From the NCBI RefSeq assembly GCF_000017505.1, contig NC_009675.1:434001-498000 (forward strand): DNA of 64,000 nucleotides, read 5' to 3'. Numbering within the stretch: position 1 is the stretch's first letter; each line of letters opens with the position of its first letter. The notes beneath the pieces are model-generated. The model was not told where the DNA came from and did no database searches. It was given only the letters and a program-made list of their open reading frames with translations. Source of the stretch: Anaeromyxobacter sp. Fw109-5 (GTDB taxonomy: Bacteria > Myxococcota > Myxococcia > Myxococcales > Anaeromyxobacteraceae). Shown here piece after piece: positions 1-64,000 of the stretch. The position numbers and the translations under genes are program-made.

Positions 1-484
1 TCCCGATCTCCTGCGCGGCGCGCTCGATGCTCGCGTCGTCGAGCGCGGGCGCGAGCTCGAAGAGCTTGTCGTGCATCGCCCAGAACTTGGCGTCGCCGCC
101 CTGCGCGCGCGCCTCCTCGGCCGCGATCGCGGCGGGGAGCGCCCGCGCGTGGAACGGCAGCGGGTTGTGCCGGAACGAGAAGCGGAGCTTGCCCGGGAAG
201 GCCTCCTCGAGCTGCTTCAGCGTCGGCCCGACGCGCTTGCAGAAGGGGCACTCGAAGTCGGACGACTCGACGATGGTGACGAGCGCGTCCGCGGGGCCGC
301 GCAGCGGCGTGTCGTCGACGGGCACGCGGTAGACCGCGCTCGGGTCCTCCACCGGACGGGCGGGACGCTGCTGCGCCTGCCCGGAGGGCCGCGCGCCGCG
401 GCCGCCGCCGTCGATGGCGCCCCGCGAGAAGAAGCCCACCGAGAACCCGATGACGAGGGCGATGATCCAGCTGACGTGCCTCAT
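1..484 (-). CDS. DsbA/thioredoxin-like disulfide oxidoreductase (C-terminus missing)
   Basis: The gene runs off the left edge of the window; 161 residues are visible. It starts with a short hydrophobic anchor (residues 5-20, SWIIALVIGFSVGFF), followed by a Gly/Pro/Gln-rich linker and then a thioredoxin fold. The redox motif CPFC is at residues 79-82, inside FECPFCKR as in DsbA and the Thioredoxin_4 family. The helical insertion that follows (FRHNPLPFHARAL, DAKFWAMHDKLF) is typical of that family. It should act in the periplasm, membrane-tethered, in making or isomerising disulfides. ATG was chosen because the anchor begins there. The exact role (DsbA, DsbG or a spore/cytochrome-type oxidoreductase) cannot be decided from the fragment. 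Confidence 0.9.
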   Translation of the reverse strand, partial: MRHVSWIIALVIGFSVGFFSRGAIDGGGRGARPSGQAQQRPARPVEDPSAVYRVPVDDTPLRGPADALVTIVESSDFECPFCKRVGPTLKQLEEAFPGKLRFSFRHNPLPFHARALPAAIAAEEARAQGGDAKFWAMHDKLFELAPALDDASIERAAQEIG

Positions 485-635
485 GTCGAAGCGTCTCCTA
501 CGCGTGCGAGTGCGTGCCGCGCATCTATCACGAAATCCCGAGCACCGACAAACGGATGTGCCTCCGCGCGGGGCAGCGCGCGTCCCCCGGAACCGGCCGC
601 GCGGCGGACCATTCCCGCGGCCGCGGGAGCGCTCC

Positions 636-1673
636 TCAGAACACCAGCGACGCGATGGCGAGCAGCTTCATCTCGCCGTCCGTCTCGCTCGTCTCCGCGC
701 CGAGCCCGCGGCGGCGGTAGCGGTCCCAGCGGGCGGCGACGTTGAACACCGCGGACCCGTCGAGCACCTGGTAGCCGAGGCTCGCCTCGCCGGCCAGGAA
801 CGTGTCGGCCTTGTTCCACATCTTCATGAGGTCGCCCTGGAGCGACAGCAGCACGGACGGCGGCAGGAGCAGCGTCCAGCGCAGCCGGCCCGCGCTCGCC
901 GCGACGGGCACGTCCGACTCGGTCGCCCACGCCGCCGAGTGCTCGATGTGCGCGTCGCCGTGGTAGCGGACGAACGAGGCCTCCACCGGAGAGACGTAGT
1001 AGTAGAGGCGCATCGTGTCGCCGAGGAGCGGCAGGGAGCCCTCGAAGCACGGGAGCGTGGCGAGCTGCGCGAGCACGTTCACGCCGAGCGCGGGGTAGCG
1101 CCCGACCTCGAGGCGCCCGAGCACGAAGCGGAACTCGCGCCGGCCGATCATGAAGGCGCCCTCGATCTCGCCGTCCGACGGCAGGTAGACCTCGCTCTCG
1201 CCGCCGGTGAACATCCGCAGCCGGAGCCGCGCCGACTTGCCGAAGCCCTCGGACCACAGGCCGTCCGCCTGCGCGCCGAAGTACAGCAGCACGCCGGGGT
1301 TCTCGCGGTCGGGGTCGAGCTGCATCCCGCCGAAGCGGCCGGCCACGCCGCTCGCCATCGCGTAGCGCCAGTGGCCGATCGTCTCGTCGGGGTGCAGCGG
1401 CGCCGCCGGCGAGCCGGCGGGCGCGACGGGTGACTCGCCGATCGCGCCGCCCTGGAACGCGCCCGAGGCCGGCGCCGCGTGAGGCGGCGCCGGGCGCTGG
1501 GCCGGGGGCAGCCTCGGATCGAGCTGCGAGAGCGGCCGGGTGCCGGAGGGCGGCGGGGGGAGGGGGACGTCCCCCTCGTAGGCGGGCGGCGGCGGCGGCG
1601 GGGGGAGCGCCTCGTCCTGGGCGAGGACCGGCGCTCCGAACGCGAGGGCGATCGCGACGGCGAGGCGTCTCAT
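636..1673 (-). CDS. secreted outer-membrane protein, proline-rich N-terminus
   Basis: 345 residues. The ATG at 1673 begins a clean signal peptide (MRRLAVAIALAFGAPVLAQ). A strongly proline-rich stretch follows (about residues 20-75) and then a region of alternating aromatic/hydrophobic strands ending in VF. A C-terminal aromatic residue and strands of this kind are usual for outer-membrane beta-barrels. No enzymatic motif was seen. I do not recognise the family. The next gene upstream on the same strand (1693-2202) is another predicted barrel, only 19 bases away, so the two are probably one operon. An in-frame start further upstream would add an Arg/Ser-rich segment before the signal peptide and was rejected. 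Confidence 0.75.
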   Translation of the reverse strand: MRRLAVAIALAFGAPVLAQDEALPPPPPPPAYEGDVPLPPPPSGTRPLSQLDPRLPPAQRPAPPHAAPASGAFQGGAIGESPVAPAGSPAAPLHPDETIGHWRYAMASGVAGRFGGMQLDPDRENPGVLLYFGAQADGLWSEGFGKSARLRLRMFTGGESEVYLPSDGEIEGAFMIGRREFRFVLGRLEVGRYPALGVNVLAQLATLPCFEGSLPLLGDTMRLYYYVSPVEASFVRYHGDAHIEHSAAWATESDVPVAASAGRLRWTLLLPPSVLLSLQGDLMKMWNKADTFLAGEASLGYQVLDGSAVFNVAARWDRYRRRGLGAETSETDGEMKLLAIASLVF

Positions 1674-1692
1674 GCTGGCTCTCCCACGATGG

Positions 1693-2202
1693 CTAGAAGC
1701 GGAAGGTCGCGCCGGCGCGCGCGAGGAGCGGGACCCCGGCCTCGGACGACAGCGGCGCGCCCCCGTCGACCTCCGCGAAGAGGCCGAGGACGCTCGTGAA
1801 GCGGAGCTCCGCCGCGACACCGAGGAGGAGCCAGCGCCACTCCATCGAGCGGTCGCGGGCGTTGGAGCCGTCGAAGGCGAGCCGGACCTGGATCGGGAGG
1901 GTCTGCAGCGACCAGCGGATGCCGGGGCGCAGCGCCCAGTGCGTGTCGGGATCGAGCCCCAGCACGACGCCGATCTCGGGCCGCAGGCCGGTGGACTCGA
2001 ACTCGTACCCGAGCGTCGCCTCGATCTCCGCCACGCCGGCGCCGAGCTCGTCCTCGCCCTCGTCGAGCCCGAGCTCGCCGCCGCCGCCGTACGAGAAGGT
2101 GGCGGCGAGGCCGGTGGTCGGGACGTGGGGCTCCTGGGCGGAGGCGGGCGCGGCCGCTGCTGCGAGGGCGGCGAGGAGGGCGGCGAGAGCGAGGCGGGGC
2201 AT
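1693..2202 (-). CDS. small outer-membrane beta-barrel protein
   Basis: 169 residues with a signal peptide (MPRLALAALLAALAAAAAPASAQ) chosen as the N-terminus. The mature part is made of short amphipathic strands (for example EIEATLGYEF, LRPEIGVVLGLD, VRLAFDGS, FAEVDGG) and ends in RAGATFRF, a terminal phenylalanine as recognised by the Bam machinery. The length suggests an 8-strand barrel of the OmpW/OmpA-barrel size class. It lies directly upstream of 636-1673 on the same strand and is probably cotranscribed. Function unknown; pore or structural roles are both possible. Confidence 0.75.
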   Translation of the reverse strand: MPRLALAALLAALAAAAAPASAQEPHVPTTGLAATFSYGGGGELGLDEGEDELGAGVAEIEATLGYEFESTGLRPEIGVVLGLDPDTHWALRPGIRWSLQTLPIQVRLAFDGSNARDRSMEWRWLLLGVAAELRFTSVLGLFAEVDGGAPLSSEAGVPLLARAGATFRF

Positions 2203-2340
2203 CGCGGGCGAGCCTACCGCTCGCCTGCACCCCGGGCAAGGATGCGCGGGAGCTGCGGCGCCCACACCGGCGACGCGCCGGCCGCCGGTTGCTCCTCCCC
2301 GGAAGGACGGCTAAAGGGAGTGCCCGTGGCGCTCCCCGAC

Positions 2341-2577
2341 ATGCCCGCACCTGCGCGGACCCTCGACACCTCCGGCCGGCTCTGCCCGTTCCCGATCGTC
2401 GAGACCGCGAAGGTGGTGCGGACGCTCGAGGAGGGCGCGGTGCTGCTCGTCATCTCCACGGACGCGGGCATCGCGACCGACATGCCGATGTGGTGCAGGG
2501 CCACGCGGAACGAGCACCTCGGCACCTTCCGGGACGGCGCCGCCTGGAAGAGCTGGGTTCGGAAGCGGGCGCGCTGA
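2341..2577 (+). CDS. TusA-family sulfur carrier protein
   Basis: 78 residues carrying the TusA signature: SGRLCPFPIVETAKVVRTL near the N-terminus, where the Cys of CPxP carries a persulfide. Proteins of this family relay sulfur from cysteine desulfurases to acceptors such as tRNA thiolases. It ends 9 bases before a PP-loop thiolase-like gene, which suggests that this carrier feeds that enzyme (inference). ATG at 2341 gives the usual length. A GTG at 2320, with GGAAGG 13 bases upstream, would add seven residues and cannot be excluded. Confidence 0.85.
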   Translation: MPAPARTLDTSGRLCPFPIVETAKVVRTLEEGAVLLVISTDAGIATDMPMWCRATRNEHLGTFRDGAAWKSWVRKRAR

Positions 2578-2586
2578 AGGAGCATC

Positions 2587-3642
2587 ATGCCGAAGCAGGG
2601 GAAGGCCATCGCGATGATCTCCGGCGGGCTCGACTCGACGCTCGCCCTCGCGCTCGTGCGCCGGCAGGGCGTCGAGGTGAAGGCGGTGACCTTCTACACC
2701 GGCTTCTGCATCACCGAGACGCAGCGCCGGAAGGGCGGCCGCGCCGACGGCGCGGTCCCCCGCAACGAGGCCCTGCGCGCCGCCGCCGATCTGGAGGTCG
2801 ACATCGAGTACGTCGACATCTCCGGGTCCGAGTACCTCGACATGCTCGTGCACCCCAAGTACGGGTACGGCGCGAACGCCAACCCGTGCGTCGACTGCCG
2901 CGTCTTCATGATGCGCAAGGCGAAGGAGATCATGGAGGCGGAGGGGGCGGACTTCATCTTCACCGGCGAGGTCCTCGGCCAGCGCCCGAAGAGCCAGCGC
3001 CGCGACACCCTGCGCATCATCGAGCGCGACAGCGGGCTCGACGGCCGGCTCCTGCGCCCGCTCTCGGCCAAGCTCCTCCAGCCGACGATCGCCGAGCAGG
3101 AGGGGATCGTCGACCGCGAGCGGCTGGAGGCGATCAGCGGCCGCTCGCGCCAGCGGCAGATGGAGCTCGCGCGCGAGCTCGGCGTGGTGGACTGGCCGCA
3201 GCCGGCCGGCGGCTGCTGCTACCTCACCGACGAGAGCTTCGCGAAGAAGTTCTTCGATGTGCTCGACGCACGCGAGGCGGCCGGCGAGGAGCGCCGGATC
3301 CTCCCCGAGGACGTCGTGCTGCTCTCGACCGGCCGGCACTTCCGGCTCTCCCCGCGCGCGAAGCTGGTCGTGGGGCGCACCGAGGTGGAGAACGCCCTGC
3401 TCGAGCACCACGTCGAGGGGCGCGCGCGGCTGGAGGCGCAGGACGTGCTCGGACCCGTGGCGATCGTGGAGGGCGAGCCCACCTGGGAGGAGCGCGTGCT
3501 CGCGTCGCGCATCGTCGCGCGCTACGGCAAGGGCAAGGACGCGCCCCGGGTCACCGTCGAGTGGCGCGAGGGCGACCTCGTCGAGCGCTACGAGGTGGAG
3601 CCGGAGCAGGACGAGGCCCGCGTCGAGGCGCTCAGGATCTGA
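2587..3642 (+). CDS. PP-loop tRNA-thiolation-type ATPase with NFACT-R-like C-terminal domain
   Basis: 351 residues. The N-terminal adenine-nucleotide alpha-hydrolase domain has the PP-loop SGGLDST (residues 12-18), as in MnmA, ThiI and TtuA, which adenylate tRNA uridines before sulfur insertion. Cysteines in NPCVDCR (about residues 98-104) and in AGGCCYLT (about 210) could bind a metal cluster or carry sulfur. The C-terminal part, with STGRHFRLSPRAKLVVGR and NALLEHH, resembles the NFACT-type RNA-binding domain found in some MnmA-like proteins. The preceding TusA-like gene is likely the sulfur donor. The modified base is not predictable from the sequence; 4-thiouridine and 2-thiouridine are candidates. 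Confidence 0.82.
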   Translation: MPKQGKAIAMISGGLDSTLALALVRRQGVEVKAVTFYTGFCITETQRRKGGRADGAVPRNEALRAAADLEVDIEYVDISGSEYLDMLVHPKYGYGANANPCVDCRVFMMRKAKEIMEAEGADFIFTGEVLGQRPKSQRRDTLRIIERDSGLDGRLLRPLSAKLLQPTIAEQEGIVDRERLEAISGRSRQRQMELARELGVVDWPQPAGGCCYLTDESFAKKFFDVLDAREAAGEERRILPEDVVLLSTGRHFRLSPRAKLVVGRTEVENALLEHHVEGRARLEAQDVLGPVAIVEGEPTWEERVLASRIVARYGKGKDAPRVTVEWREGDLVERYEVEPEQDEARVEALRI

Positions 3643-3649
3643 TCGCCGC

Positions 3650-3667
3650 GGCGGCGTGCCTGCCGCC
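3650..3667 (+). terminator. GC-rich hairpin after the PP-loop gene
   Basis: Inverted repeat GGCGGC-GTGCCT-GCCGCC, 8 bases after the stop codon. A second hairpin (GCGGCG-ATG-CGCCGC) follows at 3709-3723. Neither has a T-tract, so intrinsic termination is possible but weakly supported. The rest of the gap up to ppdK shows no clear promoter to me. Confidence 0.4.
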
Positions 3668-3841
3668 CCGTCCACCGTGCGGGCGGGCAACGTGAGGTCG
3701 TTCGGACCGCGGCGATGCGCCGCGAGGGCAAAGTGGGGGTTCGGTTCCGCACGCTCCGCCCGTTTGGTACGGTGCGTCATGCGGGCAGCGCGTGAGATCG
3801 CGCCCGACCGGATTCGACCCCAACTTCACTCGAGGTCACGG

Positions 3842-6796
3842 ATGGCCCAGAAGCGCATCTACGCCTTCGGCGGAGGAAAAGCCGAAGGAAACAAGGACAT
3901 GAAGGAGCTCCTCGGCGGCAAGGGGGCGGGGCTCGCCGAGATGTCCAACATCGGGATCCCCGTCCCGCCTGGCTTCACGATCACCACCGAGGTCTGCACC
4001 GAGTACTACCGCGGCGGCAAGAAGCTGCCGAAGGGGCTCGAGGGTGAGCTCCGCGCGGCGATGAAGCGGGCCGAGGCGCTCGCCGGCAAGCGCTTCGGGG
4101 ATCCGAAGGACCCGCTCCTCGTCTCCGTGCGCTCGGGGGCCCGCGCGTCGATGCCCGGCATGATGGACACCGTCCTGAACCTCGGGCTGAACGACGCCAC
4201 CGTGGGAGGGCTGGCGCGGGCCTCCGGCAACCCCCGCTTCGCCTGGGACAGCTACCGCCGCTTCGTGGCGATGTTCGGCGACGTGGTGCTGGGCCTGAAG
4301 CCGGAGCACAAGGAGGATCGCGACCCGTTCGAGGAGATCCTGGAGCGCAAGAAGCTCGCGCGCGGGGTGAGGTTCGACTCCGAGCTCCCCGAGGACGCGC
4401 TGCGCGAGCTCGTCACCGAGTTCAAGGCGGCCATCCGCGAGCGCAAGGGCGTCGAGTTCCCCGACGACCCGTACGGCCAGCTCCTCGAGGCCGTCGCGGC
4501 CGTGTTCCGCTCCTGGGACAACGACCGCGCCATCGCCTACCGCAAGCTGTACGGCTACCCCTCCGACTGGGGCACGGCCGTCAGCGTCCAGGCGATGGTG
4601 TTCGGGAACCTGGGCGACGACTCGGGGACCGGGGTCGCCTTCACGCGCAACCCCGCGACGGGCGACGACGCCTTCTACGGCGAGTTCCTGGTGAACGCCC
4701 AGGGCGAGGACGTGGTCGCCGGGGTCCGCACTCCCCAGAAGATCTCCGAGCTCGCGGCGCGCTGGCCCGAGATCGCGCGGCAGCTCGAGAGCGTGCGCAC
4801 CAAGCTCGAGAAGCACTACCAGGAGATGCAGGACATCGAGTTCACGGTCGAGCGCGGCAAGCTCTACGTCCTGCAGACGCGCACCGGCAAGCGGACCGGC
4901 CTCGCCGCCGTCCGCATCGCGCTCGACATGGCCGCCGAGCGGCTCATCACGAAGGAGGTGGCGCTCCAGCGCATCGAGCCCGAGGCGCTGAACCACCTGC
5001 TCCGGCCGATCTTCGACGCCGACCGTAAGGCCGCGGCGATGAAGGCGGGCAAGCTCCTCGCGAAGGGGCTCCCCGCCGGGCCGGGCGCGGCGAGCGGGCG
5101 CGTCGTGTTCTTCGCGGAGGACGCGGTGACGTGGGGCGCGCGCGGGGAGCGGGTGATCCTCGCCCGGCACGAGACCTCCCCCGAGGACATCCGCGGCATG
5201 GCGACGGCGGAGGGCTTCCTCACCGCCTTCGGCGGCATGACCTCCCACGCGGCGCTCGTCGCGCGGCAGATGGGCAAGGTCGCCATCGTCGGGTGCGAGG
5301 CGCTGTCCTTCGACTACCACGGGCGCCAGATGCGGGTCGCCACCGCCGCCGGCGAGCGCGTCGTGCGCGAGGGCGACTGGATCTCCATCGACGGCACCGC
5401 CGCCGAGGTGATCGAGGGCGAGCTCGAGACGCGCCCGTCGCAGGTGCTGCAGGTCCTCGTGGAGAAGACCCTCGCCGCCGAGGACGCGCCGGTGTACCGC
5501 GAGTTCGCCCAGGTCATGGCGTGGGCCGACCAGGCCCGCCGCCTGGGCGTGCGCGCCAACGCGGACCAGCCGGACCAGGCCGCGGTCTCGGTCGCCCTGG
5601 GCGCCCAGGGCATCGGGCTCTGCCGGACGGAGCACATGTTCTTCGGGGAGGGCAAGATCGGCCCGATGCGCGAGATGATCGTCGCGGAGACGGTCGAGGA
5701 GCGGCGGGCCGCGCTCGCGAAGCTGCTCCCGCTCCAGCGGGAGGACTTCCGCGGCATCTTCGAGGCGATGGGCCCGCGCCCCGTCACGATCCGCACCATC
5801 GACCCGCCGCTGCACGAGTTCCTGCCCCAGGACGAGCCGGGCATCGCCGAGCTCGCGCGCGTCACCGGCAAGCCGGTGGAGCGGATCCGGGCGCGCATCG
5901 AGGAGCTGCACGAGTCGAACCCGATGCTCGGCCATCGCGGCTGCCGGCTCGGCATCACCTACCCGGAGATCACCGAGATGCAGTCGCGCGCCATCTTCGA
6001 GGCCGCCTGCGACGTGGCCGAGCGGGGGATCGAGGTGGAGCCCGAGGTGATGATCCCGCTCGTCGGCGCGAAGCAGGAGCTCGACGATCAGGCCGCCGTG
6101 GTGCGCCGCGTCGCGGACGAGGTCTTCGCCGCGCGCGGGCTGGCGGTGAGCTACCACGTCGGCACGATGATCGAGGTGCCGCGCGGCGCGGTCACCGCCG
6201 GGGAGATCGCGAAGACGGCGGAGTTCTTCTCCTTCGGCACGAACGACCTCACCCAGACGACCTTCGCCCTGTCCCGCGACGACACCGGCCCGGTGCTCGC
6301 CACGTACCTGGAGAAGGACATCTGGCCGGGCGACCCGTTCGTCTCCATCGACCGCGAGGGCGTCGGTGCGCTGATGCGGATGGGCGTGGAGGGCGGGCGC
6401 AAGACCAGGCCCGACCTGAAGCTCGGGATCTGCGGCGAGCACGGCGGCGATCCGTCCTCGGTGGAGTTCTGTCACGAGCTGGGGCTCGACTACGTCTCGT
6501 GCTCTCCGTACCGGCTCCCCATCGCGCGGCTCGCCGCCGCGCAGGCGGCCCTCCGCGAGCGGGCGGCGGCGCCCGCGAAGGCGGCGGCGAAGCGCGTCGC
6601 CAAGGCCGCCAAGGCGAGCGGTGGCGCGGCCGGGCGCGCCGCGAAGGCCGCGAGGACGCCCGCCCAGGGCGGCAAGCGCGCGAAGGGGCTTCGCGACGGG
6701 AAGCCCGCGGCGGCGAGGCTCGGCGCGGCGCTCGCGAGCAAGGGGCTCGCCAAGGTGAAGCGCGCGCTGAAGGCCCGCGCGCGGCGCGGCCGCTGA
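3842..6796 (+). CDS. ppdK: pyruvate, phosphate dikinase with basic C-terminal tail
   Basis: 984 residues. It interconverts pyruvate, ATP and phosphate with phosphoenolpyruvate, AMP and pyrophosphate in the cytoplasm. The N-terminal ATP-grasp part starts FGGGKAEGN...LLGGKGAGLAEM. The swivelling domain carries the phosphohistidine motif GGMTSHAALVARQ (His469). The PEP-binding barrel carries CRTEHMFF and the catalytic Cys864 in GICGEHGGDP. The standard enzyme ends near residue 900; here about 80 further residues follow (905-984), made almost only of Ala, Lys, Arg and Gly, like a histone H1 tail. ATG 3842 gives the canonical N-terminus. It appears monocistronic, with a strong hairpin behind it. 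Confidence 0.97.
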   Translation: MAQKRIYAFGGGKAEGNKDMKELLGGKGAGLAEMSNIGIPVPPGFTITTEVCTEYYRGGKKLPKGLEGELRAAMKRAEALAGKRFGDPKDPLLVSVRSGARASMPGMMDTVLNLGLNDATVGGLARASGNPRFAWDSYRRFVAMFGDVVLGLKPEHKEDRDPFEEILERKKLARGVRFDSELPEDALRELVTEFKAAIRERKGVEFPDDPYGQLLEAVAAVFRSWDNDRAIAYRKLYGYPSDWGTAVSVQAMVFGNLGDDSGTGVAFTRNPATGDDAFYGEFLVNAQGEDVVAGVRTPQKISELAARWPEIARQLESVRTKLEKHYQEMQDIEFTVERGKLYVLQTRTGKRTGLAAVRIALDMAAERLITKEVALQRIEPEALNHLLRPIFDADRKAAAMKAGKLLAKGLPAGPGAASGRVVFFAEDAVTWGARGERVILARHETSPEDIRGMATAEGFLTAFGGMTSHAALVARQMGKVAIVGCEALSFDYHGRQMRVATAAGERVVREGDWISIDGTAAEVIEGELETRPSQVLQVLVEKTLAAEDAPVYREFAQVMAWADQARRLGVRANADQPDQAAVSVALGAQGIGLCRTEHMFFGEGKIGPMREMIVAETVEERRAALAKLLPLQREDFRGIFEAMGPRPVTIRTIDPPLHEFLPQDEPGIAELARVTGKPVERIRARIEELHESNPMLGHRGCRLGITYPEITEMQSRAIFEAACDVAERGIEVEPEVMIPLVGAKQELDDQAAVVRRVADEVFAARGLAVSYHVGTMIEVPRGAVTAGEIAKTAEFFSFGTNDLTQTTFALSRDDTGPVLATYLEKDIWPGDPFVSIDREGVGALMRMGVEGGRKTRPDLKLGICGEHGGDPSSVEFCHELGLDYVSCSPYRLPIARLAAAQAALRERAAAPAKAAAKRVAKAAKASGGAAGRAAKAARTPAQGGKRAKGLRDGKPAAARLGAALASKGLAKVKRALKARARRGR

Positions 6797-6802
6797 CACT
6801 GA

Positions 6803-6845
6803 GGGTGCATGCGGCCCGGCCGGGCTCCGGTCGGGCCGCGCACCC
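6803..6845 (+). terminator. long GC-rich stem-loop after ppdK
   Basis: Outer arms GGGTGC/GCACCC and inner arms GCGGCCCGGCC/GGTCGGGCCGC enclose the loop GGGCTCC. This gives about 17 paired bases with an AT bulge and one G-U pair. There is no T-tract, as is common in such GC-rich genomes. The position 6 bases after the ppdK stop fits transcription termination. Confidence 0.65.
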
Positions 6846-6943
6846 AGGCGAGCACGTCCTCGAGGAGATCGCGGCGCCTACTTTGACGCGGTCCCGGGCT
6901 TGCGGCACACTCGCCGCCGCTCCCCCGTCGAAGACTCGCTCCG

Positions 6944-8155
6944 ATGCTCCACCGCGTCCCCTCCTGGCTCGTGCCCGCGAGCGCGCTCGTGCTCGCCGGC
7001 CTCGTCCTCCCGCGCGCCCACTCCTCCGGGGGCGGCGCAGGCGGCGCCTCCGCCAGCGCCCAGAAGAAGCTCGCGGAGGCTGCGCCCGCCGCGCCCGAGC
7101 TGCCGATCCGCATCGGCGAGATCGTGCTCGACGAGGCCACCGGCCGCTACGTCGCGCCGCTCGGCGATCGCCGCGCCACGCTGACGCTCCATCCCGGGCT
7201 TCAGGCGCGGCTGGAGCGCGCCCTCGACACCTACCGCGTGCCCTGGGGCGCCACCGTCCTCCTCGAGCCCGCCACCGGGAAGATCCTCGCCCTCGCGGAG
7301 CACTCCCGGGCGGAGCCGGGTCGCCGCGGCCTCTCCGTCGCGGCGCTCGCGCCAGCGGCGAGCATCTTCAAGCTCGTGACCGCCGCCGCCCTGCTCGAGC
7401 ACGGCACCCAGCCGGACGAGGAGGTCTGCTACCACGGCGGCAAGCGCCGGCTCGCCCCGGGAAACCTCGCGGACGACCCGCGCCGCGACCACCGCTGCCG
7501 GACGCTCGTCTCCGCGTTCGGGCACTCGACGAACGTCGTGTTCGCGAAGCTCGCGGGCCGCGGGCTCGACGCCGAGAGCCTGCGCGCCACGGCGGAGCGG
7601 TTCCTGTTCAACACCGAGATCCCGTTCGCCCGCCCTGTGGAGGTGTCCCGGGCGGACATCCCGGAGGACGACTTCGGGTTCGCGAACACCGCGGCCGGGT
7701 TCGGCCCGGTGAAGCTCTCGCCGCTGCACGCCGCGCTCCTCGCGGCCATCGTCGCCAACGACGGCGTGCTCGTGCCGCCGGTGATCGTCGAGTCGGTCGA
7801 CGGCGGCGCGATCCCCTCCGCCGGCGAGCCCCGCCGCGTCATCGAGGAGCCCGTGGCGGCGGAGCTCGCGAGGATGATGCGGAGCACCGTCACCGAGGGC
7901 ACCGCCCGCCGCGCCTTCGCGCGCGCGCGGGGCCCGCTGCGCGGCATCCCGGTGGCCGGCAAGACCGGGTCCCTCGCCGACGCCCAGCCCTACCGCGACT
8001 ACTCCTGGTTCGTGGGGTACGCGCCGGCGGACCACCCGCAGGTGGCCATCGCCACCGTGGTGGTGAACGAGCGGCTCTGGCACGCCCGCGCGCCGACCGT
8101 CGCGCGGGAGGCCCTCGAGGCGTACTTCGCCGCGCAGGTCGCGCAGGTCCCATAG
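6944..8155 (+). CDS. penicillin-binding protein transpeptidase domain (class B-like, no dimerisation module)
   Basis: 403 residues with an N-terminal membrane anchor or signal (VPSWLVPASALVLAGLVL). The three motifs of penicillin-interacting enzymes are present: SxxK as Ser140-Ile-Phe-Lys, SxN as Ser195-Thr-Asn, and KTG as Lys340-Thr-Gly-Ser. It should cross-link peptidoglycan in the periplasm. It lacks a glycosyltransferase domain and the long N-terminal module of FtsI or PBP2, so it is a short class B-like enzyme; a role in sporulation or stress cell-wall remodelling is possible but not shown. No strong ribosome site is visible before the ATG. A composite repeat begins right after its stop codon. 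Confidence 0.9.
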   Translation: MLHRVPSWLVPASALVLAGLVLPRAHSSGGGAGGASASAQKKLAEAAPAAPELPIRIGEIVLDEATGRYVAPLGDRRATLTLHPGLQARLERALDTYRVPWGATVLLEPATGKILALAEHSRAEPGRRGLSVAALAPAASIFKLVTAAALLEHGTQPDEEVCYHGGKRRLAPGNLADDPRRDHRCRTLVSAFGHSTNVVFAKLAGRGLDAESLRATAERFLFNTEIPFARPVEVSRADIPEDDFGFANTAAGFGPVKLSPLHAALLAAIVANDGVLVPPVIVESVDGGAIPSAGEPRRVIEEPVAAELARMMRSTVTEGTARRAFARARGPLRGIPVAGKTGSLADAQPYRDYSWFVGYAPADHPQVAIATVVVNERLWHARAPTVAREALEAYFAAQVAQVP

Positions 8156-8159
8156 GCGT

Positions 8160-8308
8160 AGCGACACGGCGTCAGCCGCGGCCCGAAGTCGAAGGGCCTC
8201 GACTGCAACCCCGACCTCGACCTCGACCGCGACCGGAACCGGGACCGGGACCGGGACCGGGACCGCGACCTCGACTGGGACCGCGACCTCGACCGGGACC
8301 GCGACCCC
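8160..8308. repeat. composite dispersed repeat: palindromic part plus hexamer array
   Basis: On the minus strand this element reads as an array of GGGGTC/GCGGTC/GAGGTC hexamers (8208-8308), followed by CCCTTCGACTTCG and GTCGCTACGC (8160-8195). The same order, with closely similar wording, occurs inside lhr at 27007-27075. It fills the space between the stop codons of two convergent genes. Not a CRISPR: units are 6 bp and have no spacers. Confidence 0.85.
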
Positions 8309-8329
8309 TCCCACGCCCGGCGCGCGCCC

Positions 8330-9445
8330 TCAGCCGAGCTCGACGAGCCCCGCGTCGGCGAAGCGCCGGATGGCCTTCAGCACGTCGAGCTCGCGCAGCG
8401 GCGCCACCCGGGCCAGCTCGCGCAGGTCGCGCCGGCCGTCGCAGCGGGAGAGCAGGTACTTGTCGGCGGACGAGAGGCGCAGCCGCGCCACCTCCGGCGA
8501 GGAGAGCCGCACCCGCGGCGTGCGCGGGGGCCCCAGGAGCTCGGCGCGGAGCCGCTCGCCGAGCACGCGCTCCGTCTCGCCGAGCAGCGAGCGGGCGGCC
8601 TCCGAGGCGGGGGCGAGCTCGACCGCCCGGGCGGCCACGAGCTCCGCGTCGTCCGCGCGGCCGTCGGCGAGCAGCGCCCGCGCGCGGTCGATGAGGTCGG
8701 CCGCGCCGACCGGCTCCGCGGCCGCCGCGGCGGCGAGGGGGGCGGGCGCCGCCCGGAGCGCGCCCTGGCGGGCCAGGGCGTAGAGCCGCTGGTACAGGTG
8801 GAAGTCGGTCGCGTGCAGCGCGAGCCCGATCTCGTCGATGGTCTTGCCCTCGCGGGCCAGCGCGAGCAGCCGGCCGTCCACGGTGGTGGGATCGGCCGAG
8901 GCGGTCGCCGCGGCCTCCTCCACGACGAGGGTGGCCGCGCCGCTCGGGAACTCTCCGCGAAACGCGCTCCACGCGGTGGTGCGGAACTCCGCCTCGCGCG
9001 CGATGTCGGCGAGCGGCACCGCGGCGTCGAGATCGTCCACCACCGGCGGCGAGCCGCCGTCGAACCAGAACACGCCCGCGTCCCACAGGAACACGTCGAG
9101 GAGCGTCTCGCGCAGCTTGATGGCGAGCACGTCGCGCACGGTGTCGGGCGACACCAGGCCGACGAGCGTCAGCACCTTGCCGAGGCGGATGCGCGTCTCC
9201 TCCTGCGTCTGGAACGCCTTCGCGAGCTGCTCCTCGGTGACGTGGCCGAAGTTCAGGAGGAGCTGGCCGAGGTGCTCGCGCGGATCGTTCGACTCGGCGC
9301 CGACCGCGACCCCCTCGCGCACGTGCACCGACTTCTGCACGGTGCCACGCTCGCAGCCGAGGGTGCCGGACATGCTCCGGCGCGCGAGCAGGTCCACGAG
9401 CTCGGAGAGCGGGAGGACCGCGAAGCTGCCCATGAGGCCACGCAT
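8330..9445 (-). CDS. DUF4388 (PatA-type) domain protein
   Basis: 371 residues. The N-terminus (MGSFAVLPLSELVDLLARRSMSGTLGCERG) is the DUF4388 signature found in gliding and chemotaxis-linked proteins of myxobacteria and cyanobacteria. A helical region with LGQLLLNFGHVTEEQLAKAF and LGKVLTLVGLVSPDTV follows, which resembles the MshEN/T2SSE_N type of c-di-GMP-binding repeat. A TPR-like stretch (about residues 260-310) and a winged-helix-like end (DKYLLSRCDGRRDLREL) complete it. Probably a cytoplasmic signalling adaptor. Start ATG 9445 was chosen; ATG 9433 (MGSF) is equally possible. It is divergent from the TlpA-like gene with only 64 bases between them. Confidence 0.8.
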   Translation of the reverse strand: MRGLMGSFAVLPLSELVDLLARRSMSGTLGCERGTVQKSVHVREGVAVGAESNDPREHLGQLLLNFGHVTEEQLAKAFQTQEETRIRLGKVLTLVGLVSPDTVRDVLAIKLRETLLDVFLWDAGVFWFDGGSPPVVDDLDAAVPLADIAREAEFRTTAWSAFRGEFPSGAATLVVEEAAATASADPTTVDGRLLALAREGKTIDEIGLALHATDFHLYQRLYALARQGALRAAPAPLAAAAAAEPVGAADLIDRARALLADGRADDAELVAARAVELAPASEAARSLLGETERVLGERLRAELLGPPRTPRVRLSSPEVARLRLSSADKYLLSRCDGRRDLRELARVAPLRELDVLKAIRRFADAGLVELG

Positions 9446-9509
9446 GCCGCGCGAGTGTCGCCCGAGGGGCGGGTGGCGGCAAGCTGGCCGCTCGTGTACA
9501 AACGCGGCC

Positions 9510-10163
9510 GTGCAGACGCAGCCGAACGTCCCGCCGCCGACCTCCGCTCGCACCCCGGGCCGCCGCGGCCGCCTCGGCGTGGCGCTCGTCGCCGCCGCGC
9601 TGGTGGCGGGCGGCGCCTACCTCGCGTACGACCGCCTCGTCACCCAGCCGGCGCTCGAGCGCGCCGCGCTGCTCGGCTTCGGCGTCGATCGCACCGACGT
9701 CCCGGCGCCCGCGCTCGAGCTCGAGGCGCTCGACGGCTCCCGCTTCTCGCTCGCGCAGGCGCGGGGGCAGGTCGTCTTCCTCAACTTCTGGGCCACGTGG
9801 TGCCCTCCGTGCCGCGAGGAGATGCCCTCCATGCTCCGGCTCGGGCGGGAGCTGGAGGCGAAGTACCCCGGACGGTTCCGGATGGTGGCCGTCTCGGTGG
9901 ACGAGGGCTGGGATCCGGTGAAGGAGTTCTTCGCCGCTCCGCCGTACTTCGGGAAGCCCGGCCTCGCGGTGACGCTCGACCCCGGCCACGCCGTCACGAA
10001 GGCGTACTACTGCGCGGCGCGGGGCGGTTCGTGCCCCGATCTGAAGTTCCCGGAGTCCTACATCGTGGACAAGGACGGCCGGCTGGTGGCCTACGTGGTC
10101 GGTCCTCGCGACTGGAACGATCCCACCGCCCGCCAGCTCCTCGAGTCCCTCATCGGCTCGTGA
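9510..10163 (+). CDS. TlpA/ResA-like thiol-disulfide oxidoreductase
   Basis: 217 residues starting at GTG. A single transmembrane anchor (LGVALVAAALVAGGAYLAY, about residues 19-37) is followed by an AhpC/TSA-type thioredoxin domain. The redox site is WATWCPPC (Cys98, Cys101), as in ResA, CcmG and TlpA. These keep apocytochrome cysteines reduced in the periplasm for heme attachment; cytochrome maturation is the likely job in a respiratory myxobacterium (inference). Two further cysteines (YYCAARGGSCPD) lie in an insertion after the redox site, which is unusual for the family. A hairpin follows the gene. Confidence 0.9.
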   Translation: MQTQPNVPPPTSARTPGRRGRLGVALVAAALVAGGAYLAYDRLVTQPALERAALLGFGVDRTDVPAPALELEALDGSRFSLAQARGQVVFLNFWATWCPPCREEMPSMLRLGRELEAKYPGRFRMVAVSVDEGWDPVKEFFAAPPYFGKPGLAVTLDPGHAVTKAYYCAARGGSCPDLKFPESYIVDKDGRLVAYVVGPRDWNDPTARQLLESLIGS

Positions 10164-10188
10164 GCGGCTGCCCCCGTCCGGGGCTCAC
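10161..10188 (+). terminator. hairpin at the end of the TlpA-like gene
   Basis: GCCCC-CGTCC-GGGGC (10170-10184) sits within wider arms GTGAGC/GCTCAC that include the stop codon. There is no T-tract. Confidence 0.5.
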
Positions 10189-10269
10189 CCGTCGAAAACT
10201 CGTCGTTCCTCGGCAACTTGACGGTGCCCAGGCGTTGGCGGCGGGGCTCGAGGAGCCTCCAATCGACGT

Positions 10270-10289
10270 CCGTAAGTGAACGCTTACGG
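10270..10289. promoter_or_regulatory. perfect palindrome, possible repressor operator
   Basis: CCGTAAG-TGAACG-CTTACGG: 7-base perfect arms around 6 bases, about 70 bp upstream of a good promoter. The size and AT content stand out against the surroundings and are like TetR-family operators. Which regulator binds is unknown. Confidence 0.45.
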
Positions 10290-10355
10290 CAGGCTTAGAC
10301 GCCCACACCGCCCCGCCGACGGGCCGCGCCGGCGGGGTCGAGCTCCCTGGTTTCC

Positions 10356-10385
10356 TTGATAGCCAGTGGTCGCGTGCACTATAAA
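10356..10385 (+). promoter_or_regulatory. sigma-70-type promoter for the 10450-12850 genes
   Basis: TTGATA at 10356-10361, an 18-base spacer, then TATAAA at 10380-10385. This is a close match to the housekeeping consensus in a very GC-rich setting. Transcription would begin near 10392, leaving a leader of about 58 bases before the GTG at 10450. Confidence 0.65.
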
Positions 10386-10449
10386 GGCCCGGGAATCTTG
10401 GAGATCCGGCGCGCCCGCTCCCCGGGCGCGCGCGTCTCCGGAGGGGCGC

Positions 10450-11427
10450 GTGCGACGGGACGGGATCCCGGTGGTCCTCGTGGGGCTCGGAGAGGATGGG
10501 CGAGCGATCGCCCGGGCGGTAGTCGCTCGCCCCGAGCTCACGGTCGTCGCGGCGGTCGATCGCGATCCGGCGCTCGCCGGAGCTTCCCTCGATGCCCTGC
10601 TCGGTGCTGGAGCCCCTGAGGTGCGCGTAGAGGGCGACCTCGCGAAGGCGCTCGGCCGCGCGCGCGGAGGCGTCCTGATCCAGTCCGGAGTGGACCGGCT
10701 CGACGACGCGCTGGCGGACGTCCGTGCAGCCGTGAAGGCCGGCCTGCACGTGGTCTCCACCTGCCCCGAGCTCGCCTACCCGGCGCTCGATCGTGCCGAC
10801 GATGCCGAGGCGCTCGACGCGCTCTGCGAGCAGCGGGGCGTGGCGGTGGTGTCCACCGGCGTGACCCCCGGGTTCTCGCTCGACAGGTTGCCCGCGCTGC
10901 TCGCCCAGGTCGCCGGGCCGATCCGCCACGTGCGTGCCGTCCGCGTGGTGGACCTCGCGAGCGCCGACGATCCGCTCCGGCGCAGGGTCGGCGTGGGGCT
11001 CTCCGAGGCGGCGTTCGACGACGCGCTCGAGCGCGAGGAGCTCGGCCAGCTCGGGCTGGCGCAGTCCGCGGCGCTCGTCGCCGAGTCGTGCATCGGGACG
11101 GACGACTACGAGGTCGACGAGGAGCTCGTGCCGCTCGTCGCCGAGGAGGACGGCGCGGTGCGGCGCGGCGAGGTCGCCGGGGTGCAGCAGATCGCGCGCG
11201 TCTTCGCGGAGGATCAGGAGGTCGTCAGGCTGGAGCTGACGATCCAGGTCGGCGCGCGTGACCCGCGCGACGAGGTCGAGCTCGACGCCGCCCCGCCGCT
11301 CCGGCTCCTCGTGCCAGGGGGCGTCCCCGGCGCCGCCGGCACGGCGAACGCCGTCGTGAACGCCATCGCGGCCGTCATGGAGCGCCAGGGGCTCCTCACG
11401 GTCCTCGATCTCCCCGTGGGAAGGTGA
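10450..11427 (+). CDS. NAD(P)-dependent 2,4-diaminopentanoate dehydrogenase-like / DapB-fold protein
   Basis: 325 residues. The GTG start has GGAGG six bases upstream. The Rossmann start is VVLVGLGEDGRAIARAV; a later VVSTGVTPGFSLDRLP and a C-terminal AVVNAIAAVMERQGLLTVLDLP match the dehydrogenase family that includes 2,4-diaminopentanoate dehydrogenase (ornithine degradation) and dihydrodipicolinate reductase. The true substrate is uncertain. It is followed, with a 9-base gap, by two MaoC-fold genes, so it may act on a CoA- or acyl-linked pathway rather than on ornithine (inference). An in-frame ATG at 10366 lies upstream of the promoter's expected start site and was rejected. Confidence 0.75.
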   Translation: MRRDGIPVVLVGLGEDGRAIARAVVARPELTVVAAVDRDPALAGASLDALLGAGAPEVRVEGDLAKALGRARGGVLIQSGVDRLDDALADVRAAVKAGLHVVSTCPELAYPALDRADDAEALDALCEQRGVAVVSTGVTPGFSLDRLPALLAQVAGPIRHVRAVRVVDLASADDPLRRRVGVGLSEAAFDDALEREELGQLGLAQSAALVAESCIGTDDYEVDEELVPLVAEEDGAVRRGEVAGVQQIARVFAEDQEVVRLELTIQVGARDPRDEVELDAAPPLRLLVPGGVPGAAGTANAVVNAIAAVMERQGLLTVLDLPVGR

Positions 11428-11435
11428 ACGGACGC

Positions 11436-11873
11436 ATGCTCGACAGATCCCTCATCGGACGGGAGAGCGAGCCCGTGGAGCACGAGGTGGAGCGGAGCGC
11501 GATCCGGCGCTTCGCGGACGCGCTCGGCGATCCCAACCCGATCTACCAGGACGAGGCGGCGGCGCAGGCGGCGGGGTACGCCGCGCTCGTCGCCCCGCCC
11601 ACCTTCCCCGTGACGCTCACCGCGAACGAGCGCTTCCGCCACTCGCTCGATCTCGGCACCCGCTCCATCCTCCACTCCGAGCAGCAGCTCGAGTACGCCC
11701 GCCCCATCGTCGCGGGCGATCGGATCACCGTGGTCTCGCGGGTGGCCGACGTGCTCGAGCGGCCCGGCGCGAGCGGGCCGATGGACGTGCTCGTGCTCGA
11801 GGACGAGGGGCGGGACGAAAAGGGCGAGTGGGTGTTCCGCTCGCGCGCGACGCTGATCCTGCGTCGCGGATAG
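11436..11873 (+). CDS. MaoC-like hotdog protein, N-terminal (HadA-like) type
   Basis: 145 residues with a single hotdog fold. The segment FADALGDPNPIYQDEAAAQAAGYAALVAPPTFP matches the N-terminal half of two-part (R)-3-hydroxyacyl dehydratases such as mycobacterial HadA. The active dehydratase motif D-x-N-P-x-H has Tyr instead of His here, as is usual in the non-catalytic partner. It overlaps or abuts the preceding stop codon (a GTG at 11424 is an alternative start) and precedes the HadB-like gene by 8 bases, so the two products probably form a heterodimer. Confidence 0.82.
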   Translation: MLDRSLIGRESEPVEHEVERSAIRRFADALGDPNPIYQDEAAAQAAGYAALVAPPTFPVTLTANERFRHSLDLGTRSILHSEQQLEYARPIVAGDRITVVSRVADVLERPGASGPMDVLVLEDEGRDEKGEWVFRSRATLILRRG

Positions 11874-11881
11874 GGGCGAGG

Positions 11882-12850
11882 ATGCTCACGGCACGCCAGC
11901 TCTACTTCGAGGCGGTCAAGGTCGGCGACGAGCTGCCGCCGCTCGTGAAGCCGCCGGTGGACCGGCTCCAGATCGCGCGCTACGTCGGCGCGGCCCAGGA
12001 CTGGAACCCGCTCTACATCGACGAGCCCTACGCGAAGAACTCGGGGTTCCCGAGCGCGCTCGCGCCCGGGATGATCGCGATGGGGTTCCTCGGGGAGCTC
12101 GTCGTCGACTGGGTGCGCGGGGCGCGCCTCCGCCGCTTCTCCGCCCGCTTCGTGAAGATCGTGTGGCCGGGCGACGTGCTCACGGTGCGCGGCCGCGTGA
12201 CGGATCGGCGGTTCGAGGAGGGCGGCCGCTACGCGGTGGACATCGAGGTGTGGGCCGAGAACCAGCGCGGCGAGCTCGTCGTGCGCGGCCTCACCGGCTT
12301 CCAGCTCTATTACAGCGCCGAGGACGAGGCGCGGCAGCGCGCCGGCGGCGCGCCGCTCGTCGTGACGAAGGAGGAGGAGGAGGCGCGGCTCGCGAAGCTC
12401 TCGCGCGCGCAGCCCTCGCGTCCTGCCGCGCCCGCGAGCCGCCCGCTCGCGCCGCCCCGCCTGCCCCAGCCGCCCGCGCAGCCCGCGCAGCCCGCGCCCG
12501 CCGCGCGGACCGCGCCCCCCGCCGCGGCGAGGCCCCAGGCCGCGTCGAGGCCTCCCGCCCCTGCGGCGACCGCCGCGCGCGCGGCGCCGGCGGCCGCCCC
12601 GAAGCCCGCGCCGAAGGCGGCGCCCGTCGGGGCGCGCCCCCGTCCGGGCACGAAGCCGCCGGCCCCCGCGACCCAGACGCCCAAGCGCGCCGCGGCGCGC
12701 CCGCGCCCGGCCGCGAAGGCGACGGCCGGCAAGGCGAAGGCCGCGCGTCCGCGACCCGCGAAGCGACCGGCGGGCAAGGAGAAGGGCGCGAACGCCCGCG
12801 CGCGCGCCCACGGCGCCGCCAGGAAGCCCACAGGGAAGAAGCGCCGCTAG
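11882..12850 (+). CDS. MaoC-like hotdog protein with long Pro/Ala/Lys-rich tail
   Basis: 322 residues. The first ~155 residues form a MaoC hotdog domain (AAQDWNPLYIDEPYAKNSGF, ALAPGMIAMGFLGEL, WPGDVLTVRGRV), the partner type of HadB/HadC. Both histidines usual in active hydratase 2 enzymes are missing: DxNPxH reads DWNPLY and AHGM reads APGM. The remaining ~165 residues are a low-complexity tail rich in Pro and Ala that becomes Lys/Arg-rich at the end, like a histone H1 or AlgP tail. The activity is therefore doubtful and the tail may bind nucleic acid or polyanions. Confidence 0.8.
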   Translation: MLTARQLYFEAVKVGDELPPLVKPPVDRLQIARYVGAAQDWNPLYIDEPYAKNSGFPSALAPGMIAMGFLGELVVDWVRGARLRRFSARFVKIVWPGDVLTVRGRVTDRRFEEGGRYAVDIEVWAENQRGELVVRGLTGFQLYYSAEDEARQRAGGAPLVVTKEEEEARLAKLSRAQPSRPAAPASRPLAPPRLPQPPAQPAQPAPAARTAPPAAARPQAASRPPAPAATAARAAPAAAPKPAPKAAPVGARPRPGTKPPAPATQTPKRAAARPRPAAKATAGKAKAARPRPAKRPAGKEKGANARARAHGAARKPTGKKRR

Positions 12851-12865
12851 GGACGTCCCCGACGA

Positions 12866-13741
12866 ATGCCCTCCCGCCGCTCGCTCGCGCTCGCCGCGCT
12901 GGCCCTCGTCGCCGGCGCGTCCGCCTGCCGCCGTCCGGCGGAGACCGCTCCGGCGCCGGCGGACGCGCGCGCCGCGCCCGGGCCGTTCGAGGCCGCGCTC
13001 GCCGAGGGCGTTCGCGCGTTCGAGGAGCGGGCCGATCCGGCGCGGCTGGTCGAGGCGATCAGCGCCTTCCAGCGCGCGGCCGCAGCGCGTCCAGGCGCCG
13101 TCGACGCGGAGCTGCCGCTCGCCCGCGCGCAGGCGTTCCGCGCGCTCTCGGCCCGCGAGCCCGCGGAGGCGAAGGAGGCGTGGGACGCGTCCGCGCGCGC
13201 GGCGGAGCGGGCGTTGCGCGTCACCTCGCCTGGGTGGGCGCAGGCCATCGACCGTGGCGAGGACCCGGCCGCGGCGGCGGCGCGGGTGGACCCGCCGGGA
13301 GGCGAGGCGCTGTACCTGCTCGCGCAGGGCGCGATGCGCGGGGCGCAGGCGACCGGCTACGCCGCCGTGCTGGCGGTGAAGGACGCCGCGCTCGCGATGA
13401 TGGCGCGCGCCGCCGAGCTCGACGAGCGGATCGACGCGGCCGGCCCGCACCGCGCCCTCGGGGCCTGGCGCGCGGCGCTCCCGGTCGCGGCCGGCGGCGG
13501 CGCGGACGCGGCGCGCGCCCACTTCGACCGCGCGCGGCAGCTCGCCCCCGACGACCTGCTCGGCCGCGTCGCGGAGGCCGAGACCTACGCCGTGCTCGTG
13601 CAGGACTCGGCGCTGTTCGACCGGCTCCTCGCGGAGGTGACGGGCTCCGACCCCGCAAGCGATCCGGCGCGCGCGCCCGAGAACGGCGTCGCGCAGCGGC
13701 GCGCCATCGAGCTGCGCGAGCGCAGGGCGCGCCTGTTCTGA
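12866..13741 (+). CDS. lipoprotein with TatT-like helical repeats
   Basis: 291 residues. The signal peptide ends in the lipobox-like AGASACRR, so it is probably a lipoprotein. The mature protein is almost entirely helical and alanine-rich, with repeated segments such as EALYLLAQGAMR and AELDERIDAAGPHRALGAWRAA. These recall the TPR-like T component of TPAT transporters, a clearer example of which is at 61810-62721. No transporter P component lies next to it. It starts a same-strand cluster with a DUF4292-like lipoprotein and ExbB/ExbD, so it may work in energised outer-membrane transport or assembly (inference). Confidence 0.7.
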   Translation: MPSRRSLALAALALVAGASACRRPAETAPAPADARAAPGPFEAALAEGVRAFEERADPARLVEAISAFQRAAAARPGAVDAELPLARAQAFRALSAREPAEAKEAWDASARAAERALRVTSPGWAQAIDRGEDPAAAAARVDPPGGEALYLLAQGAMRGAQATGYAAVLAVKDAALAMMARAAELDERIDAAGPHRALGAWRAALPVAAGGGADAARAHFDRARQLAPDDLLGRVAEAETYAVLVQDSALFDRLLAEVTGSDPASDPARAPENGVAQRRAIELRERRARLF

Positions 13742-13750
13742 GGGCTGGCC

Positions 13751-14668
13751 ATGGTCCGCGAACCCGAAGCCATCGCAGCGAGCCCGGCGCGCCGCCGGAG
13801 GGCCGCGGTCCTCCTCGCGATCGCCTCCGCCCTGGTCGCCTGCCGCCCTCGCGTGCCGCCGCCGGACCTGTCGCGCGACGCCGGGGAGCTCCTCGCCCAG
13901 GTCCGGGCGGGCCAGGCGCGGGTCCAGCGCGTCTCCGGCGAGGCGCGCGTCAAGGTGGACGCGAAGGGGATGCGCACCGCGGTGACCGTGCGCCAGTTCA
14001 TCGCCGCGGAGAAGCCCGACCGCCTGCACGTGGAGGTGCTCGACTTCTTCGGCAACGTCGGCGCCGTGCTCGCCGCGGAGGGCGGCCGGTTCCAGCTCTT
14101 CGACGCGAAGGAGCGGGTCTTCTACCGCGGCGCGGCCACGCCCGAGAACCTGGCGCGGCTCGTCCCGCTGCCGCTCCCGGCGGAGGACCTCGTCACGATC
14201 CTGTGCGGCTCGGCGCCGCTCCTCGACGCCGCGGAGGACGTCGAGGTGAGGGGCGCCGCCCTCGTCCTCTCGCTCGGAGCCGACGGGCGCGCGCAGGAGG
14301 TCCGCGTCGGGGAGCAGGCCACCGTCGAGCGCTCCAGCGTCGTGGCGGTGGGGCCCGGCACGGCGCCCGCGTACTCCCTCGACTTCGACGGGTTCCGTCC
14401 GCTCGCAGCGGGTCGGTTCCCGGGAGAGCTGCGGATCCGCGCCGAGGACCCGCGCGTGCGGCTCGATCTCCGCTGGGGCGAGGTGCAGGTGAACGGCGAT
14501 CTCGGGGGCGTGCGCTTCACGATCGACCCGCCCCGCGGCGCGCGCGTGGTCGAGCTGGGAGACGAGGAGCACGAGGTCCCGAACCTGTTCCGGGAGGGCG
14601 TGCCCGAGCCCGCGCCCGGGTCGTCGCCGGCGCACGGGCCGGGCGGCGCGGGGTCGCCCTCCCGCTGA
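13751..14668 (+). CDS. DUF4292/LolB-like outer-membrane lipoprotein
   Basis: 305 residues. The signal peptide (AAVLLAIASALVACRP) ends in a lipobox VACR. The mature domain (VQRVSGEARVKVDAKGMRTAVTVRQF, LHVEVLDFFGNVGAVLAAEGGRFQLFD) is the LolB/DUF4292 type, a half-barrel that binds lipid chains of lipoproteins at the outer membrane. In myxobacteria these proteins are candidates for the LolB role. The Pro/Gly-rich last 25 residues look disordered. It lies 9 bases after the TatT-like lipoprotein. Confidence 0.75.
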   Translation: MVREPEAIAASPARRRRAAVLLAIASALVACRPRVPPPDLSRDAGELLAQVRAGQARVQRVSGEARVKVDAKGMRTAVTVRQFIAAEKPDRLHVEVLDFFGNVGAVLAAEGGRFQLFDAKERVFYRGAATPENLARLVPLPLPAEDLVTILCGSAPLLDAAEDVEVRGAALVLSLGADGRAQEVRVGEQATVERSSVVAVGPGTAPAYSLDFDGFRPLAAGRFPGELRIRAEDPRVRLDLRWGEVQVNGDLGGVRFTIDPPRGARVVELGDEEHEVPNLFREGVPEPAPGSSPAHGPGGAGSPSR

Positions 14669-14765
14669 TCGGGGGGGCGGGCGGGCCCCGCCGCACTCTC
14701 CCGCCGCCCCACGCGGCGCCGGTCCCGATTACACTCCCGTCTCCTCGCACCGGAGAGCCCTCCCC

Positions 14766-15455
14766 TTGGACACGAGCTTCCTCGGAATCCTGAAGACCAG
14801 CTGGTCGATGTGGATCATCGGCGCCTGCTCGGTCCTCGCCCTCGCCGTGGCGATCGAGCGCGCGATCGCCCTGTGGGGGTTCGCGGCGCGCGCCCGCACG
14901 GTGGCCGACGCGGTGGTGCGCGCGCTCCTGCGCGGCGACCTCGAGGAGGCCCGGGCCGAGTGCGAGCGCTCGCCTTCGCCCGCAGCCGACGTGTTCCTCG
15001 CAGGGCTGGCCGCCGCCGGCCGGCGCGCCGCGCGGGGCGGCCTCCCCGATCCCGAGAAGATCGACGCCGCCGTCGAGCGCGAGCGTCAGCAGATGAACCT
15101 GCGCCTGCGGCGCAACGTCTGGGTCCTCGGCACGGTGGGCGCGATCGCCCCGTTCATCGGCCTCTTCGGCACGGTCGTCGGCATCATGCAGGCGTTCCGG
15201 CACATGGCGGCGACCGGACAGGGCGGCTTCACGGTGGTCGCCTCGGGCATCTCCGAGGCGCTCGTCGCCACGGCGGGCGGCATCGCCGTCGCGATCGAGG
15301 CCGTCGTCATCTACAACTTCTTCAACGTGCACGTGCAGAAGCTCGCCCTCCAGCTGAAGCTCATGGTCGAGGAGTTCCTGGAGACGCTCCACGAGGTGCT
15401 GCCCGCGGCGGCCGCGCGCCCCGCGCCCGAGCCGCGTCCGGCGCGGGAGGCCTGA
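14766..15455 (+). CDS. MotA/TolQ/ExbB proton channel family protein
   Basis: 229 residues, TTG start with GGAGAG eight bases before it. Transmembrane helix 1 (MWIIGACSVLALAVAIERAIALWGF) is followed by a cytoplasmic loop and then the family core GTVGAIAPFIGLFGTVVGIMQAF and a third helix (SGISEALVATAGGIAVAIEAVVIYNFF). With ExbD, encoded one base downstream, it forms an inner-membrane stator that uses proton flow to drive TonB- or Tol-type machinery. No tonB lies nearby. Confidence 0.92.
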   Translation: MDTSFLGILKTSWSMWIIGACSVLALAVAIERAIALWGFAARARTVADAVVRALLRGDLEEARAECERSPSPAADVFLAGLAAAGRRAARGGLPDPEKIDAAVERERQQMNLRLRRNVWVLGTVGAIAPFIGLFGTVVGIMQAFRHMAATGQGGFTVVASGISEALVATAGGIAVAIEAVVIYNFFNVHVQKLALQLKLMVEEFLETLHEVLPAAAARPAPEPRPAREA

Positions 15456-15456
15456 G

Positions 15457-15912
15457 ATGGCGATCGGCGGGCCGAACGGCGGCGACGGCGGCGACGACCT
15501 GGAGATGCCGGGCGGGATCTTCGCCGACATCAACATCACGCCGCTCACCGACATCTTCCTCGTGCTGCTCATCATCTTCATGGTGACGACCACCGCCATC
15601 GCCGAGGCGGGCCGCGACGAGGGCGGGTTCAAGGTGAACCTTCCGAAGGGCGGCAAGGGCGAGACGTCGGCGGTGGCGCGCGACGTCACCGTCGCGGTGC
15701 TGGCCGACGGCCGGGCCGTCGTGGGCGGGAAGGTGCAGGACGACGCAGAGCTGCGGCGCGCCTTCACCGAGGCGCGCGAGCGGAGCCCCGAGACGGTGGT
15801 GCTGTTCCAGGCGGACGAGGGCGTGCCGCACGGGCGCGTCGTCCAGGTGATGGAGCTCGCGCGCGCGGCTGGGCTGAGCCGGCTCGCGATCGCGACGCGG
15901 GCGGAGCAGTGA
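15457..15912 (+). CDS. ExbD/TolR biopolymer transport protein
   Basis: 151 residues. The N-terminal segment FADINITPLTDIFLVLLIIFMVTTTAI is the ExbD/TolR hallmark: one transmembrane helix with the conserved Asp (TPLTD) that carries protons. The C-terminal periplasmic domain (GGKVQDDAELRRAF) is of usual size. It starts one base after exbB stops, so translation is probably coupled. The pair follows two lipoprotein genes and may energise their function. Confidence 0.93.
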   Translation: MAIGGPNGGDGGDDLEMPGGIFADINITPLTDIFLVLLIIFMVTTTAIAEAGRDEGGFKVNLPKGGKGETSAVARDVTVAVLADGRAVVGGKVQDDAELRRAFTEARERSPETVVLFQADEGVPHGRVVQVMELARAAGLSRLAIATRAEQ

Positions 15913-15937
15913 CCGCCGGCGCGAGCCCTCATGATTC

Positions 15938-16073
15938 ATGGCCGTGATCACTCGGGTCGAGCCTTTCCCGCTCGCCCTTCGATGGGCTCAGGGCGAGCGG
16001 ATCACGGAATGCCGCTCGCGGTGAGCCCGTCGAACCGCGAGCGAGCCGGTTCGACGCAAGCGGGCACGGCCAT
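15938..16073. repeat. nested palindromic intergenic element
   Basis: Several inverted repeats are nested in 136 bp. Outermost is ATGGCCGTG (15938-15946) with CACGGCCAT (16065-16073). Inside are CCGTGAT/ATCACGG, the 11-base arms CCGCTCGCCCT/AGGGCGAGCGG (15968-16000) around TCGATGGGCTC, and CGTCGAACCG/CGGTTCGACG (16028-16056). The element lies between convergent exbD and apaG and could end transcription from both sides. The CCCTTCGA...GCTCAGGG core is shared with the other dispersed repeats here. Confidence 0.8.
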
Positions 16074-16447
16074 CAGTTCAGCGTCCCCGCCACCAGCGGG
16101 AACGGCGCGATCCGCGCGTGGAAGGACGAGCCGTCGGGCCGCTCCATGCGGTAGCTGCCCTGCATCGAGCCGTGCGGCGTCTCCAGGACGCAGAAGCTCG
16201 TGTACTCGAACTCGTCGCCGGGGGAGAGCTGCGGCTGCTGGCCGATGACGCCCTCGCCGACCACCTCCTCGCGCTCGCCGTTCGCGTCGGTGATGATCCA
16301 GTGGCGCGCCGCGAGCAGCGCCGGCGTCTCCCCCTGGTTGGCGATGCGGACGGTATAGGTGAAGAGCCAGCGGCCGGCCTCGGAACGGTCCGGACGGTAG
16401 GCGCTGCGCACCTCGACGCGGATGCCCTGGGTGACGGCGGTCGACAC
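16073..16447 (-). CDS. apaG: ApaG (DUF525) protein
   Basis: 124 residues, the usual length of ApaG. The family core is clear: FTYTVRIANQGETPALLAARHWIITDANGE, then GEGVIGQQPQLSPGDEFEYTSFCVLETPHGSMQGSYRM with the GxGxxG stretch. ApaG is a small fibronectin-type fold linked in enterobacteria to Ap4A hydrolase and polyamine/cobalt phenotypes; its biochemical job is not settled. The stop codon coincides with the edge of the palindromic element. It is divergent from the sirtuin gene. Confidence 0.93.
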   Translation of the reverse strand: MSTAVTQGIRVEVRSAYRPDRSEAGRWLFTYTVRIANQGETPALLAARHWIITDANGEREEVVGEGVIGQQPQLSPGDEFEYTSFCVLETPHGSMQGSYRMERPDGSSFHARIAPFPLVAGTLN

Positions 16448-16521
16448 GCGAGGACGTTATAACGGCCCGACCCGGGCGCGCCAGCACGGTCGGTGAGCGA
16501 GGCGCAGGGGAGAAGACGCGC

Positions 16522-17334
16522 ATGGAACCGAAGCTCCAGCAGCTCCTCGACGACGTGCGGCGCGCGCAGGGGCGGGTGGTCGCTCTCACCGGCGCGGGGG
16601 TCTCCGCCGAGAGCGGGATCCCGACCTTCCGCGGGCGCGAGGGGTTCTGGGTGGTCGGCTCCCGGAACTACATGCCGCAGGAGATGGCCACCCACGAGAT
16701 GTTCGCGCGCGCGCCCGAGGAGGTCTGGCGCTGGTACCTGCACCGCTTCGGCGTGTGCCGGGACGCGCGCCCGAACGCCGGCCACGCGGCGCTGGTGGCG
16801 CTCGAGCGCGCCCTCGGCGAGCGCTTCACGCTCGTCACCCAGAACATCGACGGGCTCCACCGGCGCGCCGGCTCGGAGCGCGTCCTCTGCATCCACGGGG
16901 ACGCCGCGTACGTGCGCTGCGCGGATGGGTGCGGGACGGGGCTCCTGGACCTGCCGCTCTTCCCGCAGCGCGGGAAGGACGACCCGCTCACCGACGCCGA
17001 CCGCGCGCGCCTCGCCTGTCCGTCGTGCGGCGGCTGGCTCCGGCCCCACGTGCTCTGGTTCGACGAGTACTACGACGAGGTGAACTACCGGATGGAGAGC
17101 GCGCTGCGCGCGGCGGCCGAGGCGGAGCTCCTGCTCGTGGTCGGCACGAGCGGCGCGACCAACCTGCCGATGCAGATCGGCCGGCTCGCGTTCGAGCGGC
17201 AGGCCGCGCTCGTGGACGTGAACCCGGAGGTGAACCCCTTCGCCGAGCTCGCGTCCCGCTCCTCGCGGGGCTTCTTCGCGCGCGGGAGCGCCTGCGAGCG
17301 GCTGCCCGCCATCGTCGCCGCGCTGGGGGCCTGA
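16522..17334 (+). CDS. Sir2-family NAD-dependent protein deacylase
   Basis: 270 residues. Sirtuin motifs in order: GAGVSAESGIPTFRG (NAD binding), TQNIDGLH, the catalytic His in CIHGD, four zinc-binding cysteines (YVRCADGC and ACPSCGG), then WFDE and VVGTSGATNLP. It removes acetyl or other acyl groups from lysines using NAD. The Cys spacing fits a structural zinc site. The ATG was chosen because it gives a normal sirtuin N-terminus. No functional partner is evident next door. Confidence 0.93.
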   Translation: MEPKLQQLLDDVRRAQGRVVALTGAGVSAESGIPTFRGREGFWVVGSRNYMPQEMATHEMFARAPEEVWRWYLHRFGVCRDARPNAGHAALVALERALGERFTLVTQNIDGLHRRAGSERVLCIHGDAAYVRCADGCGTGLLDLPLFPQRGKDDPLTDADRARLACPSCGGWLRPHVLWFDEYYDEVNYRMESALRAAAEAELLLVVGTSGATNLPMQIGRLAFERQAALVDVNPEVNPFAELASRSSRGFFARGSACERLPAIVAALGA

Positions 17335-17368
17335 CCCGCTCCCGCCCGGCGCGGCGAGAGCCGGGGGA

Positions 17369-19690
17369 TCACCGCCGGTCCGGCTCGAGCGGGATCTCGA
17401 GCGTGCGCGTCTCGCCGGAGGCGAGGCTCAGCTCGGCGGCCCCGCGCCGGCCGTCGTCGGCGCGCACGGTGAGGCGCAGCGGACCGGTGGGGACGTCCGC
17501 CAGCTCGAAGCGCGCGCCCGGGAACCGGTGCACGTCCGTGACGCGCCAGCCGTCGGCGGACGGCCGGGAGGCCACCTCGACGACGACGCTCCTCGGCTCG
17601 GCCCCGCGCGCACGCACGGCGCCCGCGATGGCGCCGCCCCGCTCGAGCTGGACCGCCACCTGGCCGGAGGCCGGGAGCGCGCCCGTCCACGCGCCGCTCC
17701 GGCCGCCGCTGCGCGCCCTCACCGTGATCGAGGCACCCGCGAGCCCCATCTCCTTCGCGAGCACGACGCGGCCGTCCTCGCCCGCGCTCGTCGCGAGCGC
17801 GATGCGGTCGTCTCCGGCCCGCGCCAGCGTGACCGCCGCGCCCGGCGACGGCGCGCCGCCGGGCTCGAGGATCACCAGCTCCACCCCCTCCTCGGCGGTG
17901 GGCGCGGCCGCGGTGAGGTCGAGCCGCGAGGTCGCTCCCGCCTCGACGCGCGCGAACGCCGGCGCCACACGGAGGTCGGTGCGATCGGCGTCGCCGGGCG
18001 CGGCGTGGACCCGGTACTCGCCGGCCGGGAGCGCGAGCCGGTAGGTCCCCCGCGCGTCGGCCACGGCACGAGCGCGCTGCGGGGTGCCGGCCCCGGCCTT
18101 CAGCGGGACGGCGACCACCGCGGTGCCCACCGGCGCGGTCCCTCCGGCCTGGCTCACGCGCCCGGCCAGGACCCCGGCCTCGGGGAGCGAGAAGTCGGCG
18201 CGGGCCGTGGACCCGGGGGCGACGCGCACGGCCCGCGAGACCCCGAGCGCCACGCCGTCCTGGCGCGCGACGAGCTCGGCGCGCCCCACCTCGACGCCCT
18301 CGATGCGGTAGCGTCCCTCGAAGTCGCTCCGCGCCTCCAGGGGGAGCGCGCCCGCGAGCCCGTCCCCGCGGGCCTCGACGCGGACCCGTGCGCCCGCGAG
18401 CGGCCCGCCGCGCGCGTCGGCGACCGCGCCCTCGATCGTGCCGGTGCCGGCGAGCGCGACGTCGAGCGGGAAGGTCTGACGGGCGGCGAGCGTCACGCCG
18501 CGCTGCACGGCGGGGCTCCTCCCGGCCGCGGCCGCGCGCAGGTCGTACTGGCCGGGCGCGAGCGGGGCGAGCCGGTACCGTCCCTCCTCGCTCGCGACGG
18601 CGCGCGCGGCGAGCGCGCCGGTGTCGTGGAGGACGAGCGCCACCTCCGCGCCGGGCACGGGCCGGCCCGAGCGCTCGTCGACGACCACGCCCTCCAGGGC
18701 GGCCGCGCGCCCGAGCGCGAGCGCGATCCCCTCCGTCGTCGCGCCGGCCTGCACCGTCACCGGACCCGCTCCGGCGGCGCCCTCCCCGGCGGCGGCGATG
18801 AGCCGGTAGGCGCCCGCGGGCGCGGCGAGCGTGTAACGACCCTCCGCGTCGGAGGTCGCGCTCGCGGCGTGGTCGCGCGAGGCGCCGCGCACGGTCGCGC
18901 CCGCCGCGGGCCGGCCGGAGGGATCGCGGACGACGCCGGAGATGCGGCCCAGCGGCTCGAGCGAGATCGCGAGCGGCTCGGCCCGCGGGACCTCCACGCG
19001 CGGCAGGAGGACGGGGTGGAGGTCCGGCGCCTCGGCGGCGACGGCGTAGGACCCGGGGGCGAGCCCGTCGACTCGCGCCGCTCCGGCGCCGTCCGCCGAC
19101 GCCGAGAGACGCTCCTCCACGGGCGCCGACGGCGGCGCCAGCCGCGCCCCCCGGCCGACCGACGGGAGCAGCACGATGCGCGCCTGCACCGGCCTCCCGT
19201 CCGGACGGGCGACGACGCGCACGTCGAGGGTGGTCGGCTGCGCGAGCGCCACCTCCGCGTGCGTGAGCTCCTCGCCCGGCGCGCAGAACACCTCCGCGTG
19301 CGCGGGAGCGAGCCCGGCGGCCCGGACCGCGGCGAGGTACGTGCCCGGCCGCGCCGGCAGCCTCGCGATCCCCTCCGCGTCGGTGCGCGCCTCGGCGGCG
19401 CGAAGCCACGCCGGCTCGAGCGCGCCGGTCCGGGGCGGGAGCTGCAGGTACAGCCGCACCTCCGCGCCGGCGAGCGGCGCGTCGTTCGCCGTGGCGCGCA
19501 GCTCGACGCGCCCGTCCGCCTCGGTCGCGGCGGGCTCCAGCGGCGGCGTCACCGAGGGTGATGGGGCCGACGGCGCCGCGGGCGGGACGGCGCGGGGCCG
19601 CTCGCGCGTCAGCTGGAGGACGACGAAGAGCGACAGCGCCGCGGCGCCGAGGAACACGGCGGCGATGACGGCGACGGAGCGGGTACGCAT
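17369..19690 (-). CDS. membrane-anchored multi-domain carboxypeptidase-regulatory-like (CarboxypepD_reg) protein
   Basis: 773 residues. An N-terminal hydrophobic segment (VAVIAAVFLGAAALSLFVVLQL) anchors or exports the protein. The rest is a string of about seven or eight beta-sandwich repeats of the CarboxypepD_reg type, each with the pattern G-x-V-x-D-x-x-G-x-P-x-x-G-A-x-V ... D-x-x-G-R-Y-x-L, for example GVVRDPSGRPAAGATV, GVVVDERSGRPVPGAEV and GAVADARGGPLAGARV. Such repeats are structural or adhesive, usually at the cell surface or periplasm. No peptidase residues were seen. Function unknown; common in large numbers in myxobacteria. Confidence 0.85.
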   Translation of the reverse strand: MRTRSVAVIAAVFLGAAALSLFVVLQLTRERPRAVPPAAPSAPSPSVTPPLEPAATEADGRVELRATANDAPLAGAEVRLYLQLPPRTGALEPAWLRAAEARTDAEGIARLPARPGTYLAAVRAAGLAPAHAEVFCAPGEELTHAEVALAQPTTLDVRVVARPDGRPVQARIVLLPSVGRGARLAPPSAPVEERLSASADGAGAARVDGLAPGSYAVAAEAPDLHPVLLPRVEVPRAEPLAISLEPLGRISGVVRDPSGRPAAGATVRGASRDHAASATSDAEGRYTLAAPAGAYRLIAAAGEGAAGAGPVTVQAGATTEGIALALGRAAALEGVVVDERSGRPVPGAEVALVLHDTGALAARAVASEEGRYRLAPLAPGQYDLRAAAAGRSPAVQRGVTLAARQTFPLDVALAGTGTIEGAVADARGGPLAGARVRVEARGDGLAGALPLEARSDFEGRYRIEGVEVGRAELVARQDGVALGVSRAVRVAPGSTARADFSLPEAGVLAGRVSQAGGTAPVGTAVVAVPLKAGAGTPQRARAVADARGTYRLALPAGEYRVHAAPGDADRTDLRVAPAFARVEAGATSRLDLTAAAPTAEEGVELVILEPGGAPSPGAAVTLARAGDDRIALATSAGEDGRVVLAKEMGLAGASITVRARSGGRSGAWTGALPASGQVAVQLERGGAIAGAVRARGAEPRSVVVEVASRPSADGWRVTDVHRFPGARFELADVPTGPLRLTVRADDGRRGAAELSLASGETRTLEIPLEPDRR

Positions 19691-19773
19691 CGGGGAGCCT
19701 CCCGGCGGCCGAGGTTAGTCCGCGCTCACCCCCGGGTGCAGGGCCCTTGCGGGCCCCAAGATCTCCGCGCCGC

Positions 19774-20982
19774 TCAGCTCGTCAGCACCACGCGCGCGAT
19801 CTCCGGCGGCGAGCCGAGCCGGAAGGGAGGTCCCCAGTAGCCGGTGCCGCGCGACACGAAGATCTGACCGGCGCGCCCGGGCTCCGCGTGGCGGTGGAGG
19901 CCTCTCACGTACGGCTGGGCGGCCGCGACGAGGAGGTTGAAGGGGACGATCTGCCCGCCGTGCGTGTGGCCGGAGAGCTGGAGCTCCACCCCGGCCTGCA
20001 CCGCCGCCTCGATCCCGCGCGGTTGGTGCGCCAGGAGCACGAGCCCGCGATCGGGATCGCGCCCCTCGAGGGCGAGCCGGAGGTCGTTCTCGTGCCCGCC
20101 GTTCCGGTGCGCGGCGCTCCAGTCGTCCACGCCGGCGAGATCGATCGAGGCGGCCGGATCGCCGATGCGCACGCGCTCGTTGCGGAGCACGCGGATGCCC
20201 ATGGCGCCGAGCGCCTCCAGCCACTCCTCGACGCCCGAGTAGTACTCGTGGTTCCCCGTGACGAAGAACACCCCCAGCCGGGCGCGCAGCCGCGCGAGCT
20301 CGCCGACGGCGCGGCCGAGATCGCGGACGCTGCCGTCCACGAGGTCGCCCGTGATGGCGACCACGTCGGGGCGGAGGGCGTTCGTCTGCTCCACGACGCG
20401 CCGCACGTCGCGCTCGCCGATGGTCGGACCGACGTGGAGATCGGTGATCTGGGCGATGGTGAAGCCGGAGAGGGCGGGCGGGAGCCGCTCGAGGCGCACG
20501 GGGACGTCGGTGACCTCCGCCGGCCCCGTCGCGCTGCGGAAGGAGAGCGCGGCCGCCCCGCCGGTCGCGAGCGCGGCGCCGCCGGCGAGCGCGCGGGCGA
20601 CGAGGAGGCGGCGGGCGGGGTCGACGGGCGGATCGGGACGGCGGCGGAGCCAGTCGGCGAGCAGCTCGCCCCCGCGCGCCGCGGCGCGGACGAGGTCCAC
20701 CGAGACGAGCACGCAGAAGCACATGAAGGCGAGGCCGAGCCAGCCGAAGGCGACCACGGGCACGACGCGCGCGAGCGGCTGCGGCGCGGCCCGCAGCGCG
20801 ATCATGCCGAGCGGCATGGCGAAGGCGAGCACGATCAGGGCGACGGTCGCGATGCGGTGCCAGGGCTCGGGGAGCGCCGGGTCGCGCACGAGGCGCATCC
20901 ACAGATAGGTGTGCATCCCGCCCACGACGGCGAGGCTGACGACGAGGAAGATCGAGAAGGACAGGGCGCGGCTCACCGGCAC
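19774..20982 (-). CDS. membrane-bound metallophosphoesterase
   Basis: 402 residues. Four N-terminal transmembrane segments (to about residue 115) precede a calcineurin-like phosphoesterase domain. Metal ligands are visible in order: ITDLHVG, GDLVDG, GNHEYY, LAHQP and SGHTHGGQ. This architecture matches YkuE/YaeI-type enzymes, which in some bacteria act on phospholipids or UDP-diacylglucosamine, but the substrate here is unknown. The catalytic part faces whichever side the even number of helices places it on; I cannot tell. Downstream on the same strand is the CarboxypepD_reg gene, 83 bases on. Confidence 0.88.
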   Translation of the reverse strand: MPVSRALSFSIFLVVSLAVVGGMHTYLWMRLVRDPALPEPWHRIATVALIVLAFAMPLGMIALRAAPQPLARVVPVVAFGWLGLAFMCFCVLVSVDLVRAAARGGELLADWLRRRPDPPVDPARRLLVARALAGGAALATGGAAALSFRSATGPAEVTDVPVRLERLPPALSGFTIAQITDLHVGPTIGERDVRRVVEQTNALRPDVVAITGDLVDGSVRDLGRAVGELARLRARLGVFFVTGNHEYYSGVEEWLEALGAMGIRVLRNERVRIGDPAASIDLAGVDDWSAAHRNGGHENDLRLALEGRDPDRGLVLLAHQPRGIEAAVQAGVELQLSGHTHGGQIVPFNLLVAAAQPYVRGLHRHAEPGRAGQIFVSRGTGYWGPPFRLGSPPEIARVVLTS

Positions 20983-21069
20983 GGTTTAACCCCGCGCCGG
21001 CGCGCTCGCCACGCGCCAGCGCGCGTGCTCGGAGCTCGTGCAGGTGCCCGCGCGACGGGCTGCGGGGCG

Positions 21070-21134
21070 GGGCCGGCACCGGCCCGCGAGCCTCGAACGG
21101 CGCGGCCCGCGCGCAGTCGAGCGCACGGGCCGCG
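21070..21134 (-). terminator. two GC-rich hairpins after the 21159-21488 gene
   Basis: CGCGGCCCG (21101-21109) pairs perfectly with CGGGCCGCG (21126-21134). GGGCCGG (21070-21076) pairs with CCGGCCC (21079-21085). Both lie just downstream of the minus-strand gene. There is no T-tract. Confidence 0.45.
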
Positions 21135-21158
21135 GAGGGGAGCGGGAGCGCCGAGGGA

Positions 21159-21488
21159 TCAGCGCCAGGCGTAGTAGCGGAGCGCGTCCCGGCGGGCCTC
21201 GAGCTCCGCGCGCCGCGAGGCGTACCACCGCTCGAACTTGCGGATCTTGCCGGGGCGGCCGGCGTAGCGGGCGTGGAAGTCCGCTCGCTCGTCCTCGAGG
21301 GCGCGGAGCTCGCGCCGGATCTCGCGCAGCTCGCGCTCGCGCGCCGACTCGTGGTGCCAGCCGGCCGGCGTGGGGCGCGGCGGTGCGGGGACGCGCTCCG
21401 ACTCGCAGGGCATCGCGAGCGCGGCGGACGGAACGGCGACGGCGAGGGCGGCGGCGAGGGCGAGCTTCCTGAGCGACAGCGACGTCAT
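21159..21488 (-). CDS. small secreted helical protein
   Basis: 109 residues. Signal peptide MTSLSLRKLALAAALAVAVPSAALA, then a short Pro-rich segment and a highly charged helical region (ERELREIRRELRALEDERADF, KIRKFERWYASRRAELEARRDAL) that may form a coiled coil. One cysteine lies directly after the signal peptide. I do not recognise the family; a periplasmic chaperone-like or structural role would be speculation. Confidence 0.65.
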   Translation of the reverse strand: MTSLSLRKLALAAALAVAVPSAALAMPCESERVPAPPRPTPAGWHHESARERELREIRRELRALEDERADFHARYAGRPGKIRKFERWYASRRAELEARRDALRYYAWR

Positions 21489-21573
21489 GGATGCCTCCGG
21501 TGTCGTGTTTCCCTTCCACCGGAGAGACGGCGCTGGCCCGGCCGCTATTCAGCGCGCCCAGCCTGCTCCGCGC

Positions 21574-21912
21574 TCACGCACGCGAGGCGGGGAGCCGGTC
21601 CAGCTTGGCGGCGAGGATGAAGTCGTTCTCGGACAGCCCGCCGATGGCGTGCGTCCAGAGCGTCACGTCCACCGCGCTGTAGTGGACGCAGAAGTCGGGG
21701 TGGTGCCCCTCGTCCTCTGCGAGCGCGGCCATGGCGTTCACGAACGCGATGGCCTGGGGGAAGTCCTTGAACCGGTAGTGCTTGTGGAGCTGCGTCGCGT
21801 CCAGCCGGGCGTCCCACCCGTCGAGGGAGCGGAGCGACTCCTCGACCTGGGCCGCCGTCATCTTGGGGATGCCGCCCTCGCACGGGACGCAGCGCTTCTG
21901 GGAGAAGTCCAT
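21574..21912 (-). CDS. pterin-4-alpha-carbinolamine dehydratase
   Basis: 112 residues. The family signature EDEGHHPDFCVHYSAVDVTLWTHAIGGLSENDF contains the catalytic histidines. These enzymes dehydrate 4a-hydroxytetrahydropterin after aromatic amino-acid hydroxylation, or act in molybdopterin-related pterin handling. No hydroxylase gene is in the window. Start ATG 21912 gives MDFSQKRCVPCEGG, typical for this family; an upstream extension was rejected. Confidence 0.92.
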   Translation of the reverse strand: MDFSQKRCVPCEGGIPKMTAAQVEESLRSLDGWDARLDATQLHKHYRFKDFPQAIAFVNAMAALAEDEGHHPDFCVHYSAVDVTLWTHAIGGLSENDFILAAKLDRLPASRA

Positions 21913-21999
21913 GGGCGGAGACCTGCGCCGGACGGGGCGTCCGCGCAAGGCTTGGGCGGGACGCCCGCGCCTGAACGGCGTCGGCTATCCTCGCCCGCC

Positions 22000-22368
22000 A
22001 TGGAACGGACCTTCTTCGCCCTCGGCGCGATCTCCGCCGCCGTCTCGGTGGCCGCGGGCGCGTTCGGCGCGCACGCGCTCAAGGCGCGACTCTCGCCCGA
22101 CCTGCTCGCCGTCTTCGAGACCGGCGCGCGGTACGAGATGTATCACGCGCTGGGCCTCGTCGCGGCCGCGTGGGCCGCGGCGCGCTTCGGCGGCGCCGCG
22201 CCGGCGTGGGCCGGCTGGCTCTTCCTCGCCGGGACGGTGCTCTTCTCCGGCAGTCTCTACGCGCTCGCCCTCACCGGCGTGCGCGGCCTCGGCGCGGTGA
22301 CGCCCTTCGGCGGCGTGGCGTTCATCGCCGGGTGGCTCGCGCTCGCGGTCTCCACGCTCCGCCGGTGA
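22000..22368 (+). CDS. DUF423 membrane protein
   Basis: 122 residues, four predicted transmembrane helices. The start (ALGAISAAVSVAAGAFGAHALKARL) and the later YEMYHALGLVAAAW are the DUF423/YgdD signature. Function of the family is unknown. It is divergent from the pterin dehydratase gene, with 87 bases between. Confidence 0.9.
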   Translation: MERTFFALGAISAAVSVAAGAFGAHALKARLSPDLLAVFETGARYEMYHALGLVAAAWAAARFGGAAPAWAGWLFLAGTVLFSGSLYALALTGVRGLGAVTPFGGVAFIAGWLALAVSTLRR

Positions 22369-22413
22369 CGACCGGCGGCCTGGCCACGCGCTCCAGAAGC
22401 CGGGGCGCCCTCG

Positions 22414-22728
22414 TCAGGGCGACCCCTCGAACGGCAGCCCCTCGCGCGCCCAGCGGACCGTGCCGCCGTCCACGCTCGCGGTCGCGGGTGCTCCCGCCCG
22501 CTCGGCGAGCGCCGCGGCGGTCAGGCTGCGCACCCCGTGGGCGCAGACGAACACGACGGGCCGCGCTCCGAGGTGGGCCTGGGGCGAGGCGACGAGCGTG
22601 CGGAGGGGGACGTGGCGCGCGCCCGGGATGTGGCCGCGGGCCCACTCGTGCGGCTCGCGCACGTCGACGAGATCGTGGCCGCCCTGCGACACCAGGGCGT
22701 GCGCGTCGGCCGGGGAGAGTCGGGTCAT
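22414..22728 (-). CDS. single-domain rhodanese-like sulfurtransferase
   Basis: 104 residues: LVDVREPHEWARGHIPGARHVP, then the active-site loop VFVCAHGVRS with the persulfide-bearing Cys. Single-domain rhodaneses move sulfane sulfur in the cytoplasm. It is convergent with the DUF423 gene and divergent from the first POT transporter gene (78 bases between). The substrate is unknown. Confidence 0.9.
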   Translation of the reverse strand: MTRLSPADAHALVSQGGHDLVDVREPHEWARGHIPGARHVPLRTLVASPQAHLGARPVVFVCAHGVRSLTAAALAERAGAPATASVDGGTVRWAREGLPFEGSP

Positions 22729-22806
22729 GGCGCCAGGCTCTAACGCGCGGGCGGGGCCCGCGCAGCCTCGCCTCTCGGGGGCTCCCGTGGCAGAGTCACG
22801 CCTCGC

Positions 22807-24111
22807 ATGAGCGCGACCGCCCGGGACAGGTTCCCGCCGTCGATCAAGTACCTCGCCTGGAACGAGGCCGCCGAGCGGTTCTCCTACTACGGCATGACCT
22901 CCATCCTCGCCCTGTACATGGCGAGGAACCTCGGGCTCCCCGAGCACCGCGCCATCGCGGGCTTCCAGGTGTTCACCGCGGCGGTGTACCTCATGCCGCT
23001 CGTGGGGGCGCTGCTCGCCGACTGGTTCTGGGGCCGCTACCGTACGATCCTGTGGCTCTCGTTCGGCTACGTCGCCGGCCACGCGACGCTCGCGATCTGG
23101 GAGAGCGGCACCGGGCTCGCCGTCGGGCTCGGCCTCATCGCCATCGGCGCGGGCGGCATCAAGCCGTGCGCGTCCGCGTTCGCGGGCGACCAGATCCCGG
23201 CCGGCAAGGAAGCGCTGCTCTCGCGCCTCTACGACCTCTACTACTGGATGATCAACCTGGGCTCGACGGTCGGGACGCTGGTGATCCCGCTGCTCCTCGA
23301 CCGCGTCAGCCCGCGCGTCGCCTTCGGCGTGCCGGGCATCGCCATGGCGGCCGCGCTGGCGGTCTTCTGGGTGGGCCGCGGCCGGTACGTGCGCGTGCCG
23401 CCCGCGCGCAGCGCGCCGCCGCCGGCCGCGGCGGACGCGGCCGAGCCGCCCGCGCGCGGGGCGATCCTGCGCATCCTCGCCATCTTCGCCCCGGTCGCCG
23501 CGTTCTGGGCGCTCTTCTTCCAGTACGGCTCGTCGTGGACGCTGCAGGCCGACCGCATGCGGCGCGAGGTGCTCGGGTTCCAGATCGCCGCCGGGCAGGT
23601 GCAGACCCTCGACGCCGCGCTCGTCCTCACGCTCATCCCGGTCTTCGCCGTGCTCGTCTACCCGGCCGTCGAGCGGCGCGGGGTGCGGGTGACGCCGCTG
23701 CGCAAGATGTCGGTGGGCATGTTCGTGATGGTGCTCTCGTTCGTCTCGGCCGCGGTCGTCGAGGCGCGCCTGCTGGACGCGGGCGCGGCGGCGCCCCACG
23801 TGGCCTGGCAGATCCCCCAGTACCTCTTCCTCGCCGTGGGGGAGGTGCTCGTGTCGGTCACCGCCCTCGAGTTCGCCTACGGCGAGGCGCCGAGGCGGCT
23901 GAAGAGCGTGGTGATGGGCCTGTGGTACCTCACCATCGCTTCCGGCTCGATCCTCACCGCGCTGGTCGCCTGGGCGAACCGCTTCCACGGCGTCGCGTAC
24001 TACGCGTTCTTCGCGGCGCTCATGCTCGCCGCAGCGGTGGTCTTCGCGCTCGTCGCGTGGTGGTACCCGGCCGCGTCCTCCCGGCGCGCCGCGGTGGACG
24101 CCGCCGCGTAG
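22807..24111 (+). CDS. POT/PTR-family proton-dependent peptide transporter (first of a tandem pair)
   Basis: 434 residues, about 12 transmembrane helices. The POT signature is present: NEAAERFSYYGM (ExxERFxYYG proton/peptide motif) and LLADWFWGRYRTILWLSFGYVAGH, then GAGGIKPCASAFAGDQ. These inner-membrane symporters import di- and tripeptides. A Pro/Ala-rich cytoplasmic loop is at about residues 195-220. A second, clearly related gene starts 24 bases downstream, so the pair is probably an operon born from duplication. Confidence 0.93.
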   Translation: MSATARDRFPPSIKYLAWNEAAERFSYYGMTSILALYMARNLGLPEHRAIAGFQVFTAAVYLMPLVGALLADWFWGRYRTILWLSFGYVAGHATLAIWESGTGLAVGLGLIAIGAGGIKPCASAFAGDQIPAGKEALLSRLYDLYYWMINLGSTVGTLVIPLLLDRVSPRVAFGVPGIAMAAALAVFWVGRGRYVRVPPARSAPPPAAADAAEPPARGAILRILAIFAPVAAFWALFFQYGSSWTLQADRMRREVLGFQIAAGQVQTLDAALVLTLIPVFAVLVYPAVERRGVRVTPLRKMSVGMFVMVLSFVSAAVVEARLLDAGAAAPHVAWQIPQYLFLAVGEVLVSVTALEFAYGEAPRRLKSVVMGLWYLTIASGSILTALVAWANRFHGVAYYAFFAALMLAAAVVFALVAWWYPAASSRRAAVDAAA

Positions 24112-24135
24112 CGCTCTTCTTGCCGGAGCTCCGAC

Positions 24136-25512
24136 ATGGCCCGCACCGAGCGCTATCCACCCCAGGTCAAGTACATCGTCGGCAACGAGCTCTGCGAGCG
24201 CTTCTCGTTCTACGGGATGCGCTCCATCCTGACGCTCTACATGATGCAGTACCTGCTCTTCGCCCAGCAGGACGCGAAGGCGTACTTCCACTACTTCGTG
24301 ATGGCGAACTACCTCACGCCGCTCCTCGGCGGGTGGATCGCCGACCGGTTCTGGGGCCGCTACCGCACCATCCTGTGGATCTCGCTCGGCTACGTCGGCG
24401 GGCACGCGGTGCTCGCCATCTGGGAGACGCCCGCGGGCCTCCTCGCCGGCCTGTCGCTCATCGCGCTCGGCGCGGGCGGCATCAAGCCCTGCGTGTCGGC
24501 GTTCGTGGGCGATCAGTTCGGCCCCACCCAGAAGACGCTCATGCAGCGGGTCTACGGCTGGTTCTACTGGTCCATCAACCTCGGCTCGGCGTCCGCCAAC
24601 CTGCTCATCCCCTGGCTCCTGAAGCGGCACGGCCCGTCCGTCGCGTTCGCGATCCCCGGCGTCCTCATGGCGCTCTCGCTCCTGGTGTTCTGGGCGGGGA
24701 CGAAGCACTACGTGCAGGCGCCGCCCTCCGGTCCCAACCCGCACGGCTTCCTGCGCGTGGTCGGCCGCGCGGTGCGCCGGGCCGGCACCGGGCGCGCCGG
24801 CGAGCACTGGCTCGACGTGGCGCGCGACCAGCACCCGCCGGAGGCGATCGCCGGCGCGAAGGCGGTCTTCCGCATCATGGGCGTGTTCGCGGCGGTGACG
24901 CTCTTCTGGACCCTGTTCGACCAGAAGGCCTCGTCGTGGGTCATCCAGGCGAGCCAGATGGACCTCGTGGTCCGCGGCTGGGAGATGTCGCCGGCGCAGC
25001 TCCAGGCGGCGAACCCGTTCCTGGTGATGACGCTCATCCCGCTCTTCACCTGGGGTGTGTTCCCGTTCCTCGAGCGGCGCGGCGTCGAGCTCTCGCCGCT
25101 CCGGAAGATGACGGCGGGGATGTTCCTCACCGCGCTCTCCTTCGGCGCGGCGGCGATCGTGCAGACGTTCGTCGATCGCGGCGGCGCCCCGCCGAGCGCG
25201 CTCTGGCAGCTCCCCCAGTACGTGCTGCTCACGGTGGGGGAGGTGCTCGTCTCGGTGACCGGCCTCGAGTTCAGCTACACCCAGGCGCCGAAGACCATGC
25301 GGAGCACGATCATGTCGCTCTGGTTCCTGACGATCGCGCTCGGGAACCTGCTCACCGCCGTGCTGACGCGGGTGGTCTCGCTCGAGGGCGCCGCCTACTT
25401 CTGGCTCTTCGCCGGCCTCATGCTCGCCGCCGCGTTCGCGTTCCGCGAGGTGGCGCGGCGGTACCGGCCGGTGCCGGCGGCCGTCGAGGCGGGGGTGGTG
25501 GCGGAGGGGTGA
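24136..25512 (+). CDS. POT/PTR-family proton-dependent peptide transporter (second of a tandem pair)
   Basis: 458 residues with the same layout as its neighbour: GNELCERFSFYGM, WIADRFWGRYRTILWISLGYVGGH, GAGGIKPCVSAFVGDQFG and a shared late segment LWQLPQYVLLTVGEVLVSVTGLEFSYTQAPK. The central loop (about residues 195-235, NPHGFLRVVGRAVRRAGTGRAGEHW) is longer than in the first copy and resembles that of animal-type PepT-like members. The two copies may differ in peptide preference. Confidence 0.93.
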   Translation: MARTERYPPQVKYIVGNELCERFSFYGMRSILTLYMMQYLLFAQQDAKAYFHYFVMANYLTPLLGGWIADRFWGRYRTILWISLGYVGGHAVLAIWETPAGLLAGLSLIALGAGGIKPCVSAFVGDQFGPTQKTLMQRVYGWFYWSINLGSASANLLIPWLLKRHGPSVAFAIPGVLMALSLLVFWAGTKHYVQAPPSGPNPHGFLRVVGRAVRRAGTGRAGEHWLDVARDQHPPEAIAGAKAVFRIMGVFAAVTLFWTLFDQKASSWVIQASQMDLVVRGWEMSPAQLQAANPFLVMTLIPLFTWGVFPFLERRGVELSPLRKMTAGMFLTALSFGAAAIVQTFVDRGGAPPSALWQLPQYVLLTVGEVLVSVTGLEFSYTQAPKTMRSTIMSLWFLTIALGNLLTAVLTRVVSLEGAAYFWLFAGLMLAAAFAFREVARRYRPVPAAVEAGVVAEG

Positions 25513-25557
25513 CGGAGCGCGAGCCCGCTCGATCCGCCGCCGCGTCCGCGGGCGTGG

Positions 25558-28500
25558 TCAACCCGTCCCGACCTGCGTCCCCGGCGCGGGCGTGGCGGCG
25601 GGCACGCCGCCCTCGAGGACGAGCCGGCTCCCCGGCACGGCGGGGATCCGTGGCCCGGGGGTGAGGATGCCGGCGAGGTTCAGCGGGTCGGACGCGGAGA
25701 GGTCGAGCCGCTCGGCGTGGCCGTCCCCGGCGCGCCGCGCGGCGCGGAGCGCGTCGACCGCCTCCGGCAGCGCGAACTGCTCGCCCGAGAACCCCACCAC
25801 GAAGCGGCCGCCGCGGAGCTCGCCGCGCGCCTCGAGCGAGCGGTAGACGCGGACGAGGTCGCGCCAGGGAGGCGGGCGGGGCTCGCGGGCGAGCAGGTCG
25901 CGGAACACGACGCCGTAGCGGCGCAGATACTGGTGGGCGAGGTGGTCGAGGGTGGGTTGGGAGACGCTCGACGTCGCGCTCTCGCCCGACGCCGCTCGCT
26001 CGATCGCGCCCGGCGCCCTCAGCAGCGCCCACCGTCCCCCCGCGCTCCCCGGCCGGATGACGCGCCCGCGCGGCGGGGGCGCGATGAGCGCGCGCAGCCC
26101 GGCGAAGCCGTCGCAGGTCACGAGGCCGGCCGAGACGAGCTCCCAGAGCGCCTCCTCCGTCTCTCCCGGCGGCGCGCCCACCGCGGGTGCGAGCTCGGCG
26201 AGGAACGAGGCGCCGCGTCGCGCGAGCACCTCGACGAGCGCGGTCGCGATCTCGCCGAGCGGCGGCGGCTCGGGCGCGATGGCCTCGAGGAGCCAGGGGA
26301 GGTCCTCGCGCAGCGCCAGCGTCACCGGGGCGGAGCGGGTCGGGGCGCCCTTGCGGCGCGGGGAGCCGTCCTGCGGCGGCGCCACGTGCAGCCGTCCCCA
26401 GGCCACCTCGCCGGACAGGCAAGCCGCGTCGAGCAGGGCCGGCTCGTACCCGCCGACGCGCGCGGGCAGGAGGTCCCGCTCCCACGCGCCGGCGGCGGCG
26501 TGGAAGCCCTGCAGCTGGCCCAGCACCTCGGCGAGGCCGTGCGCGCCGTGGAGGCGCGTCCCCGGCGCGACGTGCTGCCAGCGCGCGAGGAAACGCAGGA
26601 ACACGGCGGTGCTCACCGGCTCGATCTCGCGGCGCAGGCGGCCGAGGGTGAGCCGGTGGATGCGCGCGAGCACGCTGCGCTCGCACCAGTGCGGCGCTTC
26701 GGCGGACCACGGCGCGTCGGGGAGGAAGGTGCCGCGGAGGACGAGCCCCTCGGCCTCGAGGCGAAGCAGCGCGGACGCCGCGGCGCTCTCGGGGAGCCCG
26801 ATGCGTCCGGCGAGGTCCCTCGCGGTGGTGGGGCCGAGGTGGGTGACCCAGCCGCGGACGACGGCCAGCACCGCATCGTCAGGAATGCGCTCGGAGGGAA
26901 GCGGGGAGAGGGGAGGAGCGAAGATCGCTCCGGCCGCTCCCGCTCGTGCTTCGACAGGCTCAGGACGAGCGGAACCTTCGATGCGCCCGGCGAGGGCGGG
27001 TGTGGATGGGGTCGGGGTCGGGGTCGGGGCCCTTCGACTTCGCGCCGCGGCTGTCGCCGCGTCGCTACGCTCAGGGTGGCCGGCCTCAGGAGATCCGGCG
27101 GGGGTCGGGGTCGGGGTCGCGCCGCCCAGCTCCACCGCCGCCCCCCTCGCCGTCCCCACCCGCTCCGCGGCCACCCACCAGCGGGCTTCACCGACCGTCA
27201 TTCTGGCCGCCCGCCCTGCCACCTCGAGCTCGCCGAGCCAGCCCTCCCACCCGGCCGCGGCCGTCAGCGGCAGGACCCCGAGATCCAGGAGCGCGTCGTG
27301 CACCTCGTCCGCGTCCCGCGGGGCGGGCCACACCTGCTCGGCCACCTCGGCGATGGCGGCGGGGTCCAGGGCGCCGATGCCGCTCGCCTCGGCGGCGGGC
27401 AGGGCCCGGCGCACCGCGACGGCCCGCGCGCGGCGCTCCTCCAGCGGCGCGTCGTCGAGGTACGCCCAGGGCCGCGCGTTGAGGAGCTCGTGCGAGAGCG
27501 GCGACGGCTCGGGCGTGTCCACCGCGAGGAGCCGCACCTCGCCCGCCGCGATGCGCTCCAGCAGCGCGCGGAGCCCGGCCGCGTCCATCGCCTCGGTGAG
27601 GCAGTCGCGGAGCGTCTCGCGCACGAGCGGGTGATCCGGCACCTCGAGCGGTCCGCCGGGCGCGTTGTCCTGGCAGGCGACCTGCGCAGGGAACACCGCG
27701 GCGAGGAGATCCTCCGCGCGCATCCGCGCGATGGGCGGAGGCATGCGCTTGCCCCGGAACAGGCGCGGGATGGCGAGCGCGCGGGTGGCGTTCCAGCGCC
27801 AGCGCACGCCGAACATCGGCGCCTGCAGCACCGCCTGCTCGAGCACCTCGTCGAGCGTCGCGGGCGTGACGTAGGAGAAGATGGTCTCGAGCGGGAAGGC
27901 GTGCTGCGGCCCGAGCGAGAGGAGCACGCCGTCGTCCGTCGCCGCGGCCTGCAGCTCGAAGTCGAACGTGCGGCAGAAGCGCTTGCGGAGCGCCAGCCCG
28001 AAGGCGCGGTTCGTGCGCGCGCCGAAGGGCGCGTGCAGGACGAGCTGCATCCCGCCCGCCTCGTCGAAGAAGCGCTCGGCGACGAGGGTGTCCTGCGTCG
28101 GCAGCGCGCCGAGCGCGGCGCGGCCGGCCGCGAGGTAGTCCACCACCTGCCGCGCGCCCGCCTCGGGCAGCGCCGCCTCCGCCACGAGCCAGGCGATCGC
28201 CGCCGGCGGGTCCGCGAGCCGCGGCTCGAGCTCCGCGCGCAGCGCCGACACCTCGGCCGAGAGCGCCGCGCTGCGCCCGGGCGCCTCCGCGTTCCAGAAC
28301 GGGACGCCCGGCGGCGCGCCGTGCGCGTCCTCGACGCGCACGATCCCGGCCTCGACGCGCCGGATCATCCAGGAGGTCGTGCCGAGCAGGAAGACGTCGC
28401 CGGCGAGGCTCTCCACCGCGAAGTCCTCGTCCACCTGGCCGATGGTGACGCCCTCCGGCTCGGCCACCACCGCGTACTGGGCGGTGTCGGGGATGGTGCC

Positions 28501-29985
28501 GCCGCCGGTGAGCGCGGCGATGCGCGCGCCGCGCCGCGCCTTCACGCGCCCGTTCACGCCGTCGCGGTGGAGGAGCGCGGTGGTGCGGCCGGGCGTGGTG
28601 GCGATGCCCTCGGCGAGCATCTCCACCACCGCATCGAAGTCCGCGCGCGGGAGGGCCCGGTACGGCCAGGCCCGCCGCGCGAGCGCGTAGAGCCGGTCCT
28701 CGTGGATCGACCCGCAGGTCGCCTCGGCCACGAGCTGCTGCGCGAGCACGTCGAGCGGCGCGTCGCGCGGGGCCACCGGCTCGAGCCGCGCGCGCCGCAG
28801 CCCGCGCACGAAGGCCGCGCACTCCACGAGCTCGTCGCGGCTCATCGGGAAGAGCCGTCCCTTCGGCGTGCCGCCGCGCACGTGGGCGGCGCGGCCGATG
28901 CGCTGGACGCCGGTGGAGATCGCCCCCGGGGAGCCGAGCTGTACCACCACGTCCACCTCGCCCACGTCGATGCCCAGCTCGAGCGAGGCGGTCGCCACCA
29001 CCGCCCGCAGCGCGCCGGCCTTCAGCCGCTCCTCGGTGGCCAGCCGGCGCTCGCGGGAGAGGCTGCCGTGGTGCGCCGCCACGGCGCCGTCGCCGAGCCG
29101 TTCCGCCAGCGCGTGCGCCGCCCGCTCCGCGAGCCGGCGCGTGCCCACGAAGACGAGCGTCGAGCGGTGCGCCCGGATGAGCTCGGCCACGCGGTCGTAG
29201 CTCTCCGCCCACAGCTCCTTAGAGGCGACCGACGAGAGCTCGTCGCGCGGGACCTCGATCGCGACGTCGAAGCGGCGCCGCCGCCCGACCTCCACGATCG
29301 CGCAGCGGGCGTTCCCGCGGCGGTCCACCCGCTCGGCGCCGACGAGGAAGCGCGCCATCTCCGCCACCGGGTCGACCGTGGCGGAGAGGCCGATGCGCTG
29401 GGGTCGCCGCCGCGCGAGCGCCTCGAGCCGCTCCAGCGAGAGGGCGAGGTGCGCTCCGCGCTTGTCGCCGGCGAGCGCGTGGATCTCGTCCACGATCACC
29501 GTCTCGACGTCGCCGAGGGAGGCCCGCCCGCTGTCGCAGGTGAGCAGCAGGTAGAGCGACTCGGGGGTCGTGACGAGGATGTGCGGCGGGCGGAGGAGGA
29601 GCTTGCGACGGGCGGCGGCGGGCGTGTCGCCGGTGCGGACCGCGACCCTGAGCTCCGGGAGCGCGAGCCCGGCCGCGTGGGCCGCGGCGCGGATCTCGGC
29701 GAGCGGCGCCTGGAGGTTCTTCGAGATGTCGTTGCCGAGCGCCCGCAGGGGCGAGACGTACACCACGCGCGTCCGGTCGCCGAGCTCGCCCGCGAGCCCT
29801 TCCTTCAGGAGCGCGTCGATGGCGTGGAGGAACGCCGCGAGCGTCTTGCCCGAGCCGGTGGGCGCCGACACGAGCACGTCGCGGCGAGCGCCGATCTCGC
29901 GCCAGGCGGGCGTCTGCGGCTCGGTCGCGTCGCCGAAGCGCCGCACGAACCAGTCGCGGACGACCGGGTGGAAGGCGTCGAGCAC
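25558..29985 (-). CDS. lhr: Lhr-type large DEAD/H helicase
   Basis: 1475 residues. GTG start with AAGGAG six bases upstream. Walker A is SAPTGSGKT (residues 40-48), motif II is VDEIHAL, motif III SAT, and motif VI QRIGRAAHVRGG. The Lhr winged-helix/beta-sheet core follows (VFLLGTTSWMIRRVE) and a long C-terminal domain (NTR-like, MfgVRWRWNATRALAIPRLFRGKRMPPPI). Lhr is a 3'-5' DNA/RNA-DNA translocase in genome repair. The length is close to that of E. coli Lhr. Residues ~953-1018 are an unusual Thr-Pro/Arg/Ala-rich insert that is encoded by a copy of the dispersed repeat (26935-27125). Confidence 0.93.
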   Translation of the reverse strand: MLDAFHPVVRDWFVRRFGDATEPQTPAWREIGARRDVLVSAPTGSGKTLAAFLHAIDALLKEGLAGELGDRTRVVYVSPLRALGNDISKNLQAPLAEIRAAAHAAGLALPELRVAVRTGDTPAAARRKLLLRPPHILVTTPESLYLLLTCDSGRASLGDVETVIVDEIHALAGDKRGAHLALSLERLEALARRRPQRIGLSATVDPVAEMARFLVGAERVDRRGNARCAIVEVGRRRRFDVAIEVPRDELSSVASKELWAESYDRVAELIRAHRSTLVFVGTRRLAERAAHALAERLGDGAVAAHHGSLSRERRLATEERLKAGALRAVVATASLELGIDVGEVDVVVQLGSPGAISTGVQRIGRAAHVRGGTPKGRLFPMSRDELVECAAFVRGLRRARLEPVAPRDAPLDVLAQQLVAEATCGSIHEDRLYALARRAWPYRALPRADFDAVVEMLAEGIATTPGRTTALLHRDGVNGRVKARRGARIAALTGGGTIPDTAQYAVVAEPEGVTIGQVDEDFAVESLAGDVFLLGTTSWMIRRVEAGIVRVEDAHGAPPGVPFWNAEAPGRSAALSAEVSALRAELEPRLADPPAAIAWLVAEAALPEAGARQVVDYLAAGRAALGALPTQDTLVAERFFDEAGGMQLVLHAPFGARTNRAFGLALRKRFCRTFDFELQAAATDDGVLLSLGPQHAFPLETIFSYVTPATLDEVLEQAVLQAPMFGVRWRWNATRALAIPRLFRGKRMPPPIARMRAEDLLAAVFPAQVACQDNAPGGPLEVPDHPLVRETLRDCLTEAMDAAGLRALLERIAAGEVRLLAVDTPEPSPLSHELLNARPWAYLDDAPLEERRARAVAVRRALPAAEASGIGALDPAAIAEVAEQVWPAPRDADEVHDALLDLGVLPLTAAAGWEGWLGELEVAGRAARMTVGEARWWVAAERVGTARGAAVELGGATPTPTPAGSPEAGHPERSDAATAAARSRRAPTPTPTPSTPALAGRIEGSARPEPVEARAGAAGAIFAPPLSPLPSERIPDDAVLAVVRGWVTHLGPTTARDLAGRIGLPESAAASALLRLEAEGLVLRGTFLPDAPWSAEAPHWCERSVLARIHRLTLGRLRREIEPVSTAVFLRFLARWQHVAPGTRLHGAHGLAEVLGQLQGFHAAAGAWERDLLPARVGGYEPALLDAACLSGEVAWGRLHVAPPQDGSPRRKGAPTRSAPVTLALREDLPWLLEAIAPEPPPLGEIATALVEVLARRGASFLAELAPAVGAPPGETEEALWELVSAGLVTCDGFAGLRALIAPPPRGRVIRPGSAGGRWALLRAPGAIERAASGESATSSVSQPTLDHLAHQYLRRYGVVFRDLLAREPRPPPWRDLVRVYRSLEARGELRGGRFVVGFSGEQFALPEAVDALRAARRAGDGHAERLDLSASDPLNLAGILTPGPRIPAVPGSRLVLEGGVPAATPAPGTQVGTG
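26935..27125. repeat. composite dispersed repeat lying in frame inside lhr
   Basis: Parts in order on the plus strand: palindrome CCGCTCGT (26940) / ACGAGCGG (26965) around CTTCGACAGGCTCAGG; GGGGTC hexamers at 27007-27029; CCCTTCGACTTCG...GTCGCTACGCTCAGGG (27030-27075); AGATCCGG (27091); and more GGGGTC hexamers (27101-27119). The same modules occur outside genes at 8160-8308 and 58101-58216. Translated on the minus strand it gives TPTPTP runs within the helicase. Confidence 0.85.
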
Positions 29986-30075
29986 GCGCGTCTCCTTAAG
30001 CGCCCCGCCCGGGCGGCGCTCGCATCTCCGTGGGGCCCTATGATTCCCGCGTCGGATCGCCCGCCGGAGAGGCTC

Positions 30076-30600
30076 ATGCTGCTCAAGGAAACCGCGCTCG
30101 TCCGCCTGCTGTCCCTCAGGATCCCGGTCCTGCTCTTCGTGGCCCCGAGGGTGAAGCGGCTCGACGACGAGGTCTGCGAGATCGAGATCCCCCTCGGCTG
30201 GCGCACGCGGAACCACCTCGGCTCCATGTACTTCGGCGCGCTCTGCGTCGGCGCCGACCTCGCGGGCGGCCTCCACGCCGCGCGGCTCACCACCTTCGGC
30301 CCGTACCGGGGCGTGAACCTCGTGTTCGCCGACGTCCGCGGCGAGTTCCTGAAGCGCGCCGACGGCGACGTGCTCTTCCGTTGCACCGACGGTGCGCGCG
30401 TCGCCGCGGCGGTGCGCGAGACGCACGAGCGCGGCGAGCGCGTGACGCTGCCCGTGGAGATCGCCGCGTTCGTGCCGGAGAAGTACGGAGACGAGGCGGT
30501 CGCGCGGTTCACGCTCGCGCTCTCCCTCAAGCGCGCCACCGGCGCGCCGATGCGGGTCGTCGCGACGCCGCCGTCTCGCGGGAACGCCGCGGGCGCCTGA
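30076..30600 (+). CDS. DUF4442 hotdog-fold (thioesterase-like) protein
   Basis: 174 residues. The segment EIPLGWRTRNHLGSMYFGALCVGADLAGGL matches the DUF4442/PaaI-like hotdog proteins (YiiD C-terminal type), where N-H-x-G-S-M-Y is the conserved core. They probably hydrolyse acyl-CoA or acyl-ACP thioesters; the substrate is unknown. ATG 30076 was chosen because GGAGAGG lies just before it; ATG 30040 would add 12 residues. It is divergent from lhr and followed by the selenoprotein candidate. Confidence 0.85.
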   Translation: MLLKETALVRLLSLRIPVLLFVAPRVKRLDDEVCEIEIPLGWRTRNHLGSMYFGALCVGADLAGGLHAARLTTFGPYRGVNLVFADVRGEFLKRADGDVLFRCTDGARVAAAVRETHERGERVTLPVEIAAFVPEKYGDEAVARFTLALSLKRATGAPMRVVATPPSRGNAAGA

Positions 30601-30663
30601 CGCCGGGCTCTGCCGCGCATCCGGTGTCGCGCGCGGAGGCTCCGGACGCTATCCTCCCCGCGC

Positions 30664-31992
30664 ATGCGACCGCTCGCCCAAGCCGCCGCCCTCGCCGCCG
30701 CGCTCGCCCTCGCCGGGCCGACCGCCGTGGCCGCGGCGCCCAGGAGCCCGCCCGGCCAGTTCATCGAGGACGACTACGATCGCGCCCGCGCCGACGCGCG
30801 CGCGCGCGGCGTGCCGCTCGTGGTGGACGTCTGGGCCCCCTGGTGACCCACCTGCCGCTTCATGCGGGCCTACGTCCTCCCGGACGAGAGGCTCCGGAAG
30901 CTCGCCGGACGGTTCGTCTGGCTCGACATCGACACCGAGAAGCCGAGGAACGCGGCGTTCGTGGAGCGGTTCCCGATCGACGCCTGGCCCAGCATCCTGA
31001 TCGTGAACCCGGAGGACGAGCGGGTGCTCGTTCGCTGGGCGGGCACCGCGACCGCCGAGCAGATCGAGCGGCTCGCCCTCGACGGTGAGCGCGCCCTGCG
31101 CGCGGGGAAGGCGTCGCGCGCGGAGGAGGCGCTCGCGCGCGCCGACCGGCTCCTCGGAGAGCGCCGCCACGCCGAGGCCGCGGCGGCGTTCCAGGAGGCC
31201 CTCGCGGCCGGCGGCCCGCGCTTCGCGGCGCGCGAGCGCGCGTCGGAGGCGGCGGTCCAGTCGCTCGGGCTGGCGGGCGCGGCGACGGAGTGCGCCGCCA
31301 CGGCGCAGAAGCTCCTCCCCTCGCTCGGCGGGGCGAGCGCGGCGCGGGTCGCGGCGCAGGGGATCTCCTGCGCCCTCGAGCAGGAGGAGGTCGCGGCGCG
31401 CCGGTCCGCGGTCGCGGCGCTCGAGCCGCGCGCGCGAGGCCTGCTCGACGACCGCCGGGTGCTCGCCGACGATCGCTCCTGGCTCTACGACGTGCTGTCC
31501 TCGGCGCGGTCCGAGGCGGGCGACGACGCCGGCGCGAAGGCGCTCGCCCGGCGCTGGCTCGCCTTCCTCGAGCGGGAGGCGGCGCGGGCGAAGACGCCGC
31601 TCGCGCGGTCCGCGTTCGACGGGCAGCGGCTGCAGGCGGCCCTTCGCAGCGGCGAGCCCGCGCGGGCGCTGCCCGCGCTCCTCGCGTCCGAGCGCGATCT
31701 GCCGCACGAGTACGTTCCCCCGACGAACCTCGGCGTCCTCTACCTCGCCCTCGACCGCCCCGCGGAGGCGCTCGCCGCCGCCGACCGCGCGCTCGCGCTC
31801 GCCGAGGGGCCGCGGCGGATCCGTGTGCTCGTGCTCCGCGCCGAGGCGCAGGCGAAGGCCGGCGACGGCGCGGGAGCGCGCGCGACGCTCGAGCGCGCCG
31901 TCCAGGAGGGGGAGGCGTTGCCGGAGGCGGCCCGGCCGCGCGGCTACCTGCGCAAGGCGAAGAAGCTGCTCGGCGAGCTCCGCGCGTCCTGA
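30664..31992 (+). CDS. periplasmic thioredoxin-TPR protein, probable selenoprotein (UPTC redox site)
   Basis: 442 residues if the in-frame TGA at 30844 is read as selenocysteine (residue 61). Residues 1-25 are a signal peptide; FIEDDYDRARADARARGVPLVVDVWAPW leads into U61-P-T-C64, then RFMRAYVL and the rest of a DsbD-gamma/Thioredoxin_7 fold (FVWLDIDTEK, FPIDAWPSILIV). The remainder is a TPR-like helical domain. TGA stands exactly where family members have the nucleophilic Cys of WCxxC, the frame is unbroken on both sides, and codon use stays normal. Known selenoproteins of this UxxC type exist. A plain TGC-to-TGA mutation is the alternative. Hairpins behind TGA are weak SECIS candidates. Confidence 0.75.
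30844..30846 (+). other. in-frame TGA, candidate selenocysteine codon
   Basis: TGA interrupts one continuous frame (30664-31992) between TGG and CCC-ACC-TGC. Read as Sec it completes the thioredoxin redox motif W-U-P-T-C. Recoding would need SelB, tRNA-Sec and SelD, none of which is in this window. Confidence 0.7.
30855..30886 (+). promoter_or_regulatory. possible bacterial SECIS hairpin(s)
   Basis: Two small stems follow the TGA: CCGC-TTCAT-GCGG (30855-30867) and CGTCC-TCCC-GGACG (30873-30886). The second lies 27-40 bases after TGA, within the range seen for bacterial SECIS elements; the first is closer than usual. Neither loop begins with the G expected for SelB binding, so the call is weak. 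Confidence 0.3.
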
Positions 31993-32035
31993 CCGACGGC
32001 ACGCCCCCTCGCGGTCACCCGCCGGTGTCACGCGG

Positions 32036-32569
32036 TCAGCGGCAAGGATAGAGGCTCTCGGTGAACCACCAGCGCCCGTCGCGCCGCTCGAAGCAGAGGG
32101 GGGCCCCCGGCGTGCCGAGGCCGGGCGCGCGGTAGTCGACGCAGGGCAGCCCCACCGCGCCGGCGGCGGGGTCCCTGCGGAAGGCCACCAGCACCGCCAC
32201 CTCGCTCGCCTCGCGGAAGAGCGCGCGCAGCGAGCGGGCGACGCCCGGTGAGGGCACGTGGCCGGGGCCGCCGAAGAGCACCCCGTGTAGCCAGCTCGTC
32301 TCGGAGCGCAGCTCGCGCTCGACGCGCTCGCGCGGCACCACCCGGGGCCCGCAGCGCAGCCCTCCGGCCGGCACGCGTGCGACGATCGTCGCCACGTCCT
32401 CCGCCTCGATGGCGCGCTGCAGCTCCCCTGCGAGCTGGATGAGCTCGCGCGCGATCCGATCGCGGCGCGCCTCGACGGAGGGGGGCGTCGGCTTCTCGGC
32501 GGGCGCCGCGGGCGCAGCGGGCGCGGGCGCCGCGAGCGCCGCGAGGAGGAGGGGGACGAGCGCACGCAC
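32036..32569 (-). CDS. secreted hypothetical protein with conserved cysteines
   Basis: 177 residues from a GTG start giving a signal peptide (RALVPLLLAALAAPAPAAPA). The mature part has a helical stretch (RDRIARELIQLAGELQRAIEAEDV) and a later domain with LRCGPRVVP, GLPCVDYR, LCFERRDGRWWFTESLYPC: four cysteines that could form two disulfides. The end resembles small periplasmic proteins that sense damage or ligand, but I do not recognise the family. An open frame continues upstream through the hexamer array as (Arg-Pro)n; it was rejected as the start because the signal peptide would be internal. Confidence 0.65.
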   Translation of the reverse strand: MRALVPLLLAALAAPAPAAPAAPAEKPTPPSVEARRDRIARELIQLAGELQRAIEAEDVATIVARVPAGGLRCGPRVVPRERVERELRSETSWLHGVLFGGPGHVPSPGVARSLRALFREASEVAVLVAFRRDPAAGAVGLPCVDYRAPGLGTPGAPLCFERRDGRWWFTESLYPCR

Positions 32570-32640
32570 CGCGGGAGACCGTAGGCGAGGGCGGGGGATG
32601 GAGCAACGGGAGTCCGGGGGCGTTCGGCCGGGGTTGCTCA

Positions 32641-32721
32641 GTCGAGGTCGAGGTCGGGGTCGGGGTCGGGGTCGCGGTCGAGGTCGGGGTCGCGGTCGGG
32701 GTCGGGGTCGGGGTCGCGGTC
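32641..32721. repeat. hexamer array (GGGGTC / GAGGTC / GCGGTC)n
   Basis: About 13-14 tandem hexamers on the plus strand with the third base varying between G, A and C. On the far side (32725-32740, minus strand) lies GATGTGACGAATGA, a 14-base word also found beside the array at 34601. Confidence 0.9.
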
Positions 32722-32741
32722 TCTTCATTCGTCACATCCCA

Positions 32742-33230
32742 CGGCGACAGCACGCGCGCGCGGGGTTGTGTGCCGCCGCTCGACGCAGAGGGCTCGGGCA
32801 TCGAGGGGAGAAGCGCCCGGTTCCCGGCGCGCCTCGGGCATGGCACGCGGCGGGTCTTCGTCGCCGTCGGCGCGAGGACTGGACGAGCGGGCAGAGCAGG
32901 TCCGAGGAAGTTGCGCGCACGTCTCCGCCCATGCCGGCGTTCACTAATAGTCCCCGCTATCTCCAGCGACAGCTCTTGCGAGCCACGCGAGTCCCAGTTG
33001 CGGTGGGTGAACGTTGCCCTCTTGACGAGGTTCGAGACGAAACGCGCTCACACGTCTTCGGCGCGTCGGGAACACGCTCCTCGCGAGCGTAGGCAGGGCG
33101 CGCCGTGCGCGTCCGGCGCGCCGCGTGGACGGCGAAGGGGCGGGCCCGGAAAGCGGCGCAGGCGCGATCCTGGCGCGTCTCAGGAGGTGCGGAAATCGCG
33201 TGTTACGAACGGCGCACAAGGAGGTGCACC
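32742..33230. other. about 490 bases without a recognisable gene
   Basis: Open frames here are short and show no similarity I recognise. Base composition is somewhat less GC-rich at 32940-33080 than in the neighbours. The right end holds the ribosome site AAGGAGGTG of the HNH gene. I see no RNA gene, repeat or clear promoter. Confidence 0.6.
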
Positions 33231-34406
33231 ATGCCTGCGATCGCCCCTTCCGCCCTCGACTCGACCCTGCTCGCCCAGCGCCTGAGCGAGCTCGCCGGCG
33301 AGGAGCGCGACGTCCAGGTCGAGTTCCTCCTCCACCTCGAGGTGTTCGATCGCCGCCGCGCGTACGTGGACGCCGGGTACCCCTCGCTCTGGGCGTATTG
33401 CCTGGAGGTGCTCCACCTGCGCGAGGGCGCGGCCGGGCGACGCATCCAGGCGATGCGGGTGCTGCGCCGGTTCCCCAGCCTCGAGGGCGCGCTTCGGGAT
33501 GGCCGCCTTTGCATCTCCACCGTCCAGCTGCTCGGCCAGGTGCTGACCGAGGAGAACCTGCCCGACCTCGTCGCCCGGGCCGCGTACCGCACCAAGGCGG
33601 AGGTGGATCACCTCGTCGCCTCGCTCCAGGCGCGCACCGCTCCGCGGGCGGGCGTGCGCAAGCTGCCCGACCGCGCCTCAGCCGCGAGCGCCCCGGCGCT
33701 GCCGCTGGCGGCAGCCGAACCTGCACGTGCCGAGCCGCAGGAGTCGCCGCTCGCGCCGCCGTCGTCGGCCGCTGCTGCCGGGGTGTCCCCCGCCACGATG
33801 CCCGCGCCGTCCGACCCGTCTCGCCAGAGGACGCGGGCGGTCACCCGTGCGGTGAGCGAGAGCGGCTGGTCGCTGCGGGTCACCATCGACCGGGCCTGCA
33901 AGGAGGACCTCGAGACGCTCACCGCGCTGCTCTCGCACGAGTTCCCGGACGGCGATCTCGCGGCGGTGCTCCGGGAGGCCATCCGCTGCGCCATCGAGAA
34001 GCACGGCAGGCGCAAGGGCGCGGTCGCGCCGCAGCGGCAGCGGGGGACCGACCGGGAGCCACGTCCCTCCGCCGAGTCCGCCGCGCCCACGAGCACGATC
34101 CCGGCGATAGTGCGGCGCGAGGTCTGGAAGCGCGACGGCGGACGCTGCGCCTGGGTCGCTCCGGACGGGCGGCGCTGCAACAGCCGCGGGCAGCTGGAGC
34201 TCGACCACATCCACCCGCAGGCCCTGGGCGGACCCTCGACGGTCGAGAACCTCCGAGTCGCCTGCAAGTCGCACAACCTGTTGCACGCCGAACAGACCTA
34301 CGGGCGCGAGCACATGGACCGCTTCCGTCGCATGGGCGTCGCCGGGGTGACGCCAGATGCCAGCGGGGCGCCACCAGCGCCGCAGCAGGCCCTGTGGGGA
34401 CCGTGA
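33231..34406 (+). CDS. HNH endonuclease-domain protein
   Basis: 391 residues, start ATG with AAGGAGGTG seven bases upstream. The N-terminal helical part (LSELAGEERDVQVEFLLHLEVFDRRRAYVDAGYPSLWAYC, GAAGRRIQAMRVLRRFP) is typical of a widespread myxobacterial and actinobacterial HNH family. A Pro/Ala linker (about 135-200) follows, then a helical segment and the C-terminal HNH nuclease: CAWVAPDGRRC, LELDHIHPQALGG, ENLRVACKSHN. The Cys pair binds zinc; DH and N/H are catalytic. These proteins often occur in many copies per genome and may be selfish or defensive nucleases; the target is unknown. Confidence 0.9.
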   Translation: MPAIAPSALDSTLLAQRLSELAGEERDVQVEFLLHLEVFDRRRAYVDAGYPSLWAYCLEVLHLREGAAGRRIQAMRVLRRFPSLEGALRDGRLCISTVQLLGQVLTEENLPDLVARAAYRTKAEVDHLVASLQARTAPRAGVRKLPDRASAASAPALPLAAAEPARAEPQESPLAPPSSAAAAGVSPATMPAPSDPSRQRTRAVTRAVSESGWSLRVTIDRACKEDLETLTALLSHEFPDGDLAAVLREAIRCAIEKHGRRKGAVAPQRQRGTDREPRPSAESAAPTSTIPAIVRREVWKRDGGRCAWVAPDGRRCNSRGQLELDHIHPQALGGPSTVENLRVACKSHNLLHAEQTYGREHMDRFRRMGVAGVTPDASGAPPAPQQALWGP

Positions 34407-34585
34407 CCCGGGCCTACGGAACGGGAGCAAAGCCGACCGCAGCGTCTTCCGGCGACGCCGATCCGCGGCGACTCCGCCCCGCGGGCCTCCTCGTAGCCCG
34501 CCTTTCCCTCGCTCGTACTGCTCCGTCGCGCGTGCCCACCACGCTCGCGCGGTCGGCACCTCGTCCCGAGTCCAGCGCGAGCCGA

Positions 34586-34622
34586 TGTGACGAATGACAA
34601 GGTCGGGGTCGGGGTCGGGGTC
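34586..34622. repeat. short GGGGTC hexamer array next to the methyltransferase stop codon
   Basis: The word GATGTGACGAATGA (34584-34597) is followed by GGTCGGGGTCGGGGTCGGGG (34601-34620) and runs into the TCA (stop on minus strand) of the next gene. The gap 34407-34585 before it shows no gene. Confidence 0.8.
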
Positions 34623-35769
34623 AGGGGATCCGGTACTTGAGCAGGTGCGTCTCCAGCGGCCCGTTCCACAGCCGGTGATCGACCTCCGGCCGCATCCTGA
34701 TGGCCCGCTCGAGCAGCGGGTTCCCCGAGAGGATGACGGCGGTCCACCCCGAGTGCCGGGCCAGCATCTCGGCGAGGCCCCGGTAGAAGCCGGCGAGCTT
34801 CTTCTGCTGCACGCCCGGATCCTCCTCGCCCGACATGAGCCGCTCGCCGTACGGCGGGTTCGTGACGAGGAACCCGCTCGCCGCGATGGGCTGGAGCTCC
34901 CGCGCGTCGGCGCGCTCGATGGTCACGTCCGCGGCGACGCCGGCGGCGGCGGCGTTGCGGCGCGCGGCCTCGAGGGCCTTGGTGTGGAGGTCGCGCGCGA
35001 GCACCGGCGCGGGCGCGGCCGGGAGGATGGCCGCGCGCGCCTCGGCCTTCATGCGATCCCACGCGGACTGCGGACCCCCGCGGTACATGGGCCAGCGCTG
35101 GAACCCGAAGGCGCGTCCGAGGCCGGGGGCGATCCGGCGCGCGCGCAGGACGTGCTCGATGGCGAGGGTCCCGGAGCCCGCCATGGGGTCCACGAACGGC
35201 GCCTCGGGCTCCACGCCGCCGAGCGCCAGGATCGCGGCGGCGAGCGTCTCCTTGAGCGGCGCCACGGTGCTCGCGCCGCGGTAGCCGCGCCGGTGGAGCG
35301 GCTCGCCGGCGAGGTCGAGCGAGAGGGCCGCCTCGTCGCGCGCGAGGTGGAGCACCACCCGGACGTCGGGATCCTTCGGGTCCACGTCGGGGCGCGCGCC
35401 GAGCTTGTCACGGAGCGCGTCGACGGCGGCGTCCTTCACCTTGAGCGCCGCGTAGCCGGAGTGCGTGATGGCGGACGAGGTGACGGTGGCCTCGACGGCG
35501 AGCGTCGTCCTCACCGTCAGCCACTCGTCCCACGCGATCGCGCGCGCCCCCTCGTACAGCGCCTCGGGGGAGGGCGCGGGGAACCGGGCCAGCTCGAGGA
35601 GCACGCGCATGGCGGTGCGCGCGTGCAGGCAGGCCCGCATGCCCGCCTCGAGCGGGCCTTCGAAGGAGACGCCGCCCCGATCGCCGCGCACGGCGGGCAG
35701 GCGCAGCGCGGACAGCTCTCGGCGGAGGGCACCCTCGGTGCCCTTGGCGCACGTCGCGAAGAAGCGCAT
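34621..35769 (-). CDS. THUMP-domain class I methyltransferase (RlmL/TrmN type)
   Basis: 382 residues. The N-terminus MRFFATCAKGTEGALRRELSAL and the following region form the ferredoxin-like plus THUMP RNA-binding part. The Rossmann methyltransferase domain carries FVDPMAGSGTLAIEHVL (SAM binding) and the catalytic NPPYGERL, as in RlmL/YcbY N-terminal halves that make m2G in 23S rRNA and in TrmN/Trm14 that modify tRNA. The exact target is open. A second, shorter relative is encoded at 51514-52458. It overlaps the hexamer repeat at its very end. Confidence 0.9.
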   Translation of the reverse strand: MRFFATCAKGTEGALRRELSALRLPAVRGDRGGVSFEGPLEAGMRACLHARTAMRVLLELARFPAPSPEALYEGARAIAWDEWLTVRTTLAVEATVTSSAITHSGYAALKVKDAAVDALRDKLGARPDVDPKDPDVRVVLHLARDEAALSLDLAGEPLHRRGYRGASTVAPLKETLAAAILALGGVEPEAPFVDPMAGSGTLAIEHVLRARRIAPGLGRAFGFQRWPMYRGGPQSAWDRMKAEARAAILPAAPAPVLARDLHTKALEAARRNAAAAGVAADVTIERADARELQPIAASGFLVTNPPYGERLMSGEEDPGVQQKKLAGFYRGLAEMLARHSGWTAVILSGNPLLERAIRMRPEVDHRLWNGPLETHLLKYRIP

Positions 35770-35779
35770 CGCGGTCCTT

Positions 35780-36766
35780 TTACCTCGGACGCGCCGCGCT
35801 GGCGCGCGCTCCGCCGTCGTACACGCCGAGCCTGACCGACCCCTTGGCCGCGCGCTTCGCCGTGTACATGAGCTCGTCGGCGCGCGCCATCATCTCGTCC
35901 ACGGACACGGCCGGGGTGCGGAAGACCGCCGCGCCGACGCTGAAGCGGAGGCCCCACCCGTGCCGCGCCATCACCTCCTGCAGCGTCGCCTGCAGGCGCC
36001 CGAGGAGCGCCTCGGCCATCGGCTCGTCGGTCTCGGGCAGCAGGAGCCCGAACTCGTCGCCCCCGAGCCGCGCGACCGTGTCGACGGCGCGCGTCGCCCC
36101 GCGGAGCGTCCGCGCGACCACCGCGAGCAGGGCGTCGCCTTCCGCGTGGCCGAGCCGGTCGTTCACGTCCTTGAAGTCGTCGGCGTCCACGTAGGCGAAG
36201 GTGAGGGGGCGGCGGTGGCGGCGGGCGCGCTCGAGCTCGAGGCTGGCGGCCTCGATGAACGCGCGCCGGTTGGCGATGCGGGTGAGGGCGTCCGTGCGGG
36301 CGAGCAGCTCCTCCGCCTCGAGCCGGACCCGCAGCGCGTTCAACACGAGGACGAGCGCGAGCGACGTGCCGAGCTGGATCACGGCGTTCCAGCCGAGGAC
36401 CGCGACGGGCAGCGCCGGCCCGCCGGACTCGAGCCGGAAGAGCGTGTCCGCGGCGGTGGCCACGACGGCGCCGCCGGCCGAGAGCGCGATCGCGCCGCGC
36501 AGCGTGACGAACCAGGTGCAGAAGCCGATCGGGGCCAGGTACAGCAGGATGAGGGAGACGTCGGTGCCGGTCAGGTAGTCGGCGGCCCCCACGCAGAGGG
36601 TCATCCCGAAGGCGGCGCCGATCCACGCGGCGCGCGCGAGCGCCGAGGAGCCCGCGACCGTCCCGGCCACGCGCCCGGGGTCCGGCTCGGCGCGCGGGGG
36701 AGCGGCGGCGTCCAGGCCCTCGGTCGGGCGCTCTCTGGAGGGGGTACGCACGCGTGTCGGTTCCAT
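35780..36766 (-). CDS. membrane-bound diguanylate cyclase (GGDEF)
   Basis: 328 residues. About four to five transmembrane helices (residues 45-150) precede a GGDEF domain. The catalytic motif is intact (RLGGDEFGLLLPE) and the inhibitory I-site RxxD (RAVD) lies five residues before it, so product inhibition is expected. The start of the domain, DALTRIANRRAFIE, and the metal/substrate motif DADDFKDVNDRLGH are canonical. It makes cyclic di-GMP from GTP. The membrane part has no known sensory domain that I recognise. It lies just upstream of the methyltransferase gene on the same strand. Confidence 0.93.
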   Translation of the reverse strand: MEPTRVRTPSRERPTEGLDAAAPPRAEPDPGRVAGTVAGSSALARAAWIGAAFGMTLCVGAADYLTGTDVSLILLYLAPIGFCTWFVTLRGAIALSAGGAVVATAADTLFRLESGGPALPVAVLGWNAVIQLGTSLALVLVLNALRVRLEAEELLARTDALTRIANRRAFIEAASLELERARRHRRPLTFAYVDADDFKDVNDRLGHAEGDALLAVVARTLRGATRAVDTVARLGGDEFGLLLPETDEPMAEALLGRLQATLQEVMARHGWGLRFSVGAAVFRTPAVSVDEMMARADELMYTAKRAAKGSVRLGVYDGGARASAARPR

Positions 36767-36798
36767 CGAGGCGCGGCGGCGCCATGTCAAGGCGGCGC

Positions 36799-37884
36799 TC
36801 ACCGCCCCGGGGCCACCTCGATGCGGCGGTTCGCGGCGCGCCCGCGCGCCGTGAAGTTGGGGAGGAGCGGGCTCTCGCCGCCTCGCCCGGACCAGGCGAG
36901 CCGGGCACGCGCGACGCCGAGCTGATGCAGCCGCTCTCCTGCGGTGCGCGCCATCTCCTCCGAGAGCTTGCCGTCGCCGGCGCGATCGTCGCTCGCGTCG
37001 ACGAACGCCTCGATCCGCACCGTCACGCCCGGCGCCGCGGCGAGCGCGATGGCGAGGTCGGCCAGGCCGCCGTCGCGGAGCAGCTCCGCGGTCCGGCCCG
37101 CGAACGCCACGTCGTCGACGACGAGCCGCTCGCCCGCCGCGAGCTTGCGGGCCCACTCCGTCTGGCGCGGCGTGCGCGGCGCGGCCGCCGCGGGCGCGCT
37201 CGTGGCCGCCACGGGCGCCACGGCCGGGCCCGGCGCCGACTGCGGCTCGGCGCGGCGGTCTGGCCTCGGCTCGGCGAGGGCGAAGCGCCGGAGCGCGCGG
37301 GTGCGCTCCGGATCGAAGCACTGCTTGCGTCCCGGGTCTCCGATGCGGGCGAGCAGCGGGCGGGCGAGCTCGTCGACCGTGCGCCGCACCGCGTCCTCGG
37401 GCGCCTCGCCGGGCTGGGCCCGGACCACCGCGTTGCGCGCGAACAGCAGGCGGTGGGCGCCGGTCACCGCGACGCGGACGGAGACGAGCAGCGGGGCGTC
37501 CTCGCCCTTCCCCCCGCCCTCCACCGTCCCGTAGACCGCCGCGTCGGCGCCGACGAGCTCCGCGAGCTCGAGCGCGAGGCTCGGCGCGATCCCGGCGGGG
37601 AGCTCGAGCGGCGTGTCGCGGAACACCTCGCGCAGCTCGGGGATCGGGAACACGCGGGCGCGCGAGGGGTCGACGCCGGACACGAACGCGGAGGTCGCCG
37701 CCTCTGCCGCCAGCGCGACGTCGGAGGCGTTCTCGAAGGGCGCGACCAGCAGGCAGCGCGTCCGCGCGAGGTCGGCTCCGCGCAGGATGGCGCCGTTCGG
37801 GGTGAGGGTGGAGAGGGGCTCGACGGGCGCGGTCGCGCAGCCGAGCGCGATCGCCAGCGCGAAGGGGAGGGCGTGGCGGTGCAT
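36799..37884 (-). CDS. OmpA-family (peptidoglycan-binding) lipoprotein
   Basis: 361 residues. Signal peptide MHRHALPFALAIALGCA with lipobox-like ALGC, so likely a lipoprotein. The middle domain (LLVAPFENASDVALAAEAATSAFVSGVD, YGTVEG) looks like a CsgG/GNA1162-type secreted fold. The C-terminus has an OmpA-like peptidoglycan-binding domain (VTVRIEAFVDASDDRAGDGKLSEEMARTAGERLHQLGV, FTARGRAANRRIEVAP). It may link an envelope complex to the cell wall. It is divergent from phoB with a Pho-box-like repeat between them. Confidence 0.78.
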   Translation of the reverse strand: MHRHALPFALAIALGCATAPVEPLSTLTPNGAILRGADLARTRCLLVAPFENASDVALAAEAATSAFVSGVDPSRARVFPIPELREVFRDTPLELPAGIAPSLALELAELVGADAAVYGTVEGGGKGEDAPLLVSVRVAVTGAHRLLFARNAVVRAQPGEAPEDAVRRTVDELARPLLARIGDPGRKQCFDPERTRALRRFALAEPRPDRRAEPQSAPGPAVAPVAATSAPAAAAPRTPRQTEWARKLAAGERLVVDDVAFAGRTAELLRDGGLADLAIALAAAPGVTVRIEAFVDASDDRAGDGKLSEEMARTAGERLHQLGVARARLAWSGRGGESPLLPNFTARGRAANRRIEVAPGR

Positions 37885-37959
37885 GCGCACGCCATCGTAA
37901 CGCGCGCCGCCCCACGAGGGACGCTCGCCGTCGAGCCGTTCACCGATCCGTCGCATGCC

Positions 37960-37987
37960 GGCCACCAGCCTGTCACAGGCGCGTGAG
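37960..37987 (+). promoter_or_regulatory. Pho-box-like direct repeats before phoB
   Basis: Three hexamers at an 11-bp period: GGCCAC (37960), TGTCAC (37971), CGTGAG (37982). The period equals that of the classical Pho box (7-base units with 4-base spacers), and the last unit is identical to the last unit before pstC. It ends 13 bases before the GTG of phoB and suggests autoregulation. Confidence 0.6.
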
Positions 37988-38000
37988 TTAAGCTCGTCCC

Positions 38001-38696
38001 GTGACGTCCGTACTCCTGGTCGACGACGAGCGGGATCTCCTGTCGCTTCTCGACTTCAACCTCCGCGCCGCCGGGTTCGAGACCCTCCTCGCCACCACGG
38101 GAGAGCAGGCGCTCGTGCAGCTCCGTCGCCGCATCCCCGACCTCGTCGTACTCGACCTCATGCTTCCCGACGTGTCGGGCACCGAGGTGTGCCGCCAGAT
38201 CAAGGCTGACGCGCGCACCCGCCACGTGCCGGTGGTGATGCTCACCGCCAAGGGCGAGGAGGTGGACCGGGTGGTGGGCTTCGAGGTCGGGGCCGACGAC
38301 TACGTGACGAAGCCGTTCAGCGTGCGCGAGCTGGTGCTGCGGCTGAAGGCGCTGGCGCGCCGCACCGGCGCCGGCCGTCCCGCGGAGCGGCCGCCCGAGC
38401 AGGTCGGGCCGATCCGGGTGGACGTCGACGCGCACCGCGCGTTCGTCGACGGCGAGGAGGTGCAGCTCACGCCGCTCGAGTTCAGGCTCCTCACCATGCT
38501 CATGGCGCGGCTCGGCCGCGTCCAGTCGCGCGAGCAGCTCCTCGAGGACGTCTGGGAGATGTCGTCGGAGGTCGAGACGCGCACCGTGGACACGCACGTG
38601 AAGCGGCTGCGCGAGAAGCTCGGCTCCGGGCGCGACCTGCTCGAGACGGTCCGCGGGATCGGCTACCGCCTCGTCGATCCGCGCGAGAAGGGCTAG
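38001..38696 (+). CDS. phoB: phosphate-regulon response regulator PhoB
   Basis: 231 residues, GTG start. Receiver domain with DDE near the N-terminus, phospho-acceptor Asp in VVLDLMLPD, Thr in MLTAKG and Lys in VTKPF. The C-terminal OmpR-type winged helix (LTPLEFRLLTMLMARLGRVQSREQLLEDVW, TRTVDTHVKRLREKLG, GIGYRL) binds direct repeats. It is followed after 5 bases by its sensor kinase and then by the porin and pst genes, so assignment to PhoB is firm. Confidence 0.96.
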   Translation: MTSVLLVDDERDLLSLLDFNLRAAGFETLLATTGEQALVQLRRRIPDLVVLDLMLPDVSGTEVCRQIKADARTRHVPVVMLTAKGEEVDRVVGFEVGADDYVTKPFSVRELVLRLKALARRTGAGRPAERPPEQVGPIRVDVDAHRAFVDGEEVQLTPLEFRLLTMLMARLGRVQSREQLLEDVWEMSSEVETRTVDTHVKRLREKLGSGRDLLETVRGIGYRLVDPREKG

Positions 38697-38701
38697 CCGG
38701 G

Positions 38702-39835
38702 ATGTTCGGTCGAACGCCGCTCGCGGCCGCGATCCAGGCGCTGCGCGCCGAGCTCGCCGGCGGCCCGCGCGCCGACCTCGGGCGCGACGTCCGCGAGCTC
38801 GCGGATCTCCTCTCCGCGCGCGCGCAGCGGCGCCCCGGGACGCTCTATCCGGAGGCACCCGAGCAGGAGCTGCTCGCGGCGCTCCCCGACGCGGCGGCGC
38901 TCGTCTCGCGCGAGGGGTGGGTCCGGGTGTCGAACGCGGCGTTCGACACGCTGGCCGCGACCGGACGCGCGGCGGGGCTCACGCCCCTCGAGATCACCCG
39001 CAGCGCGGAGCTCTCGGAGGCCGTGCGGCGCGCGCTCGAGGGCACCGCGAGGCGGCTCGACCTGCAGCTCGGCCGCCGCAGCTACCTCGTCCACCTCGCG
39101 CCGCTCCTGCGGGGCGAGGTGCTCCTCTCGCTGCGCGACGTCACCGAGGCACGGCGCGCGGAGGCGACGCGGCGCGACTTCGTGGCCAACGCGAGCCACG
39201 AGCTCCGCACCCCCGTGGCGGCGATCCGCGCCGCGGCGGAGACGCTCCTCGCCGGCGCGGTCGACGATCCCGCGGGCGCGCGTCAGTTCGTGGAGATCGT
39301 GGCGCGGCAGGCCGAGCGGCTCGCGCGCCTCACCGAGGATCTCCTCGACCTCTCGCGCCTCGAGTCGCGGCAGTGGAGCTTCGACCTCGCGCCCGTGGAC
39401 GCGGCGGCAGTGTCCACGCAGGCCGTGGAGCTGCTCGCCCTCACCGCACGCGACAAGGGGCTCGAGATCGCCGCGGAGGTCCCCGCCGGCGCCACCGTGC
39501 GCGCGGACGCGCGCGCCCTCGAGCAGGTCCTCGTGAACCTGCTCGACAACGCGGTGAAGTACACCGGGGAGGGCGAGGTCACGCTGCGCGGCGAGCGCGA
39601 CGGCGACGCGTGGGTGCTCTCCGTCGCCGACACCGGCCCCGGGATCGACCGGCATCACCTGCCGCGCATCTTCGAGCGGTTCTACCGCATCGACGCCGGC
39701 CGCTCGCGCGAGCAGGGCGGCAGCGGCGTCGGGCTCGCCATCGTGAAGCACCTCGTCCAGGGAATGGGCGGCGAGGTCGGGGTGGAGAGCGGCACGGGCG
39801 GGACGCGGTTCTGGGTGCGCCTCCCGGCCGTGTGA
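38702..39835 (+). CDS. phoR: phosphate-regulon sensor histidine kinase PhoR
   Basis: 377 residues. A PAS-like region (DAAALVSREGWVRVSNAAFDTLAATG) precedes the H-box FVANASHELRTPVAAIRAAAETLL, the N-box LVNLLDNAVKYTG, and the ATP lid DTGPGIDRHHLPRIFERFYR and GSGVGLAIVKHL. No transmembrane segment is visible at the N-terminus, unlike E. coli PhoR, so it may be soluble or held at the membrane by PhoU/Pst. It is coupled to phoB and should phosphorylate it when phosphate is low. Confidence 0.94.
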   Translation: MFGRTPLAAAIQALRAELAGGPRADLGRDVRELADLLSARAQRRPGTLYPEAPEQELLAALPDAAALVSREGWVRVSNAAFDTLAATGRAAGLTPLEITRSAELSEAVRRALEGTARRLDLQLGRRSYLVHLAPLLRGEVLLSLRDVTEARRAEATRRDFVANASHELRTPVAAIRAAAETLLAGAVDDPAGARQFVEIVARQAERLARLTEDLLDLSRLESRQWSFDLAPVDAAAVSTQAVELLALTARDKGLEIAAEVPAGATVRADARALEQVLVNLLDNAVKYTGEGEVTLRGERDGDAWVLSVADTGPGIDRHHLPRIFERFYRIDAGRSREQGGSGVGLAIVKHLVQGMGGEVGVESGTGGTRFWVRLPAV

Positions 39836-39868
39836 CGTTCACCGGCGGACGTGTCGAGTTCGCCGTTT

Positions 39869-39896
39869 CGTCACGACCGCGCCCTCGCAGCGCCAC
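39869..39896 (+). promoter_or_regulatory. weaker Pho-box-like repeat before the porin gene
   Basis: CGTCAC (39869), CGCCCT (39880) and CGCCAC (39891) follow the 11-bp period found before pstC and phoB. Only the first unit is a full match. It lies 71 bases before the porin ATG, a plausible activator distance. Confidence 0.4.
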
Positions 39897-39914
39897 GACC
39901 GGCCCCTAGAAAGT

Positions 39915-39941
39915 GGCCCGAACCGAGCCTTTGCTCGGGCC
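39915..39941 (+). other. hairpin in the leader of the porin gene
   Basis: CCGAGC-CTTT-GCTCGG (39923-39938) is nested in GGCCCGA...TCGGGCC, so two alternative stems share bases. It lies 27 bases before the porin ATG. It could end phoR transcripts, protect the downstream mRNA, or adjust porin expression. Confidence 0.45.
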
Positions 39942-39967
39942 GTCCTCACGAAAGGGCCACAGACCAC

Positions 39968-41176
39968 ATGAACCGCCTCACCGCCGTCCTCGCCGCGATC
40001 GCGCTCGTCCCCGCGCTGGCGCGCGCCCAGGACGCCGCCGCCGAGCAGCAGGATCCCGCCGCCGCCCAGGGCGCCACCGAGGAGTCGTCGTTCGACGCCT
40101 CCGCCATGCAGGGCAAGGTCGACTCGCTCGCCGAGCAGTACGCCGAGACGAAGACCGACGTCGCCAAGCTGAAGAAGCTGAAGCTCTCCGGCTACGTGCA
40201 GGGCCGTTACGCCTGGCAGGAGAGCGCCGCCGCCGACTTCAACACGACGCCCGAGAGCGCGCCGTCCCAGCAGGGCTTCTTCGTGCGGCGCGGCCGCTTC
40301 AAGGCGACCTACGACGCCGACTGGTCCCAGTTCGCCGTGCAGCTCGACGCGACGCCGGCCGGCGTGTCCGCGAAGGAGGCCTTCGCGTCCATCAAGCTGC
40401 CCTGGAAGGGCTTCGCCGTCGACGCGGGCCTCCAGCTCTTCCCCTTCGGCTACGAGGTGGCGGTCCGCTCGTCCTCGGATCTCGATCTGCTCGAGCGTTC
40501 CGCCGTGACCCGCGCGTACATCGCCGATGAGTACGACCTCGGCGTCGCCCTGAGGGGCGCCTACGGGATCATGAACTTCAAGGTCGGCCTCTTCAACGGC
40601 AACGGCGTCGCCGCGAAGCAGGCCGGCGTCGACAACGACCAGCGCAAGGACGTCATCGGGCGCGTGGGCTTCGATCTCGGGATGCTCACCGGCGGCGTCT
40701 CCGGCTGGTACGGCACGACCGTGAACTACGTCGCCTCGGACGACCCGGACTACGACCGCTACCGCCTGGGCGCGGACGCGCAGCTCTTCCTGGATCTCGT
40801 CCCGGTGGGCGGCACGGCGCTCAAGGGGGAGTACATCTGGGGCCGCACCACCCTCAGCGACAAGAACGGCGGCGCGGGCGACCGGCTCGGCGACACCGGC
40901 CACGGCTGGTACGCCCTCGTCACCCAGAACGTCTGGCGCTGGAATCAGCTCGCCGTGCGATACGAGGAGTTCACGCCTGACCACACGGTCGACCTCACCA
41001 CCGGGACGGCCGTGAAGACCGGCCGCGAGATCCAGGCGGCGCTGCACACGTTCGTGGGGGAGGGCGGGAAGATCTCGCTGGCCTGGTATCACCCGATGAA
41101 CGGCGACCGGGCGTCCGGGGTGTCCTCGGACCCCAAGCGCGACCAGTTCATCGTCCAGGCGCAGGCCAAGTTCTAG
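39968..41176 (+). CDS. phosphate-selective porin (OprO/OprP family)
   Basis: 402 residues. Signal peptide MNRLTAVLAAIALVPALARAQ, then a short coiled-coil-like segment (MQGKVDSLAEQYAETKTDVAKLKKL) as in OprP, and a barrel starting LSGYVQGRYAWQES. The strand FFVRRGRFKATYDADWSQFAVQLDAT is characteristic of Porin_O_P proteins, and it ends in FIVQAQAKF. It should let phosphate or polyphosphate cross the outer membrane. Its place between phoR and pstS fits phosphate control. Confidence 0.9.
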   Translation: MNRLTAVLAAIALVPALARAQDAAAEQQDPAAAQGATEESSFDASAMQGKVDSLAEQYAETKTDVAKLKKLKLSGYVQGRYAWQESAAADFNTTPESAPSQQGFFVRRGRFKATYDADWSQFAVQLDATPAGVSAKEAFASIKLPWKGFAVDAGLQLFPFGYEVAVRSSSDLDLLERSAVTRAYIADEYDLGVALRGAYGIMNFKVGLFNGNGVAAKQAGVDNDQRKDVIGRVGFDLGMLTGGVSGWYGTTVNYVASDDPDYDRYRLGADAQLFLDLVPVGGTALKGEYIWGRTTLSDKNGGAGDRLGDTGHGWYALVTQNVWRWNQLAVRYEEFTPDHTVDLTTGTAVKTGREIQAALHTFVGEGGKISLAWYHPMNGDRASGVSSDPKRDQFIVQAQAKF

Positions 41177-41216
41177 TCACCCGACGTCACACTCGAGAGA
41201 GAGAAGGAGAGAACGC

Positions 41217-42029
41217 ATGAAGCGCACGCTCATCGCCCTCGTCGCCGCCATCGCGCCGGCCCTCGCCAGCGCCGCCGTGACGGTGAAGGGCTCCGACACG
41301 ATGGTCATCCTCGCCCAGCGCTGGGCGGAGTCGTACATGAAGCAGAACGCCGGGAAGCGCGTGCAGGTGACCGGCGGTGGCTCGGGCGTCGGCATCGCGG
41401 CCCTCATCAACGGGACCACGGACATCGCGAACGCTTCGCGTGACATGAAGTCCGCGGAGAAGGCGAAGGTGCGCGAGCGCTACAACGTCCTCCCCACCGA
41501 GATCGCCGTCGCGAAGGACGGCGTGGCGGTCTACGTGAACGCGGGGAACCCGGTGGAGCAGCTCACCATCGAGCAGCTCGAGAAGATCTACGCGGGCGAC
41601 GTGACGAACTGGAAGGACGTGGGCGGGTCGGACGCGCCCATCGTCCTCTACTCCCGCGAGAACTCCTCGGGCACCTACGTGTTCTTCAAGGAGAACGTGC
41701 TGAAGGGCGCGGACTTCGCGTCGAGCGCCCAGACCCTGCCGGGCACCGCCGCGGTGGTGAACGCGGTGTCGAAGGAGAAGAACGGGATCGGCTACGGCGG
41801 GGCGGCGTACGCCAAGGGCGTCAAGGAGGTCAAGGTGGTCGGCGCAGACGGCAAGGGCTACGCGCCCGACGCGGACTCCGTCGCCACGGGCAAGTACCCG
41901 CTCGCCCGCCCGCTCTTCATGTACACGCGCGCCAAGCCGGCCGGCGAGGTGAAGGCGTTCATCGACTACTGCCTCTCCCCCGAGGGGCAGAAGATCGTCA
42001 CCCAGGTCGGCTACTTCCCCGTCAAGTAG
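41217..42029 (+). CDS. pstS: phosphate ABC transporter substrate-binding protein PstS
   Basis: 270 residues with signal peptide MKRTLIALVAAIAPALASA. Phosphate-binding residues are in VKGSDTMVILAQRWAE, GGGSGVGIAALINGTTDIANASR and YSRENSSGTYVFFKENVL. This is the short PstS type of delta-proteobacteria and Gram-positives. AGGAGA lies just before the ATG. It delivers phosphate in the periplasm to PstC/PstA and is probably cotranscribed with the porin. Confidence 0.95.
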   Translation: MKRTLIALVAAIAPALASAAVTVKGSDTMVILAQRWAESYMKQNAGKRVQVTGGGSGVGIAALINGTTDIANASRDMKSAEKAKVRERYNVLPTEIAVAKDGVAVYVNAGNPVEQLTIEQLEKIYAGDVTNWKDVGGSDAPIVLYSRENSSGTYVFFKENVLKGADFASSAQTLPGTAAVVNAVSKEKNGIGYGGAAYAKGVKEVKVVGADGKGYAPDADSVATGKYPLARPLFMYTRAKPAGEVKAFIDYCLSPEGQKIVTQVGYFPVK

Positions 42030-42036
42030 GCGACGG

Positions 42037-42086
42037 CGTCACGTGGACGCTCCGCGGCCGTCACGTTCCCGTCACGAACCCGTGAG
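42037..42086 (+). promoter_or_regulatory. Pho box array before pstC
   Basis: Units at exact 11-bp steps: CGTCAC (42037), CGCTCC (42048), CGTCAC (42059), CGTCAC (42070), CGTGAG (42081). This is the best PhoB-site candidate in the window. It implies a second phosphate-controlled start inside the pst cluster, between pstS and pstC. Confidence 0.7.
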
Positions 42087-42111
42087 AGAACCCGCGTCCG
42101 TGGAACAGGTC

Positions 42112-43089
42112 ATGGTCGGAAGCGAGGAGCGGGCTCGTCCCGCCCCCTCGATGCGGCGGCGGCAGATCCGCGAGGCGGCGATCCAGGCGGCGATCACCCT
42201 GGTCGCCCTCACGGGGATCGCCGCCGTCGTCCTCATCTTCGTCTTCGTCGCGCGCGAGGCGCTCCCCATCTTCACCTCTCCGGAGGTGCGGGAGGAGACG
42301 GACCTCGCGCGCATGTTCCTCCCCCAGGCCTGGCGCGAGGGCCGCGCGGCCTTCTTCAGCTGGCAGCCCGTCTCCGACGTGCCGAAGTACTCGATGGTCC
42401 CGCTGTTCGTCGGGACCCTCAAGGTCACGGCGGTCGCGATGCTCGTGTCGGTGCCGGTCGGCATCGCGGCCGCGGTGTTCACCTCGGAGTTCGCGCCGCG
42501 GCGCCTGCGCGAGGTGCTCAAGCCGACCATCGAGCTGCTCGCGGGGATCCCCTCCGTGGTGCTCGGCTTCTTCGCCCTCATGGTGATGGCGACCGTCCTC
42601 CAGGGCGCGTTCGGCTTCACCTCTCGCCTGAACGCCATCGTCGCCGGGCTGGCGCTGGCCCTCACGGTGGTCCCGGTCATCTTCACGGTGAGCGAGGACG
42701 CCCTGGCGGCCGTGCCGCGCAGCTACCGCGAGGCGTCGCTCGCGCTCGGGGCCACGCGCTGGGAGACCTCTTTCAAGGTGGTGCTCCCCGCCGCCGCGCC
42801 CGGCGTGCTCGCCGCGGTGGTGCTCGGGTTCGGTCGCTCGATCGGCGAGACCATGATCGTCCTCATGGCCTCCGGCAACGCCGCGATGACGACCTGGAGC
42901 CTGGGCGACTCGGTGCGCACGCTCCCGGCGACCATCGCGGCGGAGATGGGCGAGGTGGTGTTCGGCGGGGCCCACTACTCCGTGCTGTTCTTCATCGGCG
43001 TGGAGCTCTTCCTGTTCACGTTCGTCCTCAACATGCTCGCGTCCCTTTTCGTGAAGCGGCTCGTGCGGCGCATGGCGGGGACGGCGTGA
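42112..43089 (+). CDS. pstC: phosphate ABC transporter permease PstC
   Basis: 325 residues from ATG 42112. After a basic N-terminus it has six transmembrane helices and the permease EAA-type loop [58 protein letters not shown] and ELLAGIPSVVLGFFALMV are PstC hallmarks. The start is uncertain: GTG 42043 would be in frame but would put the Pho box array inside the coding region; GTG 42100 and ATG 42151 are also possible. It overlaps pstA by 4 bases. Confidence 0.93.
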   Translation: MVGSEERARPAPSMRRRQIREAAIQAAITLVALTGIAAVVLIFVFVAREALPIFTSPEVREETDLARMFLPQAWREGRAAFFSWQPVSDVPKYSMVPLFVGTLKVTAVAMLVSVPVGIAAAVFTSEFAPRRLREVLKPTIELLAGIPSVVLGFFALMVMATVLQGAFGFTSRLNAIVAGLALALTVVPVIFTVSEDALAAVPRSYREASLALGATRWETSFKVVLPAAAPGVLAAVVLGFGRSIGETMIVLMASGNAAMTTWSLGDSVRTLPATIAAEMGEVVFGGAHYSVLFFIGVELFLFTFVLNMLASLFVKRLVRRMAGTA

Positions 43090-44000
43090 GCGTCGCGAGC
43101 CGCAAGGTCGTCGGCACGGGGCTGACCGTGCTCACCGGCGCCACCGCCGCGCTGGTGGTGGCGATGCTGGCGGTCATCCTGGTGGACGTGGTCCGCGGGG
43201 GCGCCGCGCGGGTGAGCTGGGAGTTCCTCACCGCGGCGCCCGAGGAGGGCATGACGGCCGGCGGGATCTTCCCCGCCATCTACGGCACGGCGATCATGAC
43301 GCTCATCATGACCGTCGCCGTGATGCCGGTCGGCGTCCTCACCGCCGTCTACCTCCACGAGTACGCGGCGCCCCGCTCGCGCATGGCCGCCCTGGTGCGC
43401 GTGGCGGTGACGAACCTCGCCGGCGTCCCCTCCATCGTGTTCGGGCTCTTCGGCCTCGGCTTCTTCATCCAGTTCGTCGGCGGCTCGCTCGATCGCGCCT
43501 TCTCGCCGCCGGGCGAGCTGTTCTACGGCCGGCCCGCCCTCCTGTGGGCCGCGCTCACGCTCGCGGTGCTCACGCTGCCGGTGGTCATCGTCTCGACCGA
43601 GGAGGCGCTCCGGGCCGTGCCGCGCGATCACCGCGACGCGAGCCTCGCCCTCGGCGCGACGAAGTCCCAGACCCTGGTGCGCGTGATCCTGCCCCAGGCG
43701 CTGCCCGGCATCCTCACCGGCGCGATCCTGGCCGTCGCGCGCGGCGCGGGCGAGGTGGCGCCCATCCTGTTCACGGGGGTCGCCTACTTCCTGCCCGATC
43801 TGCCCGGCTCCGTCTGGTCGCAGTTCATGCACCTCGGCTACCACGTGTACGTGCTCGCGACGCAGTCGCCGGACATCGACGCGACCCGCCCGCTGCTCTA
43901 CGCGACGGTGTTCGTGCTGCTCGCGCTCACCTTCGCCCTGAACCTCCTCGCGATCGCGATCCGCACCCGCACCCGCCGCAAGGCGGCCGCCGGACACTGA
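43086..44000 (+). CDS. pstA: phosphate ABC transporter permease PstA
   Basis: 304 residues. The GTG start overlaps the pstC stop (GTGA), so translation is coupled. Six transmembrane helices; [34 protein letters not shown] and the EAA loop [40 protein letters not shown] are typical of PstA. It forms the inner-membrane channel with PstC. Confidence 0.95.
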
Positions 44001-44004
44001 CCAG

Positions 44005-44787
<783 letters not shown>

Positions 44788-44809
44788 GCTCGGGCAGCTC
44801 GAGGGCGAA

Positions 44810-45505
44810 ATGGTGACGACCCACACCGACAAGGCGTACGAGGCGGAGCTCAAGGATCTGCGCGACAAGCTGCTCGAGATGGGCGGCCTCGTCGAGCGGG
44901 CGATGGCGGCCAGCGTGCGCAGCATCACCGAGCGGGACACGCCGCTCGCCGAGCAGGTCAAGGAGCGCGACCGCGAGATCAACCGGATGGAGGTCGCCAT
45001 CGACAGCGCCTGCCGGCGCGTGCTCGCGCTGCGCCAGCCGGCGGCGAGCGACCTCCGCTTCATCACGACCGCGCTCAAGATCGTCACCGACCTCGAGCGC
45101 ATGGGGGACCTGGCCGTGAACGTGGCGGAGCGCGCCATCGACCTCAACAAGGTCGCTCCCCTCGGCCCCCTGCACGACCTCTCCCGGCTTGCGGAGATGT
45201 CCGAGACCCAGCTCAAGCACGCGCTCGACGCGTTCGTGACGGGCGACGTCGCGAAGGCCGAGGACGTCATGCGCTCCGACGAGCACCTCGACGCGCTGTA
45301 CCTCAAGATCTTCAACGACCTGCTCGCCATGATGATGGAGGACTCGCGAAACATCCGGCGCGCGACCTCCCTCATGTTCGCGGCCAAGCACCTCGAGCGC
45401 TTCGGCGACCACGCGACCAACCTGGCGGAGATGGTGGTCTACATGGTGCGCGGCACCGACGTGCGGCACCCGCGGAGCCGAGCGCCCAGCGCGCCCCCCG
45501 CCTGA
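44810..45505 (+). CDS. phoU: phosphate signalling complex protein PhoU
   Basis: 231 residues, two three-helix bundles with the repeated metal-binding pattern (REINRMEVAIDSACRRVLALRQPAASDLRFI, LERMGDLAVNVAERA, later AAKHLERFGDHATNLAEMVVYMVRG). PhoU connects Pst transport activity to PhoR and usually represses the regulon when phosphate is plentiful. It is the last gene of the operon. Confidence 0.96.
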   Translation: MVTTHTDKAYEAELKDLRDKLLEMGGLVERAMAASVRSITERDTPLAEQVKERDREINRMEVAIDSACRRVLALRQPAASDLRFITTALKIVTDLERMGDLAVNVAERAIDLNKVAPLGPLHDLSRLAEMSETQLKHALDAFVTGDVAKAEDVMRSDEHLDALYLKIFNDLLAMMMEDSRNIRRATSLMFAAKHLERFGDHATNLAEMVVYMVRGTDVRHPRSRAPSAPPA

Positions 45506-45526
45506 GGCGGAGACCGCTAGCGATCG

Positions 45527-45730
45527 TCACCCGCGCGCCCCTCTCTCGTCGCTGCTCCCTCGGTCGACGGGCTCCACCCGGATGTCCGACACGCGCACGT
45601 CACCGACATCCTCGCGTATCTCGCTGGCGAACAGCTCGGCCGCTTCCCGATCGTCCCAGGCGAGGACGTGCGCGCGGTGCTCGCCCTCTCCGGAGTCATA
45701 CGAACAGAAGTAGACCGATTCGCGAAGCAT
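45527..45730 (-). CDS. small hypothetical protein
   Basis: 67 residues. ATG 45730 is preceded by GGGAGGTG at good spacing. The sequence MLRESVYFCSYDSGEGEHRAHVLAWDDREAAELFASEIREDVGDVRVSDIRVE looks like a small alpha/beta fold. No family is recognised. It is convergent with phoU (21 bases between stops). Confidence 0.6.
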   Translation of the reverse strand: MLRESVYFCSYDSGEGEHRAHVLAWDDREAAELFASEIREDVGDVRVSDIRVEPVDRGSSDERGARG

Positions 45731-45809
45731 GCGCACCTCCCGGCGTGAGCGCTGCGGGTTCTTAGCCGCAGCCGTCCGGAGGCGCCACCGGCCGGATCGG
45801 GCCCAGAAT

Positions 45810-45826
45810 CGTCACGAGACCGTCAC
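45810..45826 (+). promoter_or_regulatory. orphan Pho-box-like pair
   Basis: CGTCAC (45810) and CGTCAC (45821) are perfect units at the 11-bp period. They point to the plus strand, where no gene follows (sixA ends at 45880 on the minus strand). On the minus strand the small gene starts 74 bases away. Confidence 0.4.
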
Positions 45827-45879
45827 GTGCATCGCGGCATCACGCCGTCGCCCGCGCGCTCGCGCGCCGAGGACGGCGC

Positions 45880-46386
45880 TCACCCGAGGCGGCGCAGCTG
45901 AGCCGGCGTGAGCAGCCAGCGGAGCTGTGCGCCTCCGACCAACTGCGTGTCGCCCAGCGACAGCAGGCAGGCGCCGCCCTTCTTCAGAGCGACGAAGCCG
46001 CGCCCGGCGCTGCCGGTGAGGAGGTACTGCACGAGCCGCGACAGGTGCGGCTCATGGCCCACGATCGCGACGCGCGAGCGCGCGCGGTGCTTCCGCAGCC
46101 ACGGAACGAGCGCCGCGGGATCGGACTCGGGCGCGAGCTCGCCGAGCTGCGACGCGCCGCGCAGCTCGTAGGCGGCCGCCAGGATCGCGCCCGTCTCCTT
46201 CGCCCGCGCGAGCGCGCTCGTCGCGAGGACGTCGATGGACTCGACGAGCTCGCGGAGCCCGCGCGCTCCCTTCTCGAACCGGCGGCGCCCCTCCGCCGTC
46301 AGCGGGCGCTCGGGGTCGTCACGACCGGTGGCGGCGAAGACGTCGCGGTCCTCGGCGATGGCGTGACGGACGACGAGAAGCTCCAA
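45880..46386 (-). CDS. sixA: SixA-type phosphohistidine phosphatase
   Basis: 168 residues, TTG start with AGGAGGTGGAGC directly upstream. It is a short histidine phosphatase: LLVVRHAIAED (RH core), LATSALARAKETGAIL, LAPESDP and AIVGHEPHLSRLVQYLL (second His). SixA removes phosphate from phosphohistidine, for example in histidine-kinase phosphotransfer or PTS domains. Its position beside the Pho genes and near CGTCAC-like sites invites a link to phosphate signalling, which is inference. Confidence 0.9.
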   Translation of the reverse strand: MELLVVRHAIAEDRDVFAATGRDDPERPLTAEGRRRFEKGARGLRELVESIDVLATSALARAKETGAILAAAYELRGASQLGELAPESDPAALVPWLRKHRARSRVAIVGHEPHLSRLVQYLLTGSAGRGFVALKKGGACLLSLGDTQLVGGAQLRWLLTPAQLRRLG

Positions 46387-46649
46387 GCTCCACCTCCTGC
46401 TCCGGCCATTCTGCCGCCGGGAGGGGGCGGACCGTCACGGCCACGCGTGACGCGGCCCGGCGAAGAGGGTGCCGGCGAGCGCTACGCGCTCCGCGCGCCT
46501 GGCGCAGTCGGGCACGGGCCGCTCACGCTCCGTTCACCCGATGCGCTGGCGCTCTGCCGGCCGTCGCGCCCAGCGAGAGCGGCCGGCGGACCGCGGCGCG
46601 GGGGCTGGTCACCCTCGCGCCGCCTCTCTCCGCGCCTCCGCCGTGGTCG

Positions 46650-47225
46650 TCAGGGCCGCTGCGATCCGGGCGTGGAGGCGCCGCCCACGGACCCGGACGT
46701 GCCGGAGCCGGAGCCCTGCGCCGCCCCTCCCGCCGGCGGAGCGACGTCGGCGTTGCCGCCGGCCCCCGGCGACTGCGTCGCGCCGCCCGCGCCCGTCCCG
46801 CCGGTCGAGCCGGCCGGCACGCAGGCACCGGACGCGCCCGTGGCGCCCGCCGTGCCGCTCGACGCCGCGGTGCCCGAGCTCCCGCCGGCGGACCCCGTCC
46901 CCTGCGCGGAGCCCGTGCCGGTCGTCCCGCTCCCGGCCGTGGAAGGCATCCCCGCGCTGGTCGCGGGGACCATGCCCGGCGGGCAGGCCTGGGTACCGGC
47001 GCCGCCCGTCGTGCCGGCCGTGCCCGCGGTGCCCGAGGGAGTGCCAGTCGCCGTCGGATCGGCGGCCGTCGAGCCCGTGCCAGTCTGGCCGGCAGTCGAC
47101 CCGGGCGCGGCGCCGCCCGCGGCTCCGGATCCCGAGGAGCCGGCGCCGGTCGTCGTCCCTCCGGTGCCCTGCCCGAGGACGAGCGTGGGGGCGAGGAGCG
47201 CTGCTGCGAACGTGAGCTTCCGCAT
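46650..47225 (-). CDS. secreted Gly/Ser/Thr/Ala-rich low-complexity protein
   Basis: 191 residues. GGGAGG lies seven bases before the ATG. A signal peptide (MRKLTFAAALLAPTLVLGQ) is followed by a sequence made almost entirely of Gly, Ser, Thr, Ala and Pro, with two islands ACPPGMVPATSAGMP and GACVPAGST that hold the only cysteines. It has no hydrophobic core and is probably disordered; an extracellular matrix or surface-coat role is a guess. The codon bias stays GC-rich and the ribosome site is good, which supports a real gene. Confidence 0.65.
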   Translation of the reverse strand: MRKLTFAAALLAPTLVLGQGTGGTTTGAGSSGSGAAGGAAPGSTAGQTGTGSTAADPTATGTPSGTAGTAGTTGGAGTQACPPGMVPATSAGMPSTAGSGTTGTGSAQGTGSAGGSSGTAASSGTAGATGASGACVPAGSTGGTGAGGATQSPGAGGNADVAPPAGGAAQGSGSGTSGSVGGASTPGSQRP

Positions 47226-47377
47226 GTCGTTTCCTCCCGAGACAGAACGGATGCGCATCGCGCGCGTACCGCGCGTGGCCGCAGGGTCCGTGGAGAGGGA
47301 GCCGAGCGGCCGCAAAGCCGGCCGGGCGACCGCTCGACGCGATGGAAGGCGCTCGGGATCGCGCGCCGATCGAGGGC

Positions 47378-48007
47378 TCAGGAGACGAGCAGTCGCGAGG
47401 CCAGCCCCGCGACCACGCCGAGGAGGGCCCCGGCGCCCACGTCCAGCGGGTAGTGCGCGCCGAGATAGACGCGCGAGAGCCCGATCCCGACGGAGAGGAG
47501 GAGCGCGAGCGGACCGAGGCCGAACGGCTCGTCGGCGAACGCGACGGCGACGCTGAACGCGGCGGCGGTGTGTCCTGACGGGAACGAGAAGCGATCCGGG
47601 TTCGCCGCCAGCGCCTCGAAGCCCGCGATCGACACGTCCGGGCGGGCGCGGGTGAGGCTGCGCTTGAGCGTCTGGGAGAGCGCCGTGGCGAGGAGCGTGG
47701 CGGCGCCGAGCCGCAAGCCGAGGTGCCGGCCGTGCGCCGAGCCGGTCGCGAGGAGCGCGATCCCCGCGAACGTCCAGCTCTTCGCGTCGCCCAGGTGCGT
47801 GAGGGTGCGCGCCACGATCGTCCGCCACGGGCTGTGGAAGCGGCGGAAGGAGAGCAGCAGCGCCTCGTCGAGGGAGAGGATGCGCGCGAGGCGCCCGTCT
47901 CGGATGACGGCGGTCGCGGTCGCGGGATCGATCGTGATCGAGGCGCCGCCGCCCGCGTCGAGCTCGAAGGTGCCAGCGGGGAGGCCAGTCTCGCGGTCGT
48001 CGGTCAT
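47378..48007 (-). CDS. PAP2-family membrane phosphatase
   Basis: 209 residues. Phosphatase motifs in order: KRSLTRARP (KxxxxxxRP), PSGHTAAAF (PSGH) and SRVYLGAHYPLDV (SRxxxxxHxxxD), all intact, within five or six helices. These enzymes dephosphorylate undecaprenyl pyrophosphate or phosphatidate at the membrane. It overlaps the preceding NlpC-like gene by ATGA (48004-48007), so the two are translationally coupled. Confidence 0.92.
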   Translation of the reverse strand: MTDDRETGLPAGTFELDAGGGASITIDPATATAVIRDGRLARILSLDEALLLSFRRFHSPWRTIVARTLTHLGDAKSWTFAGIALLATGSAHGRHLGLRLGAATLLATALSQTLKRSLTRARPDVSIAGFEALAANPDRFSFPSGHTAAAFSVAVAFADEPFGLGPLALLLSVGIGLSRVYLGAHYPLDVGAGALLGVVAGLASRLLVS

Positions 48008-48804
48008 CGGGGTGCAGGGTGCCGGTCGTCTGTCTCGACGGCGCGGCCCGCCTGCAACATCTGGGTGAACTCTCCCTCCAGCAACTCCCCGAAAGCGGCG
48101 AAGAGCTCGCCCGTCAGGTAACGCGTGCCACGCGGATCGCCGCGCCGGCGTACGCGGAGGCGGCCGTTCGCGTCGGGATCTCCGGGGCGCGAGAGGTCCA
48201 TCCTCGTCCGCTCGACGCCCTTCCTGGCGCGGTGGAGCAGGATCACGGAGCTGCCCTCGACGCGCTCGACCAGCGCCACGTGCGTGAAGCGATCGTCGCG
48301 CCGGCGGTCGCGATCGCGGTCGTAGCTGTCGTGGAAGAACGCGAGGGCGCCCGGCCGCGGCGTCTCCAGCGGCCGGCTCGCGCGGTGGAGCGACTCCGAG
48401 CGCGAGACGCCCGGGCCGAGCCGCACCCGCACGCCCGCCTCGTGGAAGGCGCGCAGCACGAAGGCCGAGCAGTCGCCGCGAAAGCGCCTCCCCACGAGCG
48501 CTCTCGCGGCGTCCACCACGCGCGCGCGGACCGCCTCGAGCTCGGGATCGCCTTCTGCCACGGCGGCCGGCTCCGCGTCCTTCGGAGCGGCGGAGTCCCG
48601 AGCGCCCCAGGTCGACTCTGCGCCGGCGTCCGGGGGTTCGTCACCGGCTCGCGCGCCCGCCTCGGGCGCGGGCGGCGAGACCGCCGAGGGCGAGGTGGCG
48701 GGCGAGGCGGCGCGCTGCGCGGCGCAGCCGGTGGCGAGGGCGAGGGCGAGGCCGAGCAGCGGTGCGGCGCGGCTGGCGGTGCGACCGGGGTGCCGGTCGT
48801 TCAT
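48004..48804 (-). CDS. NlpC/P60- or CHAP-like lipoprotein
   Basis: 266 residues. Signal peptide ends at ATGCAAQ, a lipobox-like site. A disordered Pro/Ala linker follows to about residue 80. The catalytic domain has FRGDCSAFVLRAFHEAGV (nucleophile Cys) and RFTHVALVERVEGSSVILLHRARKGV (general-base His), as in cell-wall amidases or endopeptidases of the papain-like NlpC/P60-CHAP group. It overlaps both neighbours by 4 bases. Its place behind an ABC importer is unusual for a wall hydrolase. Confidence 0.78.
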   Translation of the reverse strand: MNDRHPGRTASRAAPLLGLALALATGCAAQRAASPATSPSAVSPPAPEAGARAGDEPPDAGAESTWGARDSAAPKDAEPAAVAEGDPELEAVRARVVDAARALVGRRFRGDCSAFVLRAFHEAGVRVRLGPGVSRSESLHRASRPLETPRPGALAFFHDSYDRDRDRRRDDRFTHVALVERVEGSSVILLHRARKGVERTRMDLSRPGDPDANGRLRVRRRGDPRGTRYLTGELFAAFGELLEGEFTQMLQAGRAVETDDRHPAPR

Positions 48805-49778
48805 CGGCGCGCGATCTCCTGGAGCATGGTCGCGTCCACGATACCCGACGGGTCGCCCTTGGGGGCGAACCCGAGCTCCTGCGCGTCGCGCGCCATGCGC
48901 TCCAGCTGGCGGGGAAGCGGGTCCGACACCGGCTCCACGCGCGAGAGCGCGTCGAGGAGCACGGCGTCGGGGAGCGCCTTGCCGGCGCGCTTGCCGTACG
49001 CCGCGTTCGCGAGCCGCGCGAACGCGGCGCGGTCCGCCTCCCAGCGGCGGGTGAGCTCGAGGTGCGCGCGCACGAGCGCGATCACGTCGGCGCGCCGCCG
49101 CTCCAGGGCGCGCGCGGACACGACGAGGACCGTGATGGGGAAGCGTCCCTCCGGCCAGAGCGATCGCTCGTCGACGAGGATCCTCCCTCCCGCCTCCGCC
49201 ACGAGGCGCGCCGCCCAGGGCTCGGGGACCCACGCGCCGGCGAGGTCGCCGCGCGCGAAGAGCGCGAGGATGTCGGGGTTCGCGAGCGGCGTCACCTCCA
49301 CCGGGCCCTGCCCGCGCGCGTCCTGGAGCCCTTGCTGGCGCAGCCACATGCGGAGCGCGACGTCCTGGGTGTTGCCGAGCTGCGGGGAGGCGACCCGCTT
49401 GCCGGCGAGGTCCTTCGGGGCGCGCGCGTCCTTCACGACGAGCGCGGCGCCGCCGGAGGCGGCCCCCGCGACCACGCGGAGCGCCTCGCCGTGGGTGCGC
49501 AGGAAGGCGATGGCGGCGGGGCCGGGGCCGACGTAGCTCGCGTCGAGGTCGCCCGCGAGCAGCGCCTCCATCGCCGCGGGCCCGGCGTTGAACATGCGCG
49601 TCTCGAGCCTGCCCGACAGCGCCCGCGCGAAGGTGCCGTCGTCCACCCCCACGAGCGCCTGCGCGTGTGTGACGTTCGGGAAGTAGCCGAGCCGCAGCGG
49701 CGCGTCCGGACCCTTCGCGCGAGAGCAGCCGAGCGCGGCGGAGAGGGCGAGCGCGAGGAGCGGGGCGCGGCGCCTCAT
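48801..49778 (-). CDS. ABC transporter substrate-binding lipoprotein (nitrate/sulfonate/taurine type)
   Basis: 325 residues. Signal peptide MRRRAPLLALALSAALGCSR with lipobox LGC. The mature protein is an SsuA/NMT1-like fold: LRLGYFPNVTHAQALVG, GLETRMFNAGPAAMEALLAGDLDASYVGPGPA, KRVASPQLGNTQDVALRMWL. It binds a small sulfonate, nitrate, bicarbonate or pyrimidine precursor; the ligand is not predictable. It overlaps the permease gene by 4 bases. Confidence 0.88.
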   Translation of the reverse strand: MRRRAPLLALALSAALGCSRAKGPDAPLRLGYFPNVTHAQALVGVDDGTFARALSGRLETRMFNAGPAAMEALLAGDLDASYVGPGPAAIAFLRTHGEALRVVAGAASGGAALVVKDARAPKDLAGKRVASPQLGNTQDVALRMWLRQQGLQDARGQGPVEVTPLANPDILALFARGDLAGAWVPEPWAARLVAEAGGRILVDERSLWPEGRFPITVLVVSARALERRRADVIALVRAHLELTRRWEADRAAFARLANAAYGKRAGKALPDAVLLDALSRVEPVSDPLPRQLERMARDAQELGFAPKGDPSGIVDATMLQEIARR

Positions 49779-50539
49779 GCCGGCTCCTCGACGAGGCCCC
49801 AGCGCCGGCGCACGCGCAGCTCGACCACGCGGAACAGGACACGGTCGATGGCGACGCCGATCGCCACGATCGCCAGCATGACGCCCATGACCTGGGCGGC
49901 GTCGAGCAGCTCGCGGCCGTTCTGCAGGAGCTGCCCGAGGCCGCCCGCCACGAAGAGCAGCTCGCCCGCCATGAGGGCGCGCCAGGCGAAGCTCCAGCCG
50001 AGCTTCAGGCCGGTGAGGATCCCGGGCAGCGCCGCGGGGAGGAGCACCCCCCCGTGGAAGCGCGCGCCGCGGATGCCGAGCGTACCGGCGGCGCGGAGGA
50101 GCAGGGGGTCGACGCCCGAGACGGCGTCCTCGGTCGCGATGGCGATGGCGAACACCGATCCCATCACGACGACGAACAGGATGGCCGTCTCGGACAGCCC
50201 GAACCAGAGGATGGCGAGCGGCAGCCAGCAGATCGACGGCAGGGCCTGCAGCCCGAGCACGATGGGCCGGAGCCCGCCCCGGACGAGCTCGCTGCGCGCG
50301 AGCAGCACGCCGAACGGCACGCCGGCGACCGCGGAGAAGGTGTACCCCTGGGCGAGGCGCGCGAGCGAGCGGCCCGTGGCGGCGCCGAGGCGCCCGTCCG
50401 CGAGCATGCGGCCCAGGCTGCCGGCGACCGCGAGCGGGCCCGGGAACAGCCAGTGCGGCCAGGGCCCGATCCTAGAGAGGAGCTCCCAGACGACGAGGGG
50501 GACGAGCAGGAGCAGTCCCGTCCGCAGCGATGCGCGCAT
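49775..50539 (-). CDS. ABC transporter permease (SsuC/TauC type)
   Basis: 254 residues with about six transmembrane helices. The EAA loop is [51 protein letters not shown], the SsuC/TauC form. It pairs with the ATP-binding gene, whose last 68 bases overlap its start, and with the binding protein downstream. Confidence 0.9.
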   Translation of the reverse strand: MRASLRTGLLLLVPLVVWELLSRIGPWPHWLFPGPLAVAGSLGRMLADGRLGAATGRSLARLAQGYTFSAVAGVPFGVLLARSELVRGGLRPIVLGLQALPSICWLPLAILWFGLSETAILFVVVMGSVFAIAIATEDAVSGVDPLLLRAAGTLGIRGARFHGGVLLPAALPGILTGLKLGWSFAWRALMAGELLFVAGGLGQLLQNGRELLDAAQVMGVMLAIVAIGVAIDRVLFRVVELRVRRRWGLVEEPA

Positions 50540-51413
50540 CCCGTTCCTCCGTCGCGTCCGTTCCGCCCGCGGCCTCGGCCCGCCTGAGCTCGTCGCGGAT
50601 CCGGCGCGACATCCCCACGAGCGCCTCGTCGTCCGGATCGCGCGGCCGCGGGAGCCGCACGTCGAGATCCTGGAGCACGCGCCCGGGCCGGGCCGCCATC
50701 ACGATCACGCGGTCCCCGAGCACCAGCGCCTCGCGCACGTCGTGGGTCACGAAGACCACGGTCTTGCGATCCCGCAGCCAGACCTGCTGCAGCAGCTCGT
50801 GCATGTGGCTGCGCGTCTGCGCGTCGAGCGCCGCGAACGGCTCGTCCATGAGCAGCACGGCGGGGTCGAGGGCGAGCGCCCGCGCGAGCTGGACGCGCAT
50901 CCGCATGCCGCCGGAGAGCTCGTGCGGCAGGGTCTCCTCGAAGCCCTCGAGGTGGACGCGCGCCACGTACTCGCGCGCCCGCGCGTCGGCGTCCGCCCGC
51001 GGGAGCCCGCGCGCGCGGAGCGCGAAGACGAGGTTCTGGCGGACGGTGAGCCAGGGGAAGAGCGCCGGCTCCTGGAAGACGAGCAGCCGGTCCGGTCCGG
51101 GCCCCTTCACCCGCAGGCCGTCGATGGTGATCCGCCCGCCGCTGGGCTCGAGGTGGCCGGCGAGCGCGTAGAGCAGGGTGGTCTTGCCGCAGCCGGAGGG
51201 GCCCACGAGGCACACGAACTCGCCGGCGTGCACCTCGACGTTCACGTCGTGGAGCGCGACCACCTTGTTCGCGAAGCGGTGCCCCACGCGCGACACGTCG
51301 ATCTTGGGCGGCCCGCTGCGCCGCACGCGCGGCGTGAGCAGGCCGCGGCGGCGACGACGCACGCGAAGCTCGCGCGCGAGGCGCGAGAAGCGCTCGCTGA
51401 CCTGCCTCCACAT
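50472..51413 (-). CDS. ABC transporter ATP-binding protein (SsuB/TauB type)
   Basis: 313 residues. Walker A GPSGCGKTT, Q-loop VFQEPALFPWLTV, signature LSGGMRMR, Walker B VLLMDEPFAALD and H-loop FVTHDVREALVLGDRVIVM. This matches importers for sulfonates, nitrate or taurine. A basic N-terminal extension (~35 residues) and a C-terminal tail (from about residue 270) are longer than usual; the tail is what overlaps the permease gene. ATG 51413 was chosen; in-frame GTG and TTG codons lie just upstream. A palindrome covers the start codon. Confidence 0.9.
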   Translation of the reverse strand: MWRQVSERFSRLARELRVRRRRRGLLTPRVRRSGPPKIDVSRVGHRFANKVVALHDVNVEVHAGEFVCLVGPSGCGKTTLLYALAGHLEPSGGRITIDGLRVKGPGPDRLLVFQEPALFPWLTVRQNLVFALRARGLPRADADARAREYVARVHLEGFEETLPHELSGGMRMRVQLARALALDPAVLLMDEPFAALDAQTRSHMHELLQQVWLRDRKTVVFVTHDVREALVLGDRVIVMAARPGRVLQDLDVRLPRPRDPDDEALVGMSRRIRDELRRAEAAGGTDATEERDARIAADGTAPARPPRRLGAPL

Positions 51414-51424
51414 TGGCACCAATG
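51411..51424. promoter_or_regulatory. palindrome over the start codon of the ABC operon
   Basis: CATTGG-CA-CCAATG, 6-base arms, includes the ATG of the ATP-binding gene. It could be an operator for a local regulator or merely chance. Confidence 0.3.
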
Positions 51425-51513
51425 TGCGTCGGCCGGGCTGCGGATGCCTCCCCCCTCGTCTGGACGCCCCGGGAGAGGGCAGACGCGCGCGGGCTCGACC
51501 GGTCGGGACGGCC

Positions 51514-52458
51514 TCACGGGGTGAAGCGGAGGAGCCGGCAGGAGATCCCGCCGTTGCTCACCGGGAGCGCCGCCGCCGGGGCGAGTGGGAGGAGGCCCTC
51601 GTAGCCGCGATCAGGCCCCAGGACGGCCACCTCCCAGCCGGCGAGGCGCGGGAGGAGCGCTCCGAGCGCGCGCCACGCCGCCGTCACGTCCGCGTCGAGC
51701 CGGACGCCGTAGGGCGGGTTCACCGCGCAGAGGCCCGCGCCGGCGGGGGGCCGGACGAGCGCCGCGTCCTCGCGGGAGAAGCGGATCGCGTCCCCCACGC
51801 CGGCGGCGGCGGCGTTCTTCTGGGCGAGCCGGAGCGCGCCGGCGTTGCGATCGGAGGCGTGAATCGGCACCGCGACGGGCCGCGCGAGGGCGGCGAGGTG
51901 CGCGCGCAGCCGCTCGGTGCGCGCGGCGTCGTGCCCGGGGAGCCCCTCGAACGCGAAGGCGCGGCCCAGGCCCGGCGCGCGCCGCGCCGCGATGAGCGCC
52001 GCCTCGATGGCGAGGGTGCCCGAGCCGCACATCGGATCGAGGAACGGGCGATCGCCGGCCCAGCGGGAGGCGAGCAGGATCCCGGCGGCGAGCGACTCGC
52101 GCAGCGGCGCGGCGCCGACGCGGGCCCGCCAGCCGCGCCGGAAGAGCGGCGCGCCCGCGGCGTCCACCGAGATCGTGGCGCGCCCGGGGCCGGTGCGGAT
52201 CTCGAGCCGCGCCCCGGCTGCGCGCCGCGCCGCCGCGCGCTTCGCCGCCGCGAGGCCGGACGCGTCGCCCTCCCAGAGCCGCAGCAGCACCGTGTCCGCG
52301 GTCCGCGAGGCGAGGCAGGCCACCGCCGCGGCGTCCTCACCGCTCGCCTCGGCGCCGCCGCGGACGGCGCGCGCCTCGAGGCCGAGCGCCGCGAGCTCGG
52401 CGGCCAGGATCGGCTCGAGGCCGGGCGCGCACGCGCAGAAGATCCGCTCCTTCGGCAT
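51514..52458 (-). CDS. THUMP-type class I RNA methyltransferase (second copy)
   Basis: 314 residues. The N-terminus FCACAPGLEPILAAELAALGLEARAVRGG and the domain order follow the RlmL/TrmN group. SAM-binding FLDPMCGSGTLAIEAALIA and catalytic VNPPYGVRL are intact. It is shorter than the copy at 34621-35769 by about 70 residues and probably modifies a different guanosine in rRNA or tRNA. Confidence 0.85.
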   Translation of the reverse strand: MPKERIFCACAPGLEPILAAELAALGLEARAVRGGAEASGEDAAAVACLASRTADTVLLRLWEGDASGLAAAKRAAARRAAGARLEIRTGPGRATISVDAAGAPLFRRGWRARVGAAPLRESLAAGILLASRWAGDRPFLDPMCGSGTLAIEAALIAARRAPGLGRAFAFEGLPGHDAARTERLRAHLAALARPVAVPIHASDRNAGALRLAQKNAAAAGVGDAIRFSREDAALVRPPAGAGLCAVNPPYGVRLDADVTAAWRALGALLPRLAGWEVAVLGPDRGYEGLLPLAPAAALPVSNGGISCRLLRFTP

Positions 52459-52584
52459 GGCGCATCCTAGACGGCGGCCGGGGCGCCCGCGAGCGCGGCG
52501 GCGCCGCCGGGCGGGCGGGGCGGCTCCGTCACCCTTGCGCGGCGGCGGCCCCGCCGGGTAAACGTCGCCGCCTCGGGAGGCTCC

Positions 52585-53394
52585 TTGCGGCTCGGCGGCT
52601 TCGTCATCCACGGGAACAACGCGGACACCCTGGCGCGCTGCCTGGACGCGATCGCGGCGGTCGCCGACGAGGTCGTCGCCGTCGACTCCTGCTCGTCCGA
52701 CGGGTCCGCCGAGCTCGTGCGCGCGCGCGGCCTCCGCCAGGTCGTGCACCGCTGGGAGGGCTACGGCGCCGCCCGCCAGGTCGCGACGGCCGCGCTGCAG
52801 GGCTGCGACTACGTCTTCTTCCTGGACTCCGACGAGTGGCTGGAGGCGCCGGCCATCGCGGCGCTGCGCGCCTGGAAGGCCTCGTCGCCGGACGCGCCGC
52901 ACTACTCGCTCGCGCGGCGGGACTGGGCGGAGCTCCCGCACCGTCGCTTCCTGTTCCGGACCGAGCGCCACGTGCGCCTGGTGCGGCGCGATCACGCGCG
53001 GTGGGAGCCGTCCATGATCGTGCACGAGGCGCTCCCGCCCGCGCCGACGGTCCGGCTCGACGCGCACGTCGAGCACCGGTTCGCGACGAGCGTGGAGGCG
53101 ATGCGCTCGAAGGTCGATCGGTACGCGCTCCTGTGGGCCATCCGCTTCCACGCCGAGGGGCGGCGCGCCAAGCCGCCGGCGCTGCAGAAGGTGGTCCACG
53201 CCCTGAAGGAGGCGCTCGTGCACGGCGCGCTCTTCCGCGGCGGCCGCGACGGGATCCGCCTGGCCGAGGCGGTGGCGCACTACCACGCGCGGAAGTACGC
53301 GCTGCTCGGGGACGTGCGGCGCGGTGGCCACCCCGAGCTCGTGCGCGCGTTCGCCGAGCGCCGCTTCGCGGACGTCTACCGGCTACTACCCTGA
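52585..53394 (+). CDS. family 2 glycosyltransferase (WaaE/KdtX type)
   Basis: 269 residues from TTG with GGGAGG close upstream. GT2 fold: NNADTLARCLDAIAAVADEVVAVDSCSSDGS, the metal-binding FFLDSDEWL, and an acceptor part typical of lipopolysaccharide-core glucosyltransferases (RSKVDRYALLWAIRFHAEGRRAKPP). It should add a sugar to a lipid-linked glycan at the inner membrane. The end overlaps the convergent MFS gene by 9 bases. Confidence 0.87.
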   Translation: MRLGGFVIHGNNADTLARCLDAIAAVADEVVAVDSCSSDGSAELVRARGLRQVVHRWEGYGAARQVATAALQGCDYVFFLDSDEWLEAPAIAALRAWKASSPDAPHYSLARRDWAELPHRRFLFRTERHVRLVRRDHARWEPSMIVHEALPPAPTVRLDAHVEHRFATSVEAMRSKVDRYALLWAIRFHAEGRRAKPPALQKVVHALKEALVHGALFRGGRDGIRLAEAVAHYHARKYALLGDVRRGGHPELVRAFAERRFADVYRLLP

Positions 53395-54564
53395 CGGCTC
53401 GCGGGGACGCCTCGCGACGAGCGCGAGGAGCGCGCCCCCGGCGAGGAGCGCGGCCGGGACCGCCAGCATCGCCCACCACAGCGACGTCGCGTGCGAGGCC
53501 AGCCCGACGAGGAGCGCCGCGGGGGCGTCGCCCAGGAGCGCGACCCAGGGGAGCGCGGCCGACGCGGCGGCGCTCCCGTCCCGGGGCGCATCGAGGGCGA
53601 GCGCGTCGCGCAGCGTCGCGAGGGCCACGAGCGCGAGCGCGAGCGCGGCGACGAGGGCCGCGAGGTAGACGCCGGGCTGGCGCGCGAGGAGGGCGGCGAG
53701 GGCGAGCGGCGCCGAGGCGAGCGCCGCGCCCGAGCAGAGCCAGCGGGGGTCGCGCAGGGTCTTCGCCAGGGTGGGCCGCGCCCAGGCGGCGGCGACCCCC
53801 GCCATCAAGGCGGCCGCGGCGATCTCGAGCGGCGCGATCGCGCGCGGCACCCCCCGCGCCCTCTCCAGGAACGCGGGCGCCCAGGTCGCGAGGGCGGCGG
53901 CGGCGAACGCCACGAGGGCGCCGCCCGCGATCGCCGGGCGCGACGCGTACGCGCGGTCCGCCGCGGCGCGCGCGGCGACGGGCGCGAGCGCCGCGCCCGG
54001 CTCGCGTCTGGCCAGCCAGGCGGCAGCCAGGGTCAGCACGACCGAGGCGGCGCCCGCGGCGACCAGCGCGGCACGCCAGCCGAGCCGCCAGCCGAGCGCT
54101 CCCGCGCCTGCGTAGCCGAGCGCGGCGAGCGTCATGGCCGGGACGATCAGCGCGGCGTCGCGGAGAGGGGGGCGCACTGCCACGCCTCCCTCCACCACGA
54201 GAGCGGCTCGTCTGCCCGCTCCCGCCGCGCCGCCGGCGACCAGGCGCGCGGCGAAGAGCGTCCAGGCGCCGCGCGCCGCGCCGGCGAGCGCCGCCGCAGC
54301 GCCCCACAGGAGCGCGCCGCTCGCGCGCCGCAGCCGCCCGGGCGCCGCGAGGGGACGCCGGAAGGCGAGGAGAGCGGCGATGGCGGCGGGGAGGCCCGCC
54401 GCGAGGCCGAGCTGCAGGTCCGTCAGCCAGAGGTCGGCCCGGACGCGCTCCAGCACCGCGGCGAGGGCAGCCCGGTCGAGGAGCGGCAACGTCAGGATGA
54501 CGAGCGCGGCGGCGCGTCGGGCCGGGCGGGCGGACAGGCGAGATTCGGCGCTGAACGCCCTCAC
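53386..54564 (-). CDS. MFS-type membrane transporter
   Basis: 392 residues, extremely Ala-rich, about 12 transmembrane helices, GTG start. The first part (LPLLDRAALAAVLERVRADLWLTDLQLGLAAGLPAAIAALLAF) has the form of spinster-like MFS members. No substrate motif is obvious. It lies next to a glycosyltransferase gene and is divergent from the ABC-F gene. Confidence 0.72.
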   Translation of the reverse strand: MRAFSAESRLSARPARRAAALVILTLPLLDRAALAAVLERVRADLWLTDLQLGLAAGLPAAIAALLAFRRPLAAPGRLRRASGALLWGAAAALAGAARGAWTLFAARLVAGGAAGAGRRAALVVEGGVAVRPPLRDAALIVPAMTLAALGYAGAGALGWRLGWRAALVAAGAASVVLTLAAAWLARREPGAALAPVAARAAADRAYASRPAIAGGALVAFAAAALATWAPAFLERARGVPRAIAPLEIAAAALMAGVAAAWARPTLAKTLRDPRWLCSGAALASAPLALAALLARQPGVYLAALVAALALALVALATLRDALALDAPRDGSAAASAALPWVALLGDAPAALLVGLASHATSLWWAMLAVPAALLAGGALLALVARRPREPSG

Positions 54565-54786
54565 GCGTGCGGAGCCTAGCCCGCGCTGGCGGGCGGGTCG
54601 AGATCGCGGCCTCTGCGGCTGTCTCGCGCGGTGGCGCGCGGTCGATCCAGCGGGCCGGCTCGCCGGCCCACGTCCGCTCCGGTCCGGGTCCGCTGCCTGC
54701 TCCGCCTCCCCCGCCCGCCGCCCTCTCCGCCGTCCTGCCGCGGGCTCCTCGCAAATCCGCGAGCTTTCGGCTAAAAGGCCCGCGCC

Positions 54787-56385
54787 ATGATCTCCGTGCA
54801 GAACGTCACCAAGGCCTTCGGCCCGAAGAAGCTGTTCGAGGACGTGAACGTCGCGTTCTCCCCCGGGAACCGCTACGGCCTCACCGGCCCGAACGGCGCG
54901 GGCAAGACCACCTTCATGAAGATCCTCGCGGGGGACGAGGAGGCGGACGAGGGGAGCGTGCTGCGGCCGAAGAAGCTCGGCATCCTCCGCCAGGACCACT
55001 TCCGCTACGAGGACAACCGCGTGCTCGACGTCGTCCTCATGGGCAACGTCGGGCTCTGGTCGGCGCTCCAGCAGAAGGAGGCGCTGCTCGCGAAGGACGA
55101 GATCTCCGAGGAGGACGGCACCCGCCTCGGCGAGCTCGAGGGGACCATCGCCGAGGAGGACGGGTACTCGGCGGAGGCCGACGCCTCGGAGCTGCTCCAG
55201 GGCCTGGGCATCGAGCAGCCCTGGCACGACCAGCCGATGCGCGCGCTGACGGGCGGCTACAAGCTGCGCGTGCTGCTCGCGCAGGCGCTGTTCGGCAAGC
55301 CGCAGGGGCTGCTCCTCGACGAGCCCACGAACCACCTCGACATCGAGTCCATCCGCTGGCTCGAGAAGTTCCTCCACGCGTACGAGGGCGTGCTCATCAC
55401 GATCTCGCACGATCGCCACTTCCTCAACGCGATCTGCACGCACATCGCCGACATCGACTACGAGACGATCATCACCTACCCGGGCGGCTACGACGACATG
55501 GTCCGGCACAAGGGCCAGGTGCGCTCGCGCGTCGAGTCGGAGAACGCGGAGAAGAAGAAGAAGATCGAGCAGCTCCGGGAGTTCGTGGCCCGCTTCCACG
55601 CCGGCACGCGCGCCTCCCAGGTCCAGAGCCGCATCCGCGCGATGCAGAAGCTCAAGCTCGAGGACATGAAGCGCTCGAACATCCAGGCGCCCTTCATCAA
55701 GTTCGAGCAGAAGGCGCCCTCCGGGAAGCAGACCCTCACCCTCGAGGCGATCGAGAAGCGCTACGGCGGGAACGAGGTGGTCCAGCCCTTCAGCGCGCTC
55801 GTCACCCGCGGCGAGAAGATCTGCGTCATCGGCAAGAACGGCGTCGGCAAGACCACGCTCGCGAAGATGATCGCGGGGGAGCTGCAGCCCGATCACGGCC
55901 ACGTGAAGTGGGGCCACCAGGCGCAGGTCGGCTACCTGCCGCAGGATCAGCAGGGCGTCATCCGGCCGGGGACCACCGCCTTCGGCTGGCTGCGCGAGCT
56001 CGAGGACAAGCTCTCGAACGAGGAGATCTCCGGGCTGCTCGGGCGGATGCTGTTCTCGGGCGAGGAGCGGATGAAGCCCACCGCGACGCTCTCCGGCGGC
56101 GAGACCGTCCGGCTCCTCCTCGCGAAGCTCATGCTCTTCAAGGACAACGTCCTCGTGCTGGACGAGCCGACGAACCACCTCGACCTGCAGTCGATCGCGG
56201 CGCTCTCGGAGGGGCTGCAGCGCTACGAGGGCACGATCATCGTCGTCACGCACGACCAGGAGCTCATCCGCGAGGTGGGGACGCGCATCTGGTCCATGCA
56301 CCAGGGCGAGCCGGTGCTCGACTTCCCCGGCACGTTCGACGAGTTCGTCGCGAAGCACCCGGATCTGGCGACCGCGCACGCGTAG
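54787..56385 (+). CDS. ABC-F family ATPase (YbiT-like)
   Basis: 532 residues with two ABC domains and no membrane part. Domain 1: Walker A GPNGAGKTT, signature LTGGYKLR (Thr for the usual Ser), Walker B GLLLDEPTNHLD. Domain 2: Walker A GKNGVGKTT, signature LSGGETVR, Walker B VLVLDEPTNHLD. The linker (RVESENAEKKKKIEQL...) is the charged P-site tRNA-interacting motif of this family. ABC-F proteins act on the ribosome to relieve stalls or regulate translation. The YbiT group is the closest match by layout. Confidence 0.94.
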   Translation: MISVQNVTKAFGPKKLFEDVNVAFSPGNRYGLTGPNGAGKTTFMKILAGDEEADEGSVLRPKKLGILRQDHFRYEDNRVLDVVLMGNVGLWSALQQKEALLAKDEISEEDGTRLGELEGTIAEEDGYSAEADASELLQGLGIEQPWHDQPMRALTGGYKLRVLLAQALFGKPQGLLLDEPTNHLDIESIRWLEKFLHAYEGVLITISHDRHFLNAICTHIADIDYETIITYPGGYDDMVRHKGQVRSRVESENAEKKKKIEQLREFVARFHAGTRASQVQSRIRAMQKLKLEDMKRSNIQAPFIKFEQKAPSGKQTLTLEAIEKRYGGNEVVQPFSALVTRGEKICVIGKNGVGKTTLAKMIAGELQPDHGHVKWGHQAQVGYLPQDQQGVIRPGTTAFGWLRELEDKLSNEEISGLLGRMLFSGEERMKPTATLSGGETVRLLLAKLMLFKDNVLVLDEPTNHLDLQSIAALSEGLQRYEGTIIVVTHDQELIREVGTRIWSMHQGEPVLDFPGTFDEFVAKHPDLATAHA

Positions 56386-56512
56386 TCCGCGCCCGCACCG
56401 CGGCGTCCCGCGCGCGGGAGGCCTCCCCCGTGACGCCGGACGGTCGTGGCGGACGGCGCGCGTCCGGTGCATGCTCCGCCGGAGCCGCCGGACGGCGGCC
56501 GGGAGGTCGTGC

Positions 56513-57298
56513 ATGCGTGAGGTCGTGGTCGCGGTGCTCTCGCTGGGGTTCGCGCTCGGCGCGCGCGCGGCGGAGTTCGAGGGCAAGGCGGAGTACCGGG
56601 TGAAGGGGGTGGGGGCGGGCCCCGCGCGCGACGGCAGCGCCGTCGTCTACCTGTCGCCCAAGGGGTCGAGGAGCGAGGTCGAGATCGCCGCGTCGCCCGA
56701 GCTGGCGAGCCAGGGGATGACCGAGCCGATGCGGATGATCTCGATCGTGAAGGCGGGCGAGCCGGGCCGCGCCTACGTCGTGAACCCGGGCACGAAGAGC
56801 TACAGCGTCCTGGACGGGCAGCCCGAGGGGAAGGCGGGGAGCTGGACGGTGGAGCGCGCCGGCAGCGATCGCGTGGGCGGCGTCGGCTGCGAGCGCGCGC
56901 GGATCTCCGGCTCCGGCGGCGAGCGCTTCGAGGTCTGCATCACCCGCGAGCTCGGGACCGTCGGGTCCTGGGCGGCGAGCGGCGGCGGCCAGGACGCCGA
57001 GCTCCCCCGCGCGCTGAAGAAGGCCGGCCTCGACGGGCTCCCCGCGCGCTGGAGCGTCGTCGATCCGGCGACGGGCGCGCCGCAGATGACGATGGAGCTC
57101 GTGCGCGCGGCGCGGCAGAAGGTCCCGGCCGCGATGTTCGAGATCCCGGCCGGCTACGCGAAGACCTCCGTCCCGCAGGCCTCGCCCGAGATGCAGCGCA
57201 AGCTGGAGGAGGCCATGAAGGACATGCCGCCCGAGCAGCGCAAGCAGCTCGAGGAGATGATGCGCCGCGGCGGTGGGGATCGGCCGCCGGGCAGGTGA
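56513..57298 (+). CDS. DUF4412-type secreted protein
   Basis: 261 residues. GGGAGG lies six bases before ATG; signal peptide MREVVVAVLSLGFALGARA. The mature part (FEGKAEYRVKGV..., SIVKAGEPGRAYVVNPGTKSYSVLDG, FEIPAGY) fits DUF4412, a periplasmic LolA-like beta fold of unknown role. The C-terminus is helical and charged (MQRKLEEAMKDMPPEQRKQLEEMM). Convergent with the glycerophosphodiesterase gene (4 bases apart). Confidence 0.75.
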   Translation: MREVVVAVLSLGFALGARAAEFEGKAEYRVKGVGAGPARDGSAVVYLSPKGSRSEVEIAASPELASQGMTEPMRMISIVKAGEPGRAYVVNPGTKSYSVLDGQPEGKAGSWTVERAGSDRVGGVGCERARISGSGGERFEVCITRELGTVGSWAASGGGQDAELPRALKKAGLDGLPARWSVVDPATGAPQMTMELVRAARQKVPAAMFEIPAGYAKTSVPQASPEMQRKLEEAMKDMPPEQRKQLEEMMRRGGGDRPPGR

Positions 57299-57302
57299 GC
57301 GA

Positions 57303-58094
57303 TCATCGCCCGAGGACCGACCGCAGCACGTCCGGGCGGTCGGTCACGATGGCGTCCACGCCGACGGCGAGCAGCGCGCGCATCTCCTCGGCGTCGTCCA
57401 CCGTCCACGCGTGCACGGGCATGCCGCGGGCGTGGAAGTGCGCCACCACGGGCGGGCTCACCACCTGCAGCTCGCCCATGCGCGCGGGCAGCGAGGCGAG
57501 CTCGTAGCCGCCCGGGCAGCTCGAGGCGTCGCCGCCGGAGAGCGCGGCGAGCACGTGGCACTTGGCGGCGTCCTGCGGCAGGTAGCGCGCGCAGCCGGGC
57601 AGCAGCGCGCCCAGCCGCTCGGCCTGCGCGTCGAAGAACGACCCGACGCACACGCGCCGCTCCGCGCCCGCCGCGCGGACGGCGTCCGCGAGCGCCTCGG
57701 CGAGCGCGGCATCGTCGGCCTTCGCGTCCACGATGAAGCGCATCGCCGGGTGGCGCGCGAGCGCCTCGGCGAACGTCGGGATCGCGATCCCGGTCCCACG
57801 CCGCGGGTGGGTGCGCCCCCCGTCCCGGGTGAACCCCGCCGCCGCGTCGAGCGCCTTCACCTCCGCGAGCGTCCGCTCCTCGATGGTGCCCGGCGCGCCG
57901 GTGAGGCGCTCCGTCGTCTCGTCGTGGAAGATCACGACCACGCCGTCCCGCGTGCGGCGGACGTCGGTCTCGATGGCGTCGGCGCCGAGCTCGGCGGCGA
58001 GCTCGAAGGCGGCGAGCGTGTTCTCGGGCGCGAGCGCGCTGCCGCCGCGGTGGGCCACGAGCCAGGGGGAGGGGAGCGAGAGGAAGGGGTGCAT
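57303..58094 (-). CDS. glycerophosphodiester phosphodiesterase
   Basis: 263 residues, TIM-barrel GDPD. Catalytic residues are in LVAHRGGSALAPENTLAAF (His), ETDVRRTRDGVVVIFHDETTERLT (Glu, Asp, His). It cleaves glycerophosphodiesters to glycerol-3-phosphate and alcohol. No signal peptide is seen, so it is probably cytoplasmic. A composite repeat lies just upstream of its start. Confidence 0.93.
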   Translation of the reverse strand: MHPFLSLPSPWLVAHRGGSALAPENTLAAFELAAELGADAIETDVRRTRDGVVVIFHDETTERLTGAPGTIEERTLAEVKALDAAAGFTRDGGRTHPRRGTGIAIPTFAEALARHPAMRFIVDAKADDAALAEALADAVRAAGAERRVCVGSFFDAQAERLGALLPGCARYLPQDAAKCHVLAALSGGDASSCPGGYELASLPARMGELQVVSPPVVAHFHARGMPVHAWTVDDAEEMRALLAVGVDAIVTDRPDVLRSVLGR

Positions 58095-58100
58095 CGGGGT

Positions 58101-58216
58101 CCCTCGACTTCGTGCGGCGGAGCGAAGCCTGTCCTGAGCGTAGCGGCCGAAGGCCGCGGAGTCGAAGGGCTCGGGATGACGGGCCGCGGGAGATCCGGTC
58201 GGGGGTCGGGGTGGTC
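58101..58216. repeat. composite dispersed repeat: inverted arms plus hexamers
   Basis: CCCTCGACTTCG (58101) is matched by GGAGTCGAAGGG (58158-58170) as inverted arms around GCCTGTCCTGAGCGTAGCGG. GGGAGATCCGG (58189) and GGGGGTCGGGGTGG follow, as in the lhr copy where AGATCCGG also precedes GGGGTC units. It lies between divergent genes. Confidence 0.8.
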
Positions 58217-58254
58217 GTCGTAATCGTGCCTCCGACCGGTTACAACACCCGCAC

Positions 58255-59088
58255 ATGCGCCGCCAGGTGAAAGGGGAGGCCGTCCGCCGCGAGCTCCTCC
58301 CCGGTACGTCCCCGGAGCTCCTGAAGGAGCTGCACCTCCTCACGCGCGCGGGCGACCTCAACGCGGACAGCCTGCGCAAGCTCAAGCAGGTGAACCACCT
58401 CGCCGGGCTGCTCGCGCCGGCGCTCGACGACGTGCTCGCTCGCTTCGGCGACCCGGTCCTCGTCGACTGCGGCGCGGGCAAGAGCTACCTCGGCTTCGTC
58501 CTGTACGAGCTGTTCCTGCGCGCCGCCGGCAAGGGGCGGCTGCTCGCGCTCGAGTCGCGTCCCGAGCTGGCGCGCGCCGGGGCGGAGCGGGCCGCCCGGC
58601 TCGGCTTCGAGCGGCTGCGCTTCGTGGAGGCGTCCATCGCGGCGGCGCCGGTGCCCGAGCGCGTCCACCTGGTGACCGCGCTCCACGCCTGCGACACCGC
58701 CACCGACGACGCGCTGGCGCTCGCGATCCGCCATGGCGCCGACCACGTCGCGGTGGTCCCCTGCTGCCAGGCCGAGGTCGCGCGCCAGCTCGCGGGGGCG
58801 CCCGCGCCGTCCCCGCTGCTCGCGCCGCTCTTCGACCACCCGTGGCACCGGCGCGAGTTCGGATCGCACCTCACCAACGTGGTGCGCGCGCTCGCCCTCG
58901 AGGCCGCCGGCTACAAGGTCACCGTGACGGAGCTCACCGGCTGGGAGCACTCGTTGAAGAACGAGCTCATCCTGGGCCGGAAGGTGCGGTCCGGCTCGCG
59001 CGAGGCCAGGGAGCGGCTCGACGCGCTCCTCGCGGCCGCCGGGGTGCGGCCGAAGCTCGTCCGGCTCCTCGCGGGCGAGGAGGCGTAG
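58255..59088 (+). CDS. class I SAM-dependent methyltransferase (Methyltransf_32-like)
   Basis: 277 residues. LVDCGAGKSYLGFVLYELFL is the SAM-binding motif; LHACDTATDDALALAI and VPCCQAEVARQL are typical of a family with unknown RNA or protein target (GSTCD-related). The N-terminal NADSLRKLKQVNHLAGLL is helical. It ends 42 bases before a membrane-protein gene on the same strand. Confidence 0.82.
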   Translation: MRRQVKGEAVRRELLPGTSPELLKELHLLTRAGDLNADSLRKLKQVNHLAGLLAPALDDVLARFGDPVLVDCGAGKSYLGFVLYELFLRAAGKGRLLALESRPELARAGAERAARLGFERLRFVEASIAAAPVPERVHLVTALHACDTATDDALALAIRHGADHVAVVPCCQAEVARQLAGAPAPSPLLAPLFDHPWHRREFGSHLTNVVRALALEAAGYKVTVTELTGWEHSLKNELILGRKVRSGSREARERLDALLAAAGVRPKLVRLLAGEEA

Positions 59089-59130
59089 CGCCGCCTTTGC
59101 GGCGCCCCGCGGGCGTGGGATAAGCGCGCC

Positions 59131-59871
59131 GTGGTCCTCCGACGCGTCCAGGGCGAGCCGGCCGGCGCCTCCGCCTCCCCGCCCCTCGGGGCGGGTGCGC
59201 GCGGGCTCGCCGGCCTGCGGGCGCTCTGGCCGGTGCTGCTCGGGGCCCTCGCCTTCCGCGCCGCCTGCTACGTGGTCATGACGGCCGCCGCGATCTGGAA
59301 CGAGCGGCGCCCCGCCCCCGCGCTCCCGGACCTCGTGCTGTCCTGGGTCCCGTACGTCGACTGGGTCGCCCGCGCGAACTACCTGCTCTGGCTCGTCGCG
59401 TACGTGCCCCTCGCGCTCGTGCTCCTGTGGCGCGCGCCGGGCCGGTTCGCCCGCTACACCGTGACCGGCGGGCTCGTCTCCCTCGCCCGCGGCGCGACGC
59501 TGATGCTGACCGGCCTCGGCGCCCCGCCGCCGCACGCGGGCGGCGCCGGGATCGCCGGCCACTCCTTCGGCGAGGTGCTCCTCTCGCTCATGTCGCCCTG
59601 GCAGGTGTTCGCCGACGGCGCCATGGGCGCGTACCTCACGCAGGACCTGTTCTTCTCGGGCCACACCGCGACGACGTTCCTGCTCGTGCTGTACGTGTGG
59701 CGCTCGCCGCCGCTCCGCCTCGCCGCCCTCGGCGCGCACCTGCTCGTCGTCGCGTCGGTGTTCCTCTCCCACCTGCATTACGGCATCGACGTGGTGGGGG
59801 CGTACGCGGTGACGTTCGCCATCTTCGCGCTGCGCGAGGGCTGGCCCGCGCGCGCCGGCGCCCCGGCGTGA
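59131..59871 (+). CDS. PAP2_C-type membrane protein (sphingomyelin-synthase-like)
   Basis: 246 residues, GTG start, about six transmembrane helices. The later part (DLFFSGHTATTFLLVLYVW ... VASVFLSHLHYGIDVVGAYAV) has the paired SGHT and H-x-x-x-D of the PAP2_C family, which includes sphingomyelin and ceramide-phosphoinositol synthases and some bacterial phosphotransferases. Ordinary PAP2 phosphatases carry KxxxxxxRP as well; I do not see it here. It may move a phospho-headgroup between lipids. Confidence 0.75.
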   Translation: MVLRRVQGEPAGASASPPLGAGARGLAGLRALWPVLLGALAFRAACYVVMTAAAIWNERRPAPALPDLVLSWVPYVDWVARANYLLWLVAYVPLALVLLWRAPGRFARYTVTGGLVSLARGATLMLTGLGAPPPHAGGAGIAGHSFGEVLLSLMSPWQVFADGAMGAYLTQDLFFSGHTATTFLLVLYVWRSPPLRLAALGAHLLVVASVFLSHLHYGIDVVGAYAVTFAIFALREGWPARAGAPA

Positions 59872-59880
59872 GCCGCGACG

Positions 59881-61737
59881 CTAGTCCCCGACGAGCAGCT
59901 GCACCACGCCGGTGGTGATGGCCGGCAGGTAGGTGATGGCGAGGACGCCGGCGGACATGATGACGAGGAACGGGAGCGCCTTGCGGTACATGTACGGCAG
60001 GGGCTTGCCGAAGCGCGAGGCCGCGAGGAAGAGGTTCAGGCCCATCGGCGGGAAGAGGAACCCGAGCTCGAGGTTCGCGAGGAACACCACGCCGAGGTGG
60101 ATGGGCTCGATGCCGTAGGCGGCGCCGAGCGGAGCCACCAGCGGCGCCAGCACCACGATGGCGGAGTAGATCTCGAGCACGCTCCCCAGCACGAGGAGCA
60201 CCGCGTTCAGCATGAGCAGGAAGAGCGCGGGGCTCTTCACCGTCGCGGTCATCCAGTCGACGAGCAGGGTCGGGATCTCCGCGTCGACGAACCAGGAGGT
60301 GAGCCCGAGCGCGGTGCCGAGGAGGATGAGCACGCTGCCCACCAGGGCCGCCGCGTCGACGAGGACGCGCGGCAGGTCGCGCAGCGGGTGGATGGAGCGG
60401 AAGATGGCGAGCTCGACCAGGATCGAGTACGCGGCCGCGAGCGCGGCCGCCTCGACGATGGTGGCGAACCCCGTCGCGACCGAGACCACGACGAGCGTCG
60501 GCAGGCCGAGGTCCCACTTCGCGGCCCACAGGGCGGCGGCCGCCTCGCGCGGCTCGAACCGCTCCCGGGGCGCGTGGGAGCGGACGCCCACGGCGACGCC
60601 GTAGGCCGCGACGAGGACGATCATGAGCAGGCCCGGCACGAGCCCGCCGAGGAACAGGTGATCGATGGGCGCCTGCGCCACCACCCCGTAGAGGATCACC
60701 GGCAGCGAGGGGGGGAAGAGCAGCCCGAGGGAGCCGGAGGCGGTGACGAGCCCGACGGAGAAGTCCTCCGGGTACCCCTCGCGCCGCAGGGCCGGGAGCA
60801 GGAGCCCCCCGAGCGCGAGGATGGTGACGCCGGAGGCGCCCGTGAACGTGGTGAAGAGCGCGCACACGAACGTCGCCATGATGGCGACGCCGCCCGGCAT
60901 CCAGCCGAAGATCCCCTTGTACGCCCGCACCAGGCGCTGCGCCGCGCCGCCCTCCGCGAGCACGTAGCCCGCCGCCGTGAGGAGCGGGATGGCGGGGAGG
61001 GTGGCGGACGACACCAGGTTGAAGGTCGCGGTGGGCACCGCCGCGATCGCCTCCGGCCCGCCGTCGCGGAAGAAGAGCGCCATCGCGAAGCCGCTCATGG
61101 CGACGAACACGGGCGCGCCGAGCAGGAACGCCGCCAGCACCACCGCGGCGAGGATCCAGACGAGCAGCGGGGCGGGCTCGGCGCGGCCGAGCGCGAAGGC
61201 GGCGGCCGCGATCGCGAGCGCCGCGGCGCGGAGTGGCCAGCGGGCGGCGCCCTCGCCGGCGCGCCACGCGAACCGGAGCGCCATGAAGCCGAACCCGATC
61301 GGCATCACGAGCTCGCTCCAGGCGACGCGGATGCCGAAGGCGACGGTCCCGAACCCCTTCCACTCCACCGCGACGAGCACCGCCGACGCCCAGGCGAGGA
61401 GCGCGCACGCCGCCGCCGAGACCGCCGCGGTGAAGAAGCGGGCGATGCGGCGCGGCGTGCCGGCGGGCACGAGCTCGATGGTCGAGAGCGCGAGGTGATG
61501 CCCCGAGGCGGTCGCGAGCAGCGCGCCGAGGAAGCCGACCCAGAGCGTGATGTGCTGCGCGAGCACCGCGGATCCCGGCAGCTCGCGTCCGACGAGCCGG
61601 CGCGAGACCGTGGAGGCCGCGGGCAGCGCGACCATGGCGAGGAGGAAGAGGGCGAGCAGGCCGCGCTCGAGCCGCGTTCCGGCGACCTTGGCGGGCGAGC
61701 CCTCTGTATCGGGAGGGAGCGAGGATGGGGTGGTCAC
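59881..61737 (-). CDS. TRAP transporter fused small and large permease (DctQM / TPAT type)
   Basis: 618 residues, GTG start. The first ~165 residues are the four-helix DctQ-like part (VLAQHITLWVGFLGALLATASGHHLALS), fused to a DctM large subunit with 12 or so helices (FTTFTGASGVTILALGGLLLPALRREGYPEDFSVGLVTASGSLGLLFPPSLPVILYGV, NLELGFLFPPMGLNLFLAASRF). It imports an organic acid or similar solute with sodium or proton flow. The TatT and TatP genes are divergent, 72 bases away. Confidence 0.92.
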   Translation of the reverse strand: MTTPSSLPPDTEGSPAKVAGTRLERGLLALFLLAMVALPAASTVSRRLVGRELPGSAVLAQHITLWVGFLGALLATASGHHLALSTIELVPAGTPRRIARFFTAAVSAAACALLAWASAVLVAVEWKGFGTVAFGIRVAWSELVMPIGFGFMALRFAWRAGEGAARWPLRAAALAIAAAAFALGRAEPAPLLVWILAAVVLAAFLLGAPVFVAMSGFAMALFFRDGGPEAIAAVPTATFNLVSSATLPAIPLLTAAGYVLAEGGAAQRLVRAYKGIFGWMPGGVAIMATFVCALFTTFTGASGVTILALGGLLLPALRREGYPEDFSVGLVTASGSLGLLFPPSLPVILYGVVAQAPIDHLFLGGLVPGLLMIVLVAAYGVAVGVRSHAPRERFEPREAAAALWAAKWDLGLPTLVVVSVATGFATIVEAAALAAAYSILVELAIFRSIHPLRDLPRVLVDAAALVGSVLILLGTALGLTSWFVDAEIPTLLVDWMTATVKSPALFLLMLNAVLLVLGSVLEIYSAIVVLAPLVAPLGAAYGIEPIHLGVVFLANLELGFLFPPMGLNLFLAASRFGKPLPYMYRKALPFLVIMSAGVLAITYLPAITTGVVQLLVGD

Positions 61738-61809
61738 GCGAAAGTCGATTGACCCCTACGGGAGGGGAAAATATGACTACCACACACGCCCGCCCACCGC
61801 GCCCTTCCC

Positions 61810-62721
61810 GTGAAGCGTCTCCCCCTCGTCATTGCACTCTCCGTAAGCGCGGCGTCGCTCGTCGGCTGCCGCAGCACCGCCATGTCCTTCGTGTCGGACG
61901 CGGTGGCGCAGAGCGGCTCCTCCTACGCGACCGACGACGACCCCGAGCTCGTCCGCGGGGCGGTGCCGTTCGGCCTCAAGACCATGGAGGGGCTCCTCTC
62001 GGAGGACCCGCACCACGAGGGGCTGCTCCGCGCCCTGGCGGGCAACTTCACCCAGTATGCGTACGCCTTCGTCCAGGCGGACGCCGACCTGGCGGATCTG
62101 CAGGGGAACCTGGACGCGGCGCGCGCCGGGCGCGAGCGCGCGCGCAAGCTGTACCTCCGCGCGCGCGACTACGGGCTGCGCGCGCTGGAGCAGCGGCACG
62201 ACGGCCTCTCGAAGCGGCTGCGGGAGGGCCGCGACGTCGCGGGGGCCCTGAAGGCCGCCGAGAAGAAGGACGTCGAGGTCCTCTACTGGACCGCCTCGGC
62301 GTGGACGCTCGCGATCGCCAACGGCAAGGGCGACATGGGGCTCGTGGCCGAGCTGCCGGTCCCGGTGGCCATGATGGAGCGCGCCCTGGCGCTCGACGAG
62401 AAGTGGGGACAGGGTGCGCTGCACGAGTACTTCGTCTCCCTGGACGCGGCGCGCGGCGAGGTGGAGGGAGGCGGCCCCGCGCGCGCGAAGGCACACCTCG
62501 AGCGCGCGCTCGAGCTCTCGATGAACAAGAAGCTGGGCCCGCGCGTCGCCTATGCGGAGGGCGTCCTCGTGAAGCAGCAGGACCGGGCGGCGTTCGAGCG
62601 CGAGCTGGGGGTCGTCCTGCAGGCCAATCCCGACGAGGCGCCGGAGCACCGGCTCGCCAACATCCTGGCGCAGCGGCGCGCTCGCGCGCTGCTCGACCAC
62701 GTGGACGATCTGTTCCTCTGA
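61810..62721 (+). CDS. TatT-like T component of a TPAT (TPR-associated TRAP) transporter
   Basis: 303 residues, GTG start, lipoprotein signal ending LVGCRS. The mature protein is helical with TPR-like pairs, for example LYLRARDYGLRALEQRHDGLSKRL and TASAWTLAIANG. In the TPAT system of Treponema, a trimeric TatT lipoprotein holds the TatP binding protein and channels the ligand to the permease. The next gene is the binding protein and the fused QM permease is divergent, so the full set is here. Confidence 0.88.
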   Translation: MKRLPLVIALSVSAASLVGCRSTAMSFVSDAVAQSGSSYATDDDPELVRGAVPFGLKTMEGLLSEDPHHEGLLRALAGNFTQYAYAFVQADADLADLQGNLDAARAGRERARKLYLRARDYGLRALEQRHDGLSKRLREGRDVAGALKAAEKKDVEVLYWTASAWTLAIANGKGDMGLVAELPVPVAMMERALALDEKWGQGALHEYFVSLDAARGEVEGGGPARAKAHLERALELSMNKKLGPRVAYAEGVLVKQQDRAAFERELGVVLQANPDEAPEHRLANILAQRRARALLDHVDDLFL

Positions 62722-62737
62722 TCCCAAGGAGAACCCC

Positions 62738-63718
62738 GTGAAGAAGCTCCTCCTCGCCGCGCTCTTCGCGGCGCTCGCCACCACCGCCCGCGCGCAGACC
62801 GTGACGCTCAAGCTCGGCACGCTCGCGCCCCAGGGGTCGACCTGGCACGACATCCTCCGCGAGATGGGCCAGAAGTGGGAGCAGGCCTCGGGCGGGAAGG
62901 TGAAGCTGCGGATCTACGCCGGCGGCGCGCAGGGCTCCGAGGGCGACATGGTGCGGAAGATGGGGATCGGCCAGCTCCAGGCCGCCGCCATCTCCAACGT
63001 CGGCATGCACGACGTCATCCCCGAGCCGCAGGCGCTGAGCGTCCCGTTCCTGTTCCAGAGCGAGGCGCAGATGGAGTGCGCCTTCGAGAAGGTCCGGCCG
63101 CGCATCGAGCAGGCCCTGGAGAAGCGGGGGCTCGTCGCGCTGCAGTGGAGCCGCATCGGCGCGATCCACCTCTTCTGCGACTCTCCGTTCAAGACGCCCG
63201 CGGAGGTGAGCCGCGCGAAGATCTGGGCGTGGGAGGGCGATCCCAAGAGCGTCGAGGCGTTCCGCGCCGCCGGGCTGCAGCCGGTCGTGCTGTCCGCGAA
63301 CGACATGTACCCCTCGCTCCAGACCGGGATGATCGACTGCGTCCCGAACGTCCCGCTCTACGTCCTCACCGCTCGCCTGTTCGAGAAGGCGAACCACATG
63401 GTGGACGTCTCGTGGGCGTACATGATCGGGGCGACCATCGTGCGGAAGGACGCCTGGGAGAAGATCCCCGCCGACGTCCGCCCGAAGCTGCTCGAGATCG
63501 CGCAGTCGCTCGGCCGGAAAGTCGACGACGAGGTGCGCCGCCTCAACACCGACGCCGTCACCGCCATGCAGAAGCAGGGGCTGCAGGTCGTGAAGGTGGA
63601 TCCCGGCCCGTGGCGCCAGGCGATGGAGAAGTCCTGGACGGTGGTGCGCGGCGGCGTCGTGCCGGCCGAGTTCTTCGACGCGGTGAAGTCAGCGCGCGAC
63701 GCCTGCCCGGCCAAGTAG
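62738..63718 (+). CDS. TRAP/TPAT substrate-binding protein (DctP/TatP family)
   Basis: 326 residues, GTG start with AAGGAG upstream and signal peptide MKKLLLAALFAALATTARA. DctP fold: VTLKLGTLAPQGSTWHDILREMGQKWEQASGGKVKLRIYAGG, GDMVRKMGIGQLQAAAISNVGMHDV, KIWAWEGDPKSVEAFRAAGL, QTGMIDCVPNVP. The arginine that often grips a carboxylate ligand is not clear to me; DUF/TatP members prefer hydrophobic ligands. It partners with TatT 16 bases upstream. Confidence 0.93.
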   Translation: MKKLLLAALFAALATTARAQTVTLKLGTLAPQGSTWHDILREMGQKWEQASGGKVKLRIYAGGAQGSEGDMVRKMGIGQLQAAAISNVGMHDVIPEPQALSVPFLFQSEAQMECAFEKVRPRIEQALEKRGLVALQWSRIGAIHLFCDSPFKTPAEVSRAKIWAWEGDPKSVEAFRAAGLQPVVLSANDMYPSLQTGMIDCVPNVPLYVLTARLFEKANHMVDVSWAYMIGATIVRKDAWEKIPADVRPKLLEIAQSLGRKVDDEVRRLNTDAVTAMQKQGLQVVKVDPGPWRQAMEKSWTVVRGGVVPAEFFDAVKSARDACPAK

Positions 63719-63726
63719 CGGGCCGA

Positions 63727-64000
63727 TCAGCCGGCCGCGACGAAGCGGGCGAGGTCGCGCCGGAGCGCGCGGCAGGCGAAGAGCAGGGTGAGGTGGCCGC
63801 GCGGGTAGCGCCGCGCGGCGGCTCCCCACGCGGCGGCGAGCCCGAGCGCGCCCGCGCCCAGCGCGATCCGATCGTCCGTCCCCACCGCCACGAGCACGCG
63901 CCGCGCGGTGGGGCGGCGCTGGTCGGCGCGAAAGGGCGCGAGCATGCGCGAGAGCGCGTCCGGCGGCGGCACCGGCGCGCCCGCGCGGCGAGCGAGGGAC
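63727..64000 (-). CDS. alpha/beta-hydrolase-like protein (N-terminus outside the window)
   Basis: About 90 C-terminal residues are visible and the frame is open to the right edge. RRVLVAVGTDDRIA could hold the catalytic Asp and RRYPRGHLTLLFACRALRRDLARFVAAG the catalytic His of an alpha/beta hydrolase. Without the nucleophile region the class is uncertain. Confidence 0.5.
   Translation of the reverse strand, partial: SLARRAGAPVPPPDALSRMLAPFRADQRRPTARRVLVAVGTDDRIALGAGALGLAAAWGAAARRYPRGHLTLLFACRALRRDLARFVAAG

Follow-up and report, generated by a model that had tools for sequence, protein, structure and literature searches.

The gene at positions 30664-31992 of the window, which is the whole stretch of 64,000 nucleotides analysed from Anaeromyxobacter sp. 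Fw109-5, very probably encodes a selenoprotein, in which the in-frame UGA at codon 61 would be read as selenocysteine (Sec). This assignment draws on comparison of the gene with its relatives, on the Sec machinery of the genome and on the structure of the RNA after the UGA.

Reading frame and features

The original prediction had described one frame broken only by a TGA at 30844, with a signal peptide upstream, a Thioredoxin_7-type fold around the TGA and TPR-like helices downstream. Translation with TGA as U agreed with this description. A single plus-strand frame (30664-31992) contains one internal TGA at 30844-30846 (codon 61) and closes with a terminal TGA at 31990-31992, giving a read-through product of 442 residues. 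A signal peptide comes first in this product, then the Thioredoxin_7 domain, which contains WAPW-U-PTC, and last a TPR solenoid. The sequence around the predicted Sec61 is VVDVWAPW-U-PTCRFMRAYV. The features are as follows, with their basis in brackets.

30664..31992, + strand: coding sequence of the putative Trx-TPR selenoprotein, 442 aa, with predicted Sec61 (translation; orthologues 80-82 % identical with the same TGA)
30664..30741, + strand: signal peptide, about residues 1-26 (read by eye from the sequence and 50 homologue N-termini; low-confidence N-terminus of the model)
30763..31101, + strand: thioredoxin domain, residues 34-146, nearest to Thioredoxin_7/DsbD-gamma (Pfam PF13899; model; VIA-align)
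30844..30846, + strand: in-frame TGA for the predicted Sec61 that opens the U-x-x-C active site (27 genomes have TGA here; the other copies examined have Cys)
30853..30855, + strand: resolving Cys64 of UxxC, invariant (alignment)
30857..30901, + strand: SECIS-like hairpin within the coding part of the transcript, from UGA+13 to +57 (folds of Sec copies; synonymous shuffles; pair counts)
30988..30990, + strand: Pro109, expected cis-Pro of thioredoxin folds, invariant (alignment)
31111..31986, + strand: TPR-like helical solenoid, residues 150-441 (model; structural matches; Pfam TPR models in most homologues)
31291..31293, + strand: invariant Cys210 of the TPR part (alignment; model helix 207-220)
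31369..31371, + strand: invariant Cys236 of the TPR part (alignment; model helix 223-238)

Domain architecture and predicted structure

The thioredoxin part was matched by Thioredoxin_7 (PF13899) at 43.6 bits over residues 35-116, against a Pfam cut-off of 27, and was also above the cut-off for Thioredoxin_2 (PF13098) and Thioredoxin (PF00085; 28.4 bits versus 23.5). The C-terminal end was matched by TPR models, each individually below the Pfam cut-off, and these models recur in most homologues. An AlphaFold2 model of the read-through product, built from an input alignment of five orthologues, had a mean pLDDT of 88.9 and showed a thioredoxin fold at about residues 34-146 followed by a helical solenoid at about 152-441, where pLDDT was mostly above 90. 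VIA-align matched residues 30-145 to thioredoxins (Z about 14-15), and the best structural matches, over residues 149-442, were TPR superhelices (Z up to 17, for LGN).

In an alignment of 13 diverse members, Cys64, Pro109, both WAPW tryptophans, Cys210 and Cys236 were invariant. The retention of Cys64 had been part of the original prediction, and together with the thioredoxin fold, the UxxC motif and the conserved proline (Pro109) it gives the protein the set of features expected of a UxxC thioredoxin. Cys210 and Cys236 lie on adjoining helices of the model (207-220 and 223-238), and since these helices neighbour each other a structural disulfide between the two residues is likely. Nearly all N-termini of the family, as read by eye in 50 homologues, carry a signal peptide or a lipobox, the latter replacing the signal peptide in many homologues of the f6 family (for example LLLLGLVAC-T).

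Selenocysteine and cysteine among the relatives

A homologue was found in 124 of the 145 genomes of the order. A TGA at exactly codon 61 was present in 27 genomes from 13 genera and 4 families. The family of the window genome supplies 19 of these (6 genera) and the f6 family another 6 (5 genera), while f5 and f7 contribute a single genome each; orthologues 80-82 % identical to the window protein share the TGA. Every non-TGA copy examined had Cys at the homologous codon (23 copies in one set and 40 distinct copies in a larger one), and neither Trp nor any other residue was seen there among the homologues examined. The relatives thus bear out the proposal that Sec stands in place of the redox Cys of the motif, and its recurrence at this same codon across 27 genomes shows that the TGA does not stand there by chance, as the earlier argument had held. 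In a phylum-wide profile search, 134 of 195 genomes had a member of the family, the majority of them inside the order; the sole outside member examined by sequence (G162) reads WATWCHTC.

On the IQ-TREE protein tree, the Sec/Cys label requires five changes, four of which are forced by starred branches, and one Sec copy (L053) is placed amid the Cys copies of its own genus, g16. Values of dN/dS after the UGA were below 1 in all pairs with a value (0.13-0.50), and those over the 28 codons before the UGA were noisy (0.11-0.84). On both sides of the TGA the protein is conserved in the alignment: DD and WAPW ahead of it are invariant, and the fold that follows is preserved.

Several individual genomes depart from the general pattern. 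Two fairly complete genomes of the same genus and family as the window genome (G016 and G022) have no family match, through either loss or an assembly gap. In one copy (L064, in the MAG G024), another in-frame TGA follows the redox codon at a distance of about 110 codons; this could be a MAG error, a frameshift or a sign of a pseudogene. In the f6 family, several genomes (G101, G110 and G113; g33) carry up to four uninterrupted Trx-TPR paralogues, two of them in tandem.

RNA structure after the UGA

The structure shared among the Sec copies spans UGA+13 to +57; in the window gene its outer stem is GCUUC/GAAGC and its apical stem CGUC/GACG. Folds of 60 nt from the Sec copies had energies of -21 to -33 kcal/mol, and in L001 the apical loop begins 31 nt past the UGA. 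Synonymous shuffles were performed over 60 nt (20 codons) starting at the UGA, with amino acids and gene codon usage fixed. The mean z was -1.99 for Sec copies (n=27) and -0.29 for Cys copies (n=23), with a Mann-Whitney p of 8e-7 that overstates independence because the Sec copies are phylogenetically related. With more Cys copies included, the means were -2.01 (n=26) and -0.02 (n=40), every Sec copy having a z of -0.69 or lower (n=26); the sign of z was shared by 13 of 13 Sec genera. Of the four spans tried, that of 20 codons had the strongest signal, those of 16, 18 and 22 codons being weaker with the same sign; the peak comes when the span just takes in codons 18-19, where the outer stem closes. 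These results show that the RNA right after the UGA has been selected for structure in the Sec copies and not in the Cys copies.

In pair counts, the outer and apical stems pair in 89 % of cells, a figure that falls to 27-48 % once the partner is slid; few double-sided changes were seen, 6 cells in 2 pairs. At Val71, all 27 Sec copies use the codon GUC, as do 16 of the 23 Cys copies. RNAalifold on the gapless alignment gave a weak and short consensus owing to register shifts of the outer stem from family to family, and single-sequence folds with synonymous shuffles were more telling.

The bSECIS model given in a review (PMC13188914) is a stem-loop just past the UGA with a spacing of 16-37 nt, a stem of 4-16 bp, an MFE of -7.5 or lower and a G among the first two loop bases, and the same review states that some putative bacterial SECIS elements do not conform to it. 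The spacing, stem and energy of the Trx-TPR hairpin lie within these ranges. A hairpin obeying the G rule was sought in the 27 Sec copies and was absent from 15, including that of the window, and weak in the rest. Holding the G and U of the Val71 codon unpaired came at an energy cost and yielded no canonical SECIS. The Trx-TPR hairpin is therefore not a canonical bacterial SECIS.

Cys copies with z below about -1 belong mostly to g16 and g21, two genera in which Sec copies occur as well, the exceptions being L071 of g40 and L120 of g19. Among the copies from genera with Sec members is L106, which has a TGT codon, retains a Sec-type hairpin fold and comes from a complete myxobacterial genome (G076) with no selA, no selB and a selD without TGA. 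We infer recent Sec-to-Cys replacement that leaves a SECIS remnant, the direction of change included. The genome G076 is a candidate for a lineage that has naturally lost the Sec trait and still carries such a remnant.

Selenocysteine machinery and decoding of the UGA

The presence of Sec genes in the same genome had been put forward as a check on the prediction, and all four components were present. The window genome, a single contig of 5.28 Mb, encodes selA (545 bits), selB (325 bits, full length) and selD (397 bits), and has a tRNA-Sec (selC; 75 bits) with anticodon tca (UCA). The selD gene itself (L140, G000:C1:4028582-4029508, minus strand) contains an in-frame TGA and a canonical bSECIS (8 bp, loop GUG, spacing 33) that obeys the G rule, while selD of three relatives (G078, G137 and G076) lacks the TGA. 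Because selD has both the TGA and the canonical SECIS, Sec decoding of UGA in this genome is supported independently of the Trx-TPR gene. It is predicted that SelB would deliver Sec-tRNA-Sec at UGA61, aided by the hairpin.

Among the 27 Sec genomes, selA was present in all, and selB was absent from three (G024, G031 and G032), which are MAGs of 79-81 % completeness. Six genomes had a homologue but no selA (G002, G009, G049, G053, G076 and G091), and all their copies were uninterrupted. This co-occurrence of TGA and selA is consistent with Sec decoding, but taken alone it is weak evidence, since selA is present in most genomes of the order.

Two other readings of the UGA were weighed. The first, that UGA61 is read otherwise, by Trp misreading or programmed readthrough, and yields a protein without Sec, draws on the non-canonical form of the hairpin. 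It is very unlikely, given that the homologues have Cys at codon 61 and never Trp or another residue, that Sec copies are restricted to genomes with selA, and that TGA serves as an ordinary stop at the end of the Trx-TPR gene itself. The second, that the TGA is a real stop arising from a strain-specific nonsense mutation, a sequencing error or an arrangement of two products with re-initiation at the ATG just past it (30862), is rejected on the relatives and has a negligible probability. Although this genome does use TGA as an ordinary stop, the identical TGA is found at codon 61 in 27 genomes, the Cys/TGA exchange is confined to that codon, the invariant DD/WAPW upstream and the fold downstream are both kept, and Met67 at that ATG belongs to the conserved thioredoxin helix CRFMRAYV.

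Genomic neighbourhood

In the Anaeromyxobacter family, a DUF4442 protein and an RlmL-type methyltransferase are repeatedly encoded close to the Trx-TPR gene, and other families have different neighbours beside it; no functional partner was suggested by the conserved neighbours. A 230-aa protein without a Pfam match (window 32036-32728, minus strand) is a conserved neighbour of the Trx-TPR gene in Anaeromyxobacter. It begins with ~30 residues of arginine-proline dipeptide repeat, and its true start may therefore be further in. Rfam and tRNA scans across the whole window gave no matches, and a promoter and terminator scan found nothing.

Predicted function and comparison with known systems

With moderate confidence, we regard the protein as a thiol-disulfide oxidoreductase of the periplasm whose TPR arm has a binding role. 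By sequence, the thioredoxin domain is nearest to DsbD-gamma and thioredoxins. The protein would be exported, its Sec61-Cys64 pair would exchange disulfides with substrates in the manner of DsbD-gamma or thioredoxin, and the TPR solenoid would bind a substrate or partner. The Sec61-Cys64 pair may be re-reduced via the periplasmic DsbD route, the full Cys DsbD encoded in the genome being a possible electron source.

A rival on function, which leaves the Sec assignment unchanged, is that the protein is a periplasmic selenium-dependent chaperedoxin, a CnoX-like holdase whose TPR arm would hold unfolded exported proteins while the UxxC motif protects or repairs client cysteines under oxidative stress. 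The order of a thioredoxin domain at the N-terminus and TPR at the C-terminus is that of E. coli CnoX/YbbN (3qou, Foldseek rank 13), and CnoX proteins unite holdase and redox activity (PMC8129009). However, CnoX chaperedoxins are cytoplasmic and work with GroEL/ES (PMC8129009), whereas the Trx-TPR family has export signals; CnoX/YbbN also has SxxC or CxxC and a different TPR arrangement, and overall superposition on 3qou was poor (TM 0.19 and 0.28). No CnoX-type family, and no CnoX/YbbN model or chain, was among the NCBIfam, Pfam and other sequence matches listed for the window protein. The chaperedoxin reading is rather unlikely.

Other known systems share parts of the architecture of the proposed oxidoreductase. 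DsbD gamma (PF13899; 2fwe, 1uc7), among the nearest sequence relatives, is periplasmic and CxxC, but sits after a membrane domain, whereas the thioredoxin domain in the window protein has none and is paired with TPR. The Trx7/PDZ (seleno)protein NF041199 likewise has Thioredoxin_7 followed by a protein-binding module and is a selenoprotein, but has CxxU (PMC13188914) and PDZ in contrast to UxxC and TPR here; at 14 bits against a cut-off of 300, the window protein is not a member. The TsoB rhodanese/DsbD fusion-like selenoprotein NF045694 also places a DsbD-like thioredoxin domain in a selenoprotein and differs in architecture (22.5 bits versus a cut-off of 805). The catalogued selenoprotein thioredoxin (Trx, PF00085, UxxC) has the same fold, Sec first in UxxC and both Sec and Cys homologues, whereas the window protein is predicted to be exported, is nearest to Thioredoxin_7 and has an extra TPR domain of ~290 residues. 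The window protein is not a member of the single-domain thioredoxin equivalog TIGR01068 (27.1 bits versus a cut-off of 96.8).

Novelty and significance

The protein had been proposed as a new selenoprotein, and this stood in part. UxxC thioredoxin selenoproteins are already catalogued, and a 2006 survey credits Anaeromyxobacter dehalogenans with 11 selenoproteins, two of them under the entry 'thioredoxin (2)', in a table without sequences (PMC1794560). In a close relative (G014), the orthologue is the only in-frame-TGA match among the Pfam Thioredoxin and Thioredoxin_7 matches, and for this reason the gene was probably counted as one of those two 'thioredoxin' entries, with no description of the TPR part. 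Nothing on the protein was found in the literature beyond the 2006 count. The terms TPR and Myxococc are absent from the 2026 (PMC13188914) and 2022 (PMC9312934) inventories, the family was not found in the available text of either, and the window protein scores below the cut-off of every NCBIfam model. The novelty is thus moderate, as far as these sources extend, in that the UxxC type is known and the exported Trx-TPR architecture is new among known selenoproteins.

With the Sec reading, a gene that annotation would otherwise cut short or divide at the TGA is put right, and the known selenoproteins gain an exported Trx-TPR architecture. As a tentative overall picture, less likely than not, the protein may be a selenium-dependent periplasmic folding factor of myxobacteria, a thioredoxin whose TPR arm binds clients; its non-canonical SECIS would be read by the same SelB that reads canonical ones, and repeated Sec-to-Cys changes would leave a hairpin remnant. 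The Trx-TPR hairpin breaks a bSECIS rule that selD of the same genome obeys, and therefore offers a test of what SelB recognises. Close Sec and Cys orthologues, even within one genus, together with a genome without Sec machinery, would make the cost and benefit of selenium testable in one enzyme.
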